The notes under the pieces were generated by a model that worked only from the letters and a program-made list of their open reading frames with translations, was not told the origin of the DNA and searched no databases. The position numbers and the translations under genes were made by a program. Shown here piece by piece: positions 1-64,000 of a stretch of DNA of 64,000 nucleotides; within the stretch, counting starts at the first letter, position 1, and each line of letters opens with the position of its first letter. Source of the DNA: Planctomycetota bacterium (GTDB taxonomy: Bacteria > Planctomycetota > UBA11346). The stretch lies in contig BJHQ01000001.1 in assembly GCA_014193115.1 (NCBI GenBank), positions 124,001 through 188,000 of the forward strand, written 5' to 3'.

Positions 1-101
1 GGCGGGAGTTCCTGGAGGATCATCTCCGGAGACGCCGGCCGGGCCAGGAGCTGACCGGTCCGCGCTGTTGGCGTCTGCCCCGCGGTCCATTCCTTTGTTG
101 T

Positions 102-146
102 CCTCCGCTTTGCGGGCCTCCGCTTTGCGGGCCTCCGCTTTGCGGG
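102..146. repeat. Three tandem 15-bp repeats
   Basis: Three perfect head-to-tail copies of CCTCCGCTTTGCGGG. Each copy contains the small hairpin CCGC-TTT-GCGG. The rest of positions 1-321 shows no convincing gene on either strand; long open frames there follow the high GC content and have no recognisable protein signature. Confidence 0.8.
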
Positions 147-321
147 CATCAGCTCGGCAGGTCCCCGCTCTGCGTGGGAACCGTGACAGGGTTCGCGCAG
201 GATGACCTTGCGCAGGTCCGGGGCGGCGAGGCCCTCATCGTCGGAATGGCTCGGCGTCGCGTCGCACCGGCGATGCGGGCATCGCCGGTGCGACACGCTC
301 CTGGTTGTTGCGTGCGCGCTC

Positions 322-426
322 CTATGTCGCTCCGCCGGCGCCGAGCAGATTGCGGGCGAGCTGGCCGCCGAGGGTCAGCATCTCCTCCAGGGCGCGGTCG
401 AGATCGTCGCTCTGGGGGCTGTTCAC
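322..426 (-). CDS. Possible 34-aa small protein downstream of the kinase
   Basis: A GTG-started frame begins 7 bp after the stop codon of the Ser/Thr kinase on the same strand and ends at TAG. The translation starts VNSPQSDDLDRALEEM and looks like an acidic amphipathic helix followed by a Gly/Ala tail. I recognise no family. Its position directly behind the kinase suggests translational coupling, but there is no clear Shine-Dalgarno and the frame is short enough to be chance. Confidence 0.3.
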   Translation of the reverse strand: MNSPQSDDLDRALEEMLTLGGQLARNLLGAGGAT

Positions 427-433
427 AGGATGC

Positions 434-2353
<1,920 letters not shown>

Positions 2354-2520
2354 GTCTACAGCTTATGCCGGGCTCGAACGTCGGACAAGCAGGCTTCGCA
2401 GCGCTGTTTGCACCTCCTGAACCGCCAGGTAGCTGCCTGCAGCCGGCGCGAGCCCAGGAAACCGAGCGGAATCACAGCGCTTCCGGCAAGCGCCGGCCTG
2501 TTGGGCGCTCCGCGACTCCC

Positions 2521-2674
2521 CACGGAGCGCCGCACTCCGTGCGGCTGGGTTCCACGGAGCGCCGCACTCCGTGCGGCTGGGTTCCACGGAGCGCCGCACT
2601 CCGTGCGGCTGGGTTCCACGGAGCGCCGCACTCCGTGCGGCTGGGTTCCACGGAGCGCCGCACTCCGTGCGGCT
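2521..2674. repeat. Five tandem copies of a 32-bp palindromic repeat (family A)
   Basis: Period 32 bp, starting at 2521, 2553, 2585, 2617 and 2649; the last copy is partial. Each unit contains GGAGCGCCGCACTCCGTGCG, whose core GCCGCAC-TCC-GTGCGGC is a perfect inverted repeat. Copies are essentially identical and contiguous, with no spacers. The same element recurs singly at many other gene borders in this window. Confidence 0.95.
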
Positions 2675-2854
2675 GGCGAGTGATTGACGAACTGCTGCTG
2701 AATCGTCGTTGCCGGCCGTGCGATTGGTCCTCAGCCGCACGGAGTGCGGCGCTCCGAGTAGCGTGAATCCGGCGAGTGATTGACGAACTGCTGCTGAATC
2801 GGCGTTGGCAGCCGTGCGATTGGTCCTCAGCCGCACGGAGTGCGGCGCTCCGAG
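2675..2854. repeat. Direct repeat of 96-bp period with inverted family-A palindromes
   Basis: A segment beginning GGCGAGTGATTGACGAACTG occurs at 2675 and again at 2771. Each copy ends with a family-A palindrome in the opposite orientation to the preceding array (about 2734-2758 and 2830-2854). The two copies differ at only a few positions. The region lies between the divergent kinase and truD and holds no gene I can support. Confidence 0.9.
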
Positions 2855-2907
2855 CTGTGCGAACGGAGATCGTTTGGAGTTTCCGGTTGCCTGACGATGT
2901 TCCTGGC

Positions 2908-3942
2908 ATGCTGCCCTATTGCACGTCAGACCTGCCCGGGGCCGGTGGCGCCTGTCCGCCCCGATCCCGGCAATGCACCGAGCTGCTCACCGCCAACCCC
3001 GGGGGCGAGGCCGGTGAGAATGGCCATTGGTGGGTGCAGGTGCGCAAGGTCGGCCTCGGCACGACCCAGGCGCGGCAAGCGGTGGCCCGGGCCGCGCGCT
3101 GCTCGGAGGATCTGGTCGCCTGCGCCGGCCACCGCGATCGTCAGGCGGCGGTGGTCCAATGGCTGTCGGTGCCGGCCCGGGTCGTCGACCACCCGAACCA
3201 GCTCAAGCTCGCCGGGGCCCATGGGAAGTTGACCGTGGTCAATGTCCTCGGCTGCCCGCGGCCGGTGACCGCGTCGTCGGTGGACACCTTGCGCTGGTCC
3301 CTGCGCATCGAAGGCGCTCCTGGCACCGGCTATCTGCGGGCCAAGGCGGTGCTCGACCGTCTGCGCCGCTTGGGTTTGGCGAATTACATCGATCCGGTCC
3401 TGGTCACACCGGAACTGGTCCAGCACGGCCGCCAGGTGCTGGCCGGGCGGCGCGCCGCCGATCCGTCCCGGGCGCGCTGGGCGGTGCAGGCCTGGCTGTT
3501 CAATGCGGCCTGCGCCGAACGGGTGCATGATGGCCTGCTCGGTTCGGCCATCCCCGGCGATCTGGTCGCCGACGCTGCCCGTGAGCTGCACCTGGTCGCC
3601 GATCCCGGCTCCTGGCGTGGGCGGCTCGACAACCACGACGCCCATCCTACCGGCCCGTGGTTCGGCGGCGACATGCCGGCCCCCGCCGCCGCCGCCGCCG
3701 AGCGCGAGGAACGGCTGATCGATGCTTTCGGTGTCGCCCCGGCCGCATTGGCCAGCTTGCCCGGCGGCCACCGCCGGGCCTACCGCATCCAGCCCCGTCA
3801 GGTCCAGGTGCTGGTCGAAGGTAGCGCGATCCGCATTTCCTGCGACCTGCCCGCCGAGACCCACATCGCGGTGCTGCTGCGTGAAGTGCTGAAGGAGGCC
3901 GACCTCAGCGCTCCCCCGCCAGATGACGCTCCAGAAGAATGA
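2908..3942 (+). CDS. truD: TruD-like tRNA pseudouridine synthase
   Basis: A 344-aa TruD-family protein. TruD makes pseudouridine at position 13 of tRNA(Glu) in E. coli. The N-terminal LLTANPGGEAGENGHWWVQV aligns with the TruD entry block. The catalytic motif is present as AGHRDRQAAVVQW with Asp77, and a later segment (WAVQAWLFNAACAERV) matches the conserved helix. However, the second signature, NYFGxQRFG, is reduced to NYID (159-162), so the Phe that E. coli TruD uses near the target base (F131) is Ile161. Start ATG 2908 is chosen because upstream codons run through the palindrome repeats. The 3' end overlaps ruvX by 38 bp, convergently. Family is fairly sure; activity is uncertain. Confidence 0.8.
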   Translation: MLPYCTSDLPGAGGACPPRSRQCTELLTANPGGEAGENGHWWVQVRKVGLGTTQARQAVARAARCSEDLVACAGHRDRQAAVVQWLSVPARVVDHPNQLKLAGAHGKLTVVNVLGCPRPVTASSVDTLRWSLRIEGAPGTGYLRAKAVLDRLRRLGLANYIDPVLVTPELVQHGRQVLAGRRAADPSRARWAVQAWLFNAACAERVHDGLLGSAIPGDLVADAARELHLVADPGSWRGRLDNHDAHPTGPWFGGDMPAPAAAAAEREERLIDAFGVAPAALASLPGGHRRAYRIQPRQVQVLVEGSAIRISCDLPAETHIAVLLREVLKEADLSAPPPDDAPEE

Positions 3943-4315
3943 CCGCGCTGATCGCATCGACCCGGCCCGGCGGAGCCGGCCATTCGCCGCGCCGGCGCAG
4001 CCGATCCTCGGCCTCGCTGGTGGTGTAGCGCTCGTCCAACTCGTGCACCGGCAGCGCGCAGACCGCCTGCAATTCGACGAGGAAAGCGCGGACCCAGGCG
4101 ACGTTCTCGCCGGCCGCGCCGTGGGCGTGCAGGGGCAGGCCGATGACGATGCCGCCAACGCCTTCCTTTTTCGCGAGGGCGGCGACCACCGCGGCGGCCT
4201 GGCGGTCGTCGCTGCGCGGAATGAACCCCAGGGGCTGGGCGGTGATGCCGAGGGAGTCGCTCACCGCCACGCCGATCCGGGCGCGGCCGTAGTCGAGGGC
4301 GAGCATCCGGGCCAT
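3905..4315 (-). CDS. ruvX: RuvX/YqgF-family putative Holliday junction resolvase
   Basis: A 136-aa RNase H-fold protein starting MARMLALDYGRARIGVAVSD, the family's first acidic motif (Asp in LALDYG). IVIGLPLHAHG corresponds to GLP..dG, and DERYTTSEAEDRL is the conserved DER motif. YqgF proteins act in pre-16S rRNA 5' processing and were also proposed as resolvases. The length is typical. The start is the ATG just before MARML; the longer upstream frame has no family similarity. The gene is convergent with truD (38-bp overlap) and divergent from fabD (142 bp between starts). Confidence 0.9.
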   Translation of the reverse strand: MARMLALDYGRARIGVAVSDSLGITAQPLGFIPRSDDRQAAAVVAALAKKEGVGGIVIGLPLHAHGAAGENVAWVRAFLVELQAVCALPVHELDERYTTSEAEDRLRRRGEWPAPPGRVDAISAVILLERHLAGER

Positions 4316-4457
4316 GGCTCGACGATCGCGGGGCTCAGCCGGATCGGAACCGGTCGCTCCTTCGCTTCCGGGGGGACCGATGGCGGGATTTCCACCGGCC
4401 TGCGCTGCCGGATCGCCGCTGGATTTCGGGTTCGCCAGGCGGCACGATCGCCTGCCC

Positions 4458-5411
4458 ATGTCACGATCCCTCGTCTTCCCCGGTCAAGGCGCCCAGTATG
4501 TCGGCATAGGGGTTTCCCTGGCCGAAAAGCACCCGGCTGCCCGCGACATCCTCGACCGCGCCGATCGCGCCCTCGGCTTCGCCTTGTCGGACATCATGGC
4601 CAACGGGCCGGAGGCCGACCTGACCCGCACCGATCGCAGCCAGCTTGCGATCCTGACCGCCTCGATGATGGCTTTCGCCGTCGTGAAGCAGCAGTTTTCG
4701 AACTTCGGGCGAACCCTGGCGTTCACCGCCACGGCGGGCCTGTCGCTGGGCGAATACACCGCCCTGGTGGTGGCCGAGGCGCTGTCGTTCGAGGACGCCC
4801 TGGGCCTGGTCAAGGTCCGCGGCGAAGCGATGCAGGCGGCAGCCGATGCCGTGGCCGGCGGCATGGTCGCCCTGGTCGGACCGGACGAGGCGACTGCCAC
4901 CGCTTTGTGCGCGGCCGCCGCCGAGGGCGAGGTGCTGGTGGTGGCCAACCTGAACTGCCCCGGTCAGGTGGTGATCTCGGGGACCAAGTCCGCCTGCGCC
5001 CGGGCGGTGGCCAAGGCCAAGGAATTCAACTGCCGTCGCGCCATCCCGCTGAGCGTGGCCGGGGCCTTCCACAGCCCGCTGATGGCGCCAGCCGCCGAGC
5101 GCCTGGGCGCCGCCCTTGCCGGTGTCGCCTTTCGCGACCCCAAGGTCCCGGTGTACGCCAACGTCACCGCCGCGCCGGTGGTCAAGGCGGCCGATCTGCC
5201 CGGATTGCTGGCGCGCCAGCTGACCAGTCCGGTGCGCTGGGCCGATTCGGTGGTGCGGATGCAGGCCGACGGCGTCACTCAGATCTGGGAGCTCGGTCCC
5301 GGCAAGACCTTGAGCGGCATGGTCGAACGCACGGTCAAGGGACTGGCGGTGCGCAATCTCGATACCGCCGAGGACGCGCTCCGCTTCGCCGACGCCGTCA
5401 CCGCTGGCTGA
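4458..5411 (+). CDS. fabD: Malonyl-CoA:ACP transacylase
   Basis: A 317-aa FabD, which moves malonyl from CoA to acyl carrier protein for fatty-acid synthesis in the cytoplasm. It opens with MSRSLVFPGQGAQYVG. The nucleophile elbow is AGLSLGEYTAL with Ser96; most FabD proteins have GHSLGE, so the residue before Ser is Leu instead of His. The second catalytic residue is His205 in AGAFHSPLM. A conserved Gln is present in the N-terminal GQG. Start ATG 4458 precedes the family N-terminus; the upstream frame overlaps ruvX on the other strand and is not coding. No other fab genes flank it; a histidine kinase follows after 54 bp. Confidence 0.95.
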   Translation: MSRSLVFPGQGAQYVGIGVSLAEKHPAARDILDRADRALGFALSDIMANGPEADLTRTDRSQLAILTASMMAFAVVKQQFSNFGRTLAFTATAGLSLGEYTALVVAEALSFEDALGLVKVRGEAMQAAADAVAGGMVALVGPDEATATALCAAAAEGEVLVVANLNCPGQVVISGTKSACARAVAKAKEFNCRRAIPLSVAGAFHSPLMAPAAERLGAALAGVAFRDPKVPVYANVTAAPVVKAADLPGLLARQLTSPVRWADSVVRMQADGVTQIWELGPGKTLSGMVERTVKGLAVRNLDTAEDALRFADAVTAG

Positions 5412-5465
5412 GACAGCGCCGGCCGCGTTCCTTGTTCAAACATCGAATCCACGTCACACTCTCTC

Positions 5466-8441
5466 ATGCAACCGGGCGGCGACAGGCAACCGGGTGACAC
5501 GACCCTGATGATGGCCCCCGCCGACCCGCGCTGGCGGGCGGTCGCGGTCACCGCCGTGCTGCTGGTCGTGGCCCACATCGCCGTGGTCGCGCTGCTCTCC
5601 GGCCACGAGCGTGCGTTGGCGGCACAGTCCTTGGCGGTGGTGCGCGATGTCCTGGGGGTCGTGACCCTGCTCTGGGCCTGGCGGCGGAGCGGTCGGATCA
5701 GGCGCCATGGCTGGCTTCTGCTCGCTTGTGGGCTGGGCTGGGCCGGGGTGGTCGATGGCGTGTTCCTGCTCGGCCTGTGGGCGGGGTGGAGCCGGCAGCA
5801 GCTGGCCGTGGGCGAATTCGCCTTCCTCGGCGTCTATCCGCTGCTGGTGACCGGCATCCTGTCCCTGGCCGCCCGTCCCCCCGGACCCAGGGAACGACGA
5901 CGGATCTGGCTCGATCTCGCGATCCTCGCCTCGGCGGTGTTCCTGGTCGAATGGATGCTGGTCGCCGAACCGATCTTCGCCCAGCTGTCGACCGACCCGC
6001 TGATCGCTGGCGCCGGCCTGATCTTCCCGGTGATCGATATCGTCCTGCTGTGGACCGCCATGCGGCTGATCGCCAGCCGGCCGATCCACCTGCCCGCGCT
6101 GTGCCTGTTCCTGCTCGCCACCGCGGCAGTGGTCCAGGTGGTGGCGGATATCTGGCTGGCCTCGCAGATGACCATCGGCCGCTATGACCGCGGCGATCCG
6201 GCCTGGATCGCCGTCGGCATCGCCACGGCGCTGCTGACCGTGGCTGGAGCCCGCTCCGCCGCCCAGCCGATGCCCGACGCCCGCCTGCGCGGCAGCACCG
6301 ATGGTCTGCTCTCGCCGCGCTCGCTGATGCTGGCTGGGACCGGCGCCTTGACCGCTTTGGTCATCACCGCGGTGCACCTGTGGGGCCAGATCCCGCCGGT
6401 CACCCCTGGCCTGGCCGCCCTGACCCTGCTGCTGGTCATGGTCCGGGTGGCGGTGGTGCTCAGCGACGCCTTCGGTCTGCAAGGCCAATTGCGGGCGGCG
6501 AAGATCGACTTGGAGCAGCGGGTGGCGGCGCGTACCGCCGAACTCGATCGGACCGTGACCGAATTGCGCACGGCGCTGGCCGCGGTCGAGGCAGCCCGCC
6601 TGGCCGAGGCCGCCACCCGGCGCGAGGCCGAAGCCCTCCGCGACACCGCCACCGCCATCGGCTCGACCCTCGACCTCGACCGGGTGCTCGAAGCCGTCCT
6701 CGATCACGCCGGCCGGGTCGTCGCCCACGATGCGGCCTCGTACATGAAGGTCCGCGACGGCATCGCCTCCTTCCCCCGCCACCGCGGCTATGCCGAACGC
6801 GGCGCCGGCGAATGGCTCGACCGGGCGCGGATCCCGGTCAGCGAGCTCGGCCCGCTGCTGACGGTCTACACCGAAGGCCGGAATGTCGTCGTCCCGGACG
6901 CGTTGGCGGTGGTTCATCCGCCGGAGTTCGCCTGGATGCGTTCATGGGTCGCGGTGCCGATGAAATCCCACGGCCGGGTCGAGGGCATCATGTGCGCTGT
7001 GCGGGCCGGCGGCGCGCCCTTCGTCGAGGCCGACGCCGTCCGCCTGGCCGCCTTCGCCGATCAGGCCGGCAATGCCATCGCCCACGCCCGGCTGTTCGCC
7101 GAGACCCACGACCGGGCCGCCCGGCTCGAGCTGGTCGCCGAGCTCGCGGCGTCGATCAGCCTCCAGCAGCAGGTTGGCGATCTGCTGCAATCCGCGGTCG
7201 AAGGCGCCTCCCGGCTGCTCCAGGTCGAGCAGACCGCCATCGCCCTGCTCGATCACGGTGGGGAACGGCTGACCGTGGTCGCCGATCGGCCTGGTCCCGG
7301 AGAGCATTCCGCCGCCGGCACGGTGCTCCATCTCCGCGACCATCCCGACCTGGCCGCGATCATCCGCCGCCGCCAGCGGATCATCGTGGCCGACCCGCGG
7401 GCCGATCAGCGCCTGTCGGGCCTCCACGCGGCCCACGGCGCCCGCGCCACCACCCGCAGCAGCGGCACCCGCAGCCATCCCCGGCTGCGCGCCCAGCTCG
7501 CCCAGCCACTGGCGGTGGGGAATGCCGTGTTCGGCCTGCTGGTGGCCGGCACCACCGATCCCGGGCGGACCTTCCCCGAGGGCGACCAGGCCCTGGCCGA
7601 AACCGTGGCGGCACTGGTGGCGGTTCGCCTTGACCAGGTCCGCCGGCTGGCCGCAGAACACGACGCCCGGCGCACCGCCGAGGCCGCGTCGTCTGCGAAA
7701 AGCGCCTTCCTGGCCAACACCAGCCACGAGCTGCGCACTCCGCTCAATGGCATCCTCGGCGCGCTCGACCTGGTCCTCGACGGCTTCTGCAAGGATGGCG
7801 CCGAGATCGAGGATCTGTTGCGCACCGCCCATCTGTCGGGGACCAGGCTGCTCGAAACCATCAATGGCCTGCTCGATCTGTCGAAGATCGAAGCCGGCCG
7901 CATGGACGTGCGACGGGAGCCGGTGGATCTGGCCGAGGCCGTGGCCGAGGTCAGCGCCCTGCTCGCCCCGCGGGCGCTGGCCAAAGGGCTGACCCTGGTG
8001 TCGGCTCCGCCTCCGCCGGCCCTGCCGATGGCCAGCGGCGATCCAGGGCTGATCCGCCAAATCCTGATCAACCTCATGGGCAACTCGGTGAAATTCACCG
8101 ACGCTGGCACCGTGACCTTGCGCCTTGGCGTGGCCGGTGAGTGGCTGCGGATCGAGGTCATCGACACCGGACCAGGGATCAGCCGCCACGACCTGGACCG
8201 GCTGTTCACCCCTTTTGTCCAGGGCGATGCGGCCAACCAGCACCGCGAAGGTACCGGGCTGGGCCTGGCCCTGGCCCGGGCGATGGCTGAACGGATGGGC
8301 GGCAGCCTGCATCTGGCCAGCCAGGGTCCGGGATTGGGCGCAACGGCGACCCTGACCCTGCCGATCGCGGTTGCAGAGGCTGCCGGAACCGCCCCGGCGC
8401 CAGCCGGAACCAGCCTGCCGTCAGCGCCGTCCAAGCCCTGA
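5466..8441 (+). CDS. Multi-pass membrane GAF-GAF sensor histidine kinase
   Basis: A 991-aa sensor kinase. About seven or eight hydrophobic helices occupy residues 20-330, followed by a coiled-coil linker (about 335-395), then two regions consistent with GAF domains (about 395-545 and 560-725). The HisKA motif is ANTSHELRTPLNG with phospho-acceptor His754. The ATPase has N-box QILINLMGNSVKFTD, then DTGPGIS and GTGLGLALA. There is no receiver domain, so it must signal to a separate response regulator; none is adjacent. It starts 54 bp after fabD. ATG 5466 is the first in-frame start, but ATG 5508 is also possible since neither has a clear ribosome-binding site. The input signal is unknown. Confidence 0.93.
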   Translation: MQPGGDRQPGDTTLMMAPADPRWRAVAVTAVLLVVAHIAVVALLSGHERALAAQSLAVVRDVLGVVTLLWAWRRSGRIRRHGWLLLACGLGWAGVVDGVFLLGLWAGWSRQQLAVGEFAFLGVYPLLVTGILSLAARPPGPRERRRIWLDLAILASAVFLVEWMLVAEPIFAQLSTDPLIAGAGLIFPVIDIVLLWTAMRLIASRPIHLPALCLFLLATAAVVQVVADIWLASQMTIGRYDRGDPAWIAVGIATALLTVAGARSAAQPMPDARLRGSTDGLLSPRSLMLAGTGALTALVITAVHLWGQIPPVTPGLAALTLLLVMVRVAVVLSDAFGLQGQLRAAKIDLEQRVAARTAELDRTVTELRTALAAVEAARLAEAATRREAEALRDTATAIGSTLDLDRVLEAVLDHAGRVVAHDAASYMKVRDGIASFPRHRGYAERGAGEWLDRARIPVSELGPLLTVYTEGRNVVVPDALAVVHPPEFAWMRSWVAVPMKSHGRVEGIMCAVRAGGAPFVEADAVRLAAFADQAGNAIAHARLFAETHDRAARLELVAELAASISLQQQVGDLLQSAVEGASRLLQVEQTAIALLDHGGERLTVVADRPGPGEHSAAGTVLHLRDHPDLAAIIRRRQRIIVADPRADQRLSGLHAAHGARATTRSSGTRSHPRLRAQLAQPLAVGNAVFGLLVAGTTDPGRTFPEGDQALAETVAALVAVRLDQVRRLAAEHDARRTAEAASSAKSAFLANTSHELRTPLNGILGALDLVLDGFCKDGAEIEDLLRTAHLSGTRLLETINGLLDLSKIEAGRMDVRREPVDLAEAVAEVSALLAPRALAKGLTLVSAPPPPALPMASGDPGLIRQILINLMGNSVKFTDAGTVTLRLGVAGEWLRIEVIDTGPGISRHDLDRLFTPFVQGDAANQHREGTGLGLALARAMAERMGGSLHLASQGPGLGATATLTLPIAVAEAAGTAPAPAGTSLPSAPSKP

Positions 8442-8482
8442 CGCGCCTGGTCCGCACCTCGCGGCGAGCGCCGGAGGTCCCC

Positions 8483-9232
8483 ATGCGTCTGCCCCTGACC
8501 GCCCTGCTCTCGGCCTCCCTCATCGTCGCCGGCCTGACCGCCGCCGATGCCGATTACGGCCAGGGCGGCGGCAAACCGAGCACCCCGCCGATGCTCGGGG
8601 TCGAAATGAGCCCGGTGCCGACCAGCGTCCAGGATCGCCTCGGCATCGACGCCCACACCGGGGTGATGGTGCAGGAGGTCTTCGGCAACACCGCCGCCCA
8701 GGGCATGGGCATCCAGCGCGGCGACGTCATCACCCAGATCAACGGCCAGCCCATCACCAGCATGATGGATCTGCGCAACGAAGTCGGCAGCAGCGCCACC
8801 GGCGATCCGGTCAACGTGGTCGTGCGCCGTGGCGACCAGGAACTGCACCTGAGCGACAGCCTGAAGGAATGGCCGGCCCAGATCCCCAAGGAACCGATCG
8901 ATTCCGCTGCGGAAAAGCGCTTCCGCGACTACCAGGCCCAGCGCGCCAAACGCCAGGTCGATCAGCTCGCCGAGACCAGCCAGCAGACCGCGGCGCTGGC
9001 CGAGCAGCTGGACCAGCTCAAGAACGCCACGCAACCAGAAGGCGAACTGCCCGGAGCGCAGGCCGCGGCCGGATCGCCGAGCGCCGCGCTTCAGTCCAGC
9101 GCCGGCGTCCGCCGAGCCTGGCGGTTGACCGCCACCGCCCAGGTGGCGAGGGTCGATCCGGTTGCTCCGGCGCCATCGGCCGACCTCCATCCGGTCGCAG
9201 GCGCCTGGCGCCTACGCCTGTCCAGCCGCTGA
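8483..9232 (+). CDS. Secreted PDZ-domain protein with coiled coil
   Basis: A 249-aa protein with a signal peptide (about 1-21) and a PDZ domain (about 35-125) built on LGVEMSPVP, TGVMVQEVFGNTAAQGMGIQ and RGDVITQINGQPI, the HtrA/DegP-type carboxylate loop and core. A charged coiled coil follows (about 145-190), then a low-complexity tail. There is no protease domain, so it is probably a periplasmic adaptor or scaffold rather than an enzyme. GGAGG lies 7 bp before the ATG, which fixes the start. The gene is 41 bp after the histidine kinase, and a second PDZ protein of the same architecture follows 60 bp downstream. Confidence 0.85.
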   Translation: MRLPLTALLSASLIVAGLTAADADYGQGGGKPSTPPMLGVEMSPVPTSVQDRLGIDAHTGVMVQEVFGNTAAQGMGIQRGDVITQINGQPITSMMDLRNEVGSSATGDPVNVVVRRGDQELHLSDSLKEWPAQIPKEPIDSAAEKRFRDYQAQRAKRQVDQLAETSQQTAALAEQLDQLKNATQPEGELPGAQAAAGSPSAALQSSAGVRRAWRLTATAQVARVDPVAPAPSADLHPVAGAWRLRLSSR

Positions 9233-9292
9233 GCTGGTCCTTCGAGCAGGTCCATCGAACTGGCCATCCGAACTTCCCCCCACGGAATCCGC

Positions 9293-10063
9293 ATGCGTTT
9301 TTCTGCCGTCTGCATCGTTCTGAGCGCCGCCCTGGCGATTGCCGGCGAACCGGCCGCCGCCCCGTCGGCCACCGCTCCGGCGGTATCGACCCAGGCTCCG
9401 CCGCAGTTCGGCATCCGGGCTGATGACAAGTCCGCCGCCGACGCGTTCGATGGCGCCGGCGTCTACGTCACCCTGGTGACCTCGGGCTCGACCGCGTCGA
9501 TGATGGGGCTGCAAGCCGGCGATCGGCTGACCACGATCAACGGCCAGCCCTTGGCCAAGCTCGACGATCTCAAACGGTTCCTGTCCACCACCAAGCTCGG
9601 CGACACCCTGACCGTCGATCTGATGCGCAAGACCAGCGACGGCCGCACCGAACGGATCACCGCCCGCGGCACCCTCAGCCAGCCCAAGGCCCCTGGCGCC
9701 ATCATCCAGGACTTGCAGGAGCAGCTCGCCAAGCTGCGCCGTGAGCTGGACGAGCTGAAAGCCAAACCCCGCCGCACCCTGGTCGAATTGCTCGGCGAGC
9801 TGGCCGACACCGCCAGAGAGCTGAAAGACGGCCTGCCCGACGCCGCCGGAAAGTTCCGCGAGCAGTTCCCCCAAGGCCGGTTCAAGATCACCTTCGAAAT
9901 CGACATCGCCAGCGACGCGACGGCCTCTGACCCGATCAAGATCGAGCCCAAAATCGATCCGAAGACCGAGTCCAAAAACGAATCCAAGCCGAACAAGGAA
10001 AAGGATCCGGCCGCCGCGAAGGATCCCGCCGCGCCGCCGAAAGCCGAGCTGAACAAACCCTGA
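9293..10063 (+). CDS. Second secreted PDZ-domain protein with coiled coil
   Basis: 256 aa. A signal peptide (about 1-18) and a short Ala/Pro linker lead into a PDZ domain (about 38-125) with GVYVTLVTSGSTASMMGLQ and GDRLTTINGQPL. A coiled coil (about 138-185) and a strongly charged Lys/Glu/Pro C-terminus follow. The layout repeats that of the preceding gene, but the sequences have diverged, so this is an old duplication or convergent design. No catalytic domain is visible; a periplasmic scaffold or chaperone-like role is inference. The palindrome-rich region 10064-10505 follows directly. Confidence 0.85.
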   Translation: MRFSAVCIVLSAALAIAGEPAAAPSATAPAVSTQAPPQFGIRADDKSAADAFDGAGVYVTLVTSGSTASMMGLQAGDRLTTINGQPLAKLDDLKRFLSTTKLGDTLTVDLMRKTSDGRTERITARGTLSQPKAPGAIIQDLQEQLAKLRRELDELKAKPRRTLVELLGELADTARELKDGLPDAAGKFREQFPQGRFKITFEIDIASDATASDPIKIEPKIDPKTESKNESKPNKEKDPAAAKDPAAPPKAELNKP

Positions 10064-10081
10064 GTTCAGCGCCGCGCCCCG

Positions 10082-10472
10082 AAGTGCCGTCCCCCGGAGC
10101 GCCGCTCCACCGGAGCGCCGCACTCCGTACGGCCAGATCTCGGAGCGCCGCACTCCGTGCTGCCCAGACCACCAGAGACGCTCTCCCCATGGCCACGGCG
10201 AATCATCGGCAGCGACTCCGGAACCCCGCTAGGCCATCACCAAGCCGCGCACAATAAAGCCGCATCAAGCCTGGGAGCGCCGAGCACCAGCTCGGCTAGG
10301 CATGGAGCGCCAGCTCGGCTTGAATGCAGTCGTTCCGCGAACTTGCACTCACCAGCCGCACGGAGTGCGGCGCCCCGGGCTCGACCTGGGAGCGCCGAGC
10401 GCCAGCTCGGCTTGGGTGGAGCCGTTCCGCGAACGTGCGTTCACCAGCCGCACGGAGTGCGGCGCTCCGAGT
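10082..10472. repeat. Interspersed palindromic repeats, families A and B
   Basis: The stretch between the PDZ gene and the LpoB-like gene holds family-A elements (core GCCGCACTCCGTGCGGC) near 10098, 10139, 10353 and 10446, in both orientations. Family-B elements (GAGCGCCGAGCGCCAGCTCG or close variants) lie near 10274, 10302 and 10390. A 90-bp-scale duplication is also visible: TCGTTCCGCGAACTTGCACTC near 10330 returns in altered form near 10423. I see no gene here. Confidence 0.85.
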
Positions 10473-10505
10473 CTGGCTGCACCAGCCTGCGGCGCTTCCG
10501 GCGGA

Positions 10506-11009
10506 TCACTTCGCCGTGGTCGGATCCACCGCCCGCTCGACGCCGACCGGAGGCAGATCCTCGCGGGTGGCGCCGTCAGCGGTGGCGGCCAGGCGCAGCG
10601 ACACCCGGAAATAGTGGATTTTGGCGCCATCCTTGGTGTCAGCGGTCATTGTCACGACGCCGCCCAAGCGATAATCGGCACCCTGGGTCGCCACCGCGAT
10701 CTTGTCGCTGGCCGCCAGCCGGGCTGCGATCGCCGCGCCGAGGGCCGCGGTATCGACGTGATCGCCGCTGCGATCCTCGATGTCGCCGAGCACGATCTTG
10801 GCGGCGCGGCCGTTGCGGTCGCGGAACTGGCTGGTCCACGGCTGCGACAGGTAGGCATCCACCAGCTCCTGCGCGACCGCGGTGCTGTCCTTGGCCGACC
10901 AACTGCTCACCGGAGCCGGCGGCGGCGGTGGCGGCGGAGTGCGTCCGCATCCCGGCACCGCCAACGCACTGGCGAAGACAAGGGCGGCGGACAGCAGGAC
11001 ATGACGCAT
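10506..11009 (-). CDS. LpoB-like lipoprotein (putative penicillin-binding protein activator)
   Basis: A 167-aa lipoprotein with signal sequence and lipobox ending LAVPGC (Cys21), then a poly-proline spacer. The globular part resembles LpoB: QELVDAYLSQPWTSQF, then RAAKIVLGDIEDRSGDHVDT. In Enterobacteria LpoB is an outer-membrane lipoprotein that stimulates the peptidoglycan synthase PBP1b; homologues occur more widely and their partners are not always known. GGAG upstream of ATG 11009 supports the start; the longer upstream frame is GC-driven. It is divergent from the Calx-beta operon. Confidence 0.75.
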   Translation of the reverse strand: MRHVLLSAALVFASALAVPGCGRTPPPPPPPAPVSSWSAKDSTAVAQELVDAYLSQPWTSQFRDRNGRAAKIVLGDIEDRSGDHVDTAALGAAIAARLAASDKIAVATQGADYRLGGVVTMTADTKDGAKIHYFRVSLRLAATADGATREDLPPVGVERAVDPTTAK

Positions 11010-11250
11010 GGCGGACTCCGGCGGAGCGCGGTGCACAGCCGCGCCGCGGGCGGATGCTGCAAGGCCAACCGCGCCACGCCAGGGCCGGCAGAGGGTGCTT
11101 GATCCCGTTGCCCAGCCGCTGGCCTCTCGGCAAGTCCGCCAGCCGCGCCGCTGTTGCGGTCGTTGCATCCGCGGAACCCGGATCGCAGCCCGGCGTCCAA
11201 CCAGCCCCATGGATCGAGATTCCCAACCCGGCCATCGTCAGGGTACCAGC

Positions 11251-14200
11251 ATGCGGACGTGGCTGTTCCTGTGGTTGTTGGCGAGCGTCGCGATGTCCGC
11301 CGACCCGGTGGTGTCCTGGTCCGCTACAGCAAGCAGCGTCGCTGAGGGGAACAGCACCACGATCAGTTTAGCTCTTTCAGGAAGCTCCGCCGCTGCGATC
11401 ACGCTGAACATCACCGCCAGCAGTACGTCGGCGACATTGGGCACGGATGCCAATCTCACGGTCAGTTCGCCTGCTGGCGCCACCATCAGCAGTTCGGGCG
11501 ATGCCGTTACGCTGGTGCTTCCGGCGGGAGCGACTTCGGGAACGTTGACCCTGACCGCTGTACGTGATTCCACGGCCTCCGAGTCTGACGAGGACGTACT
11601 GCTGACGTTCGGCACCCCGGGGGTCGGAGCCGGTTACACGCTGGGGACACAGGTGGTCCACAAAGCGACGATCATCGATGTCGTCGATGCAACCTTGCTC
11701 CCTTTGCCTGGCAAAGGCAGTGCGACCGAGGACGCATCTCCTGCCCAGCTCCGATTGACGTTGAATCCATTGTCCGGTGAGGATCGGCTGGTCAATCTGA
11801 CGTTTTCATCAGGAACGGCGACAGCCGTAGACTGGGCCGGTTTCGCGGAATTCACCCTGACCAGACTGACTGCCGGCGAGAATATCGATACATTCACTGG
11901 TTCCGCCACCCACGGCACGGCGACGGGGGCCATCCTGTACCAGAAGATCAACCATGGAATCGGCGTTCCCGCTACCCTTCGCCTCGTCATGGTGGCAAAT
12001 CCGAATGAGGACACCAATATCAATATTAAGGCGGGACCAGCGGCAGAAAAAACGCTGACCTTCAAAACCAACGCCGATACTTCCCAGAACGATGTCGCCA
12101 TTGTCGCGAATCATCCCAGCCAGACGATGGAGAATCTCCGTGCAAAGCTGGAAGCGTTGGCGATCGTTGACGAATTGAATGTGTCGATCAGCGCCATGGG
12201 CAAGGCCACCTCGTTGCCCATCGCGGCAGGTGCCGAGCCCGTCCAATTGATGATCGAAGCCGTTGACGACTCCATCATTGAATCGAACGAAGTTGGGACC
12301 TTCGCCTTGGCCAGCGGAACCGGTTATCTTCCGGTAACCGGCAGCAGTTCGGTGGTCGTGACCTTCGTCAGCGATGACGTGGCATTGCCGGTGGTCACCT
12401 TGGTGCCAGCCGCCGTTCCAGACGCCATCGCCACTGAAGGGGATGCATCAGATACCGCTACCTTTCTCTTGAAACGGGATTCGACTAGCGCCAACCAACT
12501 TAATGTCGCGCTCACTTTCACTGGGACAGCCGCTGACAGTATCGATTTCACCGCGAAAGCGGGCAGCGCTGATGTGACGATTGCCAGTGGATCGGCGACG
12601 GTTTCGATCCTCGCGAACCAGACCGATCTCGTCCTGACCATTACGGCAAGGACGGATGATCTCGACGAGGGCGATGAAACGGTGGTGGTGACCGTGGTTG
12701 CCAACAGTGCCTATACGTTGGGCAGTGCCAAAACCCAAACCACCACGATCAAAGATCTCGGGCCGACGATCACCATCGGACCAGCGTCGGCGAGTGTCAC
12801 CGAAGGTAGCTCCGCGATCGTCACTTTGACGAGCAGCAGCACGCTGGTGGTCAGTAAGACGATAAACCTGACCCTCGGCGGAGTCGCACCGACGTCGCGA
12901 TATGTCTTGAGTGGTGCCAGCGGCAGTGGAACAACCCGAACCATCGCATTTCCATCAGGAGCGAAGACGGTTGACCTAACGTTGACGCCGGATGATGACG
13001 CAGTGGTCGAAGATCCGATGTCCGTGACCCTGACCGTCGTTCCCGGAACCGGGTACACGGTTGGTACATCCAAGGTCGCCACGATCACCATAAACGACAA
13101 CGAACCGACCATCACGTTGTCGCAGACAACAATCGAGATTCTTGAAGGAACCAGTGGCACCATCCAATTGAATCTATCGCCGGCACCAACGTCGTCCGCG
13201 CGAACAATTGCTGCCACCCTCAGCCCGTTGAATCAAATGACGGTGGCCGGCCCCGGCGTTTCTGGCACTGGCGCTCTCACGATCGCGGTTTCGGCGGGAG
13301 TATCCAGTGTTCCGTTGACGTTTTCGGCAACCGACGACACGACGACGGAGTCGGATCAAACGGTATCGCTGGTACTGGCCGCGGGATCTGGATACAAGCT
13401 TGGTTCGGCGTCGACAGCGGCGACCATTACCATTCCCGCTAATGATCCGGTGGTCAATTTGACCAAGACGAAAGATGCAACCGAAGGTAACGATGTCGGC
13501 TCGTTCCGGCTACAGATTGCACCCCTGGTGAAAACTCCGTTCGTGGTCGGGGTGGCGTTCCCAGGCCCTTCCCCGACGAATGGAGTGACCGCCCAGCCGC
13601 CCACCGCGACCTCCGGCGCGGATTGGATCGCATTGACCGGGGTGACCTTGAAACATGTCGATCTCAACCAAGGCATCACGATCACTGGCTCGGCGATCAC
13701 CGGCTCGGCGACCACCAGTCACCACTTGGTGACGACTGCGACTGGCGCCGATCCGGTGTCGGGGATCGCACAGGCTGAACTGATCTGCCTCGTTAACCCA
13801 ACTGCGGGCGAAACCGTTAAGATAAAAGATGCCGATAAAGATGCGATAACCGGCACAACGATTCACGAGGTCATTTTTACTTTCGTGTCGAGCTCAGCCT
13901 CGGCCCCTGCGACAAATGAAGTCGTTATCGTTGACAATCATCCCAAACAGACCATGGAGAATCTGCGGGCGAAGATCGCCGCGAGCGTCCTCCGGTTCGA
14001 CGCCGCGCCATTGGCAGCCCTGCAAATCGCCCAGGGAATTCCCATCCCTGCCAACACCCTCGAATTGCTCATCGATGCCGAGGCCATCGACGATGTTATC
14101 GGCGAAACTGCAGAAACCGCCGGATTGCAGTTGGTCGCTGGATCGCAGTACACCTTGGTGGGAACGAACGTGGTGACCATGGGGATCACCGATAACGAAC

Positions 14201-17019
14201 CTGTCGTCGGTCTGACGGTTTCGGCCACCGCGGCAGCAACCGGTGCAACCGAGGGCGAAAGCGCGCATGCGGCAGTGTTTGATCTGACGTTCACTCCAGT
14301 ACCGCAGCAGGATACCGTGGTGACGCTCGCCTTTGGCAGCAGTAGCACTGCCGCCACAGTCAACACCGATTTTGCTTTGACCGGCAGGACGTCCGCTTCC
14401 GTCGTGAGCTTTAGCGCTAATTTTGCTTCGCTTCAGGTGCCCGCCGGCTCGGCAACGGCCGCCCTGACCGTGATGCCTGTGGACGATACCTTGAAGGAAG
14501 GGGACGAGATTCTGCAAGTATTCTTGGCGACACCACCAACCGGAGCTGGGTACACCCTCGGTTCATCGACCACGGCCGCCATCATCATCCATGACAACGA
14601 ACCGACCTTCACGCTGGCACTGAAGAAAAACAATGCCGCCATTACCGGTCCCATCGACGAAGGCGACACCATTACCGCCATCATATCGGCCGCAGAGGCT
14701 CCTACCAAACCGCTCGTGCTTTCCATGGAATTCACCGGCGACGCAAGCAATCGAAATACCAATGTGTTCACTCTGCCCCAGGCGATTCTGGCTGCCGACC
14801 AAAACGGGCTCCGGAGTACCCTCACAGCATCTTCGACGGCTGCCGATTTGATAGCCTGGAATATCGACGTGGGCTCGACTTCGACCAAGGCGCGTCTTGA
14901 TCTGGTAATGCTCCATCAGCCGAACGATGGCGATGTCGTCAACATTGATGATGGGGTCAGTGCGACGGTAGCTACGCGGACGTTTGTCAGCACCAAGACG
15001 TCCGCCCAGCAAATTCTGATCGGCAGTACGATCGATGCATCTCTGCAAAACCTGATTTCGAGTCTGAGTGATGTGCGATTGGTCCCGAGCGTGGTGCCCG
15101 GTTCCACAAACCCCAATGTGGCCTGGGGAACCAGCCTGCCCTTTCCAAGCGGCAAGACGACGACGGCTTTCACCCTGTATCTCGTCGACGATCTGATCAC
15201 CAACGATCCCGATCCGCGCACCCTGACCGTCAGGATTGCCGATCGGGTCCCGGCGACGTACACACCCGGATTCCCATCCACGGCATCGGTTACGGTCAAG
15301 GATAATGAACCAACGTTGTCACTGTCGATGAGCTCGACCGCGTCGGTGACGGAAGGTGCGACTATTTCGGCGACCATCACCTGTGCTCCTGCACCGAAAA
15401 AGCCGTTTCTGGCACGCCTCGCTTTTACCGGCGTCGATCGCAATTCCGACATCGCCACGCTGCCGATGGCACTGCTGACCGCCGGTTCGTTCGACAGCCG
15501 TCCGTTGCTTCAGGTCATGTCTTCGGGAACGGATGCCATCGCCATCCATCGTCAGCAAACCGGCAGTGCGACTTCCGCCGAAATCGTGGCCTTGGTGGTT
15601 CTACGCCAGCCGACGGATAGGGAAACCTGGACGATCAACGATGGCATGGGCACCAATGCGGTGTTCCGATTCTATCAAACCGACCCCGGCACTGACGCTG
15701 ATCAGATTCAGGTTCCGATCGGAACCACGATCGCTGCAACACTGACCTCTGTGATGAGTAAAATTCCGAGCACCCTATCGCTGACCCCTGGAGCGGTGCA
15801 GTGGACCAGCGATCTGCCCCTCGCCGCCAGTAGCACTTTCACGATCAAGGTCGTGGATGACCTGGAGGTCGAAAACACTGAAACACTCACGGTGGAAATC
15901 AAACCCGATCCGGCCTATCGCCTTGGGATCGTCGCCAGCGACAGCGTCGATATCCTCGATAATGAACCAACCGTTCAGATCACAGCCCTGAAGGCTCTGA
16001 CCGCCGAAGGCTACGTCGTTAATCAAGCCTGGCATTTGGCCTTCCTTCCCAAACCGACCCAGGATATCGTGGTAGGACTGACTCTTTCCGGAAGCGCCAC
16101 GCGAGCGGGCACTGGCCGCGACATCGCGCTGCTGTCCCAGATCGACCTTCAACAGAAAGACATCGGCGCAGCCGGAAATGTTCAGATCACCGTCGAGGGC
16201 GATCCGGAGCACACAATTTTGGTCCAGGGATTCAGCGGCGGAAGCAGCCTCACACCTGCAACCGGTCGGATCATCCTGGCCCGCAATCCGGCGGATACCG
16301 CTGTCATTTCTCTCGGCGATAAGCGTTTCGCATTCAAAAAAATAACCGGGACTGACGTGGTGGTAGTGCCCATATCCCCATCACCCGAAGATACTGCAAT
16401 CGATCTCATGGCGAAGATCAATGCTCACCTGGCGACCATCATGACTGCAACCGGTCCGGGTATCGCCCCATCGTTGCCGATCCGCGCCTATACGCAGTCC
16501 ATCGACCTGGCGATCACGGCGTTCACCGACACGGTTGATGAACCGAACGGAGAGACGGTGACCATCACCATCGCCTCCGGTACGAGCTACCGGGTCGCGA
16601 ATGCTCCCGGCGACCACGCCACGGTGCGGATCTTTGATCCGTTGGCGACCTATGCCATCACCAGCGAACCCGCCAATCCGGTAGTCCGTGCCGGCGAAAT
16701 CTGGTCGACCACCATCCGCGCCGAACCGATTGGCCCTGGTCCGCGAGCGACGGAAGCCGACGGGAAAATATTCACGGTTGGGAGTATCAACGTGGTCGAT
16801 TGGATTGTATCCTACGATCCCGTGGTTGGTGCCAATGGAGTGATCACCATGGGACTGGAAGCCCGGCCGACGTCCGGAACCGTTGGTCACCACCCCATCA
16901 ACGTGGAAGTGATACTGCTCGATTCCACTAGAGAAGTGATCTTCCAAACCATGCACCAGTATTTGATGTTGGTGGTGCCGCCGCCAACACCTGCACCAGC
17001 CGGGGAGGGCAAGGGATGA
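11251..17019 (+). CDS. Giant secreted Calx-beta repeat protein
   Basis: A 1,922-aa exported protein with signal peptide MRTWLFLWLLASVAMSADP. I count about ten Calx-beta-like domains, each ending with an acidic run, a GYxLG-type strand and a boundary such as ITINDNEPTI, IIIHDNEPTF or VTVKDNEPTL. Such folds bind calcium and occur in large adhesins. Five domains (about 115-150 aa) are plain. The other five (about 220-250 aa) carry an inserted module of about 90 aa ending in patterns such as TMENLRAKI or LMAKINA (near nt 11881-12190, 13680-13990, 14820-15070, 15520-15770 and 16180-16435). Base composition is lower in GC than in neighbouring genes. The last ~130 residues are not Calx-beta. It overlaps the next gene by 4 bp. 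A role as surface adhesin or matrix protein is inferred. Confidence 0.88.
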   Translation: MRTWLFLWLLASVAMSADPVVSWSATASSVAEGNSTTISLALSGSSAAAITLNITASSTSATLGTDANLTVSSPAGATISSSGDAVTLVLPAGATSGTLTLTAVRDSTASESDEDVLLTFGTPGVGAGYTLGTQVVHKATIIDVVDATLLPLPGKGSATEDASPAQLRLTLNPLSGEDRLVNLTFSSGTATAVDWAGFAEFTLTRLTAGENIDTFTGSATHGTATGAILYQKINHGIGVPATLRLVMVANPNEDTNINIKAGPAAEKTLTFKTNADTSQNDVAIVANHPSQTMENLRAKLEALAIVDELNVSISAMGKATSLPIAAGAEPVQLMIEAVDDSIIESNEVGTFALASGTGYLPVTGSSSVVVTFVSDDVALPVVTLVPAAVPDAIATEGDASDTATFLLKRDSTSANQLNVALTFTGTAADSIDFTAKAGSADVTIASGSATVSILANQTDLVLTITARTDDLDEGDETVVVTVVANSAYTLGSAKTQTTTIKDLGPTITIGPASASVTEGSSAIVTLTSSSTLVVSKTINLTLGGVAPTSRYVLSGASGSGTTRTIAFPSGAKTVDLTLTPDDDAVVEDPMSVTLTVVPGTGYTVGTSKVATITINDNEPTITLSQTTIEILEGTSGTIQLNLSPAPTSSARTIAATLSPLNQMTVAGPGVSGTGALTIAVSAGVSSVPLTFSATDDTTTESDQTVSLVLAAGSGYKLGSASTAATITIPANDPVVNLTKTKDATEGNDVGSFRLQIAPLVKTPFVVGVAFPGPSPTNGVTAQPPTATSGADWIALTGVTLKHVDLNQGITITGSAITGSATTSHHLVTTATGADPVSGIAQAELICLVNPTAGETVKIKDADKDAITGTTIHEVIFTFVSSSASAPATNEVVIVDNHPKQTMENLRAKIAASVLRFDAAPLAALQIAQGIPIPANTLELLIDAEAIDDVIGETAETAGLQLVAGSQYTLVGTNVVTMGITDNEPVVGLTVSATAAATGATEGESAHAAVFDLTFTPVPQQDTVVTLAFGSSSTAATVNTDFALTGRTSASVVSFSANFASLQVPAGSATAALTVMPVDDTLKEGDEILQVFLATPPTGAGYTLGSSTTAAIIIHDNEPTFTLALKKNNAAITGPIDEGDTITAIISAAEAPTKPLVLSMEFTGDASNRNTNVFTLPQAILAADQNGLRSTLTASSTAADLIAWNIDVGSTSTKARLDLVMLHQPNDGDVVNIDDGVSATVATRTFVSTKTSAQQILIGSTIDASLQNLISSLSDVRLVPSVVPGSTNPNVAWGTSLPFPSGKTTTAFTLYLVDDLITNDPDPRTLTVRIADRVPATYTPGFPSTASVTVKDNEPTLSLSMSSTASVTEGATISATITCAPAPKKPFLARLAFTGVDRNSDIATLPMALLTAGSFDSRPLLQVMSSGTDAIAIHRQQTGSATSAEIVALVVLRQPTDRETWTINDGMGTNAVFRFYQTDPGTDADQIQVPIGTTIAATLTSVMSKIPSTLSLTPGAVQWTSDLPLAASSTFTIKVVDDLEVENTETLTVEIKPDPAYRLGIVASDSVDILDNEPTVQITALKALTAEGYVVNQAWHLAFLPKPTQDIVVGLTLSGSATRAGTGRDIALLSQIDLQQKDIGAAGNVQITVEGDPEHTILVQGFSGGSSLTPATGRIILARNPADTAVISLGDKRFAFKKITGTDVVVVPISPSPEDTAIDLMAKINAHLATIMTATGPGIAPSLPIRAYTQSIDLAITAFTDTVDEPNGETVTITIASGTSYRVANAPGDHATVRIFDPLATYAITSEPANPVVRAGEIWSTTIRAEPIGPGPRATEADGKIFTVGSINVVDWIVSYDPVVGANGVITMGLEARPTSGTVGHHPINVEVILLDSTREVIFQTMHQYLMLVVPPPTPAPAGEGKG

Positions 17020-17942
17020 TACGCCTGCAATGCATCTTGGCTGCGTTGGCTCTGGCTGGTGGTCTGCTTTCGTGCAAAGGCGGATCATCCGGCGATTTCC
17101 CGCATCCGGTTCCGCCTCCACCTCCACCGGTCGTGTCTCTTTGGAGCGTGAATCTGAGCACGGGGGAACCGACCGCATCCCCGCCAAGCCCAGTCGGAGC
17201 TGCACATGGCGGCTCGCAGTGCTATTTCCGGCGGGTGGCGCCGACCGCCACGGTGGTGTCCGGCGCCGATGCGATCACCGAAAATGGGACGGCGTCTTCA
17301 TCAGCGGTGACACCGTTGGTGTCGCCGGCTCCCTTCACCATCGGAATGGTCGAGGTGACCCAAGGACAATGGTCGGCGTTGGTTGCCGGTTCGGGTCTGT
17401 CCGGCCCGTTGACCCCTTGGACGGGCGTTTCGATGCTTCCCTCAGGAACGTTGTTCAGCACCGCCACAGACCTCGACAAGCCCGCGTACAACCTTTCAGG
17501 CGACCAGATTCAAACCGTGCTGACCGCCTGGAATGGACGCAATACGGCGGCGCGTCTACGGCTGCCGACCAGCCAGGAGTGGGAGATCGCTTGCCGCAAC
17601 GGTGCCACCAGCGGCGCGCGATTCGGCTGGGGCGAGACCACGAATGACACGGTGGTCGGCACGTTCGCCCGGGTCCGTCTGAAATCGATTGATGACGCTA
17701 CGGCCAATGCCGGACCCGATGCGGTGGCTGGGCGGTTGGCCAATGACTTCGGCCTGCACGACCTGCACGGCAATGTCTGGGAATGGGTGAGCGATGGCGG
17801 CGGCACCGGAGCATCGCCCTGCCTGCGCGGTGGATCGTGGTTCGATCAGGTCGAGCGCGCCGCCACCGGCAACCGTTTGGACCTGCCCGCCAATGTTCCT
17901 TACGCCCTGGCCGGGTTCCGGCTGGTGCTGGAGATCAAGTAA
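17016..17942 (+). CDS. FGE-sulfatase (SUMF1)-like lipoprotein
   Basis: A 308-aa lipoprotein (lipobox LLSC, Cys20) with a proline-rich spacer, then a formylglycine-generating-enzyme-like domain. Hallmarks are FTIGMVEVTQGQW, RLPTSQEWEIACR, LHDLHGNVWEWVSD, LRGGSWFD and AGFRLV. The catalytic Cys pair of true formylglycine-generating enzymes is absent around RGGSWF, so this is probably a non-enzymatic C-type-lectin-fold member, a frequent use of the family in PVC bacteria. Its ATG overlaps the stop of the Calx-beta gene (ATGA), and the next gene starts on its own stop codon, so the three are translationally coupled and probably work together at the cell surface. Confidence 0.88.
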   Translation: MIRLQCILAALALAGGLLSCKGGSSGDFPHPVPPPPPPVVSLWSVNLSTGEPTASPPSPVGAAHGGSQCYFRRVAPTATVVSGADAITENGTASSSAVTPLVSPAPFTIGMVEVTQGQWSALVAGSGLSGPLTPWTGVSMLPSGTLFSTATDLDKPAYNLSGDQIQTVLTAWNGRNTAARLRLPTSQEWEIACRNGATSGARFGWGETTNDTVVGTFARVRLKSIDDATANAGPDAVAGRLANDFGLHDLHGNVWEWVSDGGGTGASPCLRGGSWFDQVERAATGNRLDLPANVPYALAGFRLVLEIK

Positions 17943-18691
17943 TGCCTGTGCGTTCCATACTTTTTCGTCCGGTGGGTTCGCTGCTGGCCTGCTTTGTCGG
18001 CTTGGCCGTCGGCGGCGAATCACCCAATCGTCTGCATGATGGCTGGCTGATCGACTATGACGCCCGAGTGGTGGTGGGTCTGGCGACGGCAGTGGACGGC
18101 GCGGATGTGCGCGGTCTGCCAGCGACTGCCGGAGCCTCGGCCGATCAGCGGCTGGACGCGAAATGGTTGGCCGGGCCGCATCTCGGACTGCGCGTGGATC
18201 GGATCGGCCTCAAGCTCGGCAAGTGGGGTTGGCTGGTCGGGGTCGAGGGTGCCTATGACCGGCATCTCGGCACCGTGGACAGCGTGCGCAGCACGGGTGC
18301 CGGCAACACCGGCCCGGCCTATGCCAGCGGCGGCCAGTTGCAGCTTGATGCTGCGTCGGTGGTGGTCCATGTCGGTCCGGTGCTGCGGGTGGACGACGAT
18401 GATGATCTGCTGCGTGTTTTCCCGCGGCTGCTCCAGTTTGAGCTTACCGGGCATCTCGGCGGCGGCGGCGCCCGGGGCCGGATTGCTGGTGGTCCGTGGT
18501 CGTCGTGGGGATGGTATGGCACCTATGGCGCCGAACTCGCCGGGCATGTCCATCTGGGCGATGGCCTCACTGCCGGCCTGGCCGTGGGCTATTCCGAATC
18601 GACGGTGGATCTGCGCTTCGCCAACACCCGCAACGGTACCTGGAGCGCCAGCGGCCTGACCGCGACGTTGCAGATCGGGCAGCGGTTCTGA
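17942..18691 (+). CDS. Outer-membrane beta-barrel-like protein
   Basis: 249 aa with an N-terminal signal sequence (MPVRSILFRPVGSLLACFVG) and then alternating hydrophobic/polar strands rich in Gly, Tyr and Trp. Examples are WGWLVGVEGAYDRHL, SSWGWYGTYGAELAGHVHLG and GLTAGLAVGYSESTVDLRF; it ends in an aromatic residue (IGQRF), as outer-membrane barrels do. No specific family is recognised. The ATG shares one base with the stop of the FGE-like gene, so it is the third cistron of the Calx-beta operon. Anchoring or export of the Calx-beta protein is a reasonable guess from context only. Confidence 0.75.
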   Translation: MPVRSILFRPVGSLLACFVGLAVGGESPNRLHDGWLIDYDARVVVGLATAVDGADVRGLPATAGASADQRLDAKWLAGPHLGLRVDRIGLKLGKWGWLVGVEGAYDRHLGTVDSVRSTGAGNTGPAYASGGQLQLDAASVVVHVGPVLRVDDDDDLLRVFPRLLQFELTGHLGGGGARGRIAGGPWSSWGWYGTYGAELAGHVHLGDGLTAGLAVGYSESTVDLRFANTRNGTWSASGLTATLQIGQRF

Positions 18692-18776
18692 TCCGACGCT
18701 GATTGCGCAAAGGACGGCGCAGCCGCTTGCCTCTCTGGCGTGGCGGCACCGTGTTTGTGCCGTTATTCTGCGGCAG

Positions 18777-19439
18777 ATGTCAGCCGATCCTGCTGTCGTG
18801 GCCGCCGCCCTGGACCGTCACTGGCCGGATGCCTCGTGCGAGCTGTTCGCCCGGGATGCGTGGGAGCTGCTGGTCGCTGCGATCCTGTCGGCCCGGGCTA
18901 CCGATACCCAGGTCAACAAGGTCATGGCGGTGCTCAACGAGCGCCTGGTCGGGCCAGCTGCGTACGCCGTGTTGGCGCCGCGAGAGCTGGTCAAACCGCT
19001 GCGTTCGCTGCCGCTCTATCCGCAGAAGGCGCGGGCCGTGGTCGAGGCGGCGCGGGCGGTGCTGCGCCGGCACAATGGCCAGGTACCGCGGCAGCGGGCG
19101 GCCTTGGCGACGCTGCCAGGCGTCGGCCCGAAGACAGCCGCGGTGGTGGTCGGCAATGCCTTTGCGGTGCCCGCCATCGCCGCCGACACCCACGTGATGC
19201 GACTCTCCCATCGCCTGGGCTGGGCAAACCGGGAACATCCCCGCGAGGCCGAAACGGCCTTGGTCGACCGCTTTCCGCCCGAGCGTTGGGTGAAGCTGTG
19301 CCATCAGCTGATCCGCTGCGGCCGCGAATTTTGCCGGCGACAAAACCCTCGGTGTGCGGGATGCCCGTTGGCTCTGACTTGTCCGAGGCAAGGGCTTCAG
19401 CGTGCGGGTAGTATTCCAACGTCGACCGTGCCGAGTTGA
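18777..19439 (+). CDS. nth: Endonuclease III
   Basis: A 220-aa base-excision-repair glycosylase/AP lyase that removes oxidised pyrimidines. The helix-hairpin-helix is LPGVGPKTAAVV with catalytic Lys119, and catalytic Asp137 is in ADTHVMRL. The [4Fe-4S] cluster ligands are intact as C186-x6-C193-x2-C196-x5-C202. The usual LSAQTTD motif reads LSARATD. Length is normal for Nth. The gene is 85 bp after the Calx-beta operon and is followed by a 20-bp palindrome (AGGCGAACT, GG, AGTTCGCCT at 19495-19514) and the groES terminator from the other strand. Confidence 0.95.
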   Translation: MSADPAVVAAALDRHWPDASCELFARDAWELLVAAILSARATDTQVNKVMAVLNERLVGPAAYAVLAPRELVKPLRSLPLYPQKARAVVEAARAVLRRHNGQVPRQRAALATLPGVGPKTAAVVVGNAFAVPAIAADTHVMRLSHRLGWANREHPREAETALVDRFPPERWVKLCHQLIRCGREFCRRQNPRCAGCPLALTCPRQGLQRAGSIPTSTVPS

Positions 19440-19555
19440 TCATCCGACGTGGATCAGCCGACCGCACTCGCTATCGAGCTTCCCCGCTGCGCGGAGGCGA
19501 ACTGGAGTTCGCCTCTCCCAGGGCTCGGCAGCCCGGATGGTTCCTGAGGATCAAC

Positions 19556-19594
19556 GAAAAAGCCACCGATCGGAGCGAACTCCGACCGGTGGCT
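19556..19594 (-). terminator. Rho-independent terminator after groES
   Basis: A near-perfect long stem (GCCACCG-TCGGAG paired with CTCCGA-CGGTGGC, loop TTCG on the minus strand) is followed by a run of five T on the minus strand. It lies 17 bp past the groES stop and would end the receiver-dnaK-groES transcript. Confidence 0.85.
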
Positions 19595-19611
19595 CAACCG
19601 GCTGAAAAAAA

Positions 19612-19908
19612 TCAGGCGATGACGGCGAGAATGTCGGACTCTTCCATCACCACGTAATCTTCGCCGCCGACTTTGACTTCGGTGCCGGCATAGCTGCTGA
19701 ACAGCACGCGGTCGCCGGATTGGACCTGCATCGCCTGGCGCTTGCCGTCTTCCAGCATTTTGCCATTACCGACGGCCAGGACCTTGCCTTCCTTGGGCTT
19801 CTCTTTTCCCTTCTCGGGGATGATGATGCCGCCCTTGGAGACGTCAGCAGCGGAGGAACGCTGCACGATGACGTGGCTGCCGATGGGTTTGAGGTTGGAC
19901 TTGGCCAT
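19612..19908 (-). CDS. groES: Co-chaperonin GroES
   Basis: A 98-aa GroES, the lid of the GroEL folding chamber in the cytoplasm. Features are LKPIGSHVIVQR at the N-terminus, the mobile-loop region KGGIIIPEKGKEKPKEG, and GDRVLFSSYAGTEVKVGGEDYVVMEESDILAVI at the C-terminus (here split as GDRVLFSSYAGTEV and the ESDILAVI end). AGGAG stands 8 bp before the ATG. No groEL follows; the gene is instead last in an operon with dnaK, so GroEL must be encoded elsewhere. The 132-bp gap to dnaK contains a strong hairpin. Confidence 0.95.
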   Translation of the reverse strand: MAKSNLKPIGSHVIVQRSSAADVSKGGIIIPEKGKEKPKEGKVLAVGNGKMLEDGKRQAMQVQSGDRVLFSSYAGTEVKVGGEDYVVMEESDILAVIA

Positions 19909-19978
19909 GGTGGGGAACTCCTGGTGGAGGTGGTGGACGATGGAGAATAGGGGGGACCGGGGAGGGCTGGAGCCCGCA

Positions 19979-20012
19979 GGCACGGGGGACAATGGCGTAG
20001 CCATCCCGTGCC
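19979..20012 (-). promoter_or_regulatory. Stem-loop between dnaK and groES
   Basis: GGCACGGG (19979-19986) pairs with CCCGTGCC (20005-20012), and inside it ATGGC pairs with GCCAT around a GTA loop. There is no T-run, so it is not a classical terminator. It may set the relative stability or level of dnaK and groES messages; function is inferred. Confidence 0.5.
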
Positions 20013-20040
20013 GGAGGAGCGCAGCCCCCCGTGAAAAAAG

Positions 20041-21972
<1,932 letters not shown>

Positions 21973-22012
21973 ACGTGGTGCCTTTCAGGTGTGATGATTT
22001 GGAGCAGGTTGA

Positions 22013-22378
22013 TCAGGAGAAGACGTGGTGGAGGACCGCATGGAAGCGTTCCATCGCAAAGGGCTTTGAGAGCATGGCGACGGCTCCGGAGGCCATCGCC
22101 CGATGCGCCAGAGCGTCGTCGGCCCGGGCCGACAGCAGCAGCACCGCACCAGCCGGCGGTGGCGGCGGCTGGGAACGGACCCAGTCGAGCAGCTGGAAGC
22201 CGGTCAGGTCAGGCATATCGACATCGCTGACCAGGAGGTCAACCCGCTGCCGGCGCATCGCCGCCATCGCGGCCTGGCCGCAGTCGGCGGAGGCCACGGC
22301 GCCGAAGGCGTCCAGCATCTCGCACAGTGATTCGCGCACCAGGCGATCGTCATCAGCGACCAGGATGCGGTGGGACAT
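22013..22378 (-). CDS. Single-domain response regulator (receiver only)
   Basis: A 121-aa stand-alone receiver. The acidic pocket is VADDD (9-11), the phospho-acceptor is Asp52 in LLVSDVDMPDLTG, Ser83 lies at the Thr/Ser position in LLLSARA, and Lys105 in SKPF completes the site. All key residues are present, so it should be phosphorylatable. There is no output domain. It starts at ATG 22378 (MSHRILVADDD). It lies 40 bp upstream of dnaK on the same strand and is therefore likely co-transcribed, an unusual setting that hints at a signalling input to, or shared regulation with, the stress chaperones. Confidence 0.9.
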   Translation of the reverse strand: MSHRILVADDDRLVRESLCEMLDAFGAVASADCGQAAMAAMRRQRVDLLVSDVDMPDLTGFQLLDWVRSQPPPPPAGAVLLLSARADDALAHRAMASGAVAMLSKPFAMERFHAVLHHVFS

Positions 22379-22565
22379 GGCGGGGCGATCCGACGTTAGG
22401 TGAGCACCGGGCATGCCAAAGCCGGATGGTAGCGAGAACCCTGCTGCATCCGCATCTTCCTGCAAATCAACGTCGATTCAGCAGGTCTTCTGACTGGTCG
22501 CCGCGCTGGCGGCCGGGTTGGTCAATTCGACCCGCTCGGCGCTCCCGGCCTCGTCCTTGCCAAGC

Positions 22566-22740
22566 CGGCGCTCCAAGCTGGGCACAACGCTCTAGTCGGC
22601 ACGTCGCGCACAATCAAACCCAGCCGAGCTGGCGCTCAACGCTACCAGCCCAGTCCAGCCGAGCTGGCGCTCCCAGCGGCTGGCTGGCGCTCGGCGCTCC
22701 CAGCGGCTGGCTGGCTCGCCACTACGGCTGGCCGGTGCCC
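22566..22740. repeat. Family-B palindromic repeats
   Basis: Several copies of CAGCCGAGCTGGCGCTC (22621, 22656) and the pair CCCAGCGGCTGGCTGG (about 22672 and 22699), with the palindromic logic GCCGAGC-GCTCGGC. They fill the intergenic space before the small membrane protein. The remainder of 22466-22783 shows nothing else. Confidence 0.8.
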
Positions 22741-22783
22741 CAGAGCGGCTTGCCCCTCTCTCCAGTCCACCCACAACCCACCC

Positions 22784-23098
22784 ATGCCGACACGCGCTCC
22801 TGGGTCCCTGCGCAGCCTGCTGCTTGGTTTGCTGGCGGTGGCCTTCAGCCCGATCTTCATGGTCGGCCTGAGCAGCGCGCTCGTCGCCATCGTCCTGCTG
22901 ATCCGGGCGCGTTCCTTCGCCGTGGCTGATCCGGAACGCTACGTCTTCGGACCCACCGCCTGGCTGGCCACCGCCCTGACGGTGGTCGGCACCACCCTGT
23001 CGGTCTTGTTCACCTTGTTCTACATGGCGTTCTTCGCCTTCCTGCTGGCGCTGATCGCGGCGTTCACCGGCACCGGCGGGCACGGACCGCTGATCTGA
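22784..23098 (+). CDS. Small hydrophobic membrane protein, function unknown
   Basis: 104 aa with an N-terminal helix (about 10-42) separated by a short polar stretch (RARSFAVADPERYVFGPT) from a second hydrophobic region (about 60-95). I recognise no family. Codon and amino-acid usage look like those of real genes here, and the frame sits alone between repeat tracts, which supports it. No ribosome-binding site is obvious. Confidence 0.5.
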   Translation: MPTRAPGSLRSLLLGLLAVAFSPIFMVGLSSALVAIVLLIRARSFAVADPERYVFGPTAWLATALTVVGTTLSVLFTLFYMAFFAFLLALIAAFTGTGGHGPLI

Positions 23099-23322
23099 CA
23101 GGTAGACTTCCTGCCCTCGATTCCATCAGGGGCGACCTGCGGTCGCTCTGTTTTCCTGGAGAAATCGGGGGGCTCTGTCCAGGGGTCGTCACGCCACCCT
23201 TCAATCCCTTAGGTTGCCTTTTCAGCAGCCTGCTCACAATGGGCTCGAGTACGTATAACGTGAGCATATTGCAGCTGTGGAGGCTTTTGGCAGCTAGCCG
23301 AGCCAAGTGGGGGCGCAGCCGA

Positions 23323-23490
23323 GCCCCGTAGGGACGGCTGAGTCGAGTCGTGATATCAACCTCGCACGACGCGGTGCCGGCGGGCTGAAGCCCGCAAAAG
23401 GTTCAGCCGTCCCTACGGGACTTGTCCAGTCCGGTGAACCCTACCGGGGCTGAAGCCCCGGGCTGGTATCGCAGCGTCCCTACGGGACGC
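23323..23490. repeat. CCCTACGGG-type and GGGGCTGAAGCCCC-type palindromes
   Basis: GCCCCGTAGGGACGGCTG (23323-23340), GCCGTCCCTACGGGAC (about 23406), ACCGGGGCTGAAGCCCCGGG (about 23443) and GCGTCCCTACGGGACGC (23474-23490) are clustered. These differ from families A and B. Similar short palindromes are abundant in some planctomycete genomes. The surrounding 23099-23667 has lower GC than the window average and no gene I can support. Confidence 0.75.
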
Positions 23491-23516
23491 TCACCGGCAA
23501 TGAGGTGTTACAAATA

Positions 23517-23606
23517 GGGGCCATTTTGGACGAAATGGACGTTGCGAAAAATGGCCGCCTTTCATAGGTATTTCGGGCGCACCAGGATTACGTCCAATAT
23601 GGCTCC
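23517..23606. repeat. Imperfect inverted repeats flanking about 60 bp
   Basis: GGGGCCATTTTGGACG at 23517-23532 is the inverted partner (13 of 16 matches) of CGTCCAATATGGCTCC at 23591-23606. The enclosed segment is AT-richer than its surroundings and has no reading frame. This could be a small non-autonomous element or a long hairpin. Confidence 0.5.
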
Positions 23607-23667
23607 TGGTAGTATCTTGCGCAAGCCCTAACGAACGAAGCCATCTACCCTTAGGCGGCCGCCTCTG

Positions 23668-26238
23668 TCACGTCCGCAGTTCCACCGGATTCAGATAGGT
23701 ATCGTCGCCTTCCTCCCAGGTGGCGCCCTGGGATTTCAAGGTGTCGATCCAGTCGTCCCAGGTCTTGAGGATTTCCCGCGGCGCGGTGCCTTTCTGCGGG
23801 CCGACGAAGCCGAGATCCTCAAGCCGTTCGACATAACTGGTGGCCTTGTTGTAGCCGATATTCAGCTTGCGGCGGAAGAAATCCGCGCCGGTGCGGTTGT
23901 AGCGGTACATCGCCTGGACTGCGGCGTGGAAATCCCGGTCTCCGAGCCATTCGCCGCCGGCCTCGCCGGGTTTCGCGCCGGAGCCGTCGCCTGATTGGGC
24001 GACCGCTCCGACGTCGACGACGGCGTCCTCGTACACCGGCCGGGCCTGGGCCTTGGCGTGGTCGACGATCGCGGCGATCTCTGAATCCTTCAGCATCAGG
24101 CCCTGGGCGCGCACCGGCAGGCTGGTGCCCGGCTGCAGGAACAGCATGTCGCCTTTGCCGAGCAGGTTCTCGGCGCCGCTGACATCGAGCACGACCCGTG
24201 AATTGTTCTTGTCGACCACCCGGAAGCAGATCCGGCTGGGCAGGTTGGATTTGATCAAGCCGGTGACCACGTCGGCGCTGGGCCGCTGGGTGGTCAGGAT
24301 CACGTGGATGCCGCAGGCCCGGGATTTCGCGGCGAGTCTGACAATGGATTTTTCGACCTCTTTGTTGACCATCATCAGGTCGGCGTATTCGTCGACCAGG
24401 ACCACGATATAGGGCATGAAGGCCGAATCGTGGCTGAGGTCCTCCAGCTTCATCTCCTTTTTCGCCAGGCGGAAGCGCAGCTCGGCATCGCCCAGGGCGT
24501 TGAACCCGGCGATGTCCCGGACCCCGGCGGCCTTCAGCGCCTCGTAGCGCTCATCCATGGTGGTGCAGGCCCATTCCAGGGCGGCGTGGGCCTTGGTCAT
24601 GTCGGTGATCGGCGGCGCCAGCAGGTGCGGGATGTCCTCGTATCCGGCCAGCTCGACCATCTTCGGATCGACCATGATGAATTTGACTTCGTCAGGCCTG
24701 CGGAAGAGCAGCAACGAGCAGATCATCGCGTTCATGCACACCGACTTGCCCATGCCGGTGGAGCCGGCGACGAGCAGGTGGGGCATCTTCGCCAGATCGG
24801 CGATCAGCGGCCGGCCGACGGCGTCGCGGCCAAGCACCAGGGGCAGCATCTGCTTCGACGGATCCACCGCCTCGACCAGCTCGCGCATGCTGACCATCGC
24901 CTTGACCTTGTTCGGCACCTCGATGCCGATGGTGGTCTTGTTGGGCAGCGGGGCGACGATGCGGATGCCCTCGGTGCCCAATTTCATCTGCAAATCCTTT
25001 TCGAATCCTTCGACCTTGTTGACCCGCAGCGACTGGTCGAGCAGGCGGATTTCGTACTGGGTCACCACTGGACCGCGGGTCGCCGCGACCACCTGGACCC
25101 CGATGTCGAAATGGCCGAAGACCTCTTCGATTGCCCGGGCGGTGGTGTTCTTTTCTGCTTCGTGCTGGGCCTCCTGACGGACCGGCGCGGCATCGAGCAG
25201 GTCGTGGCTGGGCAGCACGTACGGAAAGGGGCCAGGGTGCGCTGGCGGCGCCGGGCTGGGGCGGGGCGACGGCGGCTGAGGTGCCTGCGCCGTGGGACTG
25301 GCCACAGGCTGTGGGCTCGGCGCAGGCGGATCGGCGTGCGGCTGGTTGTGCTGGGCGTCGCTGATCTGGGGTAGCGGCTGCTCCGCCGCCGGTACGGGCG
25401 TGGTCGGCGCTGCTTCCGTGCTGGCTGGTATGGCCTCGTCAGGCGCCGGATGACTGCCGGTCGGCGGCAGCTCCTTGCGCTCCAGGGCTTCGCGGTGGGC
25501 GCGGATGCGCTCCACCAGCGATGCGGCATCGGCCGGAATATCCGGATCGGACAGGCGCCGCGAGAGCTCTTCCACCGAGGTCACCTTGCGCTTGCCGCTG
25601 CCGGTTCCCGGTTGCGGCGGCACATAGGCCTCGTTGACCAGCCGTTCGGATTCCGGATCGGTCTCTACCGCCGGCTCCCACCACGAGCGCAGGGCCGAAC
25701 CAAGCCGGCGGAACCACCGGCCGACACCTAGGCGCATCAGCCAGATCGCGAGGAGCAGGACCAGGGTAAGCAGGACAGCCGCTCCCGGGACGCCGAGGGC
25801 CTGGGACAGCAGGCCGGCGCGCTCGTCGCGGCCAGTCAGCAGCCGTCCGACTGCTCCTCCCAGGCCGCCGAGTTCGGTCTGGCTCCAGCGCAACAGCAGC
25901 GGATTGGTCGCCCCGACCGGCAACAGATGGATCAGCCCGGCGACCGCGGGCAGCAGCAGGATCGCGCCAGTCACCCGCCGGGCGGGATCCGACAGATCGT
26001 ACCGCCGCCATAAGGCCTGGGCCCAGCCCGCCATCACCACCGGAACCAGCAGGGCGGCCAGTCCCCAGGACAGGATCAGGGCATGACCCAGGGCCGCTCC
26101 GACCACGCCCATCAGATTGCCCGCTGCCGGCCGAGCTCCGTAGATCTGGTCGCTCGAATAGTCGAGCAGCGACAGCAGGACGAAACCGGCAGCCAGCAGC
26201 AGCAGCACGGCCCACACGATCCGCAAGGCGGCGTTCAT
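23668..26238 (-). CDS. ftsK: FtsK/SpoIIIE-family DNA translocase
   Basis: An 856-aa DNA pump that moves chromosome ends through the closing septum. N-terminal hydrophobic helices (about 5-215) anchor it. A Pro/Ala-rich linker spans about 270-400. The RecA-like motor follows, with Walker A AGSTGMGKSVCMN (about 488-500; commonly GTTGSGKS) and Walker B IVVLVDEYADLMM, then TTQRPSADVVTG. The C-terminal gamma winged helix (ADFFRRKLNIGYNKATSYVE) is the module that reads KOPS polarity sites. Start ATG 26238 gives MNAALRIVW; the longer upstream frame runs into palindrome repeats and is rejected. Confidence 0.95.
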   Translation of the reverse strand: MNAALRIVWAVLLLLAAGFVLLSLLDYSSDQIYGARPAAGNLMGVVGAALGHALILSWGLAALLVPVVMAGWAQALWRRYDLSDPARRVTGAILLLPAVAGLIHLLPVGATNPLLLRWSQTELGGLGGAVGRLLTGRDERAGLLSQALGVPGAAVLLTLVLLLAIWLMRLGVGRWFRRLGSALRSWWEPAVETDPESERLVNEAYVPPQPGTGSGKRKVTSVEELSRRLSDPDIPADAASLVERIRAHREALERKELPPTGSHPAPDEAIPASTEAAPTTPVPAAEQPLPQISDAQHNQPHADPPAPSPQPVASPTAQAPQPPSPRPSPAPPAHPGPFPYVLPSHDLLDAAPVRQEAQHEAEKNTTARAIEEVFGHFDIGVQVVAATRGPVVTQYEIRLLDQSLRVNKVEGFEKDLQMKLGTEGIRIVAPLPNKTTIGIEVPNKVKAMVSMRELVEAVDPSKQMLPLVLGRDAVGRPLIADLAKMPHLLVAGSTGMGKSVCMNAMICSLLLFRRPDEVKFIMVDPKMVELAGYEDIPHLLAPPITDMTKAHAALEWACTTMDERYEALKAAGVRDIAGFNALGDAELRFRLAKKEMKLEDLSHDSAFMPYIVVLVDEYADLMMVNKEVEKSIVRLAAKSRACGIHVILTTQRPSADVVTGLIKSNLPSRICFRVVDKNNSRVVLDVSGAENLLGKGDMLFLQPGTSLPVRAQGLMLKDSEIAAIVDHAKAQARPVYEDAVVDVGAVAQSGDGSGAKPGEAGGEWLGDRDFHAAVQAMYRYNRTGADFFRRKLNIGYNKATSYVERLEDLGFVGPQKGTAPREILKTWDDWIDTLKSQGATWEEGDDTYLNPVELRT

Positions 26239-26375
26239 CGTTCGCGACCCTAGCAGGCCGTGGGAAAACGGCAGCCGGGGGCGCGGGCTGAAGCCTTCCG
26301 TGCTGCTTGTGAATTCCAGCGGCGTGAAAGACCAGGCCAAACGACAACACGAACCCAACGACAGCACAAGCCAAA

Positions 26376-26668
26376 CCAAGCCGAGCAGGCGCTCGTCACT
26401 ACGCGACAACCCGGAGCGCCGCACTCCGTGCGGCTGGTGAACTCCAGCGATGTGAAGTGCCCAGCCCAATCAAGCCGAGCAGGCGCTCGGCGCTCCCAGG
26501 CCACCCGGAGCGCCGCACTCTGTGCGGCTGGTGAGCTCCAGCGGCGTGAAGTGCCCAGCCCAATCAAGCCGAGCAGGCGCTCGTCACTACGCGACAACCC
26601 GGAGCGCCGCACTCCGTGCGGCTCATGAGCTCCAGTGGCGTGAAAAGCCCAACCAATTCAAGCCGAGC
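26376..26668. repeat. 94-bp-period array combining family A and family B palindromes
   Basis: CCGAGCAGGCGCTCG or its variants recur at about 26381, 26475, 26569 and 26663, an exact 94-bp period. Each unit also contains a family-A element (GGAGCGCCGCACTCCGTGCG) and a conserved connector (CCAGCGGCGTGAAGTGCCCA). The array sits directly upstream of ftsK (26239-26704) and contains no gene. Confidence 0.9.
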
Positions 26669-26704
26669 AGCCGCTCGGCGCCGCCAAGAATTCGGCGCTT
26701 GGGC

Positions 26705-27910
26705 TCAATACGACAGCTGGTGCTGCAAGCGCACGATGTCGGCGTCGGCCGGGCCGGATTCGGCCTTCCATTTCGTGTACGACAGCTGGATTTTATGGTG
26801 GTGCCGGTCGAGGTAGCAGTTCACGCCGACATCACCTTGCCAACCGCTCTGGCCGTGATCGGCGGTGCCGAACGGCTGGGATTCGTGGGAATTCGCGGAA
26901 TCGATATCGATCCGGGACAGGCGGCCGGCGAGCTCCCAGGTCGCATCGCCCTGGACCACGGCATATCCCGCCTGGACCAGGTAGACCGCGGTGTCGATCA
27001 CCCGATCGCTGCTGGCGATGGTCACCCCCGGATCGCCGCTGGTGCGGGTCTGCTGCCAGCGGGCTTCGGCGATGGCCGACAGGCCGTCCCAGTGGAGGTT
27101 GGCTTCGACGCCCCAGCACCAGGTGTCGATGCCGGCGTTGATGGCGGCTCCGCCATACGCGACCCGGTCATCATCGTTGAAACCGCAATCGATGCCGATG
27201 CCCAGCCCCCGGCCGCTGGCGCCGGCGAAGCTCTCGTTCCACGGGCCCAGTTCCCAACCCGGTGGCGACCATTCGATCCGGGCGGTGTAGCACAGGCCTT
27301 CGCCGTCCCGGCCATTCCCGGCCGAATCCCCGGCATTGGCCGGAGCGCCGGTGGCCGCGGGATAGCCGGGGAAACCGCTATTGCTGTTCTGCTGGACGTC
27401 GAACCCGGCGGTCAGGCCCGGTCCGCTGGTCAGCCAGCCCAGGCCGAAGCTCCGCGGCCACAAGGGCAGCAACGTGGGCCGGTCGCCGGGCAGCAGCTGC
27501 GCCGACTGGGGGCCGAAACTCGCTCGATTGTAAAAGGGATAATCGAGCCCGCCGTGGATCCGGTGCTCGAATTCGCCGTCGCGCATGACCCAGGCCACGC
27601 TGGCGATCAGCGGGCTGATGGTGCGTCCGGCACCCAGGCCGCCGCGCTCGCTGTTGTCCGCCGCCAGGATCAGGGTGAAGCGCAGGTGCTCGCCCATGGC
27701 CGCAGCTGCCGACAGCCGAAGCCGGCGGAAGTAGCCATCGACATCGTCGGGCTGCGACGCCGTACCATCATTGGTATCGTAAGCCCCGCCGGTCGGACTG
27801 GTGGCCCGGGCGACCTCCAGCCGGGTCTGGGCATGGAGGCCGAACTGGATGGCCAGGCTGTCGCCGGCAGGCAGCAGGGAGGCGACGGAGCAGAGGAGCG
27901 CACAACGCAT
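26705..27910 (-). CDS. Outer-membrane porin-like beta-barrel protein
   Basis: 401 aa with a short signal peptide (MRCALLCSVASLLPAGDSLA). Repeated amphipathic strands follow, for example FRRLRLSAAAAMGEHLRFTL, DVGVNCYLDRHHHKIQLSY and DIVRLQHQLSY, ending in an aromatic residue. The layout fits the phosphate-selective porin (OprO/OprP-like) type: an N-terminal strand containing R/K-rich xRRLRL, a large internal barrel and a terminal Tyr. I cannot assign a substrate. It lies head-adjacent to the exbD pair downstream on the same strand (93 bp), consistent with an energised outer-membrane uptake setting, though porins themselves need no ExbBD. Confidence 0.75.
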   Translation of the reverse strand: MRCALLCSVASLLPAGDSLAIQFGLHAQTRLEVARATSPTGGAYDTNDGTASQPDDVDGYFRRLRLSAAAAMGEHLRFTLILAADNSERGGLGAGRTISPLIASVAWVMRDGEFEHRIHGGLDYPFYNRASFGPQSAQLLPGDRPTLLPLWPRSFGLGWLTSGPGLTAGFDVQQNSNSGFPGYPAATGAPANAGDSAGNGRDGEGLCYTARIEWSPPGWELGPWNESFAGASGRGLGIGIDCGFNDDDRVAYGGAAINAGIDTWCWGVEANLHWDGLSAIAEARWQQTRTSGDPGVTIASSDRVIDTAVYLVQAGYAVVQGDATWELAGRLSRIDIDSANSHESQPFGTADHGQSGWQGDVGVNCYLDRHHHKIQLSYTKWKAESGPADADIVRLQHQLSY

Positions 27911-28003
27911 GCCGAACGATACGGCGCGACAGGCGTGGTGTTGGCACTGCGAACCCGGAGGACCACTGAATAGCGATCCTTGGTTCGCCGTCTCGGCCTC
28001 TGA

Positions 28004-28705
28004 TCATTTCAGCCGGTGCAGTTCGAACAATTCCGCACCCATCTCCTTGACGCTTTCGTTGCGTACCCGGGGCGGGGCGAAGCTGACGGCGCGGGCGTTG
28101 GTCAGCGAGTTGGGATCCATCGCATCGATGAGTCCACCTTGCTTGGCTTCATAGGACCGGGCGGCGTCGTAGGCGATCAGGGCGTAGCGCCAGGACAGAG
28201 CCGAGAAGCAGCTGACCACGATCTCGGATTGCTCCTTCCGCGGTTTCCCAGGGATTTCATAACGCTTCAGGGCTGCATGGATGAAGGCGTGGATGTTCTC
28301 GACCTCGCCCTCCAGGTTGGGATTGTCGCGCTGGGACAGCGTGCGGTTTTCCAGGGTGATCGTTGTCGGATTGCCGCCCATGCGCAGTTCTGCGGTGGGG
28401 ATGATGCCTTGGCCGACGGCCACGTTGTGATCGTACCAGATCTGGTACTCGCGTTCGGTGTGCATCATCGGCAGCCCGGCCGGGGTGATGACCACCTGGA
28501 TCGTCTGCGGCGGTTCGACCACCTGGGTGGGCTTGGCTGGCGGCGAGTTGCCCTTGTTGGTCGGCAGGATGCTAGAGATCGATTTCTCTTCGCTGGTGAA
28601 CTTGGTGGTGAGCATGAAGAACAGCAGCAGGAGCATGATGCAGTCGATCATCGGGACGAGATCGATGCGGCCCTTTTCGATGGCGTGATCTGAGTCGCTG
28701 GACAT
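28004..28705 (-). CDS. ExbD/TolR-family protein, long form, copy 2
   Basis: A 233-aa ExbD-like protein, a partner of ExbB in a proton-driven energy-transducing complex. One membrane helix (about 15-35) carries the essential Asp in LVPMIDCIMLLLLFFML. The periplasmic part is longer than in typical ExbD (~140 aa). It is about 85-90% identical to the protein at 29559-30257. The start follows the preceding short-form exbD by 21 bp. Second gene of the shorter exbD pair, which has no exbB of its own. Confidence 0.92.
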   Translation of the reverse strand: MSSDSDHAIEKGRIDLVPMIDCIMLLLLFFMLTTKFTSEEKSISSILPTNKGNSPPAKPTQVVEPPQTIQVVITPAGLPMMHTEREYQIWYDHNVAVGQGIIPTAELRMGGNPTTITLENRTLSQRDNPNLEGEVENIHAFIHAALKRYEIPGKPRKEQSEIVVSCFSALSWRYALIAYDAARSYEAKQGGLIDAMDPNSLTNARAVSFAPPRVRNESVKEMGAELFELHRLK

Positions 28706-28726
28706 GGCTGGGCTTTCTGTGCGGGG

Positions 28727-29335
28727 TTACCTGTCGCCAGGTTTGCGGGTGGTGAACTCCAGGTTCACGAACGGTTTCTGCGGGACCTTGGGCTGCATCG
28801 ACGCCCCGCTTTGGTCAGGCCGAGGGTTGACCGAATCGACCAGCAGCATCTGGATGTCCTGGACGACGCGGTACTCGGTATCGGCATCGGCGCGGACCTC
28901 GACGATCACAGAGGGCAGCTGCAAAACTCCGCCCCCGGGAGCCTTGGCGCCATTGGGATCGTCGAACGTGCGCGAACGGTCATAGACCAGGTCGAGCTTG
29001 TCACGCAGCTTCTGATAGCCGACGAAGTCCTGTTCGTTCTGGCCCGACGAGATCCACGGCTGGTCCGAGTTCCAGGCGATGGCATTGCGCGGAATGTTGC
29101 CGGCGGCGGTGCTGCCGAAGACGTTGACCACCACCCGGATCCAATTCGCACCGAGTGGTGGTGGCACCTGTCCACTCCGGGTCGGCGGTACAGTGATCTG
29201 TTCATGGCGCTGTTCGACGCTGATCCGGCCGACCAGCATGAAGAACAACAGGATCAGAAACACGCAGTCGATCAGGGGCACCAGGTCCAGGTGCCCATCG
29301 TCGGTGCTGGCGAGCAAGTGCCGTGGTCGGCGCAT
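28727..29335 (-). CDS. ExbD/TolR-family protein, short form, copy 2
   Basis: A 202-aa ExbD-like protein with the membrane helix DLVPLIDCVFLILLFFMLV (Asp conserved) and a periplasmic domain containing VIVEVRADADTEYRVVQDIQ, the normal TolR/ExbD core. It is about 80% identical to the copy at 30279-30884. GGAG before ATG 29335 sets the start. It begins the second exbD pair, downstream of a terminator that closes the first set, so this pair probably has its own promoter in 29336-29450. Confidence 0.92.
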   Translation of the reverse strand: MRRPRHLLASTDDGHLDLVPLIDCVFLILLFFMLVGRISVEQRHEQITVPPTRSGQVPPPLGANWIRVVVNVFGSTAAGNIPRNAIAWNSDQPWISSGQNEQDFVGYQKLRDKLDLVYDRSRTFDDPNGAKAPGGGVLQLPSVIVEVRADADTEYRVVQDIQMLLVDSVNPRPDQSGASMQPKVPQKPFVNLEFTTRKPGDR

Positions 29336-29445
29336 GGGCGTCTCCGGGAAGCGGTTCCCGGAAGAACGCGGCCGACGAGCCAAGGTTCACGGCACCAGGA
29401 ATCAAACGGGCGGGGACAACTTGGCGATCGCCATCATTCAGCAAA

Positions 29446-29476
29446 TGAAAAACGCCAGGGAGATCCCTGGCGTTTT
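29446..29476 (-). terminator. Terminator between the two exbD sets
   Basis: AACGCCAGGG pairs with CCCTGGCGTT around a short AGAT-type loop, followed on the minus strand by a T-run (complement of GAAAA at 29446-29450). The A-run and T-run flank both sides, so it could work in both directions. It would end the exbB-exbD-exbD message. Confidence 0.85.
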
Positions 29477-29558
29477 CACATTCGAAAGTGGCCGCTACAT
29501 CAACCAGTGATCGGCGCTGGGGACCACCTCTGGTGAGGATCGCCGCAGACGGCAGGAA

Positions 29559-30257
29559 TTACTTCAGCCGGTGCAGTTCGAACAATTCCGCGCCCATCTC
29601 CTTGACGCTGTAATTGCGCACCCGGGGCGGGGCGAAGCTGACGGCGCGGGCGTTGGTCAGGGAGTTGGGATCCTTCGCATCGAAGATCGCGCCTTGCTTG
29701 ACTTCGTAGGACCGGGCGGCGTCGTAGGCGATCAGGGCGTAGCGCCAGGACAGGGCCGAGAAGCAGCTGACCACGATCTCGGATTGCTCTTTCCGCGGTT
29801 TCCCAGGAATTTCATAACGCTTCAGGGCTTCATGGATGAAGGCGTGGATGTTCTCGACCTCGCCCGCCAGGTTGGGATTGTCGCGCTGGGACAGCTTGCG
29901 GTTTTCCAGTTTGATCGTTGCCGGATTGCCGCCCATGCGCAGCTCGGCGGCCGGGATGATGCCTTGTCCGACGCCCACGTTCTGGTCGTACCAGGTCTGG
30001 TACTCGCGTTCGGTGTTCATCATCGGCAGCCCGGCCGGAGTGATCACGATCTGGACCATCTGCGGCGGTTCGACCACCTTGTCGGGTTTGGCCGGCGAGG
30101 TGCCCTTGTTGGTCGGCAGGATGCTGGAGATCGACTTTTCTTCGCTGGTGAACTTGGTGGTCAGCATGAAGAACAGCAGCAGCAGCATGATGCAGTCGAT
30201 CATCGGGACGAGATCGATCCGGCCCTTTTCGATGGTGTCATCTGAGTCGCTGGACAT
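29559..30257 (-). CDS. ExbD/TolR-family protein, long form, copy 1
   Basis: 232 aa, nearly identical to the long-form copy at 28004-28705, with the same membrane segment and intramembrane Asp. Differences concentrate in the region after the helix (residues about 53-70) and a few scattered positions. It is the last gene of exbB-exbD(short)-exbD(long), ending 83 bp before the terminator. Having two unlike ExbD subunits next to one ExbB suggests a hetero-oligomeric stator. Confidence 0.92.
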   Translation of the reverse strand: MSSDSDDTIEKGRIDLVPMIDCIMLLLLFFMLTTKFTSEEKSISSILPTNKGTSPAKPDKVVEPPQMVQIVITPAGLPMMNTEREYQTWYDQNVGVGQGIIPAAELRMGGNPATIKLENRKLSQRDNPNLAGEVENIHAFIHEALKRYEIPGKPRKEQSEIVVSCFSALSWRYALIAYDAARSYEVKQGAIFDAKDPNSLTNARAVSFAPPRVRNYSVKEMGAELFELHRLK

Positions 30258-30278
30258 GGCTGGGCTTTCTGGGCGGGG

Positions 30279-30884
30279 TTACTTCTCGCCCGGTTTCCGG
30301 GTGGTGAACTCCAGGTTCACGAACGGTTTCTGCGGGACCTTGGGCTGCATCGACGCCCCGCTCTGGTCAGGCCGCGGGTTGACCGAATCGACCAGCAGCA
30401 TCTGGATTTCCTGGACGACGCGGTATTCGGTGTCCGCGTCGGCGCGGACCTCGACGATGACATAGGGCAGCTGCAAAATACCGCCGCCGGGCACCTTGGT
30501 GCCGTTGGGATCGTCGAATTTGCGCGAACTGTCATAGACCAGGTCGAGCTTGTCGCGCAGCTTTTGATAGCCGACGAAGGCCTGCTCATCCCGGCCCGAC
30601 GAAACCCACGGCTTGTCCGCGTTCCAGGCGATGGAATTGCGTGGGATCTTGCCGGCGGCGGTGCTGCCGAAGACATTGATCACCACCCGGGTCCAATCCT
30701 TGTTCTCGATCATCTTCAGCGCCGTCTTGGTCGGCGGCACGGTGATCTGCTCATTGCGCTGATCGTAGCTGATCCGGCCAACCAGCATGAAGAACAGCAG
30801 GATCAGGAACACGCAGTCGATCAGCGGAACCAGATCCAGGTGTCCGTCATCGGCCTCGGGCTTGAATCGTCGACTGCGGGACAT
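30279..30884 (-). CDS. ExbD/TolR-family protein, short form, copy 1
   Basis: 201 aa with membrane helix DLVPLIDCVFLILLFFMLV and a periplasmic core like the copy at 28727-29335. The most divergent stretch is residues about 50-65, directly after the helix. It lies 70 bp after exbB and 21 bp before the long-form exbD, so the three are likely one operon. Confidence 0.93.
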   Translation of the reverse strand: MSRSRRFKPEADDGHLDLVPLIDCVFLILLFFMLVGRISYDQRNEQITVPPTKTALKMIENKDWTRVVINVFGSTAAGKIPRNSIAWNADKPWVSSGRDEQAFVGYQKLRDKLDLVYDSSRKFDDPNGTKVPGGGILQLPYVIVEVRADADTEYRVVQEIQMLLVDSVNPRPDQSGASMQPKVPQKPFVNLEFTTRKPGEK

Positions 30885-30954
30885 GGTCAGCTCCGAGAGG
30901 GCGACAACAGGTGAACGCGGGTGGCGGGCGAGGGTTCAATCCCGTTCCCGGGGG

Positions 30955-31683
30955 TCACTTCGCGGGGCGGAAGTAGTCGAGGATCTCGGCGGTGACCACG
31001 GCGCTGTCCATCGAGGCCTGGTTGACCCGTTGGCGCAGGAAGAAGAAGAAGATCAGGGCGCCGATGGCGACGATCAGGCCGGTCGCGGTGCAGACCAGGG
31101 CTTCACCGATGCTGCGCGACAGGGCGGTGGGATCGGCGCCGCCGGCGGCTCCGGCCATCGCCATGAACGATCCGATGATACCGGTCACGGTACCGAGCAG
31201 GCCGAGCAAGGTGCCGGTGCTGGCGAACAGCGACAGCCAGTTCACCTTGGCCATGTAGCGGTAGTTCTCAGCGGCGCCGACCTGCTCGGCGGTCTCGCGC
31301 ATCGCGTCATAGCCGAAATCCTTCTTGTCGAGCATGGCGGCGAGGATGGTGCCGAGCATCGACGGGTCGCCGGTCACCGCGTTGCGGGCGTTCTCGACCG
31401 CCTCGTCAGTGGCGCCTTCGGCGAAGATGTTGTGCATCTCGTCGGCGAGGCCGTCGGGCACCATGTTGGTGCGGGTGATGGTGAAGGTGAACTGCAGCGC
31501 CAGCGAGTAGCTGATCAGCGACAGGATGATCAGGATCAGCTCGACGATGCCGCCGTGCATGATCATGGTCAGCAGGCTGCCGGACTCCGCTTGGGCTCCG
31601 GGCTCCGCGGCCAGCAGCGCGCCGGTGCCGGCGATCAGCAGGGCCAGCACGGCAAGGTTGGAGGCACGGACGGGGAGGCGCAT
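30955..31683 (-). CDS. exbB: ExbB/TolQ/MotA-family proton channel protein
   Basis: 242 aa. A signal-like first helix (MRLPVRASNLAVLALLIAG) is followed by three ExbB helices: GIVELILIILSLISYSLAL, the channel helix WLSLFASTGTLLGLLGTVTG and ALVCTATGLIVAIGALIFFF. The conserved TGTLLGLLGTVTGII...F block is typical of ExbB/TolQ. With ExbD it converts proton motive force into work at the outer membrane, usually through TonB; no tonB lies here. Start ATG 31683 follows GGAG. It is the only exbB for four exbD genes in this window. Confidence 0.93.
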   Translation of the reverse strand: MRLPVRASNLAVLALLIAGTGALLAAEPGAQAESGSLLTMIMHGGIVELILIILSLISYSLALQFTFTITRTNMVPDGLADEMHNIFAEGATDEAVENARNAVTGDPSMLGTILAAMLDKKDFGYDAMRETAEQVGAAENYRYMAKVNWLSLFASTGTLLGLLGTVTGIIGSFMAMAGAAGGADPTALSRSIGEALVCTATGLIVAIGALIFFFFLRQRVNQASMDSAVVTAEILDYFRPAK

Positions 31684-31911
31684 GGGAGGCTCCGGGACGC
31701 AGTCGGTCGAAGGGCGAGGCATAGAGCATGGGGATGGGGGTTGGCAGCAGCAAGGCGAGGATGGCCTGTGTGCCGTCGGCGACTCGGACCTGTGTGGCAC
31801 ATGGAACATTCATGGTGGGATTTTCGCCTGCGGGAGAGGAATCAGGGCTTGCCTCCGGCCCGGGGCGTCCCACACCTGCGCCCTTCCCATGACTGCCACG
31901 GAGAATCTGCG

Positions 31912-34683
31912 ATGACCCTGCGTTCCTGGGCGCTGCTGCTGTCCGGGCTTGGCGTTGCGCTGGTCCTGGGCAACTGGGCGTGGGTGGCGAAGTGCATGTC
32001 TTCCGGCGCCGGCGGCAGCCGTCCTCAGCACATCACCATCTGGACCAACAGCGGCTCGCCTGAACTCGATAAGCGCCGTGCCCAGGATTTCATGGACCGC
32101 CATCCGGACATCTTCGTCGATTTCAACTCGACCAACTCCGGCAATTTCGGCAGTGTCATCAATGTCAGCTTTTTGTCTGGAAATCCGCCTGATGTGCTCG
32201 ACCTGCGGACCAACGAGCTGCGCGACTACGTGGTGAAGGGGTTGCTGCGGCCGATCGACGATCTGCTCGCCGAACAGCTCGCCACCGATCCCCAGTGGCT
32301 GGCCAAGCTGCCCGGCGGAGAACTGGCGCCGTATCGGTTCCGGGCCAATCCCGATGATTTCTATCTGGTCCATCGCAAGGAGTATCCGGTGCAGGCAGCG
32401 CGCCTGCTCAACATGGATGGCAAGCTGCTCGGATTCGTCAGCGCAGGCGGCACCCCGGCGCTGACCTGGAACCGCCGCTTGTTCCGCGAGGCCGACACCT
32501 GGTGGCGGCGCGAGCACACCGAACCTTCCGGACTGGTGGACGACGCCGGCCAGCCCAAGGCTCCGACCACCTGGAGCGGCCTGCTGCGCTGCGCCGAGAT
32601 CGTCTCGGCCTATGGGGCGACCTTCCCCGATCCCGCCCAGCGGCCCTACGGCATCGTCGTCCAAGGCCAGAAACCATCGGATTTCATGCGGGGTGTGGTG
32701 GCCCTGTCGGCGATGGCGGGTACCAGTGGCTTCGATTTCAAGACCGGCCAGTTCGCCTACGGCGCGACCCACCTGGCGACGACCCGGCTGTTCATGCTGC
32801 TCGAAGCCCGTGGGCTGGTCCTGCCCGGCACCGCTTCTCGCCAGTTCGAGGAGCCCCGCACCCTGCTCGCCCAGGGCCGGGCGGCGATGTTGATCGATGG
32901 CGCCCATGCCGGCATGAAAGGCGCCCAGTCGGCTCCGTTCTTCAAGCAGGACATCGGCGTCGCGATCTTGCCGGCGCCGGATCCCGAGGCCGCCAAGCTG
33001 CTCGGCGCCACCCTGGTGCCGAGTGTGCCGCCGCGGGAATTCGGCGGCTTCGTGCCATGCATCACCGCCGGCAGCCGGCACCCCGCCGCCGCCTGGCAGT
33101 GGATGACCAAGCGCCCATCCGCCGAGGAATTCGCCGAGGACATGGCCAGGTCCTATTCCTACACCTTCGATCCTGAGATCGCCAAGGTCATCTATTACAG
33201 CACAGATCCCAAATGGGTGGCCTATCGCGCCGAGCGCATGGTGCCGTTCCAGCAGGAAGTCTATGAGATCGCCCAGGTCGCCCGGCCCTGGCCGCAGCCG
33301 CCGCAATACGGCGCGGTTGCAGCGGAAGCCTACGACAAGGTGCTGTACAATGCCTTCAATCTGGTCCAGAACGCCAGGCCCGAAGCGAAGACCGCGCAGA
33401 TCGACAGCTCCCTGGCCGCAGCGGAAAAACAGCTGGCCGATTTCACCGCCGAAGCCAACGCGTCGCTGGCCAGGCGGGTGGCCGATGGTGACGAGAATCC
33501 CAAGGTCTGGACCTTGCCTGATTTCGATCCGGCGGTGCCGGAGAAAGCCTTCGTCGCCCAGCGCAGCGCCCTGGCCATGGCCGACGCCGAGCGCAGCCGG
33601 CTGCTGGCCGAACTGCCCGAGGACAAGCGCGGCATCGTGTTCGGCTTCCGCCCGCCGTGGTGGGGCTGGCCGGTGGTGCTGATCGGCGGACTGATCGCTG
33701 TGACCGTCGCGGCTTTTCTCGCCCAACGGGCCGCCGCCGGGAGGCTGCATGTCACGCTGGCCGATATGAGGAAATCCTGGTTCGCCTACGTGTTCGTGCT
33801 GCCGGCGATGGTGTCGCTGTTCGCCTTCATCCTGTATCCGTCGCTGTTCCAGTTCTGGCTGGCGGTGCATCGCGGCGACGGCATCGACGTATCGGCCATG
33901 CCCTTCGTCGGCTTCGACCAGTTCATCCGGATCTGGTCGGCGCCGGGATTCCTGTCCGAGATCATCCCGCGCACCCTGCTCTATATGGTGATCGTGGCGG
34001 TCGGGGCCGTGTTCATCGCCTTGCTGCTCGCGCTGCTGCTCAATCTGCCGCTGCGCAGCAACAAGGTCTACCGGACGATGTTCTTCGTCCCGATGGTGAC
34101 CAGCGTGGCGGCGGTCAACGTGATCATCATCTGCCTGCTCGGCGGCAAGGATTCGATCCTGAATCAGGCGCTGATCGGGATCGGCCTGATCTCGGCGTCC
34201 GGGGCGGTCGATCTGCTCAACACCGCATCGGTCGCTATTTTCACAGTGATGGGGGTCGCGATCTGGTATGCCCTGCCCCACAACACCATCATCTGCCTGG
34301 CCGGCCTCCAGTCGATCGATCCGGCTCTGTACGAGGCCGCCAAACTGGACGGAGCCGGCGCCTGGCGGCGGTTCCGCGACGTGACCATCCCGCAGATCCG
34401 TCCGATCATGACCATCGTGCTGTTCAACGCCCTGGTCGGAGCGGCGATGGCCTTCACCACCGTCTACACCCTGACCCGGGGCAACAACGGCACCGAGGTG
34501 GTCTCGACCTACATCTTCCGCATGGGCATCGACAAGAGCCTGGGCAATGTCCCGGATGTCGGCTATGCCTCGGCCCTCGGCATCGTGTACGCTCTGCTGC
34601 TGCTGATCCTGACCTTCGGCAATGTCTGGTATCTGGCTCGGCGCTGGCGCATCAGCCTGCAGGAAGCGGAGGGCGCCAAATGA
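31912..34683 (+). CDS. ABC importer: substrate-binding protein fused to permease (MalE-MalF fusion)
   Basis: A 923-aa fusion. An N-terminal membrane anchor (about 5-25) precedes a family-1 solute-binding domain (about 35-420), which starts ITIWTNSGSPELDKRRAQDF and contains GRAAMLIDGAHAGMKG. A helical spacer (~150 aa) and a second anchor (WWGWPVVLIGGLIAVTVAAF, about 583-603) lead to the permease domain. This carries the EAA loop YEAAKLDGAGAWRRFRDVTI (about 807-826), which docks the ATPase. Separate MalE and MalF proteins are the norm; fusions occur in some PVC and related bacteria. Substrate is probably a carbohydrate, by family. GGAG precedes the ATG. It overlaps the next permease gene by 4 bp. 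No ATPase gene is adjacent. Confidence 0.92.
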   Translation: MTLRSWALLLSGLGVALVLGNWAWVAKCMSSGAGGSRPQHITIWTNSGSPELDKRRAQDFMDRHPDIFVDFNSTNSGNFGSVINVSFLSGNPPDVLDLRTNELRDYVVKGLLRPIDDLLAEQLATDPQWLAKLPGGELAPYRFRANPDDFYLVHRKEYPVQAARLLNMDGKLLGFVSAGGTPALTWNRRLFREADTWWRREHTEPSGLVDDAGQPKAPTTWSGLLRCAEIVSAYGATFPDPAQRPYGIVVQGQKPSDFMRGVVALSAMAGTSGFDFKTGQFAYGATHLATTRLFMLLEARGLVLPGTASRQFEEPRTLLAQGRAAMLIDGAHAGMKGAQSAPFFKQDIGVAILPAPDPEAAKLLGATLVPSVPPREFGGFVPCITAGSRHPAAAWQWMTKRPSAEEFAEDMARSYSYTFDPEIAKVIYYSTDPKWVAYRAERMVPFQQEVYEIAQVARPWPQPPQYGAVAAEAYDKVLYNAFNLVQNARPEAKTAQIDSSLAAAEKQLADFTAEANASLARRVADGDENPKVWTLPDFDPAVPEKAFVAQRSALAMADAERSRLLAELPEDKRGIVFGFRPPWWGWPVVLIGGLIAVTVAAFLAQRAAAGRLHVTLADMRKSWFAYVFVLPAMVSLFAFILYPSLFQFWLAVHRGDGIDVSAMPFVGFDQFIRIWSAPGFLSEIIPRTLLYMVIVAVGAVFIALLLALLLNLPLRSNKVYRTMFFVPMVTSVAAVNVIIICLLGGKDSILNQALIGIGLISASGAVDLLNTASVAIFTVMGVAIWYALPHNTIICLAGLQSIDPALYEAAKLDGAGAWRRFRDVTIPQIRPIMTIVLFNALVGAAMAFTTVYTLTRGNNGTEVVSTYIFRMGIDKSLGNVPDVGYASALGIVYALLLLILTFGNVWYLARRWRISLQEAEGAK

Positions 34684-35813
34684 CCTCGTTCTGGAATCGC
34701 ATCGGCTGGCGGCTGACCGCCCACCTGCTGCTGCTCACGCTCGGCCTGGCCAACATCTATCCATTCATGTGGATGGCGAGCACCAGCCTGAAGACCGACA
34801 GCGAAGCCAAAATCCACAAGACCGAACTGCTGCCGGTGCTCAAGTACCAGCTGAGCGATGGCCTGACCGCGATCCCGGCAGCCGACCCCGCCGATCCGTT
34901 CAGCGAGCGCACCAGCAAGCTGCTCGCCGACCTCAAGAGCGAAAACGATCGGGCGAGGTCGATCAGCCGGACCTTCGTCCCGGCCCGGGTGAGCAGCGAC
35001 GAGTACGCCCGCCGGTTCAACCTGGTCACGGAAAGCGCCGGTAGCGCCGGCAAGATCGTGCGCGGCCTCGACTTGAAGACGGCGACGGCCGAACTCGACC
35101 GGCTGGTCGCCCGCGGCCAGCTCCAGACCGCCCGGTTCCAGACCGAGAATTACACCTTCGTCCTTCGGGACCTGCGTTTCGCCATGCATACCGCGGTCAG
35201 CCTGATCGTGACGGCGGCGGTGGTGGCCATCGCCCTGCTCTTGTCATCGATGCTCGGCTATGCCCTGGCTCGCTTGAAATTTCCCGGAAAAATGCTGGTG
35301 CTGTCCTTGCTCATCGTGGGCACGGTGGCGCCAAAGGATGCCGGCTACATCCCGGTGTTCATGATGTTCCAGTCCCTCGGGGCCTTCGACAGCCTGTGGG
35401 GCATGGTGCTGTGGATGTCAGGCGTCTCGATCGGCAATACCTTCCTGATGGCCGGTTATTTCCTGACCTTGCCCAAGGAAGTCGAAGAGGCCGCGTCGGT
35501 CGATGGCGCCGGCCCGTTCCGGACCTTCTTCGACATCGCCTTGCCCATGGCCAGGCCGATCGTCATGACCGTCGGCCTGTTCAGCTTCCTCGGCGCCTGG
35601 AACGATTTTCTCGTCCCCTTCCTCTGCACCCTGAGCCGCCCCGAGATGCAACCCTTGGCGGTGGCGGTGGTCGGTTTCCGCGACCAGAACCCGGAACTGT
35701 GGCACCTGACCTCGGCGGCCGCGGCGATCATGGTTTTACCGGTGATCGCCATCTTCATCGTCATGCAACGCACCATCGTGAACTCCATCGCCGTGGGAGC
35801 GGTGAAGGGGTGA
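34680..35813 (+). CDS. ABC importer permease, MalG type
   Basis: A 377-aa MalG-like permease, partner of the preceding fusion protein. Helix 1 is LTAHLLLLTLGLANIYPFMW. An unusually long polar segment (about 45-165) then precedes the remaining helices; in MalG this periplasmic part is much shorter. The EAA motif is EEAASVDGAGPFRTFFDIAL followed by PMARP. The start overlaps the upstream stop (ATGA), so translation is coupled. The required ATPase must be supplied from elsewhere, as with MsmX-type shared ATPases. Confidence 0.92.
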   Translation: MTSFWNRIGWRLTAHLLLLTLGLANIYPFMWMASTSLKTDSEAKIHKTELLPVLKYQLSDGLTAIPAADPADPFSERTSKLLADLKSENDRARSISRTFVPARVSSDEYARRFNLVTESAGSAGKIVRGLDLKTATAELDRLVARGQLQTARFQTENYTFVLRDLRFAMHTAVSLIVTAAVVAIALLLSSMLGYALARLKFPGKMLVLSLLIVGTVAPKDAGYIPVFMMFQSLGAFDSLWGMVLWMSGVSIGNTFLMAGYFLTLPKEVEEAASVDGAGPFRTFFDIALPMARPIVMTVGLFSFLGAWNDFLVPFLCTLSRPEMQPLAVAVVGFRDQNPELWHLTSAAAAIMVLPVIAIFIVMQRTIVNSIAVGAVKG

Positions 35814-35820
35814 GTCGGGT

Positions 35821-36112
35821 GTCCTGGGCGGCAAAGCCGCCCAGGACAGAACGCCCCTGCGGGGCGTTCGACCCGACTCACCGGCGCGCGGGGCAGGGCC
35901 CCCGCACGCCGTGGACGGCGCCAGCCCGAAAGGCGCAGCCTTTCGGGCGAGTAGCCCCGGCCTGTCCCTGGTTGCAAGAACGACCCGACTCACCGGCGCG
36001 CGGGGCAGGGCCTGCGTACGGGGCAGGGGCCCCGGCGCGCGCCGGGGACGGCGCCAGCGCGAAAGGCGCAGCCTTTCGAGCCCCGGCCTGCCCGTGACTG
36101 CAAGCACGACTT
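35821..36112. repeat. Cluster of perfect hairpins with a duplicated block
   Basis: GTCCTGGGCGGC-AAA-GCCGCCC... forms a perfect 12-bp stem at 35821-35847. GAACGCCCC-TGC-GGGGCGTTC (35849-35869) and GCCCGAAAGGC-GCA-GCC... (35924-35948) are also perfect stems. A block of about 110 bp starting GACCCGACTCACCGGCGCGC (about 35871) recurs from about 35982 with changes. It lies between the convergent ABC and lipoprotein genes. The first two hairpins may serve as transcript ends, but there is no T-run. Confidence 0.85.
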
Positions 36113-36138
36113 TCCGGGTCGGCGCGAGGCCAGAGCCC

Positions 36139-36873
36139 TCAGCGCATCGCGTCAGCGAAACCCGCGGCATCCAGCCACACCGCATCTGGCGGTGGCGTCA
36201 GCACCAGCCGGCTTGGATCGATGGCCGGAACGCTTTCGAAGCGCACCAGCCGGGCGCCCAGTTCGTCGCCGTCCTTGGCCTGCATGGAGAATTGCTCGGA
36301 CCGGAACAACCCGGCGAATTCCTTGTCGGCACCATAGGTCAGCGTGCGGTCCGCCCAGATTTTCGTCGCGACGAGGCCTCGTGCCAGGCGGAGCGTGGCC
36401 AGCTGTCCGTCCTGTTGCTGGATCAGGCCGCCAGCGCTGTCCGCCGTCACCGGCACGCCATGGCGGAGCGGGCCGTGACGCAGTTCGGCCACCAACCGAT
36501 GGAGCTCCTCCAGCAGGTCCGGGGCCGGTCCACGATACCAGCCGCCGGTGCGCTCGGCCTTGGCGATCACGGTTCCATCGGCCGCGATCACTGCGGTCAG
36601 CACCGCGACATCGATTTTACGCACCGCCACCCGCACCCGGCCGTCAGCAGCGGCCCACACGTGGATGGTGATCGACAGCGGATCGACTCCGGGCTGGACC
36701 ACCCGGGCCGCGAGTTGGGCGGTGAGATCGCCGGCTAAACCATAATGGCGAAGCAGGGCATCGGCCTGGCGCTGGGCCGCCGGATCATCCCAGCCGGTCC
36801 GGCGCGGCGAACAGGCCGACCCGGAGAAGGCAGCCAAGGCCAGCACCAGCACCAGCGCGTCGCGCAATCGCAA
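36139..36873 (-). CDS. Putative lipoprotein, function unknown
   Basis: 244 aa with lipobox SGSAC (Cys21). The mature part has alternating beta-type segments (PLSITIHVWAAADGRVRVAV, VLTAVIAADGTVIAKAER) and a helix-rich middle (APDLLEELHRLVAELRHGPL). No family recognised. The start is TTG at 36873, immediately after the rimO stop codon with no gap, which implies coupled translation; a second in-frame TTG is two codons in. Confidence 0.65.
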   Translation of the reverse strand: MRLRDALVLVLALAAFSGSACSPRRTGWDDPAAQRQADALLRHYGLAGDLTAQLAARVVQPGVDPLSITIHVWAAADGRVRVAVRKIDVAVLTAVIAADGTVIAKAERTGGWYRGPAPDLLEELHRLVAELRHGPLRHGVPVTADSAGGLIQQQDGQLATLRLARGLVATKIWADRTLTYGADKEFAGLFRSEQFSMQAKDGDELGARLVRFESVPAIDPSRLVLTPPPDAVWLDAAGFADAMR

Positions 36874-38181
36874 TCAGCCTTCCGGCGCCACCAGTGCGGC
36901 GACCAGATCGTAACCGTCGATCCCGGTGACCTTCACCTGGGCCCAGTCGCCGACGCGCAGGCCATCGGCCTCGACCCGGGTGACCGCATCGACCTCGTGG
37001 GCCTGGCCTGCATGGCGGCACAGGAAACGGTCGAAGCTCTGCTGGGAATCCACCAAGACTTGCATGTCCTGGCCGATCCAGCGCTTCAGCCGTTCGCGAT
37101 GCAGTTTCGCCTGGCGGGTCATGAAGGTCTTGTGCCGGCGCTTGATCACCGCCGGCGGAATCTTGTCAGGCATCTTCGCGGCGGTGGTGCCGTCTTCGTC
37201 GCTGTACGGGAAGCAGCCGACCGAATCGAACTGCTGCTCGGCGGAAAACGCGAGCAATTCCTGGAAATCCTCATCGCGTTCGCCAGGAAAGCCGACGATG
37301 AACGTGGTGCGCAGCACGACCTCGGGCATCGCCGCCCGGATCCGGTCGAGGCGCTCGGTGATCTGCCGGCGGGTGGTGCGCCGGCCCATCACCGCCAGGG
37401 TGCGGTCGCTGCCGTGCTGGATCGGCATATCGACGTATTTGACCACGTTCGGGGTCTCGGCCATGGCCGCGATCAGCTCGTCGCTGAAATCGTTGGGATA
37501 GCAATAATGCAGGCGGATCCACGATTCCGGGGCCGCCGCCGCTACCGCCCGGACCAGTTCGGGCAGGCGCCGCCGGCCATCGCTGTCCTGGCCATAATAG
37601 TCGAGATGCTGGGAAATCAGGTTGATTTCGCGCACCCCGCGTTTGCCCAGGGTACGCGCCTGCTCGACCAGCTGGTCGAACGGACGCGACTTGTGCTTGC
37701 CGCGGAATTGCGGTATCGCGCAGAAATTACAGGTGTTATCGCAGCCTTCGGCGATCTTCAGATAGGCGAAATGGGGCGGGGTGAGCTGGCTGCGCTGATC
37801 GTGGCGCAGGCGGTGGGCCGGGCCGTCGGGGAAATGCTTGCGCACCACCGCCGCGAACCGGTCGTAATCCTTGAAGGTCACCCACTGGTCGACCTCGGGC
37901 ATGCCGGACTGGAGCTCGGCCAGATAGCGCTCGGTCAAGCATCCGGCGACGAACAGCTTGGCTCCGGGGCGGCGGCCTTCGGCGGCCTTCAAGATATGGT
38001 CGATGGATTCCTGCTTGGCGTCCTCGATGAACGCGCAGGTATTGATCAGAACCAGATCGGCGGACTCCAGCTGGTCGGTCAGGGCGAACCCGGTGGTGCG
38101 CAGGGTCGTGACCAGATCTTCGGAATCGGCCAGGTTCTTGGAACAGCCAAGGCTGATCAGGGCGGCGTGCCGGTCGGACAT
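36874..38181 (-). CDS. rimO: Ribosomal protein S12 methylthiotransferase RimO
   Basis: A 435-aa radical-SAM enzyme that adds a methylthio group to an Asp of ribosomal protein S12. The N-terminal cluster ligands are Cys13, Cys49 and Cys81 (ISLGCSKNLADSE, LINTCAF, VAGCLTERY). The radical-SAM motif is GCDNTCNFCAIP (Cys147, 151, 154), with IPQFRGKHKSRP. The C-terminus holds a TRAM domain (QVLVDSQQ ... DLVAALV). GCSKNLADSE and ...SYPNDFSDEL-type CYPND support RimO over MiaB. Start ATG 38181 is chosen because it begins the family N-terminus; upstream sequence is not conserved-looking. Confidence 0.95.
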   Translation of the reverse strand: MSDRHAALISLGCSKNLADSEDLVTTLRTTGFALTDQLESADLVLINTCAFIEDAKQESIDHILKAAEGRRPGAKLFVAGCLTERYLAELQSGMPEVDQWVTFKDYDRFAAVVRKHFPDGPAHRLRHDQRSQLTPPHFAYLKIAEGCDNTCNFCAIPQFRGKHKSRPFDQLVEQARTLGKRGVREINLISQHLDYYGQDSDGRRRLPELVRAVAAAAPESWIRLHYCYPNDFSDELIAAMAETPNVVKYVDMPIQHGSDRTLAVMGRRTTRRQITERLDRIRAAMPEVVLRTTFIVGFPGERDEDFQELLAFSAEQQFDSVGCFPYSDEDGTTAAKMPDKIPPAVIKRRHKTFMTRQAKLHRERLKRWIGQDMQVLVDSQQSFDRFLCRHAGQAHEVDAVTRVEADGLRVGDWAQVKVTGIDGYDLVAALVAPEG

Positions 38182-38342
38182 CTGGCCTGGATCAGACGGC
38201 AAAGACCGACCGGATCCAGCAGCACCGTGCGGCCGGCCTCGGCGCAGTCCGCGCACCGCCGACCGGTGAGCGGCATTCTGATCAACGCGTGATCCTTGAC
38301 GCACCTTCGGCTCAGTCGTCTAGTGACACCCTTGGAGGTCCC

Positions 38343-38861
38343 GTGACCAAGCAACCGGACCCGGGCCTGACGATCCGCATGGCCACACCCGACGATGCCG
38401 GGACCCTGGCCGAGATGGTCGCCGCCTTCGCCGCCTATGAACGCCTGCCCCACCAGTCGACCGCCGAGACCCTGCGCCGCGAACTCGCAGCCCCCGACCG
38501 GGTGATCGAGGCCGCCCTCGCCTTCATCGGCGACACCGCCGTCGGTTTCGCCGTGTTCTTCCATTCGTTTTCGACCTTTGCCGGCCGGCGCGGCCTGTAC
38601 CTCGAAGACATCTATGTGCGCGAAACCTACCGCAATCGCGGCATCGCCACCGCCCTGCTCCGCCACGTCGCCAGATTGGCAGTGGAGCGCGACCTCGGGC
38701 GGGTGGAGTTCACCGTCCTGCTGTGGAACACCGTGGCGATCGAATTTTTCGAGACCCTCGGCGCCACCCCGAACAGCGCTTGGACCACCTACCGCCTGAC
38801 CGGCGAATGGCTGCGCAAGCTGGCCAGTGAAGGAGAAGCTGGTCGGACCGACAGGATTTGA
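38343..38861 (+). CDS. GNAT-family N-acetyltransferase
   Basis: A 172-aa GNAT enzyme transferring acetyl from acetyl-CoA. Visible features are LTIRMATPDDAGTLAEM, GFAVFFHSFSTFAGRRGLYL, the acetyl-CoA loop RNRGIATALLRHV, and VLLWNTVAIEFFETLGATP. It resembles the diamine/spermidine acetyltransferase (SAT-like) group, but I would not fix the substrate. GGAGG seven bases before GTG 38343 decides the start over the upstream in-frame ATG. The 3' end runs 22 bp into the tRNA-Pro gene on the opposite strand. Confidence 0.88.
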   Translation: MTKQPDPGLTIRMATPDDAGTLAEMVAAFAAYERLPHQSTAETLRRELAAPDRVIEAALAFIGDTAVGFAVFFHSFSTFAGRRGLYLEDIYVRETYRNRGIATALLRHVARLAVERDLGRVEFTVLLWNTVAIEFFETLGATPNSAWTTYRLTGEWLRKLASEGEAGRTDRI

Positions 38862-38917
38862 ACCTGCGACCTTCTGCGCCCAAGGCAGACGCTCTAGCCA
38901 AGCTGAGCTACGGTCCG
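38840..38917 (-). tRNA. tRNA-Pro (anticodon TGG), CCA encoded
   Basis: A full cloverleaf on the minus strand. The acceptor CGGACCG pairs with CGGTCCG, the D-stem GCTC pairs with GAGC, the anticodon stem TCTGC pairs with GCAGA around loop CTTGGGC, and the T-loop is TTCAAAT. The discriminator A and the CCA end are encoded. Anticodon TGG reads proline codons. The 3' end overlaps the GNAT stop region. Immediately upstream is the array of partial copies. Confidence 0.95.
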
Positions 38918-38950
38918 ATCGATGCGGGGCCGGATCATCTGGAAATCCAG

Positions 38951-39298
38951 GCTGCGGCAAGCCGCAGCCGTCGCTCGGCTCGCCTCCCCGCCTGGGGAGT
39001 CGAGGTCCGGCTTCGCCGTCCTGCCCTCGCTCTCCAGGCTGCGGCAAGCCGCAGCCGTGGCTCGGCTCGCCTCCCCGCCTGGGGAGTCGAGGTCCGGCTT
39101 CGCCGTCCTGCCCTCGCTCTCCAGGCTGCGGCAAGCCGCAGCCGTCGCTCGGCTCGCCTCCCCGCCTGGGGAGTCGAGGTCCGGCTACGCCGTCCTGCCC
39201 TCGCTCTCCAGGCTGCGGCAAGCCGCAGCCGTCGCTCGGCTCGCCTCCCCGCCTGGGGAGTCGAGGTCCGGCTTCGCCGTCCTGCCCTCGCTCCCCTT
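38951..39298. repeat. Four tandem 87-bp repeats upstream of tRNA-Pro
   Basis: Units start GCTGCGGCAAGCCGCAGCCG at 38951, 39038, 39125 and 39212 (period exactly 87). Each contains the hairpin GGCTGCGG-CAA-CCGCAGCC and CCCCGCC...GGGGAGTCGAGG. Copies differ at only one or two bases. The unit is also the core of the two 164-bp units that follow. Confidence 0.93.
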
Positions 39299-39342
39299 CT
39301 GCGCCCAAGGCAGACGCTCTAGCCAAGCTGAGCTACGGTCCG
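39295..39342 (-). pseudogene. 5' half of tRNA-Pro (48 nt), first partial copy
   Basis: Identical to the first 48 nt of the functional tRNA-Pro (acceptor 5' strand, D-arm, full anticodon arm and AGG). It then breaks off into repeat sequence, so the T-arm and acceptor 3' strand are missing. Anticodon TGG is retained. It cannot fold as a tRNA. Confidence 0.93.
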
Positions 39343-39375
39343 ATCGATGCGGGGCCGGATCATCCGGAAATCCAG

Positions 39376-39582
39376 GCTGCGGCAAGCCGCAGCCGTCGCT
39401 CGGCTCGCCTCCCCGCCTGGGGAGTCGAGGTCCGGCTTTGCCGTCCTGCCCTCGCTCCCCTTCTGCGCCTAAGGCAGACGCTCTAGCCAAGCTGAGCTAC
39501 GGTCCGATCAATGCGGGGCCACATCATCTGGAAATCCAGGCTGCGGCAAGCCGCAGCCGTCGCTCGGCTCGCCTCCCCGCCA
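39376..39582. repeat. Two 164-bp higher-order repeat units with tRNA halves
   Basis: The 87-bp-type core begins at 39212, 39376 and 39540, a period of 164 bp. Each tRNA 5' end lies exactly 34 bp before the next core (38917 to 38951, 39342 to 39376, 39506 to 39540), so each unit equals tRNA half plus spacer plus core. The array ends near 39582, and 39583-39696 holds nothing recognisable except a palindrome CCGGTGATCACCGG near 39683. Confidence 0.9.
39459..39506 (-). pseudogene. 5' half of tRNA-Pro (48 nt), second partial copy
   Basis: Same 48-nt segment as the first partial copy, but with one change: the anticodon loop reads CTTAGGC, turning TGG into TAG. The T-arm is again missing. The change shows that this copy is not under selection as a proline tRNA. 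Confidence 0.92.
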
Positions 39583-39696
39583 CGGGACGACGTCTTGAAC
39601 AATTTTCAGGAGATCCTTGACCAAGCCACTCAGGATACTGAGCAAGCGGAGCATCTCCCCGGTGTATTCCTTTGATCTGGCCGCCGGTGATCACCG

Positions 39697-40695
39697 GTGG
39701 CACGGCACCGCCATCCAGATTCACTGCACCTGACCTGGAGAGCCACCATAGACAGCGCCGCCCGGTTCTATGCCCACCTTGCCACTGCGGTGCGGTCCGG
39801 GCTGCCCATCGCCCAGGCGGTGGCGCTGTCCGCGGACGCGGCCGGCGGCTGGCACGGCCGGCATGGCCCGGCGTGGTCCCATCGCTTGCAGCGTGGCGAC
39901 CGTCTGGCCGATTGCCTGGTTGGAGAATGGCCGCTGGCGGTAGCGATGATCCGCGCCGGCGAACACAGCGGGCGGTTGCCCGAGCTGTGCCAGCATCTCG
40001 CGGAAACAGCGAAGAAATTCATCGAATTGCGCGATCGTGCGCTCGGCCAGGCGGCCTATCCAGCACTGGTCATCACCTGCGCCTTGGCAGTCCCCGGTGT
40101 TCCCGGGCTGGTCACCGGCAATGGCAGTATCTGGGCGGTGTTCGGCCCGCCGCTCTTGTTCTGGGGGCTGCTCGCCACCGTGGTCGGCGTGGTCTGGTTC
40201 CTGCCGGCAGTGCGGGAACGGCTGGAGCGCATCGCGTTGGCCTCGCCGCTGTCCTGGTTGCTGTGGCCGTGGGAGATTTCCATCGCGTCCCGGATCATCT
40301 CCGCCGGCTATGCTGCCGGCCTGCTCGCGCCGGATTGCCTCGATCTGGCGGCCGACGCGGCGCTGTTGCCGCAGATCCGCGAACGCTCGCATCTCGCTGC
40401 CCAGGCCCTGCGCCAGAACCGGCTGGACGATCTTCCCGCCGCCCTGCGCGACATCGGTTGGCCGACCGTGTGGCTCAATCAGGCCGCCTCCGGAGAGATC
40501 GCTGGCCGGGGTGAGGCGACCTTGAACCGGATCGCCGACGATGCCCATGCCGCTTTCGCCTTCCGCCTCGACTGGCTGGTGCGGATCCTGTGCGGGGCGT
40601 TCTACGGTCTCGCCGTGCTGGCCACCGCCATCACCGTGATCTCGATGTACGCCGGCATGATCCAGCAAACGATGAAGCTGATCCCGTCGGAGTGA
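39697..40695 (+). CDS. GspF/T2SF-family inner-membrane protein
   Basis: A 332-aa protein related to the type II secretion and type IV pilus platform protein GspF/PilC. The first half has the T2SF signature (FYAHLATAVRSGLPIAQAVA, RLADCLVGEWPLAVAMIRAGEHSGRLPELC split by a short gap, then LAETAKKFIELR) followed by two hydrophobic helices (about 118-165). A second, degenerate half ends in a C-terminal helix (GLAVLATAITVISMYAGMIQ), as in GspF. No other secretion genes are adjacent. The start is unsure: GTG 39697 is in the extended frame, while GGAGAG sits just before codon 17, where no standard start codon follows. Confidence 0.8.
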   Translation: MARHRHPDSLHLTWRATIDSAARFYAHLATAVRSGLPIAQAVALSADAAGGWHGRHGPAWSHRLQRGDRLADCLVGEWPLAVAMIRAGEHSGRLPELCQHLAETAKKFIELRDRALGQAAYPALVITCALAVPGVPGLVTGNGSIWAVFGPPLLFWGLLATVVGVVWFLPAVRERLERIALASPLSWLLWPWEISIASRIISAGYAAGLLAPDCLDLAADAALLPQIRERSHLAAQALRQNRLDDLPAALRDIGWPTVWLNQAASGEIAGRGEATLNRIADDAHAAFAFRLDWLVRILCGAFYGLAVLATAITVISMYAGMIQQTMKLIPSE

Positions 40696-40766
40696 GGTCC
40701 TTGCGTGAAATCCTCATCGACACAGGGGATATCATCTTGTGACGCTGTGACACCCGTCGCTCCGGA

Positions 40767-41513
40767 TCACGGTTCGGCGACGAACTCGGCCAGATCGCCG
40801 GTTTTCGGAGTGATCGGCGGGTCGCTCCACGTGGCCGGGTCTGGCCGGCAGCCGGCGAAGCCGCCGCTCAGACGGGTGATTTCCACGGTGACCAGCGCCT
40901 TGCCGTCGCGCACGATCCGCCAGCGCTGACCGAACGCGAGATCGCCGCGTTTTTCCGCGTCGAGCATCACGGCGTCGACCTTGCCATCCGGGGCGGTGCC
41001 GACGATCGCCACCCGGGTCGGCGGCAGGCTTGGCGCAACGGTTGGCGGCGCTTGGGCCGCAGGAGCCAGCGGTGCGAAGTATGCTGCGGTGGCCGTCGCT
41101 GGAGACGTGGCGGCCGCTTGAGCTGGCGCCGAGGTGGTTCCGGCAGATGGCTTGGGCGCCTCTGGCGGATCGCTCGGAGCTCCGTCCAGGATCGCCGCTG
41201 CGCGGGCGCCGGCGCGGGATGCTGTCACCGGATCGATCGGTCGGGCAGGGGCAGCCGTGGCAGCCGAAACAGCCGGCGGCCTGGCGGCAGCGTCAGCCAG
41301 GGCAACCAGGGCGGCCAGTCTCTGGGGTGCGTCAAGGTTTTGCGGAACCAGTAGGATGCCGTCCGCGAGCAGATCGGCGATCCGGGCGTGTCCCGCGGCG
41401 CGCAGCTGCGCTTCCCGCTCCCGGGCCAGGGCGTGGGCGGGTGTGTCCGCGCCGGGCGCGCCGGTCATGGCGAGCGCGACCACCAAAGCCGGCAGGGCCC
41501 GTGACCTGATCAC
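40767..41513 (-). CDS. Secreted protein of unknown function
   Basis: 248 aa with a signal peptide (about 1-22, ending GAPGA). A helical N-terminal region with ALAREREAQLRAAGHARIA follows, then a long Ala/Pro-rich linker (about 75-165) and a compact C-terminal domain (about 165-235: RVAIVGTAPDGKVDAVMLDA, GQRWRIVRDGKALVTVEITR). No family assigned. Its ATG overlaps the stop of the epimerase gene (4 bp), so the two are translationally coupled. Confidence 0.7.
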   Translation of the reverse strand: MIRSRALPALVVALAMTGAPGADTPAHALAREREAQLRAAGHARIADLLADGILLVPQNLDAPQRLAALVALADAAARPPAVSAATAAPARPIDPVTASRAGARAAAILDGAPSDPPEAPKPSAGTTSAPAQAAATSPATATAAYFAPLAPAAQAPPTVAPSLPPTRVAIVGTAPDGKVDAVMLDAEKRGDLAFGQRWRIVRDGKALVTVEITRLSGGFAGCRPDPATWSDPPITPKTGDLAEFVAEP

Positions 41514-42484
41514 GCGGGCTTCCTGAGATGGGCCAGGCAGTCGCTGATGATTCGGTCCAGGTCGTACTTTGGAGCCCAGCCGGTCAGCCGGCGCAACCGG
41601 TTGGTGTCCGGCACCCGGCGGCGCATGTCCTCGAACCCGCCGCCGGGAAACGCTTCGGAATAGGGGATCGGGCGGATCGAGGCGGCCGGATTCCCGGCCA
41701 AACGCATCACCCGGGCCGCCAGGTCGGCGATGGTGACCTCTTCAGGGTGGCCGACGTTCACCACCTGGCCGAGGGCTGCCGGGGTGTCAAACAGGGCGAG
41801 GATCGCAGTGCAGGCGTCGGCGACATGCAGAAAGCAGCGGGCCTGGCCGCCATCCCCGTGGACCTCCAGGGGCCGTCCCTCCAGGGCGGCGGCGCAGAAC
41901 CGCGGCAGCACCATGCCGTAGGCGCCGGTCTGGCGTGGGCCGGTGACATTGAAGAACCGGCCGATCACTACCGGCAGGCCACGCTCGCGGTGTTGAGCCA
42001 AAGCAAGGAATTCATCGAGCAATTTGCTGCACGCATAACTCCAGCGATGGATCGAGCTCGGCCCCATGACGCAGTCGTCGTCCTCGGCGAACGGCACCTG
42101 GGTGGCCTTCCCATAGACTTCGCTGGTCGAGGCGAGGAAGACCGGCAGGTCGCCATGGAGGGCGGCGGCGCGCAGGACGGTCTCGGTCCCGCGGACATTG
42201 GTGACGATCGAGGCCACCTGGCGTTCGAGGATCCGGCGGACCCCGACCGCTGCGGCCAGATGCACGATCCGGTCGACGCCGCGGCAGGCCTCTTCCACGG
42301 CCAGCTCGTCGCACACCGAGCCGTGGATCACGGTCAGCCGCGGATGGCCGGCATGAGGCTGGAGACGGCTGAAATCGCCGGTCGACCCATCATCGATCAC
42401 CACCGCCGAGTCGCCCCGGGCGAGGAGGCCATCGACCAGATGGCTGCCGATGAAACCGGCGCCGCCGGTGACGAGGTACCGCAT
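41510..42484 (-). CDS. NAD-dependent sugar-nucleotide epimerase/dehydratase
   Basis: A 324-aa extended short-chain dehydrogenase. The nucleotide-binding motif is YLVTGGAGFIGSHLVDGLLA, the catalytic Ser/Thr region is FLASTSEVYGKA, and YxxxK is YACSK. GRFFNVTGPRQTGAYGMVLP, CFLHVADAC and VVNVGHPEEVTI follow. It is closest in feel to UDP-glucuronate decarboxylase, UDP-glucose 4-epimerase and dTDP-glucose dehydratase; I cannot choose. It would supply sugars for envelope polysaccharide. ATG 42484 is chosen because AAGG lies 8 bp upstream; ATG 42490 and GTG 42493 are alternatives. Confidence 0.88.
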   Translation of the reverse strand: MRYLVTGGAGFIGSHLVDGLLARGDSAVVIDDGSTGDFSRLQPHAGHPRLTVIHGSVCDELAVEEACRGVDRIVHLAAAVGVRRILERQVASIVTNVRGTETVLRAAALHGDLPVFLASTSEVYGKATQVPFAEDDDCVMGPSSIHRWSYACSKLLDEFLALAQHRERGLPVVIGRFFNVTGPRQTGAYGMVLPRFCAAALEGRPLEVHGDGGQARCFLHVADACTAILALFDTPAALGQVVNVGHPEEVTIADLAARVMRLAGNPAASIRPIPYSEAFPGGGFEDMRRRVPDTNRLRRLTGWAPKYDLDRIISDCLAHLRKPA

Positions 42485-42586
42485 CAGCATCACCTTAGGT
42501 CCGGCTGGTGGTGGCGGAAGCGTTGAACTGGGGGTGCAACCAAGGTGACCACCGCAACCTGTAGCGACAGCACTGGATCCAGGGAA

Positions 42587-45259
<2,673 letters not shown>

Positions 45260-45448
45260 CGGTCAGAGTACCCTGCGAGGTGGCGCGATGCCAGCGCGCG
45301 CCAGGACCTGAGGTCCTCCATGCTGCTGACCTGGGTTACGAGCACCGACCCGAGCCGTGCACCAGGTTCGCTTGACGCAAACTTCGCAACCCGCCTCTTC
45401 AGCTTCCTTTGGTACAGTCTTCAGGCATACTGACCACCAGAGCCCACC

Positions 45449-48016
45449 ATGGCCTCCCCCACCCCCGACCTCCAGCCGGGAATCACATTCGATCAGTACA
45501 CCCTCCGTCGCCGTCTCGGCGCTGGCGGCATGGGAGAGGTTTGGCTGGCGCTCGAATCGATCACTGGACGGGATGTCGCACTGAAGTTGATGGGCGGATT
45601 GAATGAACCGACCGCCGACCAGCGCAAGCGGTTTGCCCATGAGATCAGCCTGCTCGCGTCCCTAGACCATCCCAACATCGCGCTCTATGCCGGCCATGGC
45701 TGGTTCCACAACCGGCCTTATTTCGTGATGCAGGTGGTCGACGGACCATCGGTCGAGACGATCCTGAATAAACGAGGCCGACTCGATGAATCCCTGGCCT
45801 TGAGCATCGCCGTGCAGGCTTCGAGCGGCCTCGATCATGCGCACAAGAAAGCCGACGTCATCCACCGCGACCTGAAACCGGCCAACATGCTGGTGGATCG
45901 CCGGGGTCGGGCCGAGGTCGATGACCAGTCCCAGGTCAAGCTCATCGATTTCGGCCTGTCGCTCGGCCGGATGCGCGGCGAGAACGACCACATCTTCGGT
46001 TCCACCGACAAGCGCATCAGCCACTTCGACGAATCCCGGGTGGTGGTCGGTACGCCGCTCTACATCGCCCCGGAGCAGATCATCAAGGGCGACCGAATCG
46101 ACTTCCGCGCCGATATCTATGGCCTCGGCGCCACCCTGTACCACCTGCTCACCGGCCGGCCGCCGTTCCCGCTGGACGATGTCGAGGCCCTGCTCGAAGC
46201 CCACTGCAAAGCGCCGGTGCCCGATCCCGGCGATCTGGTTCCGGAACTCAAGCCGGCGACCCGGCAACTGGTCATGCGGGCCATGGCTAAACTGCCCGAC
46301 AGCCGTTTCGCCACCTGGGAGGCCTTCACCCGTTCGGCGCGCACCGCTTACAACGTGGCCACTGGCGGCCTGCGCTCACGACGGACCGACGTCGGTCACG
46401 ACTCCGGTGCATCCGCGACCCTCGCACCGCCGACCCGGACCCTGCACGGCCAGCCACGTACCACCGATCGGGTCGCCCGCACTCCGACCGACCAGGTCCA
46501 ACGCAAGACCAGCGGGCCGTTTCCGGTCCAGACCCCGACTGATCGGCGCAGCACCGGAACCCACCCGGCCATCGTGGCCAGCGAGACGCACCCCCAGCCG
46601 ATGACCGGCGCCACCATCCGGGAATCACCACCGAGCCGCGATCCCACCACCCGCCGGGCGTCCGGAGAAATCCCACCCGCGCTGACCGCCAGGACCGACC
46701 GCCGGGCCAGTGCCGGCGATCTGCCCCCCCAGGCGCGCACGCCGCCTCCCCCCCAGGCGCGCACGCCGGCGGCCGGACCTGGCGGTCAGGTGACCAAGAC
46801 CACTCGGACACCTCCCTCTGGCGCAGCCAGCGATCCTCCGGAGCTGCCGGACCTTCCGCCGCTGCCGGCGTCGATCCCGCCTGGCCCACAGGCAGTCCAA
46901 GGTCCGCAGAACCAGGTGCAAAATGGCATCCGGTCGCCTTCCGAGATCGCTGCCAGGCACCTGCCCCAACCAACCTCTGAACTGGTCGGCCGGCCGTCTG
47001 CCCTGGATCGCAACCGCGAAGAGAGCGGCGGCGTCGATGCTTTTTCCGCTCACGACCAGTTGGCTGACCAGGTCCAGGAAGTTGAGCAGGAACTCCTGTC
47101 TGACGAAGAGTCGGGATCCGAGGAATCCGGCCAGATCGACGATGTCCCGCTCGATGAGCTCCATGTGGGCCGACCGCCAGAGCCGATCCTGTCGGCCAGG
47201 CCGGTCGGAAGCCGCCAGCCGACACCCGCTGTACCGCCAGCGGTCCGGGCCCGGCCGGGGCCGGGGCCGCTGCCACTGCCGCCAGAACTGGCCAAGCCCC
47301 CGGTCCGGCCGCGGGATCTGCCGCCGGGATTCCCCTCCGGCACCGATCAAGCGAACGACGACAACCTGCGGCCTGAGCTCCCTACCGGTCCGCCGGTGCT
47401 GCCCGAGATCGTCGGCGTCAGCTCCCTCGGCATCGCCAGGCCGTCGGACGCGACGGTGTTCGGCGACCTGTCGTCCGGAGCCCGTCCGGCGGCGATCCTG
47501 CCGCCGCAGCAGCCATTGACGTCCCGTTCGCCGGCTCCGCCGCGTCAGCGGATGCCCATGACCCCGCCTGGATCCGCTCCCACCCTGACCCCGACCACGA
47601 CCCGGCACCGGCCGACGACGCCGACCGCGGCCGGCCGGACCGGCGGGCCGGCCACCCAGAGCGGTCCGACCATCCAGCGTGCGCCGGCCAACCAGAGTGG
47701 GCCGCCCAGGACGCCGCCGTCGGCGGCGGGCAATCCTCCGTCGACCCATCGTGGGACCCGGCGGCTCAGCGCTTCGCACCACGCGCCGAATCCGGCCGGG
47801 GAGATTCCGCCGGATGAGATCTCCGACGCCATCGCCAAGGCGGTACGCGAGACCGAACTGTTGGCCGAAGCCGGCCGGCAGTCGCGCATCGAGCGCCAGC
47901 GCAAGCAATCTGAGACGGATTTGACGCCGCCGGAGCCGCCGCCGGAAGGCGGTCTGACCGGTCGGATCAAAGGGCTGTGGTCCCGGCTGACCGGCCAGGA
48001 CGACACCAAGACCTGA
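45449..48016 (+). CDS. Serine/threonine protein kinase with long disordered tail
   Basis: An 855-aa Hanks-type kinase. The kinase domain (about 15-290) has glycine loop GAGGMGEVW, Lys46 (VALKLM), HRDLKPAN (Asp141), DFGLS (167-171) and VVGTPLYIAPEQ. A ~25-aa insert around ENDHIFGSTDKR precedes the activation segment. After about residue 300 come ~540 residues of Pro/Thr/Arg/Gly-rich, low-complexity sequence with an acidic patch (about 545-575: QEVEQELLSDEESGSEESGQ). A short amphipathic end (GRIKGLWSRLTGQ) follows. No transmembrane helix is seen, so it is probably soluble or membrane-peripheral. The tail may be a multi-site phosphorylation or docking region. Confidence 0.92.
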   Translation: MASPTPDLQPGITFDQYTLRRRLGAGGMGEVWLALESITGRDVALKLMGGLNEPTADQRKRFAHEISLLASLDHPNIALYAGHGWFHNRPYFVMQVVDGPSVETILNKRGRLDESLALSIAVQASSGLDHAHKKADVIHRDLKPANMLVDRRGRAEVDDQSQVKLIDFGLSLGRMRGENDHIFGSTDKRISHFDESRVVVGTPLYIAPEQIIKGDRIDFRADIYGLGATLYHLLTGRPPFPLDDVEALLEAHCKAPVPDPGDLVPELKPATRQLVMRAMAKLPDSRFATWEAFTRSARTAYNVATGGLRSRRTDVGHDSGASATLAPPTRTLHGQPRTTDRVARTPTDQVQRKTSGPFPVQTPTDRRSTGTHPAIVASETHPQPMTGATIRESPPSRDPTTRRASGEIPPALTARTDRRASAGDLPPQARTPPPPQARTPAAGPGGQVTKTTRTPPSGAASDPPELPDLPPLPASIPPGPQAVQGPQNQVQNGIRSPSEIAARHLPQPTSELVGRPSALDRNREESGGVDAFSAHDQLADQVQEVEQELLSDEESGSEESGQIDDVPLDELHVGRPPEPILSARPVGSRQPTPAVPPAVRARPGPGPLPLPPELAKPPVRPRDLPPGFPSGTDQANDDNLRPELPTGPPVLPEIVGVSSLGIARPSDATVFGDLSSGARPAAILPPQQPLTSRSPAPPRQRMPMTPPGSAPTLTPTTTRHRPTTPTAAGRTGGPATQSGPTIQRAPANQSGPPRTPPSAAGNPPSTHRGTRRLSASHHAPNPAGEIPPDEISDAIAKAVRETELLAEAGRQSRIERQRKQSETDLTPPEPPPEGGLTGRIKGLWSRLTGQDDTKT

Positions 48017-48230
48017 CCGCGCTGCGATCCATCGGACCTGCCAACGAGATCTCAGCACTCCCAATAAAGAGCAGAAGCGGCGCATCGCTGGCTGGAATGT
48101 TGGAAACAAGGGACTGCCAGCCACCAGTCAATCCGCTGTAATCCTCGCGGCTTGCCGGCTCCTCGCGCCGCCGGCTCCTTGACGTTTCCCTGGTCCAAGC
48201 TGGCGGGCTCCGGCGATTTCCCGTCCTGGC

Positions 48231-49223
48231 ATGGTGGCTACGCTGCTCGCCATGCTGCCCGTGCGCGCCTCCGTCACTCCGCCGGTCGACCTGGCGGCCG
48301 GCATACGCGACCTCAAGCGCGAGCTGAACGCAGTGATCCTCGCCCACTATTACCAGGAAGGCGACATTCAGGACGTCGCCGACTTCATCGGCGACAGCCT
48401 TCAGCTCGCCCGCCAGGCTGCCCAGACCAGCGCCGACGTGATCGTGTTCTGCGGCGTCCATTTCATGGCCGAATCAGCGAAGATCCTGAGCCCGCACAAA
48501 CAGGTGCTGCTGCCCGATTTGGCGGCGGGATGCAGCTTGTCGGAAAGCGCACCGGCCGAGGCCTTCGCCGCCTTCGTCGCCGCCCATCCCGGTCATCAGG
48601 TGGTGACCTACGTCAATTCCTCGGCGGCGGTGAAGGCCCTGTCGGACTGGTGCTGCACCAGCTCCAATGCGGTGGCGGTGGTCGAGGCGATTCCCCGTGA
48701 CGTGCCGATCATCTTCGCGCCTGATAAATACCTGGGCGATTGGGTGGCGCGGAAGACCGGCCGCGACCTGGTGCTGTGGGACGGCTCGTGCGAGGTCCAC
48801 GAGCTGTTCAGCGCCTCGGCCATCGCCGATCTGAAGGCAGCGCATCCTGGGTGCACCGTGCTCGTCCATCCCGAATGCCCCCATGCGGTGCGCCTGCTCG
48901 CTGACGTGGTTGGCTCGACTAAGGGACTGCTCGACGCGGTGCGCCGCGGCGATCCGCTCGGCACGTATCTCGTGGTGACCGAACCGGGCATCATCCATCA
49001 GATGCGCAAGGTCGCGCCTGAGGCGACGTTCCTGATGGCGCCGGCAGCGGTGCGCGGTCAGGAGGGCGCCTGCACGAGCTGCAACACCTGCCCGCACATG
49101 CGTCGCAACACCTTGGAAAAGCTGTGGTGGAGCCTGCGCAACCGGGCACCGGAAATCCGCCTGGCCCCTGAGCTGATCGCGCGAGCACGGCTGCCGATCG
49201 AGCGGATGCTGAGTCTGGGCTGA
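48231..49223 (+). CDS. nadA: Quinolinate synthase
   Basis: A 330-aa NadA, which condenses iminoaspartate with dihydroxyacetone phosphate to quinolinate in NAD synthesis. Features include [20 protein letters not shown] and [14 protein letters not shown]. Cluster cysteines by family comparison are Cys101 (AGCSLSES), Cys216 (VHPECP) and one of the C281-x2-C284-x2-C287 set, before TLEKL. Length fits the family. Two in-frame ATGs (48231 and 48252) are possible; neither has a clear ribosome-binding site. No nadB or nadC is adjacent. Confidence 0.95.
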
Positions 49224-49279
49224 GGCGTCGCTCGCTCCGCTGGTGGCGCCGGACGGCAACCGGGCTTACACTGAAACCC

Positions 49280-49600
49280 ATGGCGATCGAAGAACAGCGC
49301 ATCCTGCTGCTCCAGGCCCAGCCGGGGATGGTGCTGGCCCGGGACGTCAACCAAGGCGCACAAGTGAAGCTGTGCGGCAAGGGTACGGTGCTGACCACCG
49401 ACCTGCTCCAGCAGCTCGATATCCGCGGCATCAAGCGCATCGTGGTCCAGGGCCGGCCCATCGCCGGTCCGACCCAGGCCGAGAAAAACGAGGAAAAACG
49501 CAAGCTGGCCGAGCGGTTCTCGCGGGTCCAGGACCAGCCGGCGATGATCGAGCTGCAACGCGCGGTGGAGCGGCTGATGCGCAAGCGGTGGGCGCAGTGA
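49280..49600 (+). CDS. Small conserved protein resembling the N-terminal domain of HD-GYP/HDOD regulators
   Basis: 106 aa. LLQAQPGMVLARDVNQGAQVKLCGKGTVLTTDLLQQLDIRGIKRIVV (quoted here only as a span, residues 10-56) follows the pattern LKPGM-LA-DV-----LL-KGT-LT---I--L---GI--V-V, which often precedes HD-GYP or related signalling domains. Here it is a stand-alone protein with a charged helical tail. The HDOD gene begins 82 bp downstream, so the two halves of such a regulator may be split into neighbours. Confidence 0.65.
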   Translation: MAIEEQRILLLQAQPGMVLARDVNQGAQVKLCGKGTVLTTDLLQQLDIRGIKRIVVQGRPIAGPTQAEKNEEKRKLAERFSRVQDQPAMIELQRAVERLMRKRWAQ

Positions 49601-49682
49601 TGGACCGGTGCCTGGAACGGCTCGATGGCTCGCCCCTGAGTCGCCGCCACTGCGACCTCCGTCAGGCCGGCACGTAAGCGGC

Positions 49683-50537
49683 ATGGCCCACGAATCCATC
49701 ACCGCCCGGCTGTTCACGTTGCAGGCGGCCGTCCTGCCCAGGACCAAGGCCCGCCTCGGCCGGCTGCTCGCCGACGGCAATGCCTCGCTGACCACCATCA
49801 CCGACGCGATGGCCCATGACCCGCTGCTGACCGCGGTCCTGCTCGGCCAGGCCAACCTGGCCGCCCCGTCGCCGGTCACCCGTCCGACCCAGGCGCTGGT
49901 CAGCCTCGGCTTCACTTCGATCGAGACCGTGCTGGGCGATGCCCGGGAAGTCTCCCAGCGCCAGTGCCAGCCGCTGGCCGCCTGCTTCGCCCTGGGCAAC
50001 GCCACCGCCGTGCTGATGCGGATCATCGCCGACTACCGCAGCACCCGCCTGCCGCATCGCCCCGATGACGAGACCCTGCACATCTGCGGATTGTTGCATG
50101 ACCTGGGCACGGTCATCGCCATCCTGCATTTCACCGACAAATACGTGAGCGCCTGCCGCCGGCTGGCGGCCGGTGAAGGACCCCTGTCGCGGTTGCTCGA
50201 AGAGATCCTCGGCCTCGACGCCTGCGCCCTGGGCGGGCACCTGGCAGGCTGCTGGAACCTTCCACCGCCGTACTCGACGGTCATCACGTGGCACGCCAAG
50301 CCGCTCTCCGCGCCCAGCGAATGGATCGACCTGGTCGCCCTCGTCCATCTCTCACGGACCCTGGCCCGGGCTCTCGGCTTCCACGCGCCGGGCGACATTT
50401 GGCTCGATCCGGTCGACGAAAAAGCAGCAGAAATGCTTGGTCTTGGGCGGACGGATCTGGAACGCGTGCTCAACCGGACTCTCGACGAGCTGGAAGAGCT
50501 GCAACTGTTCGAGTCGCTTCTGCTCAACGACGGCTGA
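49683..50537 (+). CDS. HDOD-domain signalling protein
   Basis: A 284-aa HDOD protein. HDOD is an HD-related output domain, generally without phosphodiesterase activity. Features are ITDAMAHDPLLTAVLLGQAN (the DP..t..lL...N core), VSLGFTSIETVL, HICGLLHDLGTVIA with an HD-like HDLG, and GHLAGCWNLPPPYSTVI. The C-terminal helix ends ELEELQLFESLLL. ATG 49683 is preferred to the upstream in-frame start since family similarity begins there. It probably receives the small LKPGM-type protein encoded just before it as partner. Confidence 0.88.
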   Translation: MAHESITARLFTLQAAVLPRTKARLGRLLADGNASLTTITDAMAHDPLLTAVLLGQANLAAPSPVTRPTQALVSLGFTSIETVLGDAREVSQRQCQPLAACFALGNATAVLMRIIADYRSTRLPHRPDDETLHICGLLHDLGTVIAILHFTDKYVSACRRLAAGEGPLSRLLEEILGLDACALGGHLAGCWNLPPPYSTVITWHAKPLSAPSEWIDLVALVHLSRTLARALGFHAPGDIWLDPVDEKAAEMLGLGRTDLERVLNRTLDELEELQLFESLLLNDG

Positions 50538-50557
50538 ACCTGAAAAACGCAGGCGGG

Positions 50558-50687
50558 GAACCGCCAAGGCGCCAAAGCGCCAAGAGGCGAGAGGTTGGCG
50601 GAAGGTCGATCAGCACCCGGAGGTTTTTCAGTCAGCGTCCAGTCAGCGGAGAATCTCCCCGCTTTTTTCTTGGCGCCTTGGCGGTTC
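50558..50687. repeat. Long inverted repeat of the CGCCAAGGCGCC type
   Basis: GAACCGCCAAGGCGCCAA (from 50558) is exactly inverted at 50669-50687, separated by about 95 bp. GCGGGGA next to the left arm also pairs with TCCCCGC near the right arm. It lies between the convergent HDOD and bpt genes. Paired elements of this wording occur in intergenic DNA of several bacterial phyla; here it may also act as a bidirectional transcript end. Confidence 0.8.
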
Positions 50688-50790
50688 ATCTGGTTTTATT
50701 GCGGTTGAATGCGCATCGGAACCTTGGGGAACCTCCAGAACGACACGTCGGGGAAATACCATCCGCACATCCAACTGGTGGTGATCCAGG

Positions 50791-51486
50791 TCAGCCGGAG
50801 CGCTGCCACTGGCCGGCGACCAGCACTTCGTGGGGCCGGAACCGCGCCTTGTATTCCATGCTGCGACAGCCCGAGACCAGGAAGCCCAGGTACCACCAGC
50901 GCCGCCCGTTGGCCTGGCACCAGGCAAGTTCGGCCAAGCCCATGAAGGTGCCCAAGGCGCGCTGCCGCTGGTCAGGATCGTAATAGCAATAGACGCTGGA
51001 CAGAGCGTCGTCGAATACATCCACCACACTGACGGCGAGCAGCCGGCCGTCGCCATCCCGGGCGTGCAGCTCGCCACCGGCGACCCCGGCATCGTCTTCA
51101 AGAAATGCCGGGTCAGCCGACGATTCCCGGTCATGGACTCCGCGCTGGTAGCGGTTGAACAATCCAGCCCGTTCGGCATCGCAGCCGCGCGCCGCGAAGC
51201 TGACCACCAGGTCTCCATTGCGCCGGGCGCAGCGGCGCTGGTCGGTGCGCGGAACGAAAGCGAACGCATCGACCCGGATCGGCCTGCATTCCTCGCAGCC
51301 TGCGCAGATCGGCAGGTAGAACTGCCCACCCGACCGGCGGAATCGATGGTCCATCAGCTGGCGGTAGGAGATCCCCTGGTCGGCGGGGATCGGGTGGAAG
51401 GCGCGGAAATGCCGGTTCGGCAGGTAGGGGCAGGGGCCGCAGTCCACCGCGACGCCGTTCATGGCACGGATCATGGTGGACGCCAT
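50791..51486 (-). CDS. bpt: Aspartate/glutamate leucyltransferase (N-end rule)
   Basis: A 231-aa member of the bacterial ATE family, which transfers leucine from Leu-tRNA to proteins starting with Asp or Glu and so marks them for ClpS/ClpAP degradation. The N-terminal motif is CGPCPYLPNRHFRAF, followed by ICAGCEECRPIRV (ATE cysteines). The C-terminal acyltransferase core has VYCYYDPDQRQRALGTFMGL and WWYLGFLVSGCRSMEYK. Three possible ATG starts (51486, 51474, 51462) lie before the conserved block; none has a strong ribosome-binding site. Confidence 0.92.
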   Translation of the reverse strand: MASTMIRAMNGVAVDCGPCPYLPNRHFRAFHPIPADQGISYRQLMDHRFRRSGGQFYLPICAGCEECRPIRVDAFAFVPRTDQRRCARRNGDLVVSFAARGCDAERAGLFNRYQRGVHDRESSADPAFLEDDAGVAGGELHARDGDGRLLAVSVVDVFDDALSSVYCYYDPDQRQRALGTFMGLAELAWCQANGRRWWYLGFLVSGCRSMEYKARFRPHEVLVAGQWQRSG

Positions 51487-51522
51487 CCGCGGCCAAGATG
51501 GCAGCCGGCTGAGCGGATCAGG

Positions 51523-52125
51523 TCACGGCACGATCCGGGCGACGAAGCCGCAGGACCAACCGGCGGTACTGTAGCTGAAGGCGCTGCGATCGCAGCCGCA
51601 GTCATCGGCCTCGCGACCACCTCCGGTGATCTCCCCGGCGATGAAAGCCCCGACCCGGTGACGGCGCGGTCCGAACAGCAGCTCAGCCCGGGCCGCTGCC
51701 TGGCCGTACTGACCGTTGTGGCTGCGTTCGCCGCCCATGCCGCTCAGGCTGGCGCCCATCACGCCGCTGCCGACATCGATCGCCACGTCCAGCTCGGACC
51801 AGGGGAAGGGTTCCCAGGCGCCGGCGAAACGCACGAACCAGCCGGCTTCGGTGAGCTGCAAGTCCTGGCTGCTGAGCTGGCGCAGGCGTAATCCGAGTCC
51901 GATCCGTCCGCCCAATCCGGCGTCCCCGAAATCCCCGCCGCCGATCAGCAGCGAACCGGAGTAGACGCTGGTGAAAGCGCCGGCCAGATCCTGCCGGCGG
52001 CCCTGGCTGTCTTCATCGTGCCAGGCGAACGCGGCCGCTCCGCTGCCCAGCTCCAATCCAAGCCAGGCGTTGTCGGAAGCAGGAGCGGCAGCGAGGGCGG
52101 CGACCAGGAGTGGAAGAAAGCGCAT
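51523..52125 (-). CDS. Secreted outer-membrane barrel-like protein, unknown
   Basis: 200 aa with a signal peptide (MRFLPLLVAALAAAPAS) and Gly/aromatic-rich amphipathic strands (SGSLLIGGGDFGDAGLGGRI, AGWFVRFAGAWEPF, ELDVAIDVGSGVMGASLSG). Cysteines cluster near the end (DDCGCDRS). No family recognised. Its ATG lies 4 bp from a perfect AT-rich inverted repeat that also covers the stop of the ScpA fusion gene upstream. Confidence 0.65.
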   Translation of the reverse strand: MRFLPLLVAALAAAPASDNAWLGLELGSGAAAFAWHDEDSQGRRQDLAGAFTSVYSGSLLIGGGDFGDAGLGGRIGLGLRLRQLSSQDLQLTEAGWFVRFAGAWEPFPWSELDVAIDVGSGVMGASLSGMGGERSHNGQYGQAAARAELLFGPRRHRVGAFIAGEITGGGREADDCGCDRSAFSYSTAGWSCGFVARIVP

Positions 52126-52129
52126 GGCG

Positions 52130-52153
52130 ATAAGTAAACATAGGTTTACTTAT
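52130..52153. promoter_or_regulatory. Perfect 10-bp-arm inverted repeat, likely operator or leader hairpin
   Basis: ATAAGTAAAC, four bases, then GTTTACTTAT. It is strikingly AT-rich for this DNA and lies directly before the start of the 200-aa barrel protein and across the stop codon of the ScpA fusion. The size and symmetry fit a dimeric repressor site, or an RNA hairpin over the initiation region. Confidence 0.55.
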
Positions 52154-55100
52154 CGGTCAAGGCCCAGGTCCGCAAACGCCCCGTGCGGTCGCTCCACGGA
52201 CTCGCTGACGGGATCGTTGCCAGGGCTTCGAACAGGGCGACGGGCGTGGTCGCGACCTCGCGCACCGGCAGCACAGCCTCAGCCCGATCGCCACCAGCGG
52301 TCAGCACCAACCGGTAGTCGCCAGGTGATCGACCAGCGATCCACTCGGTAAGCGGCACCGGCCACGAACGGGACAGGCCGTGTTCGGCGGGCTCGCAATC
52401 GCCCGGCTCGCCCACCACCAGCTGCGCCACCGTCGCACCAGCGGCATCCTGCAACTGCACCGTGGCGCCCGGCCAGCGGTGGGCCCGGGCGGCCAGGGCG
52501 CCGCCGCGGATCGCGATCCACAGCCCGCTGTCCCGGTGCGGTACAGCCACCGTCAGCGCCGCCGCCGCTGGCAAATCATCGAGTTTGGCTTCGGGATGGT
52601 CAGCTGGCCAAGCGGCCGCGACTGAGATCTGATAGGCCGTGCCGGGCACGAACGGACCGCGCAGCGCAAGGCCACCGCCCTCCTGCACCGCCTGGAACGG
52701 CACCGGTGGATCGATCCAGATCTGCTTGGCGATCACCTGCGGATCAGCGAAGGTCCCCGCGCACACCAGATGGACCGTGGGATCGCCGTGGGCAGGCGAG
52801 GCCGCGGCGACAGCGGTGGGCACCAGGCGATGGCCGGCGGCGATGGTGGCGCTCCAAGCAGTTTCCAGACCGATCGGTCCTGCGGCTCCGGCAAAACCGA
52901 CAGGAAGCGCCAGGGTGAGCGATCCGCGCGGCGATCCGTTGCTGGGCGGACGGAGATCCAGATCGATGGCGGCGGATTCCGCCGAGGTCACCGCGCTCGT
53001 CTGCCAGCCGCTGGCGCTGAGCCCCGCTGCCAAGCGGGCAGGCGACATCGGCTGGTTGGCGGCGATCCGCACCCGGGTAGCGCCATCGGCGGTAAAGCCG
53101 GTGACGGTCGCACTGCGCACGGCAAACAATTCGCCGCGCATCCGGTAGCAGAGATCCGTCGCCAGCCGGAATCCATCGGCGGTACGCACCGGATCGGCGG
53201 GCACCGTCACCGCGATCGGCGTCGCCAAAGGCCACGGTTGGCTCGGAGTGAACTCCGCTGTGGATCGATCAATCCAGCGCCAAGCGCCAGCGATGGCTGG
53301 CTCGAAACGCGCCGCCAATGGCGCCGGTTGCTCAATTTTTTCAGGAAGAATCGGCAGATTGAAGCGCAGGCGCACCGGCTGGCTGCCGCTGAGCACCGTG
53401 CCCTCGGCCGGCGGATCGATGGTCGTCAGCACCGCCCGCGGCGGAGACAGCAGCCACGTCGCGCCGACCCCGATCCCGGCCGCAGCGGCCAGGCCCGCGG
53501 CGAGCTGCCAGCGGCGGAGGTTTCGGGGAGGGGCGGGCATGGGTCGGAGTGCTGGCTGGGGTTGCGTCGTGGTGGCGGTGAATGGTGGAAGGGGATCGGG
53601 TGGTGGAGCCGCCCCCGGCGGCGGCGGATCCGGCGGCGGCTCGAGTGGATCCGGCAGCCGTGCTGCGGGCGGCGGCGAGGTCACAACCGGTGGCTCGCTG
53701 ACAACCGGCGGCTCGCTGATCTGAAGCGGCGCAATCGCAGGCGATTCGCTGACGTCGCTGGCTTCGCTGACTTCGCTGGCTTCGCTGGGCGATGTCGCTG
53801 TTGCGCCAGGCCGGACGGAGTCCGGCGCTCCGGGTTCGGCCTCCGGCGGTTCGGGTTCGGCCTCCGGCGCTCCGAGTTCGGCCTCCGGCGCTGCGAGCTC
53901 GGCCCTGGGAGCGCCGAGCGCCAGCTCGGCTTGGGTTGGCGAGCTGAGCGGTTGGATCAGCGAAGCGGGTTCCTCGCGATCGGCGAGACGCGGAACAACC
54001 GGCGGCTCGCTGATTTGAAGCGGCGCGATTCCAGACGATTCACTGACTTCGCTGAGCGATGTCGCTGGTGCCTTCGGCCGGACGGAGTCCGGCGCTCCGA
54101 GTTCGGCCTCGGCCTCGGCCTCGGCCCTGGGAGCGCCGAGCGCCAGCTCGGCTTGGGTTGGCGAGCTGAGCGGTTCGATCAGCGAAGCGGGTTCCTCGCG
54201 ATCGATGGGTCGTGGATCAACTGGTGGCTCGTTGATTTGAAGCGGCGCGATTCCAGACGATTCACTGGCATCGCTTGGCGATGTCGTTGGTGTGTCTGGC
54301 CGGACGGAGTCCGGCGCTCCGAGTTCGGCCTCGGCCTCGGCCTCGGCCCTGGGAGCGCCGAGCGCCAGCTCGGCTTGGGTTGGCGAACTGAGCGGTTGGA
54401 TCAGCGAAGTGGGCTCCTCGCGATCGGCGAGACGCGGAACAACCGGCGGCTCGTTGATTTGAAGCGGCGCGATTCCAGACGATTCACTGGCATCGCTTGG
54501 CGATGTCGTTGGTGTGTCTGGCCGGACGGAGTCCGGCGCTCCGAGTTCGGCCTCGGCCTCGGCCCTGGGAGCGCCGAGCGCCAGCTCGGCTTGGGTTGGC
54601 GAACTGAGCGGTTCGGTCAGCGAAGCTGGTTCCTCGCGATCGATGGGACGCGGATCAACCGATGGCTCGTTGAGACGAAGCGGCGCGATCGCAGGCGATT
54701 CGCTGACTTCGCTGGTTTCGCTGGCTTCGCTGGGCGATGTCGCTGGTGGGCCAGGCCGGACGGAGTCCGGCGCTCCGGGTTCGGCCTCCGGTGATCCGGC
54801 CTCGGCCTCGGCCCTGGGAGCGCCGAGCGCCAGCTCGGCTTGGGTTGGCGAGCTGAGCGGTTCGATCAGCGAAGCGGGTTCCTCGCGATCGATGGGTCGT
54901 GGATCAACTGGTGGCTCGTTGATTTGAAGCGGCGCGATTCCAGACGATTCACTGGCATCGCTTGGCGATGTCGTTGGTGTGTCTGGCCGGACGGAGTCCG
55001 GCGCTCCGAGTTCGGCCTCCGACGCTCCGAGTTCGGCCTCCGGCGCTGCGAGTTCGGTCTCCGGCGCTCCGAGTTCGGTCTCCGGCGCTCCGAGTTCGGT

Positions 55101-56942
55101 CCTGGGAGCGCCGAGCGCCAGCTCGGCTTGGGTAGAGTTGAGCGGTCCGATCAGCGAAGCGGGTTCCTCGCGATCGGTGGGACGCGGATCAACTGGTGGC
55201 TCGTTGATTTGAAGCGGCGCGATCTCAGGCGATTCGCTGGCATCGCTGGAAGATGTCGCTGGTGCCTTCGGCCCGGAGCGCCGCACTCCGTGCGGCCCAA
55301 ACCACAGCGCTTCCGGAACCACGAACAGCGGTGCAGCCAGCCCGGAGCGCCGCACTCTGTGCGGCCCGAACCACAGCGCCTTCGGCGCGGCGTCTGACCC
55401 ACCTCCTGCGGACAGGATAACCTCGGTTGGCAAGCTCGGTTCGGAGGGCTGCTGCGGCATTCCGGCCGATGGCTCCAGTGTCGCTGGCGCAACGACCACC
55501 GCAGGCTGTGTCGGCGCTGCGATTTCCGCCGTCGCTGTGCTTTCCGCCGTCGTGGCGCTTTCCGCCGGCACCATGATTTCCACCGGCGCCACGCTTTCCG
55601 CAGCCACCGCTGGCTGAGCCGTCGCCGTACTTTCCGCTGGCGCAGAGCTTTCAACCAACGCTTTGCTATCCGATACCGCAGCACTTTCTGTGGCCACTAC
55701 CAGCGCAGCGTTGTCCGTGGCTGCTGGCGGCTGCACCGTGGCCGCTGGCGGCTGTGCCGGGGCGGCAGGTTCCGCAGCAGGCTCCGCCACCGCCACGACC
55801 ACGGGCGGTGGTTCCGGCGGGCGCAATTCGGGATGCAGCGTGAACCAGTGGGCGAGGAACGCCGCCTCGGGATCCGCGGTCTGGCGCAGGAGCGGGTCGA
55901 TGGCGCAGGCGGCGTCCAGTTCGGCGACGAGTCGATCGACCTCGGTGAGCGGGGCCGGCTCCGGGTCGCTGGTGTCCTCGGTCTCGTCGGCTGGGGCTGG
56001 CGTCCAACCCGGCGGAGCGGTCCAGCTCGCCAACGGCAAAGAACGGCGCCGCCAGGGCAACGGCTCGGGCTCCAGTTTTTCGTCCACCGGCGGCAGGCGG
56101 TCGGACGGGTGACGATACCGCAGCTGGATCAGGCCGAACTGCTCCAGCTGGCGGATGCGCAGCAGGCGTTGGCGGGCGGCCTCCAGGCTGGCCATCAAGG
56201 TGGTGACGCGGTGGAGCGGGCTCGGCCGGTCGGCGTTCAGCTCGGCCAAGGTCGCTTCCTGGCGCCGGGCCAGCTCGGCTTCGAGTTCGGCGATGCGCAC
56301 GCCCAGCGGCAGGTCATCGACCGCGACGGTGCGTTCCCGGGCTCCGCCGATCCGCCGCATCAGCAGGTCGAAAGCGTCGAACAGCGCCCCGGCGTGCAGC
56401 TCGCCGAGATCCAGTCCGGCCAGCTCCTCGGGATCATCAGGCACCTGCTCGCGGAACTGGCGGCCGATCCGGCCGTGATGGTCATTCTCCAAGCGGTCGA
56501 GGATCTCGGCGGCGTCTTTAAAGGCGCGAAACGCGAGCAGCCGCCGGACCAGGTCGGCTCGGGGATCGTCGAAGCGCTCCTCTTCGGCGGCGCTGACCCG
56601 GCCTTCCGGGGGCGGGGCGATGGTCCGTGCCTTCAATTCCAGCAGTGAGGTCGCCATGACCAGGAAATCGCCGGCGATCTCCAGATCGAGATCGGCCCAG
56701 CCGTGGACCGCGGCGACGAACTGGTCGGCGATGTCGGCGATCGGGATGTCGTTGATGTCGACTTCGGCCCGCCGGACCAGGAACAGCAGCAGATCCAGGG
56801 GACCGCTGAACACATCAAGCGCGACGGTGCAGGCGAGGTCGCCGCCCTGGCCCAGTTCGCCGGCTTCACCGACCTCGGCGACGCTGCTGGATCCGCCCGG
56901 ATCAGCGGCGCCGGGGCTCAGGTTGTCCGGGCCGCCGGCCAT
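52146..56942 (-). CDS. scpA: ScpA (condensin kleisin) fused to repeat linker, membrane helix and A2M-like periplasmic domain
   Basis: A 1,598-aa frame. Residues 37-278 are a whole ScpA: N-terminal VALDVFSGPLDLLLFLVRRA and DINDIPIADIADQFV, MATSLLELKARTI, and a C-terminal winged helix (VTTLMASLEAARQRLLRIRQ). ScpA is usually ~250 aa, cytoplasmic, and closes the SMC ring. Here ~860 residues of Pro/Ala/Glu-rich linker follow, including six tandem units of 72-96 aa. One membrane helix lies at about 1143-1163 (WQLAAGLAAAAGIGVGATWL). The ~435-aa tail has a segment like the first domain of bacterial alpha-2-macroglobulins (VRLRFNLPILPEK, GAWRWIDRSTAEFTPSQPWP) but no thioester region. Start ATG 56942 is uncertain. 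No scpB is adjacent. Two fused genes or a genuine fusion are both possible; the frame is open throughout. Confidence 0.8.
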   Translation of the reverse strand: MAGGPDNLSPGAADPGGSSSVAEVGEAGELGQGGDLACTVALDVFSGPLDLLLFLVRRAEVDINDIPIADIADQFVAAVHGWADLDLEIAGDFLVMATSLLELKARTIAPPPEGRVSAAEEERFDDPRADLVRRLLAFRAFKDAAEILDRLENDHHGRIGRQFREQVPDDPEELAGLDLGELHAGALFDAFDLLMRRIGGARERTVAVDDLPLGVRIAELEAELARRQEATLAELNADRPSPLHRVTTLMASLEAARQRLLRIRQLEQFGLIQLRYRHPSDRLPPVDEKLEPEPLPWRRRSLPLASWTAPPGWTPAPADETEDTSDPEPAPLTEVDRLVAELDAACAIDPLLRQTADPEAAFLAHWFTLHPELRPPEPPPVVVAVAEPAAEPAAPAQPPAATVQPPAATDNAALVVATESAAVSDSKALVESSAPAESTATAQPAVAAESVAPVEIMVPAESATTAESTATAEIAAPTQPAVVVAPATLEPSAGMPQQPSEPSLPTEVILSAGGGSDAAPKALWFGPHRVRRSGLAAPLFVVPEALWFGPHGVRRSGPKAPATSSSDASESPEIAPLQINEPPVDPRPTDREEPASLIGPLNSTQAELALGAPRTELGAPETELGAPETELAAPEAELGASEAELGAPDSVRPDTPTTSPSDASESSGIAPLQINEPPVDPRPIDREEPASLIEPLSSPTQAELALGAPRAEAEAGSPEAEPGAPDSVRPGPPATSPSEASETSEVSESPAIAPLRLNEPSVDPRPIDREEPASLTEPLSSPTQAELALGAPRAEAEAELGAPDSVRPDTPTTSPSDASESSGIAPLQINEPPVVPRLADREEPTSLIQPLSSPTQAELALGAPRAEAEAEAELGAPDSVRPDTPTTSPSDASESSGIAPLQINEPPVDPRPIDREEPASLIEPLSSPTQAELALGAPRAEAEAEAELGAPDSVRPKAPATSLSEVSESSGIAPLQISEPPVVPRLADREEPASLIQPLSSPTQAELALGAPRAELAAPEAELGAPEAEPEPPEAEPGAPDSVRPGATATSPSEASEVSEASDVSESPAIAPLQISEPPVVSEPPVVTSPPPAARLPDPLEPPPDPPPPGAAPPPDPLPPFTATTTQPQPALRPMPAPPRNLRRWQLAAGLAAAAGIGVGATWLLSPPRAVLTTIDPPAEGTVLSGSQPVRLRFNLPILPEKIEQPAPLAARFEPAIAGAWRWIDRSTAEFTPSQPWPLATPIAVTVPADPVRTADGFRLATDLCYRMRGELFAVRSATVTGFTADGATRVRIAANQPMSPARLAAGLSASGWQTSAVTSAESAAIDLDLRPPSNGSPRGSLTLALPVGFAGAAGPIGLETAWSATIAAGHRLVPTAVAAASPAHGDPTVHLVCAGTFADPQVIAKQIWIDPPVPFQAVQEGGGLALRGPFVPGTAYQISVAAAWPADHPEAKLDDLPAAAALTVAVPHRDSGLWIAIRGGALAARAHRWPGATVQLQDAAGATVAQLVVGEPGDCEPAEHGLSRSWPVPLTEWIAGRSPGDYRLVLTAGGDRAEAVLPVREVATTPVALFEALATIPSASPWSDRTGRLRTWALTDK
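53909..55145. repeat. In-frame tandem repeats built on family-B palindromes inside the ScpA fusion
   Basis: The element CCGAGCGCCAGCTCGGCTTG recurs six times. Intervals between copies are 222, 222, 216, 249 and 288 bp, all divisible by three. It is read on the minus strand as TQAELALGAPR. Family-A elements at about 55275 and 55341 are read as GPHGVRRSG-type peptides. The DNA elements are the same as those in intergenic regions. Confidence 0.92.
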
Positions 56943-57149
56943 GGCGGTATCTGTAGGGACCACGGACTGGGGGCCAGGGGCCAGGGCCAGGGCCTGGGGC
57001 CAAGGCCAGAGGTTAGTGGCCAACGGGCCGTGGTGCGCATCGCCCTGCGATTGCCTGGAATCGGGAATCGGCGCACGATCCAAAAAGCGAAGTTCATCAA
57101 AATTTGTGCGTGATGCTCGGTCTGGATCCGATCGACACCGCAGGATCAC

Positions 57150-57290
57150 AGCATAGACGACCATGATTGAGGAATGAAAATAATACTATCACGATAGTCG
57201 TATGAATTCTATTCGATTTCTATTACCACGTCTGATGTTCCCGGTTGACTTGCGGAATAAATCGTCAAGATGTGAACACGAACCACGGTG
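57150..57290. other. AT-rich region upstream of ilvB
   Basis: Between the ScpA fusion and ilvB (56943-57354), the first part is a CAGGGCCAGGGCC-like low-complexity tract (about 56965-57010). The second is markedly AT-rich and includes the small palindrome ACTATC-AC-GATAGT (about 57183). Divergent promoters are expected here, but I see no pair of boxes convincing enough to mark. No T-box or other riboswitch pattern was recognised. Confidence 0.45.
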
Positions 57291-57354
57291 TCGTGGGCAG
57301 TCGGCCGGGATCATCCGCCGAAATGCCGCGATCCACAGCATCTGAAAGGCGCCC

Positions 57355-59067
57355 ATGGCAGGAAAGACCCCAACCGGAGGCGAAATCGTCATCCAGTGCC
57401 TGGAACGCGAGGGCGTTGAGCATGTGTACGGCTATTCTGGCGGCGCCGCCATGCCGATCTTCGACGCATTGGTCGATTCCAAGATCAAGTTCGTGCTGGT
57501 GCGGCACGAACAGGGCGCAACGCATATGGCCGACGGCTATGCCCGGGCCAGCGGCAAGCCCGGCGTGGTGCTGGTGACCAGCGGACCCGGTGCCACCAAC
57601 TGCGTGACCGGACTGCTCACCGCACTGATGGACTCGGTGCCGATGATCGTGCTCACCGGCCAGACCATCACCTCGATGCTCGGCAAGGACGCCTTCCAAG
57701 AAGCCGACGTGACCGGCATCACCTATCCGGTGGTCAAGCACAGTTATCTGGTGAAGAACGCCGCGGACATCCCGCGGATCATGAAAGAAGCGTTCCACAT
57801 CGCCACCACCGGCCGGCCCGGTCCGGTGCTGATCGACCTGCCCAAGGACATCACCCAGGGGCCGTGCACCGCGCCGTTCGTCGACACCGTGCGCCTGCCC
57901 GGGTACCGGGTGCCCGGCCGGGCGGATCCGGCCCTGCTTAAAAAGGCCGCTGATTATCTGGCGAAATCCAAGCGTCCGGTGCTGTACGTGGGCCACGGCT
58001 CGGTGATCTCGGGCGCTGGCGCGGCGATCCTCCGCCTGGCCGAAAAGCTGAACGCGCCGATCGTCAACACGCTGCTCGGCAAGGGCGCCTGCGCCGAAGA
58101 CCACGAACTGCACCAGGGCATGCTCGGCATGCACGGCACGGCGTATGCCAACCGCACGGTGCAGAACTGCGATCTGATCTTCGCCATCGGCGCCCGCTGG
58201 GACGACCGCATCACCGGCAAATTGTCCACGTTCTGCCCCGACGCGATCAAGCTCCACATCGACGTGGACGTGGCCGAGTTCGGCAAGGTGCTCAAACCCG
58301 ACGTGTGCATGGCTGGCGACGCCAAGCTGGTGGTGGAAGACCTGATTCCGCTGGTCAGCAAGTGCGACTCCGCAGAGTGGCTGAAGCAGATCGCGGTGTG
58401 GCGCAAATCCTATCCGCTGAAATACGCCAAAAAAGGCGGGCTGCGGGCGCAGTACGTGCTTGATCGGCTCGACCGCCTCGGCGGCCGTGACTGCATCATC
58501 ACCACCGACGTTGGTCAGCACCAGATGTGGGCGGCGCAGTTCTGCCGCACCACCAAGAACCGCCATTGGCTGTCTTCGGGCGGCGCCGGCACCATGGGGT
58601 TCGGCTTTCCGTCGGCGATCGGCGCGGCCATGGCCACCGGTACGCCGACCTGGGCCGTGGTCGGCGACGGCGGCTTCCAGATGACCCTGTGTGAACTGTC
58701 CACCGCGGCGCTGCAAAAGGTGCCGGTGAAGATCCTGATCATCAACAACAGTTATCTGGGCATGATCCGTCAGTGGCAGGAATTGTTCTTCGACAACCGC
58801 CTGTCCGGCGCCGACCTGGAGGGCAACCCCGACTTCGTGAAACTGGCCGACGCCTATGGCGTTCCGGGCAAGCGGGTGAAGCGCGCCGCCGATGTCGATA
58901 AAGCCCTGAAATGGGCGATGAACCACAACGACGGTCCCTGCCTGGTCGAAGTCGAGGTGGTCAAGGAAGACAACGTCTTCCCCATGGTCCCCGCCGGCGC
59001 CGGCTATGAACAGATGCTGATCGAACGCCCGAAGGTCAAGATGGATAAGCCGACGGGCAGCACCTGA
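57355..59067 (+). CDS. ilvB: Acetolactate synthase large subunit
   Basis: A 570-aa ThDP enzyme for the first shared step of branched-chain amino-acid synthesis. Catalytic Glu52 is in RHEQGATHMADGYAR. Also seen are TSGPGATN, LIDLPKDI, and the ThDP/Mg motif GDG (437-439) ... NN (464-465) within VVGDGGFQMTLCELSTAAL. The C-terminal VFPMVPAGAGYEQML is typical of anabolic acetohydroxyacid synthases. It lies 43 bp upstream of ilvN. Feedback control by valine through IlvN is known for the family. Confidence 0.97.
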   Translation: MAGKTPTGGEIVIQCLEREGVEHVYGYSGGAAMPIFDALVDSKIKFVLVRHEQGATHMADGYARASGKPGVVLVTSGPGATNCVTGLLTALMDSVPMIVLTGQTITSMLGKDAFQEADVTGITYPVVKHSYLVKNAADIPRIMKEAFHIATTGRPGPVLIDLPKDITQGPCTAPFVDTVRLPGYRVPGRADPALLKKAADYLAKSKRPVLYVGHGSVISGAGAAILRLAEKLNAPIVNTLLGKGACAEDHELHQGMLGMHGTAYANRTVQNCDLIFAIGARWDDRITGKLSTFCPDAIKLHIDVDVAEFGKVLKPDVCMAGDAKLVVEDLIPLVSKCDSAEWLKQIAVWRKSYPLKYAKKGGLRAQYVLDRLDRLGGRDCIITTDVGQHQMWAAQFCRTTKNRHWLSSGGAGTMGFGFPSAIGAAMATGTPTWAVVGDGGFQMTLCELSTAALQKVPVKILIINNSYLGMIRQWQELFFDNRLSGADLEGNPDFVKLADAYGVPGKRVKRAADVDKALKWAMNHNDGPCLVEVEVVKEDNVFPMVPAGAGYEQMLIERPKVKMDKPTGST

Positions 59068-59110
59068 GCCGACTCCATCCACGACCCTTCTGACCATCCA
59101 AGGTGTGTCC

Positions 59111-59650
59111 ATGACTGCTGCCACAACCATTCCGTTTCACACGATCTCCCTGCTCGTCCGCAACAAACCCGGCGTACTGGTCCGGGTCGCGTTGGTCTTC
59201 AGCCGGCGCGGGTACAACATCGAGTCCCTGGTCGTTTCGCCGGCCATGGGCCAGGGCGAATACGACGGCATCCCGATCACGCCGGGCGAATTCTCGCGGA
59301 TGACGATCACCTGTTCCGGCGATCCCGACAACCTCGGCCAGATCGTCAAACAGCTCGAAAAGCTGATCGACGTGGTCACTGCCATCGACCACACCGGCGA
59401 GGCGGTGATCGAGAGCGAACTGTGCCTGGCCAAGATCAAGTCCGGGCTCGATCAGCGCACCGCGCTGCTCCAGATCGCCGAGAACTTCAAGGCCAAGGTC
59501 GTCGATTACGGTTCCGACTCGATGATCCTGCGCTGCGCCGGTGAATCCGACAAGATCGATGCGATGGTCGCGCTGCTCCGGCCCTACGGCATCGTCGAGA
59601 TGGTGCGCTCAGGAAAAATCCTGATGGCCCGTGGCCTCGCCTCGACCTGA
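59111..59650 (+). CDS. ilvN: Acetolactate synthase small (regulatory) subunit
   Basis: 179 aa. An N-terminal ACT domain (HTISLLVRNKPGVLVRVALV, FSRRGYNIESLVVSP) is followed by the C-terminal ALS_ss_C domain (ELCLAKIKS ... YGIVEMVRSGKILMARG). It activates IlvB and confers valine inhibition in studied bacteria. AAGG 7 bp before ATG 59111 supports this start over GTG 59105. A hairpin (GCGCCTGC at 59671 with GCAGGCGC at 59689) follows the stop. Confidence 0.97.
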   Translation: MTAATTIPFHTISLLVRNKPGVLVRVALVFSRRGYNIESLVVSPAMGQGEYDGIPITPGEFSRMTITCSGDPDNLGQIVKQLEKLIDVVTAIDHTGEAVIESELCLAKIKSGLDQRTALLQIAENFKAKVVDYGSDSMILRCAGESDKIDAMVALLRPYGIVEMVRSGKILMARGLAST

Positions 59651-59670
59651 AGCCAGCCGCGACCTGAACG

Positions 59671-59696
59671 GCGCCTGCACATACAGCGGCAGGCGC
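59671..59696. terminator. Stem-loop between convergent ilvN and membrane protein
   Basis: GCGCCTGC (59671-59678) pairs perfectly with GCAGGCGC (59689-59696). There is no T-run. It lies between two converging genes and may end both transcripts. Confidence 0.4.
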
Positions 59697-59701
59697 TGGG
59701 C

Positions 59702-60286
59702 TCACCAGGCGAAGAACAACATCGCATACAGCACGATTGCGATGGCCATGACGATCAGCAGCCATTTCCGGCGACTCGCCGCCGGATCGGGCAGCTCAGC
59801 GGTCAACGCTGCGGAGGCCGCCGCCGCCGCCGCCGCCGTGGCGCGGTGGGCGGCGACGGTCGTCTCGGCCAGCAGCAGCACCGGTTCATGGCCGATGGCA
59901 GCGGCGAACGCGGCGCGCATCTCGCGCTCTGCCGTCTGGGCGGCGAGCAGCGCGGTAGCGGCGTGCTCGGCGACCGCCGCTGCCGGTGGGTGGCCCTCGG
60001 CCCGGGCCGCATCGTCTCGGCAGGACATGGCAAAACGCATGGTCTCCCGCGCCGCCTGACCCACCGTCCACAGGCGTCGCCGCCATGCCGCCCGGGCCGA
60101 TGCGCCCTGGGCAGACAGCACGGGCAGGGCCGGCGGCTCGAAATGCGGTCCTTCCGGCAGTGCATCGCCGACCAGCGCGAACCGCCGCACCAGCCAGGTA
60201 CCGATACCCAGGGCGAGCGCGAACAGGGCCAGCGCCACGCAGACCGCCAGCATGGCCACGAGCGGAGCATCCATATCTGTGGTCAC
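59702..60286 (-). CDS. Two-helix membrane protein, function unknown
   Basis: 194 aa with an N-terminal helix (VAMLAVCVALALFALALGIG, about 10-33), an Ala-rich helical middle (about 60-160) and a C-terminal helix (WLLIVMAIAIVLYAMLFFAW) reaching the last residue. The coil-like centre between two anchors is reminiscent of apolipophorin- or MotA-flanking proteins only in composition; I assign no family. It is convergent with ilvN and divergent from trpB. Confidence 0.65.
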   Translation of the reverse strand: MTTDMDAPLVAMLAVCVALALFALALGIGTWLVRRFALVGDALPEGPHFEPPALPVLSAQGASARAAWRRRLWTVGQAARETMRFAMSCRDDAARAEGHPPAAAVAEHAATALLAAQTAEREMRAAFAAAIGHEPVLLLAETTVAAHRATAAAAAAASAALTAELPDPAASRRKWLLIVMAIAIVLYAMLFFAW

Positions 60287-60517
60287 GGTACCGGTTCAGG
60301 CTTGGACGCCAAGGAATCCAGCAGTTTTGGACGGCATGGGCATGCGACGGCAGGGGCGATCGCCAACCGGTGTGGCGATCCTGCGCGCTGCGCCGGCGTT
60401 CCTGGTGGTGAATCGGCTTGAGTGGCCCGGCCGGTGCTGACGATCGCAGCATGACGCCGGCCTGCCCCTCGCTCGACGCTTCGCACCTGCCGCTCTGCCG
60501 CCCAGGATGCTGCTGAA

Positions 60518-61713
<1,196 letters not shown>

Positions 61714-61717
<4 letters not shown>

Positions 61718-62541
61718 CGCCCGCGCCCGCCGCCAACCGCATCGCCCGCCGGTTCGCCGAGCTGGCGACACAAAAGAAGAAGGCATTCATCGCCTATATT
61801 TGCGCTGGCGATCCCAGCCTCGACGCCACCGTCGAGCTGGTCGTCGGCATGGCGGCCCAGGGTGTCGACATCATCGAGCTCGGCATCCCGTACAGCGATC
61901 CGATGGCCGACGGTCCGGCCAACCAGGCAGCCAGCGAGCGCGCCCTCGCGGCCGGCGCCACGGTGCGCGGCGTGATCGACGCGGTGCGCCGGATCCGCGC
62001 CCGCAGCGACGTGCCGATCCTGGTCTATGCCTATATGAATCCGTTGCTGGCCTATGGCATCGAGCGCTTCGCTGCCGACGCGGTGGCGGCTGGGATCGAC
62101 GGCGTCCTGCCCCTCGATCTGCCGCCCGAGGAGCAGCCCGAGCTGCGCGTCGCTCTGGCCCAGGCGGGCCTGGCGGTCGTGTGTCTGGTGGCGCCCACCA
62201 CCACGCCGGCCCGGCGCACCTATCTGGCTGAACAAAGCCGTGGCTTTTTATACTACGTCTGCCGCCTGGGAGTGACCGGCGAGCGTACCGCGCTGCCCGA
62301 CGACCTCGCCGCCCAGGTCGCCACGCTGAAGGCGGTCGCGATCTGTCCGGTGTGCATCGGCTTCGGCATCTCGACCCCGGAGCAGGCCGCCGACGCCGCT
62401 CGTCACGGCGACGGCGCCATCGTCGGCAGCCATCTGGTGCGGCTGATCGAACGCCATGGCCGCGACCGCGACCTGGTCGACATCGTGTCGCGCCGGGCCG
62501 GTGAACTCGCGGCGGCGGTGCACGCGGTGGGCGGCGCATGA
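61714..62541 (+). CDS. trpA: Tryptophan synthase alpha subunit
   Basis: A 275-aa TIM barrel that cleaves indole-3-glycerol phosphate and passes indole to TrpB. The catalytic acids are Glu55 in [11 protein letters not shown] and Asp66 in [27 protein letters not shown], and [12 protein letters not shown] for the phosphate site are all present. The usual SRxGVTG reads CRLGVTG. The start is GTG 61714, overlapping the trpB stop (GTGA), typical of coupled trpBA. Confidence 0.96.
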
Positions 62542-62552
62542 TCCGCCCCTGG

Positions 62553-62820
62553 CGGGAGCGCCGCAGGAGTGAGCGCGGCAGCGCCGAGCGCTGGCTGGGA
62601 GCGCCGAGCGCCAGCTCGGCAGGGTTGGGTTTCCGTGTTCCGGCCGGCGACGATGTCGGAGTGGGATCACGCCAGGTTTCGCAGGCCGAGCAGGCGCTCG
62701 GCGCTCCCAGGTTTCGGCATCCGGCCGGCGACGGCGTCGGCGTTGGATCACGCCAAGTTTCGCAGGCCGAGCTGGCGCTCGGCGCTGCCAGGTTCGGCGC
62801 TGCCAGGTTCGGCGCTGCTC
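62553..62820. repeat. Family-B palindromes and an 81-bp tandem duplication
   Basis: GGCCGGCGACG starts two units at 62642 and 62723 (period 81). Each runs through GATCACGCCAGGTTTCGCAG and ends in a family-B palindrome (GCCGAGCAGGCGCTCGGCGC and its variant GCCGAGCTGGCGCTCGGCGC). Further family-B copies lie near 62580 and 62600, and a CCAGGTTCGGCGCTG pair lies near 62790-62815. It fills the gap between trpA and tatC. Confidence 0.9.
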
Positions 62821-62824
62821 GCTC

Positions 62825-63679
62825 ATGATCCGGCTGCCCCTCGATGTTCCGATGCCGCTGGGCGATCACCTCGACGAGCTGCGTCGGCTGATCTGGACGC
62901 CGCTGATCGCCTTCGGCGTGCTGTTCGTCGCCGCGTTCAGCCTGCTCCATTGGCTGCGCATGATCTATGTCTGGCCCCTGGCCCGGGGCATCCAGATCGC
63001 CGCTGGCTGGGATCCCGCTGGCGTCGAACGCTGCGGGTTGCCCTCCACCATCGACCCGTGGAACCCTGCCGGGCTGCACCTGCTCGATGTCCTGTCGATC
63101 GGGGAAAGCGTGTGGAATTCGGTCCATCTCGCGACCATGGCGGCGCTCGCCCTGACCTTGCCGATCTTCCTCTGGCAGCTCTGGCGGTTCATCGCCGTCG
63201 GCCTGCACGACAACGAGCGCGCCCTGGGATTTCTGTTGCTGCCGATGGGCGTGATCTTCTTTTACTGTGGCGGCCTGTTCGGCTATCTGGTGGGCATCCC
63301 TTATGCCATCGCCTGGTTCATCTCGTGGTCGGCGGCGGACCCGATCGTCAACGAGATCCGTTTCCGAATGACCGATTATCAGGCCACGTTCTTCAACTGG
63401 ACGCTGATCTTCGGTGGTCTGCTCGACATCCCGTGGGCGATCATGGTCCTGGTCCGGGTGCGGGTCGTGACCGTCGCCTTCCTCGGCCGGCAGCGGCGAT
63501 TCGCGGTGTTCGGCGCGGTGGTTCTCGCCGGGGCCTTGGCCCCAGACGCCATGTCGATGGCCATCGTCGCCCCGCCGCTCTATGCGCTGTTCGAGATCGG
63601 CCTGCTGTTCGCCTGGTTGATCGACTGGGATGCCCGGCGCAAAGCCCGGGCCGTGGCCAGACGGGAAAACGCCGAATGA
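62825..63679 (+). CDS. tatC: Sec-independent translocase subunit TatC
   Basis: A 284-aa six-helix membrane protein, the receptor for twin-arginine signal peptides. The N-terminal MPLGDHLDELRRLIWTPLIA is the TatC signature. The acidic/aromatic second block (IFLWQLWRFIAVGLHDNER) is the F-WQ-W-F--PGL--NER type, with VGL replacing PGL. GVIFFYCGGLFGYLVGIPYA forms helix 3. No tatA or tatB is adjacent. It starts in the repeat border with no clear ribosome-binding site. proB follows 15 bp downstream. Confidence 0.93.
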   Translation: MIRLPLDVPMPLGDHLDELRRLIWTPLIAFGVLFVAAFSLLHWLRMIYVWPLARGIQIAAGWDPAGVERCGLPSTIDPWNPAGLHLLDVLSIGESVWNSVHLATMAALALTLPIFLWQLWRFIAVGLHDNERALGFLLLPMGVIFFYCGGLFGYLVGIPYAIAWFISWSAADPIVNEIRFRMTDYQATFFNWTLIFGGLLDIPWAIMVLVRVRVVTVAFLGRQRRFAVFGAVVLAGALAPDAMSMAIVAPPLYALFEIGLLFAWLIDWDARRKARAVARRENAE

Positions 63680-63694
63680 GCCGATCCGTCTGAC

Positions 63695-64000
63695 ATGACC
63701 CCGCGCAGTGTCGTCCTCAAGATCGGCAGCAACGCCCTGGTCGGCGGCGATGGCCGGATCGATCAGGAATTCCTGGCCTCCTTGGCGGCCCAGGTGGCCG
63801 CGGTGCGGGCTGCCGGCTGGCGGGCGGCGATCGTCACCAGCGGCGCGGTGGCCTCCGGAGTGGCCCGGCTCGGTCTCGACCGCCGGCCGCCCGGGCTGGC
63901 CGAACGCCAGGCCCTGGCCGCCATCGGCCAGATCGGCTTGGTCCACCGCTGGGAATCCGCCCTGGCCGCCCAGGGCGTGGTGGCGGCCCAACTGCTGCTG
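63695..64000 (+). CDS. proB: Glutamate 5-kinase, N-terminal part (runs off the window)
   Basis: 102 codons are visible with no stop. The translation begins MTPRSVVLKIGSNALVGGDG. It goes on to IVTSGAVASGVARLG, then LAERQALAAIGQIGL and AAQLLL, which is the amino-acid-kinase N-terminus of ProB, the first enzyme of proline synthesis. It starts 15 bp after tatC on the same strand, so the two may be co-transcribed. Confidence 0.93.
   Translation, partial: MTPRSVVLKIGSNALVGGDGRIDQEFLASLAAQVAAVRAAGWRAAIVTSGAVASGVARLGLDRRPPGLAERQALAAIGQIGLVHRWESALAAQGVVAAQLLL

Follow-up and report, generated by a model that had tools for sequence, protein, structure and literature searches.

A module of phage virion and flagellar hook proteins nested in five Calx-beta repeats of a large planctomycetal protein

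The gene at positions 11251..17019 (+ strand) of the window, a stretch of 64,000 nucleotides from a Planctomycetota bacterium (assembly GCA_014193115.1, contig BJHQ01000001.1, positions 124,001 to 188,000), encodes by translation a protein of 1,922 aa, P0001, which consists of ten Calx-beta-type repeats followed by a C-terminal domain. Five of these repeats are interrupted by an insert whose final part is homologous to a module, here called the NP-module, encountered in phage virion proteins and in the flagellar hook protein FlgE. Our reading, to which we assign a probability of roughly two in three, is that P0001 forms a Ca2+-stiffened extracellular Calx-beta fibre carrying phage- and flagellum-type plug-in modules as side branches, which have spread in part by repeat duplication.

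Repeat architecture of P0001 and position of the inserts

The short repeats of P0001 are D1 (11251..11685; 145 aa including the signal region), D3 (12382-12759; 126 aa), D4 (12760-13104; 115 aa), D5 (13105-13449; 115 aa), and D7 (14200..14601; 134 aa), and the long ones are D2 (11686..12381; 232 aa), D6 (13450..14199; 250 aa), D8 (14602..15309; 236 aa), its tandem sister D9 (15310..15966; 219 aa), and D10 (15967..16644; 226 aa), all on the + strand. The long repeats owe their length of 219-250 aa to an insert in the identical place of each, i.e., I2 (11830-12198; 123 aa), I6 (13621-14025; 135 aa), I8 (14761-15120; 120 aa), I9 (15448-15798; 117 aa), and I10 (16120-16461; 114 aa). The point of insertion lies between the segment downstream of strand C and a strand reading SLPIAA, GIPIPA, SLPFPS, DLPLAA, and SLPIRA in D2, D6, D8, D9, and D10, respectively. 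An initial sequence-only reading of this region had proposed insertions of ~90 aa in five of about ten Calx-beta domains; the count was borne out, with five of ten repeats long and five insert sites matched, and the size was corrected to 114-135 aa. A tandem-repeat origin at the DNA level was considered and rejected, the region containing a single 15-bp array.

The N-terminus of P0001 (MRTWLFLWLLASVAMSA) is Sec-like as judged by eye, and P0001 is probably a large exported protein located at the cell surface. The C-terminal domain (16645..17016, +; 124 aa) matches no Pfam family above cut-off. For P0001 as a whole, the Pfam Calx-beta family (PF03160) is matched at 29.8 bits (cut-off 27), the best stretch being residues 1050-1116 within D7. 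By eye, most repeats show EG close to their start, DD...ExxE in their second half, and a terminal DNE, at positions that we take to be Ca2+ ligands by comparison with NCX1 CBD1. In the Calx-beta domain of NCX1, Ca2+ is bound at one pole, which the CD, EF, and terminal loops make up; the CD segment of CBD1 is located at this calcium pole.

After removal of the inserts, a core of 102-116 aa remains in each long repeat. A profile of the five excised cores aligned with that of the five short repeats with an hhalign score of 87.0 over 98 columns, as compared to a maximum of 16.1 in 100 column shuffles. Taken singly, none of the five long repeats reached the Pfam Calx-beta cut-off, either intact or after excision, and excision did not lift the match to cut-off (D2, 0.0083 excised vs 0.0019 intact; D9, 0.089 excised vs none intact; D6, D8, and D10, none either way). 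An AlphaFold2 model of D8, guided by an alignment in which the five long repeats were combined with 17 viral modules and one from FlgE, had a mean pLDDT of 81.9 and a pTM of 0.78. Within this model the pLDDT of the insert ranged from 62 to 96 by blocks of ten residues and peaked at 87-96 over a hairpin and a helix. In a second look with VIA-align, the top structural matches of the model were the Calx CBD1 structures 3rb7/3e9t (Z 9.8, rmsd 2.8-2.9, 107 of 236 residues aligned), and NCX1 CBD1 (2dpk) was matched with Z 9.1 and 109 residues aligned. The alignments with CBD1 take in both ends of D8, residues 1 and 236, and with 107-109 of its 236 residues aligned, about 127 residues fall outside the predicted sandwich, which is the match pattern expected if a large insertion interrupts a Calx-beta sandwich in D8. 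In the alternative that the long domains adopt a different, larger fold rather than Calx-beta with an insert, their falling singly below the Pfam cut-off would be accounted for, but this is very improbable, since the excised cores match the short repeats by hhalign and the Calx/NCX CBD1 structures head the matches of the D8 model. The nesting of the inserts inside Calx-beta folds that had been supposed from the sequence was in this way corroborated. Relative to Calx-beta as represented by PF03160 and NCX1/Calx CBD1, the P0001 repeats are thus alike in their predicted sandwich fold and differ by the insert of 114-135 aa in the CD segment of five of the ten.

Relationship of the inserts to each other and to the NP-module

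The ten pairs of inserts were compared by Smith-Waterman alignment against 1,000 shuffles. Four pairs (2-6, 2-8, 2-10, and 8-9) were matched by none of the shuffles and three (2-9, 6-8, and 9-10) by 2 or 3 of them, while the remaining three (6-9, 8-10, and 6-10) were not significant, with 54, 123, and 195 of the 1,000 shuffles, respectively, scoring as well. Pairs 2/6 and 8/9 are close, and only within these two pairs is the first part of the insert, a lead of 52-58 aa, clearly common. The portion common to all five inserts is the final 59-77 aa, the module part, comprising NP or QP, a hairpin with an aromatic last strand, V-x-I, and a helix that ends NLRAKI-like. The shared pattern that had been read from the sequence thus stands for this final portion and not for the lead, and its NPxxGDxVxI-like turn applies to three inserts, two others having QP instead of NP. 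The mutual relationship of the inserts was upheld, most pairs surpassing their shuffles and a module profile (described below) matching all five; modelling likewise predicted an ordered rather than a disordered insert, with a mean pLDDT of 81.9 for D8 and one of 76.1 (pTM 0.71) for the insert alone.

These data bear on the possibility that the inserts are neutral spacers, i.e., products of tolerated loop growth that lengthened the repeats and have no role of their own. Such drift would fit the near-shuffle level of pairs 6/10, 8/10, and 6/9 in direct comparison, as well as the insert-free state of the counterparts within the family; it is improbable, as the hairpin, the aromatic strand, and the helix are kept in all five inserts and the insert is predicted to be ordered.

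The collection of NP-modules started from a single contig in a viral collection, which contains an exact back-translation of NPADGDTVTI; the short ORF found there led to 44 viral loci, and the pattern 'NPADGDTVTI...YTF...VLIG...NLxAAIN' was recovered from 44 viral contigs. A module profile was constructed from 39 sequences, 37 non-identical viral modules and two FlgE modules, without any sequence of the window, while six loci that were truncated or off-motif and one identical locus were left out. In the viral contig L058 (IMGVR_UViG_3300026518_000084), the module ORF comprises just 52 codons before it stops, possibly reflecting a frameshifted tail gene.

The profile of the inserts aligned with the viral/FlgE module profile with an hhalign score of 62.8 over 60 columns; among the controls, the highest of 200 column shuffles scored 17.7, the reversed profile 15.2, and the short Calx-beta repeats 11.4. 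Moreover, the five best stretches of P0001 for the viral/FlgE profile are the five insert sites, the sixth, located elsewhere, being at noise level, and every insert singly outscored 100 of 100 shuffles against this profile. The suggested likeness to phage-type NPADGDTVTI...NLxAAIN segments is therefore supported by a profile that holds nothing of the window, and by profile-profile comparison. Finally, the insert-only model had a sole match at E <= 0.001 in BFVD, a phage baseplate-J-like protein (E 3e-4, prob 1.00, TMq 0.66), a match that partly depends on the sequence result, since viral modules were included in the guiding alignment. Foldseek searches of the PDB with the D8 model and the insert-only model gave no match at E <= 0.001, and no solved structure was a significant relative of the insert (best Z 4.1; best E 0.14, to a tail sheath); a new fold was not deduced from this absence.

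The correspondence between insert and viral module is partial. Both have the hairpin, the aromatic strand, a V-I-G strand, and the N-L-x-x-A-I helix, and both are nested in a host protein, but the viral module runs ~50 aa past the helix, whereas the P0001 inserts have their 52-58 aa in front instead, and the hosts are phage proteins in one case and a bacterial surface chain in the other. The half of the viral module behind the helix (TLTVTAK...GNAIATTE) was matched in I10 only (profile positions 3-104), the matches of I2, I6, I8, and I9 ending at 57-75 of 124, and the lead showed no resemblance to the viral module (8 of 100 shuffles equally good); by these matches, the insert does not amount to a whole viral module. 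A circular permutation linking the lead to the C-terminal half of the viral module was not supported on comparison. Convergence, in which 'P-x-D-G-D-x-V-x-I ... TFxF ... NLxAAI' would be a common hairpin-plus-helix solution reached by the inserts and the phage modules without shared descent, can draw on the shortness of the motif, on the lack of correspondence of the lead and the post-helix part, and on the additional matches of the insert profile to ubiquitin repeats, although the latter were dismissed as sums over many identical repeats of which single copies are at chance level (E 0.66 or worse). Common descent is much preferred to convergence, as the 60-column profile match lies far above the shuffled, reversed, and short-repeat controls and the insert-only model matches a phage fold.

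No Pfam family covers the module: a scan of 33 viral/FlgE members gave weak, scattered matches only, among which Flagellin_IN (PF07196) was reached by one of the 33 (E 0.0063). Flagellin_IN, which presumably resembles the module superficially by its hairpin and 'IN' helix, was not matched by P0001, the long repeats, or any window protein scanned. The PHROG family phrog_28344, where the function is given as unknown, matches 13 of the 33 members. Among published work, nothing was found that joins Calx-beta with domain insertion and phage, and the motif strings DGDTVTI, NPADGDT, and GDTVTING were not found. Calx-beta repeats with a nested NP-module were thus not encountered in the literature searched, Calx-beta adhesins themselves being already known.

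Hosts of the module and origin of the composite repeats

Ten viral carrier proteins of the module were scanned, and the flanks of the module were scanned separately for seven. The carriers include head and connector proteins (two major head proteins, a head decoration protein, and the head-tail adaptor Ad1), tail proteins (a tail tube/minor tail protein and two major tail proteins with an Ig-like domain), an Ig-domain protein, a DUF2460 protein, and one protein with function unknown. In annotated phages the carrier is named tail tube, major tail, or tail protein, or hypothetical, some of these matches being weak (E 1 or worse). In six of the seven phage proteins, the two flanks match neighbouring stretches of a single PHROG family; in the seventh, head protein L062, the C-terminal flank gave no match. 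For example, phrog_477 is split by the module, with flanks matching positions 4-73 and 71-170, and phrog_807 is split at two different sites, with flanks matching positions 2-95 and 93-242 in L093 and about 2-144 and 131-239 in L086, pointing to independent insertions. Furthermore, phrog_2913 and phrog_2175 are split by the module, as is phrog_290, where the gap is longer than the module.

Within the phylum, the insert profile matched 8 of 392 genomes, the genome of the window included. In this first scan the matches in G351, G165, G235, and G087 were counted as real, G012 and G077 were not among these, and the match in G137, an alpha-2-macroglobulin-type protein by eye, was taken as chance. 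A second phylum scan yielded 30 loci in 24 of the 392 genomes, of which 12 loci were inspected, the minus-strand loci L126, L127, and L130 being left out. The NP-module is present within FlgE of G165, G235, G087, and G225 (L053-L055 and L122), which belong to the same phylum as the window; these FlgE proteins are about 955-962 aa long and carry the module between the D1 and D2 Pfam regions. FlgE was identified by Pfam for two of the four, and ORFs were read for the carriers. Such FlgE resembles P0001 as an extracellular fibre protein of a bacterium of this phylum, and differs by its FlgE host domains and in that each protein matched the profile once, under the thresholds applied, as against five times for P0001. 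On contig C1 of G351 (441890-501307; L048-L051), one ORF of 19,806 aa contains many NP-modules among propeller-like repeats, with 22 profile matches that range from weak to clear. A cadherin-like host in G307 was suggested by eye and set aside, since joining the flanks left the N-terminal half unmatched and the C-terminal flank alone scored better. Without a curated Pfam match, the module nevertheless splits five PHROG virion-protein families and is also present in flagellar hook proteins and giant surface proteins, which suggests a plug-in domain that is in wide use and has no name so far. Once named, it would account for many proteins that are oversized or lack annotation.

The composite of Calx-beta and NP-module has a narrow distribution. 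In its own genome, the insert profile found the five P0001 inserts and nothing else, and no inserts were seen in the stretches read of the other Calx-beta giants encoded there; a scan of 22 more genomes from the family turned up two weak matches (E 0.005 and 0.02) and no convincing insert. Locus counterparts are present in G001, of the same genus (L111; a Calx-beta protein of 970 aa, then an FGE-like gene, then a barrel gene), and in G009 (L113; a Calx-beta protein of 1,300 aa, then an FGE-like gene), and the Calx-beta proteins of both, which are candidate orthologues, have no inserts. The C-terminal domains of P0001, L111, and L113 are alike by eye, phmmer giving no significant match. A search of genome contigs with P0001 for insert-bearing orthologues returned three ordinary Calx-beta-type proteins that were insert-free by eye. 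The proposal of a distinct composite domain is sustained as regards the repeated nesting of the module in Calx-beta folds; as the composite was found in P0001 only, it does not constitute a family of composite domains, and it appears to be recent or local, or to have been lost elsewhere. The G+C content of the inserts (0.55-0.59) is close to that of the rest of the gene (0.59) and gives no compositional sign of fresh import.

Regarding the spread within P0001, D8 and D9 are sisters in core and insert alike (z 20.7 and 15.0, respectively). A scenario in which the module was inserted more than once, each time independently and into another repeat, as opposed to one insertion followed by repeat duplication, would agree with the tree of the cores, in which the long repeats are not grouped and three changes of state are needed. 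This scenario is rather unlikely, as the module sits at the same point in all five repeats, with SLPI, GIPI, SLPF, DLPL, and SLPI soon after, and as D8 and D9 correspond to each other both in the core and in the insert; a single clade of long repeats is neither shown nor rejected by the core tree (p-AU 0.378), so that one origin is compatible with it. In the preferred reading, the module would have entered P0001, after which whole long repeats would have been duplicated, most clearly D8 and D9.

Proposed function and genomic context

P0001 would be an exported surface chain of Calx-beta sandwiches in which, in five repeats, a separate folded module is plugged between strands C and D. This module would consist of the 'GDxVxI...TFxF' beta-hairpin, a short strand, and the 'NLxAKI' helix, with two or three extra strands ahead. 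Ca2+ may stiffen the chain outside the cell, and the modules may branch off sideways next to the calcium pole, giving a partner additional surface to contact; this partner could be neighbouring copies, a cell-surface polymer, or the substratum. A role in binding or assembly is most economical, given that virion proteins and hook proteins, which retain the module, all form part of extracellular assemblies; by this analogy an adhesive or assembly function of the side branches is a guess. With five copies of the module in one molecule, P0001 offers a system in which the contribution of the module to binding or stiffness is measurable.

Domains nested inside other domains are well known. A more speculative extension, which we regard as possible and rather doubtful, is that the NP-module is portable and loop-grafted, moving among phage virion proteins (head, connector, tail, and decoration), the flagellar hook, and host surface fibres and always landing inside an existing fold; it would have been captured here into a Calx-beta fibre and multiplied five-fold, possibly serving as phage mimicry, as a receptor-decoy surface, or as a shared polymer-binding head.

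Large surface adhesins with Calx-beta repeats include BapP of Pseudoalteromonas tunicata and LapA, and share this type of repeat in a large surface protein with P0001; the parts of these reports that were consulted give BapP Calx-beta repeats of 108-141 aa, describe no insert in them, and list a beta-propeller and Big_9 repeats in BapP as well (PMC12153261, PMC7616799).

P0001 is followed by genes for a SUMF1/FGE-sulfatase-like protein (17016..17942, +; Pfam PF03781, 2e-25) and a probable outer-membrane barrel (17942..18691, +; weak Pfam Autotransporter match, E 0.076, below cut-off). An ATGA overlap joins P0001 to the FGE-sulfatase-like gene, and a TAATG overlap joins the latter to the probable barrel gene. 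The succession of a Calx-beta giant and an FGE-sulfatase-like gene recurs within the family: the two are adjacent in the window (11251-18691), in G001, and in G009, and such Calx-beta/FGE-like pairs are also encountered on the same contig in G000:C5, G012:C76, G014:C235, G015:C50, G018:C201, and G004:C1. With regard to a possible type I-secreted, fibrillar adhesin, a gene for an HlyD-type membrane fusion protein (L111, 4096-5358; PDB 8dck_C, E 3e-41) lies directly upstream of the G001 Calx-beta gene, though P0001 and the G001 counterpart both have a Sec-like start by eye. Upstream of P0001 (8483-10063; 10506-11210, minus strand), genes for two PDZ proteins are present together with a divergent one for an LpoB-like lipoprotein.

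Follow-up and report, generated by a model that had tools for sequence, protein, structure and literature searches.

A probable membrane-anchored ScpA kleisin, beside or in place of the soluble form, in a small class of Planctomycetota

The prevailing view is that SMC complexes move freely along DNA. Where bacterial chromosomes are known to be linked to the membrane, other proteins make the link (PMC8379921, PMC11500499). RocS of Streptococcus pneumoniae links DNA to the membrane for chromosome segregation, but it does so with an amphipathic helix and its own DNA-binding domain and is not an SMC subunit (PMC11500499). Origin tethers based on ParB (PopZ, HubP and RacA/DivIVA) also attach the chromosome to the membrane or the pole, but act through ParB or origin proteins and not through the SMC kleisin (PMC8379921). 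Attachment of bacterial chromosomes to the membrane is not known other than through proteins of this kind, such as ParB or RocS, and our search of the open-access literature (kleisin, ScpA, membrane tethering and planctomycete SMC/A2M) found no membrane-anchored kleisin. The ScpA proteins of bacterial Smc-ScpAB (PF02616; structures 3w6j, 4i98, 5h66 and 5xg3) are soluble and about 250 aa long.

The scpA gene described here lies in a window of 64,000 nucleotides, by which we mean the whole stretch of DNA analysed (Planctomycetota bacterium, assembly GCA_014193115.1, contig BJHQ01000001.1, positions 124,001 to 188,000). Like known ScpAs, its product has a complete N-terminal helical domain and winged helix; unlike them, it adds a linker of ~770 aa, a predicted membrane helix and a predicted extracytoplasmic domain. 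An initial annotation of the window had claimed that one uninterrupted frame at 52146-56942 holds a complete ScpA, a linker, one helix and a tail, and this held by frame, Pfam and hydropathy. The open frame reaches back without interruption to an ATG at 57164 (52146-57164, minus strand, 1,672 codons); we preferred, as the annotation had, the start at 56942 (M75 of the 1,672-aa frame), because the ScpAs of relatives start at the equivalent place (MPADEVN, MPEGPDG and MPEGQDA). Residues are given below in the numbering of either the 1,672-aa frame or the 1,598-aa protein that starts at M75. The parts of the gene, in window coordinates, are as follows.

52146..56942, minus strand: whole gene for the putative membrane-anchored ScpA, 1,598 aa from the ATG at 56942
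56121..56780, minus strand: ScpA kleisin domain (Pfam SMC_ScpA, complete; N-terminal helical domain and C-terminal winged helix), from Pfam and fold matches
55845..55943, minus strand: conserved helical motif ..EQRFLRELEE.. after the kleisin, from alignment, common to soluble and membrane forms in the class
53505..55844, minus strand: low-complexity Pro/Ala/Glu/Ser linker, ~770 aa, from composition and lengths in nine proteins
53863..55019, minus strand: 222-bp tandem array within the linker, from copy spacings
55275..55365, plus strand: two copies, within the linker, of the genome-wide palindromic repeat GGAGCGCCGCACTCCGTGCGGC
53538..53540, minus strand: internal ATG (M1209), 12 residues ahead of the helix
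53448..53504, minus strand: single predicted transmembrane helix LAAGLAAAAGIGVGATWLL, positive side N-terminal, from hydropathy and charge
52149..53441, minus strand: predicted extracytoplasmic tail, homologous to the N-terminal region (before bMG3) of bacterial alpha-2-macroglobulins (A2Ms), from profile searches
53157..53429, minus strand: Big_5-like domain, the first of Ig type in the tail, from a match that narrowly misses the curated cut-off (E = 3e-4)

The kleisin part of the protein is intact. Pfam SMC_ScpA (PF02616) matched residues 129-348 of the frame (55-274 of the 1,598-aa protein) over model positions 1-229 of 232 (E = 1.2e-24), a match that clears the cut-off and upholds the complete ScpA placed at residues 37-278 by the initial annotation. 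In an AlphaFold model built with 32 named relatives, confidence was close to 90 across most of the N-terminal domain and reached ~90 or higher for the winged helix. Model comparison matched the N-terminal helical domain, of the type that binds the SMC neck and ScpB, to ScpA of the ScpAB core (3w6j_A and 4i98_A), and the winged helix to ScpA on the SMC head (5h66_C; rmsd 1.5 over 70 columns, target TM-score 0.87), with a further resemblance to the C-terminus of cohesin Scc1. A sequence profile of the kleisin also found ScpA structure chains (3w6j at E = 3.7e-55). Both SMC-contact domains are thereby retained, and beyond them a class-specific helical motif near residues 408-440 (frame numbering) occurs in soluble ScpAs as well. 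The window's genome (G000; 5.25 Mb in 36 contigs, 94% complete) encodes one ScpA, one ScpB (C5) and one SMC-length frame (C21), so that both partners of ScpA are present, and also ParB. That the long ScpA assembles with SMC and ScpB is inferred from sequence alone, without protein-level data.

Only one convincing helix was found, at residues 1221-1239 (frame numbering; Kyte-Doolittle 1.75), with four Lys or Arg in the 15 residues before it and one after. Each of nine long proteins has a single predicted helix, preceded by 2-4 such residues and followed by 0-2. Topology was read from hydropathy and charge alone. The hydrophobicity of the window's helix is no more than moderate (Hessa-type sum +1.4), and the helices at loci L033 and L041 are weaker still. 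The helix and its positive-inside bias meet the criteria for a single-pass inner-membrane protein with its N-terminus inside; the insertion itself is a prediction.

The initial annotation had likened the tail to the first domains of bacterial A2Ms and reported it to be without thioester and bait regions, and both statements held. Five other complete tails align to the window's 431-residue tail at 28-38% identity, and a profile of six tails found bona fide full-length A2Ms within the class (one in G021 and another in G001; E-values in the class of 5e-41 and 3e-35) as well as dozens of frames of 1,600-2,200 aa in the phylum. The G021 protein is an A2M of 1,811 aa with bMG3, MG2, bMG5, bait-region, A2M and bMG10 domains; the tail profile matched it at about residues 55-459, and bMG3 begins at 472. 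As in the fusion, the matching region of full-length A2Ms comes right after an N-terminal signal anchor. Unlike bacterial A2Ms (PF11974, PF01835, PF07703, PF00207 and PF17973), the window's protein stops just before bMG3, and no MG2, bait-region, A2M, thioester or bMG10 part was found in it, so the tail cannot trap proteases and we rejected the idea of a partial, active A2M. The fused tails, which end at the protein C-terminus, split from ten A2Ms at 98/95 in a tree; so clean a separation fits one fusion, and the simplest account is a single event in which a duplicated scpA was probably fused to the first part of an A2M gene. PF00207 has no match in the window's genome, which lacks an A2M proper. 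Domain evidence within the tail was weaker: the Big_5 match was sub-threshold in the window (residues 1246-1336, E = 3e-4) and reached 2.4e-8 in the relative at L032, a profile search of solved structures returned only Ig domains of L,D-transpeptidases (E ~1e-4), and the single-sequence AlphaFold model had a pLDDT of 41 and was not used.

We compared the gene with relatives in a class sample of 23 genomes, all from one family of Planctomycetota and represented by draft, mostly metagenome-derived assemblies (one of four publicly named contigs is JACDEN010000340.1, Planctomycetota bacterium MGR_bin361). Long-frame ScpAs occur in eleven other genomes. Eight are assembled to the stop codon, and all eight show the same order of ScpA, linker and single helix; the other three are cut short in the linker where their contigs end, and in two of these genomes (G005 and G022) a tail lies at the end of another contig. 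A member of the long clade in G018 is truncated soon after ScpA. Homologous tails are present in five of the eight assembled relatives, in addition to the two on separate contigs. At the base of the long clade, the proteins of G011, G014 and G017 have the helix followed by a different tail of 190-230 aa. Because ScpA, linker and helix are common to all members and the tails differ, anchoring appears to matter more than the A2M domain, and it is membrane anchoring that is likely to be the constant feature of long ScpAs. The annotation's picture of an A2M-like domain as the tether is refined accordingly. Its broader claim that ScpA is tied to the membrane is supported by the conserved architecture, the intact kleisin fold and the tail homology, with the actual holding at the membrane inferred.

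The linker varies in length and keeps its composition. In the window it is 19% Pro, 17% Ala and 12% Glu, with essentially no Cys or Trp; it spans 337-595 aa in the eight assembled relatives and 337-769 aa with the window included. Variation of more than twofold with composition kept is what a spacer would show. Repeat copies in the window's linker are spaced by 222, 222, 216, 249 and 288 bp, each a multiple of three, as expected if selection keeps the frame, and the array leaves the exact linker length in G000 uncertain.

Outside the class, a helix after ScpA is missing from all 76 ScpAs retrieved from other phyla and classes, and a search for a similar fusion at ~30 other Planctomycetota loci likewise found no helix there. 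As a separate observation, an scpA elsewhere in the Planctomycetota (G049, L002:1441-3645) appears to be fused in frame to a MurD-like ligase, recognised by eye, in a protein of 735 aa.

The long gene is a duplicate that replaced the soluble one, a refinement to the initial annotation. In a tree of kleisin domains, the long forms make up one clade (97/94) nested among soluble ScpAs of ~400 aa, and both forms coexist in four genomes (G005, G015, G017 and G022). Soluble scpA adjoins ispH in six genomes, and also recQ where the contig reaches and recQ was found (order recQ-ispH-scpA); the long genes share no common neighbourhood. The nesting, together with a conserved soluble locus and no conserved long one, identifies the soluble copy as ancestral and the long form as a relocated duplicate. 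Relatives with separate scpA and membrane-protein genes, which the annotation had named as grounds for refutation, were looked for and not seen. Nor was a separate membrane-tail gene seen beside soluble scpA, whose neighbours are ispH and recQ.

The ispH gene of the window's genome lies on a contig of 354 kb, and neither scpA nor recQ occurs within ~6 kb of it; with this genome included, scpA is absent beside an assembled ispH in eight genomes (G000, G001, G013, G021, G018, G002, G014 and G003). In G011 a short remnant of soluble scpA, its frame broken, immediately follows ispH and precedes a tRNA-like sequence (L169:3040-3300); G017, the genus mate of G011, has an intact soluble gene. Absence at ispH and a remnant in genomes with the long form indicate that the soluble copy was lost more than once. 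A soluble scpA could sit in the missing 6% of the G000 assembly, though the old locus is assembled without one. Separately, one 90%-complete genome of the class (G002) has ScpB and SMC and no ScpA match, for which an assembly gap or a loss is possible.

We consider it likely that soluble ScpA gave way to a membrane-anchored kleisin paralogue, which holds Smc-ScpAB at the inner membrane by a flexible tether, the tethering in the cell being an inference. Fusion, intact kleisin, helix with charge bias, tail homology, duplication and loss of the soluble copy are shown at the level of sequence; membrane insertion, assembly with SMC and ScpB and any effect on chromosome position are inferred. By this account, scpA would have been duplicated inside one small class of Planctomycetota, and the duplicate would have acquired a single signal-anchor helix and, ahead of it, a long disordered linker; in one lineage, helix and tail would derive from the start of an A2M gene. 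Loss of soluble scpA would have followed, both in the ancestor from which the window's lineage descends and independently in other lineages, so that the anchored protein would be the only ScpA left beside a single SMC and a single ScpB. Established structures put the winged helix of ScpA on the SMC head. The anchored ScpA would close the SMC ring as usual, with its N-terminal domain on the SMC neck, its winged helix on the SMC head and ScpB in the middle. The chain leaving the winged helix would reach the inner membrane through the flexible linker, so that the complex stays near and the ring can move, and SMC would load on and translocate DNA while its tie keeps it no more than tens of nanometres from the membrane; a further contact, in the envelope, may come from the extracytoplasmic domain. 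Against this reading stand the absence of protein-level data, the moderate hydrophobicity of the helix, a tail without a usable model and a Met before the helix that leaves room for a second product. A bolder version, towards which we lean only slightly, is that the only kleisin in the cell is an integral membrane protein and that every Smc-ScpAB would act from the inner membrane, coupled through the same chain to the extracytoplasmic space.

The alternative that survives best, which we consider unlikely, is that one chain is cut by a protease in the linker to give a normal soluble ScpA and a membrane-bound A2M-like piece, with SMC untethered or tethered only until cleavage. In its favour, every member has a long, disordered linker of simple composition, as is typical of protease-sensitive designs. 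Against it, the fused frame and the helix are kept through deep divergence and in lineages with different tails; moreover, were the soluble part all that counted, one would expect a broken fusion or a surviving soluble copy, yet that copy was lost. Protein processing could still separate the two halves.

We think it very unlikely that the long paralogue has left condensin and is now an envelope or signalling protein that retains the kleisin fold. Four genomes do keep a separate soluble ScpA alongside it, and long-clade members have their own variants in the alignment (KAR, versus KSR in soluble forms), but both SMC-contact domains are intact, and several genomes, including G000, have no other ScpA and still encode SMC and ScpB.

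Also very unlikely is the production of two proteins from one frame, the full-length chain and a short helix-and-tail protein from an internal Met. A Met lies shortly before the helix in all eight A2M-tailed proteins (the window's and those at L032, L033, L037, L039, L044, L146 and L147), at 6-14 residues in the six that were measured, and in none of the three members with other tails; pooled linker Met frequency gives an expectation of ~18% per protein for a 25-residue stretch. Against two products, no Shine-Dalgarno sequence, -10-like sequence or internal promoter was seen before this ATG, and the Met may be a relic of the A2M start codon, an internal start also remaining possible. An artefact, namely misassembly or an scpA whose lost stop lets it run into a decayed A2M gene (the alternative raised by the initial annotation), could draw on the long open frames of high-GC DNA and on the linker repeats, but is all but excluded and rejected in its read-through form by the same fusion in independent genomes, with homologous tails kept in frame in distant relatives and every repeat spacing a multiple of three.

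Returning to the anchored kleisin, we regard it as a variant of Smc-ScpAB and not as a machine of a different kind. If true, a kleisin that is part of the membrane would be a natural tethered loop-extrusion machine, with the SMC ring working while fixed. The class also offers a natural experiment, in that it contains soluble-only, both-forms and membrane-only genomes, including one with a decaying soluble gene. Planctomycetota lack FtsZ, and we found no match to it in five genomes of the class; chromosome placement and division without FtsZ is a question that an anchored ScpA would make testable.

The linker is partly built from genome-wide palindromic repeats. The repeat GGAGCGCCGCACTCCGTGCGGC has 284 clustered copies in the genome at up to one mismatch, compared with 0 for the reversed control, and its sites in the window lie at 2524-2851, 10112-10468, 26413-26622 and 55275-55365. 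Six further copies inside the scpA linker are compensated variants (GGAGCGCCGGACTCCGTCCGGC), and a companion element, CCGAGCTGGCGCTCGGCGCTCC, occurs there six times as an exact match.

Two minor observations concern the surroundings of the gene. In the window and its relatives, the start codon of scpA is often preceded, at a distance of only ~7-15 bases, by a TANNNT hexamer, and no Shine-Dalgarno sequence was seen, a pattern as if the transcripts were leaderless. Near scpA, the window also encodes a serine/threonine kinase-like protein with a long Pro-rich tail (45449-48016, recognised by eye); at L039 the gene immediately upstream of the long scpA encodes a kinase confirmed by Pfam, and L045 has a homologous frame.

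Follow-up and report, generated by a model that had tools for sequence, protein, structure and literature searches.

Short palindromes that are otherwise nearly always intergenic recur inside the coding sequence of an ScpA fusion gene in this genome, which raises the question of how they came to be translated there and how they multiplied. In the present study, we analyzed a 64-kb stretch of contig C1 (the window) from a 5.25-Mb genome (G000; 36 contigs, 94% complete), and compared this genome with that of a sister species (G001). We consider it very probable that REPs with a GGAG head entered the linker of the ScpA gene in frame and were then amplified by tandem duplication.

The fusion gene is an uninterrupted reading frame with the following parts.

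52146 to 57164, minus strand: ScpA fusion gene, 1672 aa, with an ScpA domain, a long low-complexity REP-bearing linker, one predicted transmembrane helix, and a weak Ig-like C-terminal part
56118 to 56828, minus strand: ScpA domain, residues 113-349 (NCBIfam NF000995, 1.8e-39; Pfam PF02616, 1.2e-24)
53445 to 53504, minus strand: predicted transmembrane segment, about residues 1221-1240 (Kyte-Doolittle 19-residue value of 1.75 at residue 1221)

The orthologue of this protein reaches a Kyte-Doolittle maximum of 2.4 at residue 930. The fused gene was the only ScpA match found in G000. In relatives, several of the frames over the ScpA match are approximately 970-1540 aa long and others approximately 400 aa, and some genomes have both kinds. 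The relatives found in named public genomes are distant (33-40% identity) and mainly belong to Planctomycetota MAGs. The repeat-rich part of the linker comprises about 550 aa, and the linker is rich in Pro (19%), Ala (17%), Glu (12%), and Ser (11%). A structure model of 551 linker residues had a mean pLDDT of 39 with 0 residues above 70, which lends weak support to disorder because the model was built without an alignment. The linker is probably disordered, with no predicted fold. The initial annotation proposed that the palindromes are tolerated as disordered peptide; the composition and the lack of a predicted fold agree with the disorder, and the insert is presumably neutral, just as the fusion protein is presumably expressed.

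The linker contains 14 palindromes: six of family B (GGAGCGCCGAGCGCCAGCTCGGC), six of A2 (GGAGCGCCGGACTCCGTCCGGC), and two of family A. A2 is a variant of family A with one base changed on both arms (GCAC/GTGC to GGAC/GTCC); it is present in every linker unit, where it is translated as GAPDSVRP, and was previously overlooked.

53908 to 53930, plus strand: family B REP, translated from the minus strand as AELALGAP
54130 to 54152, plus strand: family B REP, pattern match with 0 mismatches
54352 to 54374, plus strand: family B REP, pattern match with 0 mismatches
54568 to 54590, plus strand: family B REP, pattern match with 0 mismatches
54817 to 54839, plus strand: family B REP, pattern match with 0 mismatches
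55105 to 55127, plus strand: family B REP, pattern match with 0 mismatches
53810 to 53831, minus strand: A2 REP, read as GAPDSVRP
54077 to 54098, minus strand: A2 REP, pattern match
54299 to 54320, minus strand: A2 REP, pattern match
54521 to 54542, minus strand: A2 REP, pattern match
54755 to 54776, minus strand: A2 REP, pattern match
54986 to 55007, minus strand: A2 REP, pattern match
55275 to 55296, plus strand: family A REP, opposite to the gene, 0 mismatches, read as FGPHGVRRSG
55344 to 55365, plus strand: family A REP, 1 mismatch, read as FGPHRVRRSG; a 69-bp tandem duplicate of the copy at 55275 (repeat family D20)

The six B copies, their spacings (222, 222, 216, 249, and 288 bp), and the minus-strand reading TQAELALGAPR in each are exactly as first described, with 0 mismatches in 6/6 copies. 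The coordinates initially reported all hold within 3 bp, the second family A copy starting at 55344 rather than at 55341.

As had been claimed, the palindromes in the gene and those dispersed outside genes are members of the same families; the match was found in clusters of the window and genome-wide. The whole genome holds 278 copies of family A, 256 of family B, and 18 of A2, six of which are in the ScpA gene. Since reversed control patterns yielded 0 copies genome-wide against 278 and 256 for families A and B, chance is excluded. A, A2, and B share a common plan of a GGAG head and a CGCC-stem, with a stem of 7 bp and a loop of 3-4. The conserved core, approximately 27-31 bp in length, begins at about CxCGGAG in A and CCTGGGAG in B and extends as far as the hairpin does; the sequence outside it is unconserved. 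Copies cluster in tandem and as inverted pairs, and the distances within inverted pairs vary in G000.

The name of REPs refers to their extragenic position. We called genes with a home-made caller, with the palindromes masked, in stretches of contigs C1, C3, C4, C5, and C6 (2.18 Mb in total, 84.5% coding). These stretches contain 345 copies in 96 clusters, 81 of which are wholly extragenic despite the high coding share (binomial P about 3e-50). The other 15 touch a called gene; some of these calls are doubtful, and several were set aside because of low scores or REPs near the predicted start. Since 81/96 clusters lie wholly outside genes, the bias toward extragenic positions is extreme, which makes the ScpA gene exceptional. 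Four clusters in the window are all outside called genes.

2524 to 2851, no strand assigned: family A cluster, five copies in a 32-bp tandem and two inverted
10112 to 10468, no strand assigned: mixed A/B cluster
26413 to 26684, no strand assigned: mixed A/B cluster with 94-bp tandem units
62598 to 62788, no strand assigned: family B cluster, inverted arrangement

The window also has repeats of other kinds. A tandem array at 38859-39587, with periods of 87 and 164 bp, surrounds a GGCTGCGGCAAGCCGCAGCC palindrome that differs from families A and B. At 28003-30853, segments of 125-300 bp recur approximately 1.55 kb apart with 87-95% identity, which suggests a duplicated gene or domain.

Conversely, the palindromes may have arisen as an ancestral coding repeat in the ScpA gene and have reached intergenic DNA from there at a later time. 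The gene does hold 14 copies, including six of the 18 A2 copies found genome-wide. However, the flanks of the gene have left no trace in the hundreds of extragenic copies, in which conservation ends at the element, family A surrounds a transposase gene, and the sister species has B elsewhere and none in its ScpA gene. We regard this origin as extremely improbable, and hold to entry of the elements into the gene from outside.

A candidate for the mobilizing enzyme is encoded in the same genome. The NCBIfam model for the REP-associated tyrosine transposase (RAYT; NF047646, cut-off 80 bits) scored above its cut-off at three G000 genes, on contigs C6 (82.3 bits), C7 (89.2 bits), and C11 (83.8 bits), which have an invariant NHVHVL motif in common. 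All three have GGAG hairpins of their own on the flanks: family A at C6, GGAGAGGCGAGCCCCAGCTCGCC at C7, and GGAGCGCAGGCTTCAGCCTGC at C11. The C6 gene (in locus L050, G000:C6:231000-243000) lies amid some 26 family A copies, most of them in an array with a period of 147 bp. Further family A copies were noted in the upstream frame of this gene. An 832-aa frame beside it, full of family A, was rejected as a spurious gene extension by the period-147 array. No RAYT gene lies directly beside any copy of family B, the stem of which, by eye, most resembles the C7 repeat. Among the RAYT genes above or near the cut-off in G000 and G001, five are flanked by GGAG hairpins of one sequence and one by GTAG; the seventh (G001:C12) is unclear. 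Separately, a second kind of Y1 transposase (in locus L046, G000:C5:225000-237000) was observed amid repeats that translate as GQRPG, PGRCPGL, and GNALG in several frames and are perhaps another palindromic family.

Family A, A2, and B are imperfect palindromes of 20-40 bp in many copies, mostly outside genes, with a flanked RAYT gene in the case of family A only. Judged from these sequence features, they are REPs by behavior and RAYT linkage. The published tags (GT[A/G]G; GTAG/CGTC) are absent from A, A2, and B and from the repeats at the other two G000 RAYT genes. Because their head is GGAG, we describe them as REP-like and GGAG-tagged, and not as members of the GTAG and CGTC superfamilies. 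Their movement would most likely be catalyzed by RAYT.

The initial annotation read the six B copies, all spaced by multiples of three, as elements that insert into coding genes. The alignment of the linker does not bear out six insertions.

53863 to 55019, minus strand: tandem array, approximately five 222-bp units that each contain one A2, one B, and a non-palindromic flank (unit alignment; a sixth, diverged unit extends to approximately 55304)

The units of approximately 222 bp include non-palindromic sequence (REEPASL, INEPPVDPRP) and are 64-100% identical over 223 bp. Every unit has one A2 and one B, in constant order and orientation. The alignment indicates that the linker copies arose through tandem duplication of the whole unit. 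Since the unit repeats with its flanks, six insertions do not follow from the multiple-of-three spacing, which is explained by tandem duplication under frame constraint. Six, or even fourteen, separate insertions of a mobile palindrome might be envisaged since the elements do enter genes, and clusters elsewhere have several copies in both orientations. However, separate insertions do not account for the shared flanks or the constant arrangement, and the unit alignment largely refutes them; we consider them very unlikely. Concerning the earlier statement that the elements spread or duplicate, in-frame entry is seen in other genes (described below), whereas the B copies of the ScpA gene multiplied by tandem duplication. 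Some units at 53863-55101 also have 21-bp repeats (GAPETEL, GAPEAEL) that start like the A2 head, as if the first 10 bases of A2 had been copied several times, and unit lengths differ through them.

Tandem repeats are difficult to assemble and this genome is in 36 contigs, so that the array may be a false repeat expansion. However, the units differ among themselves and the frame is open through the array, and the cases in a YkgJ-like gene, in YbeY, and in the sister species are independent of it. An assembly artifact is, therefore, hardly credible to us. A more substantial alternative to mere tolerance is that selection keeps the palindromes, either as a peptide spacer or as a DNA or RNA hairpin. 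Across the six units, only 1/57 columns vary in the B and A2 blocks against 27/99 in three flanking blocks (Fisher P 2e-5, with columns of tandem copies that are not independent), and REPs are also present in the same linker of the sister species. However, gene conversion or recent replacement leads to the same pattern, and the contrast is weak at third codon positions alone (1/19 against 9/33). Either selection or homogenization may lie behind the pattern; that selection keeps the palindromes appears unlikely to us.

Insertion itself is more clearly visible in other genes. A YkgJ-like Cys-cluster protein (C3:180734-181819) has five B copies in both orientations, which add approximately 75 residues. 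Four relatives provide an empty site: they match the protein to residue 78-80 and resume at 160-161, with 0-3 bp between. In the alignment, the insert falls between CSQY and GCLAHAGRPLACRLYPLG. YbeY (C4:246611-247201; TIGR00043, 2.1e-28) has approximately 41 extra residues with three B copies, located ahead of the conserved LVVRLVDDAE segment. The comparison with orthologues that lack the inserts, which was suggested at the outset, thus gave a clean empty site for the YkgJ-like gene and delimited the insert in YbeY. B copies are also present in the C-terminal tails of RbfA and an aquaporin, and HrpB has a weaker B copy in a segment that is longer than in its solved relative. These alignments indicate that in-frame insertion of REPs into genes is real.

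Genic B copies are mostly read as GSAERQLG (same strand) or AELALGAP (opposite strand), in a small sample and with the register chosen after seeing it. A strict single codon register for all genic B copies was rejected: ScpA, aquaporin, YkgJ-like, YbeY, RbfA, and HrpB share one, whereas other registers occur in a 537-aa membrane protein on C5. No relatives of the latter were found in the ten genomes searched. The phase of genic copies is, hence, biased toward one register with one clear exception, neither clearly random nor exclusive, and a relationship exists between the coding repeats and the extragenic copies; both alternatives that the initial annotation had set against its own reading, random phase and coding repeats unrelated to intergenic copies, are borne out at most in part.

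The sister species followed a parallel course. Its ScpA orthologue is 55% identical in the ScpA part and its linker is without A or B. Instead, this linker has four copies of the GTAG-headed GTAGCGCCGGCTTCAGCCGGC, arranged as an inverted pair that recurs in a 204-bp tandem duplication, in frame. This family has 47 copies in G001 and none in G000 except one two-mismatch match of the C11 type. The RAYT gene on G001:C11 is flanked by GTAGCGCCGGCTTCAGCCGGC, and two other RAYT genes of G001 by GGAG hairpins. REPINs are replicating units of two inverted REPs a short distance apart. In G001, inverted pairs of B and of the GTAG family have a nearly fixed spacing of about 90-102 bp. Two species accordingly hold different REPs in the linker of the same gene, each amplified in tandem. 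The linkers are not alignable between the species, such that they do not reveal exactly where the elements inserted, and the same site may not be claimed. The linkers of two other relatives (L037 and L038) have no tagged palindromes among their inverted repeats. We tentatively raise the possibility that REPs have repeatedly landed and been amplified in the linker of this ScpA fusion, which is apparently tethered to the membrane. In the two sister species, different families, each with a RAYT of its own, may have entered the linker independently and been amplified in tandem, such that mobile hairpins served as raw material for a long disordered kleisin tether.

Similar elements have been described elsewhere. 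The present palindromes resemble REP/RAYT systems (REPs, REPINs, and BIMEs) as tagged hairpins of 20-40 bp in hundreds of copies, mostly extragenic, in inverted pairs and tandem clusters, with flanked RAYT genes. However, the 5' tetranucleotide of REPs is GT[A/G]G (PMC3686654) and it is GGAG here, and tandem amplification also occurs inside a coding region. REPs with a GTAG or CGTC tag were reported in 2013 in frame within genes of known function, with clusters that encode up to 82 aa; furthermore, recB of two Xanthomonas species has different REPs at about the same site (PMC3733652). Our case shares the in-frame position within genes and differs in its tag and lineage, the six-unit tandem array within approximately 550 aa, and the empty site that four relatives show for one target gene.

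The likeness to Rickettsia palindromic elements that was initially drawn does not extend to identity. Those elements are also in-frame palindromes tolerated in conserved genes (here YkgJ-like, YbeY, and others), which indicates similar working and not membership. They are about 105-146 bp long and were found in frame in Rickettsia genes in an older report (PMC2229807), and intragenic RPE-4 and RPE-6 have a CGTC tag (PMC3733652). Neither this tag nor this length fits the GGAG head and the core of approximately 27-31 bp, which come with a RAYT gene as in REPs. Coding MITEs such as ERIC and Correia are likewise small non-autonomous elements fused in frame to genes; however, they are about 100-200 bp long, most with terminal inverted repeats (PMC2229807), whereas each of the present elements is one hairpin of about 30 bp with a link to RAYT genes.

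Mobile DNA that is translated as protein is rare but not unprecedented: REPs inside genes, including grouped ones (PMC3733652), and in-frame RPEs (PMC2229807) were already known. In a search that lay mostly outside the subscription literature, we found no papers on RAYT with GGAG or on RAYT with tandem duplication in coding DNA. The GGAG tag, the tandem amplification in coding DNA, the parallel insertion in the ScpA fusion, and the empty site in four relatives appear to be new.

We propose the following course. A, A2, and B are GGAG-headed DNA hairpins with an intergenic position as the rule, and the RAYTs of the same genome most likely mobilize them. The fast-evolving linker probably received an A2/B pair and one or more A copies with the frame intact, a step that we infer since there is no alignable empty ancestor. 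Tandem duplication would then have expanded the segment with A2, B, and flanks to six units and doubled the A copy, which resulted in approximately 550 aa of repeat-rich linker. Frame-keeping duplications may have survived because the linker tolerates changes in length. We count against this explanation the GGAG head as opposed to the published GT[A/G]G or CGTC, the lack of a RAYT gene beside B, the unalignable linkers, and the putative nature of movement by RAYT.

With sister genomes that carry different REPs and RAYTs, filled and empty sites, and a coding array, the steps from the insertion of a mobile element to an amplified protein segment become traceable. The GGAG tag bears on target recognition by RAYT. 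Moreover, a membrane-tethered kleisin, if real, would be notable in itself.
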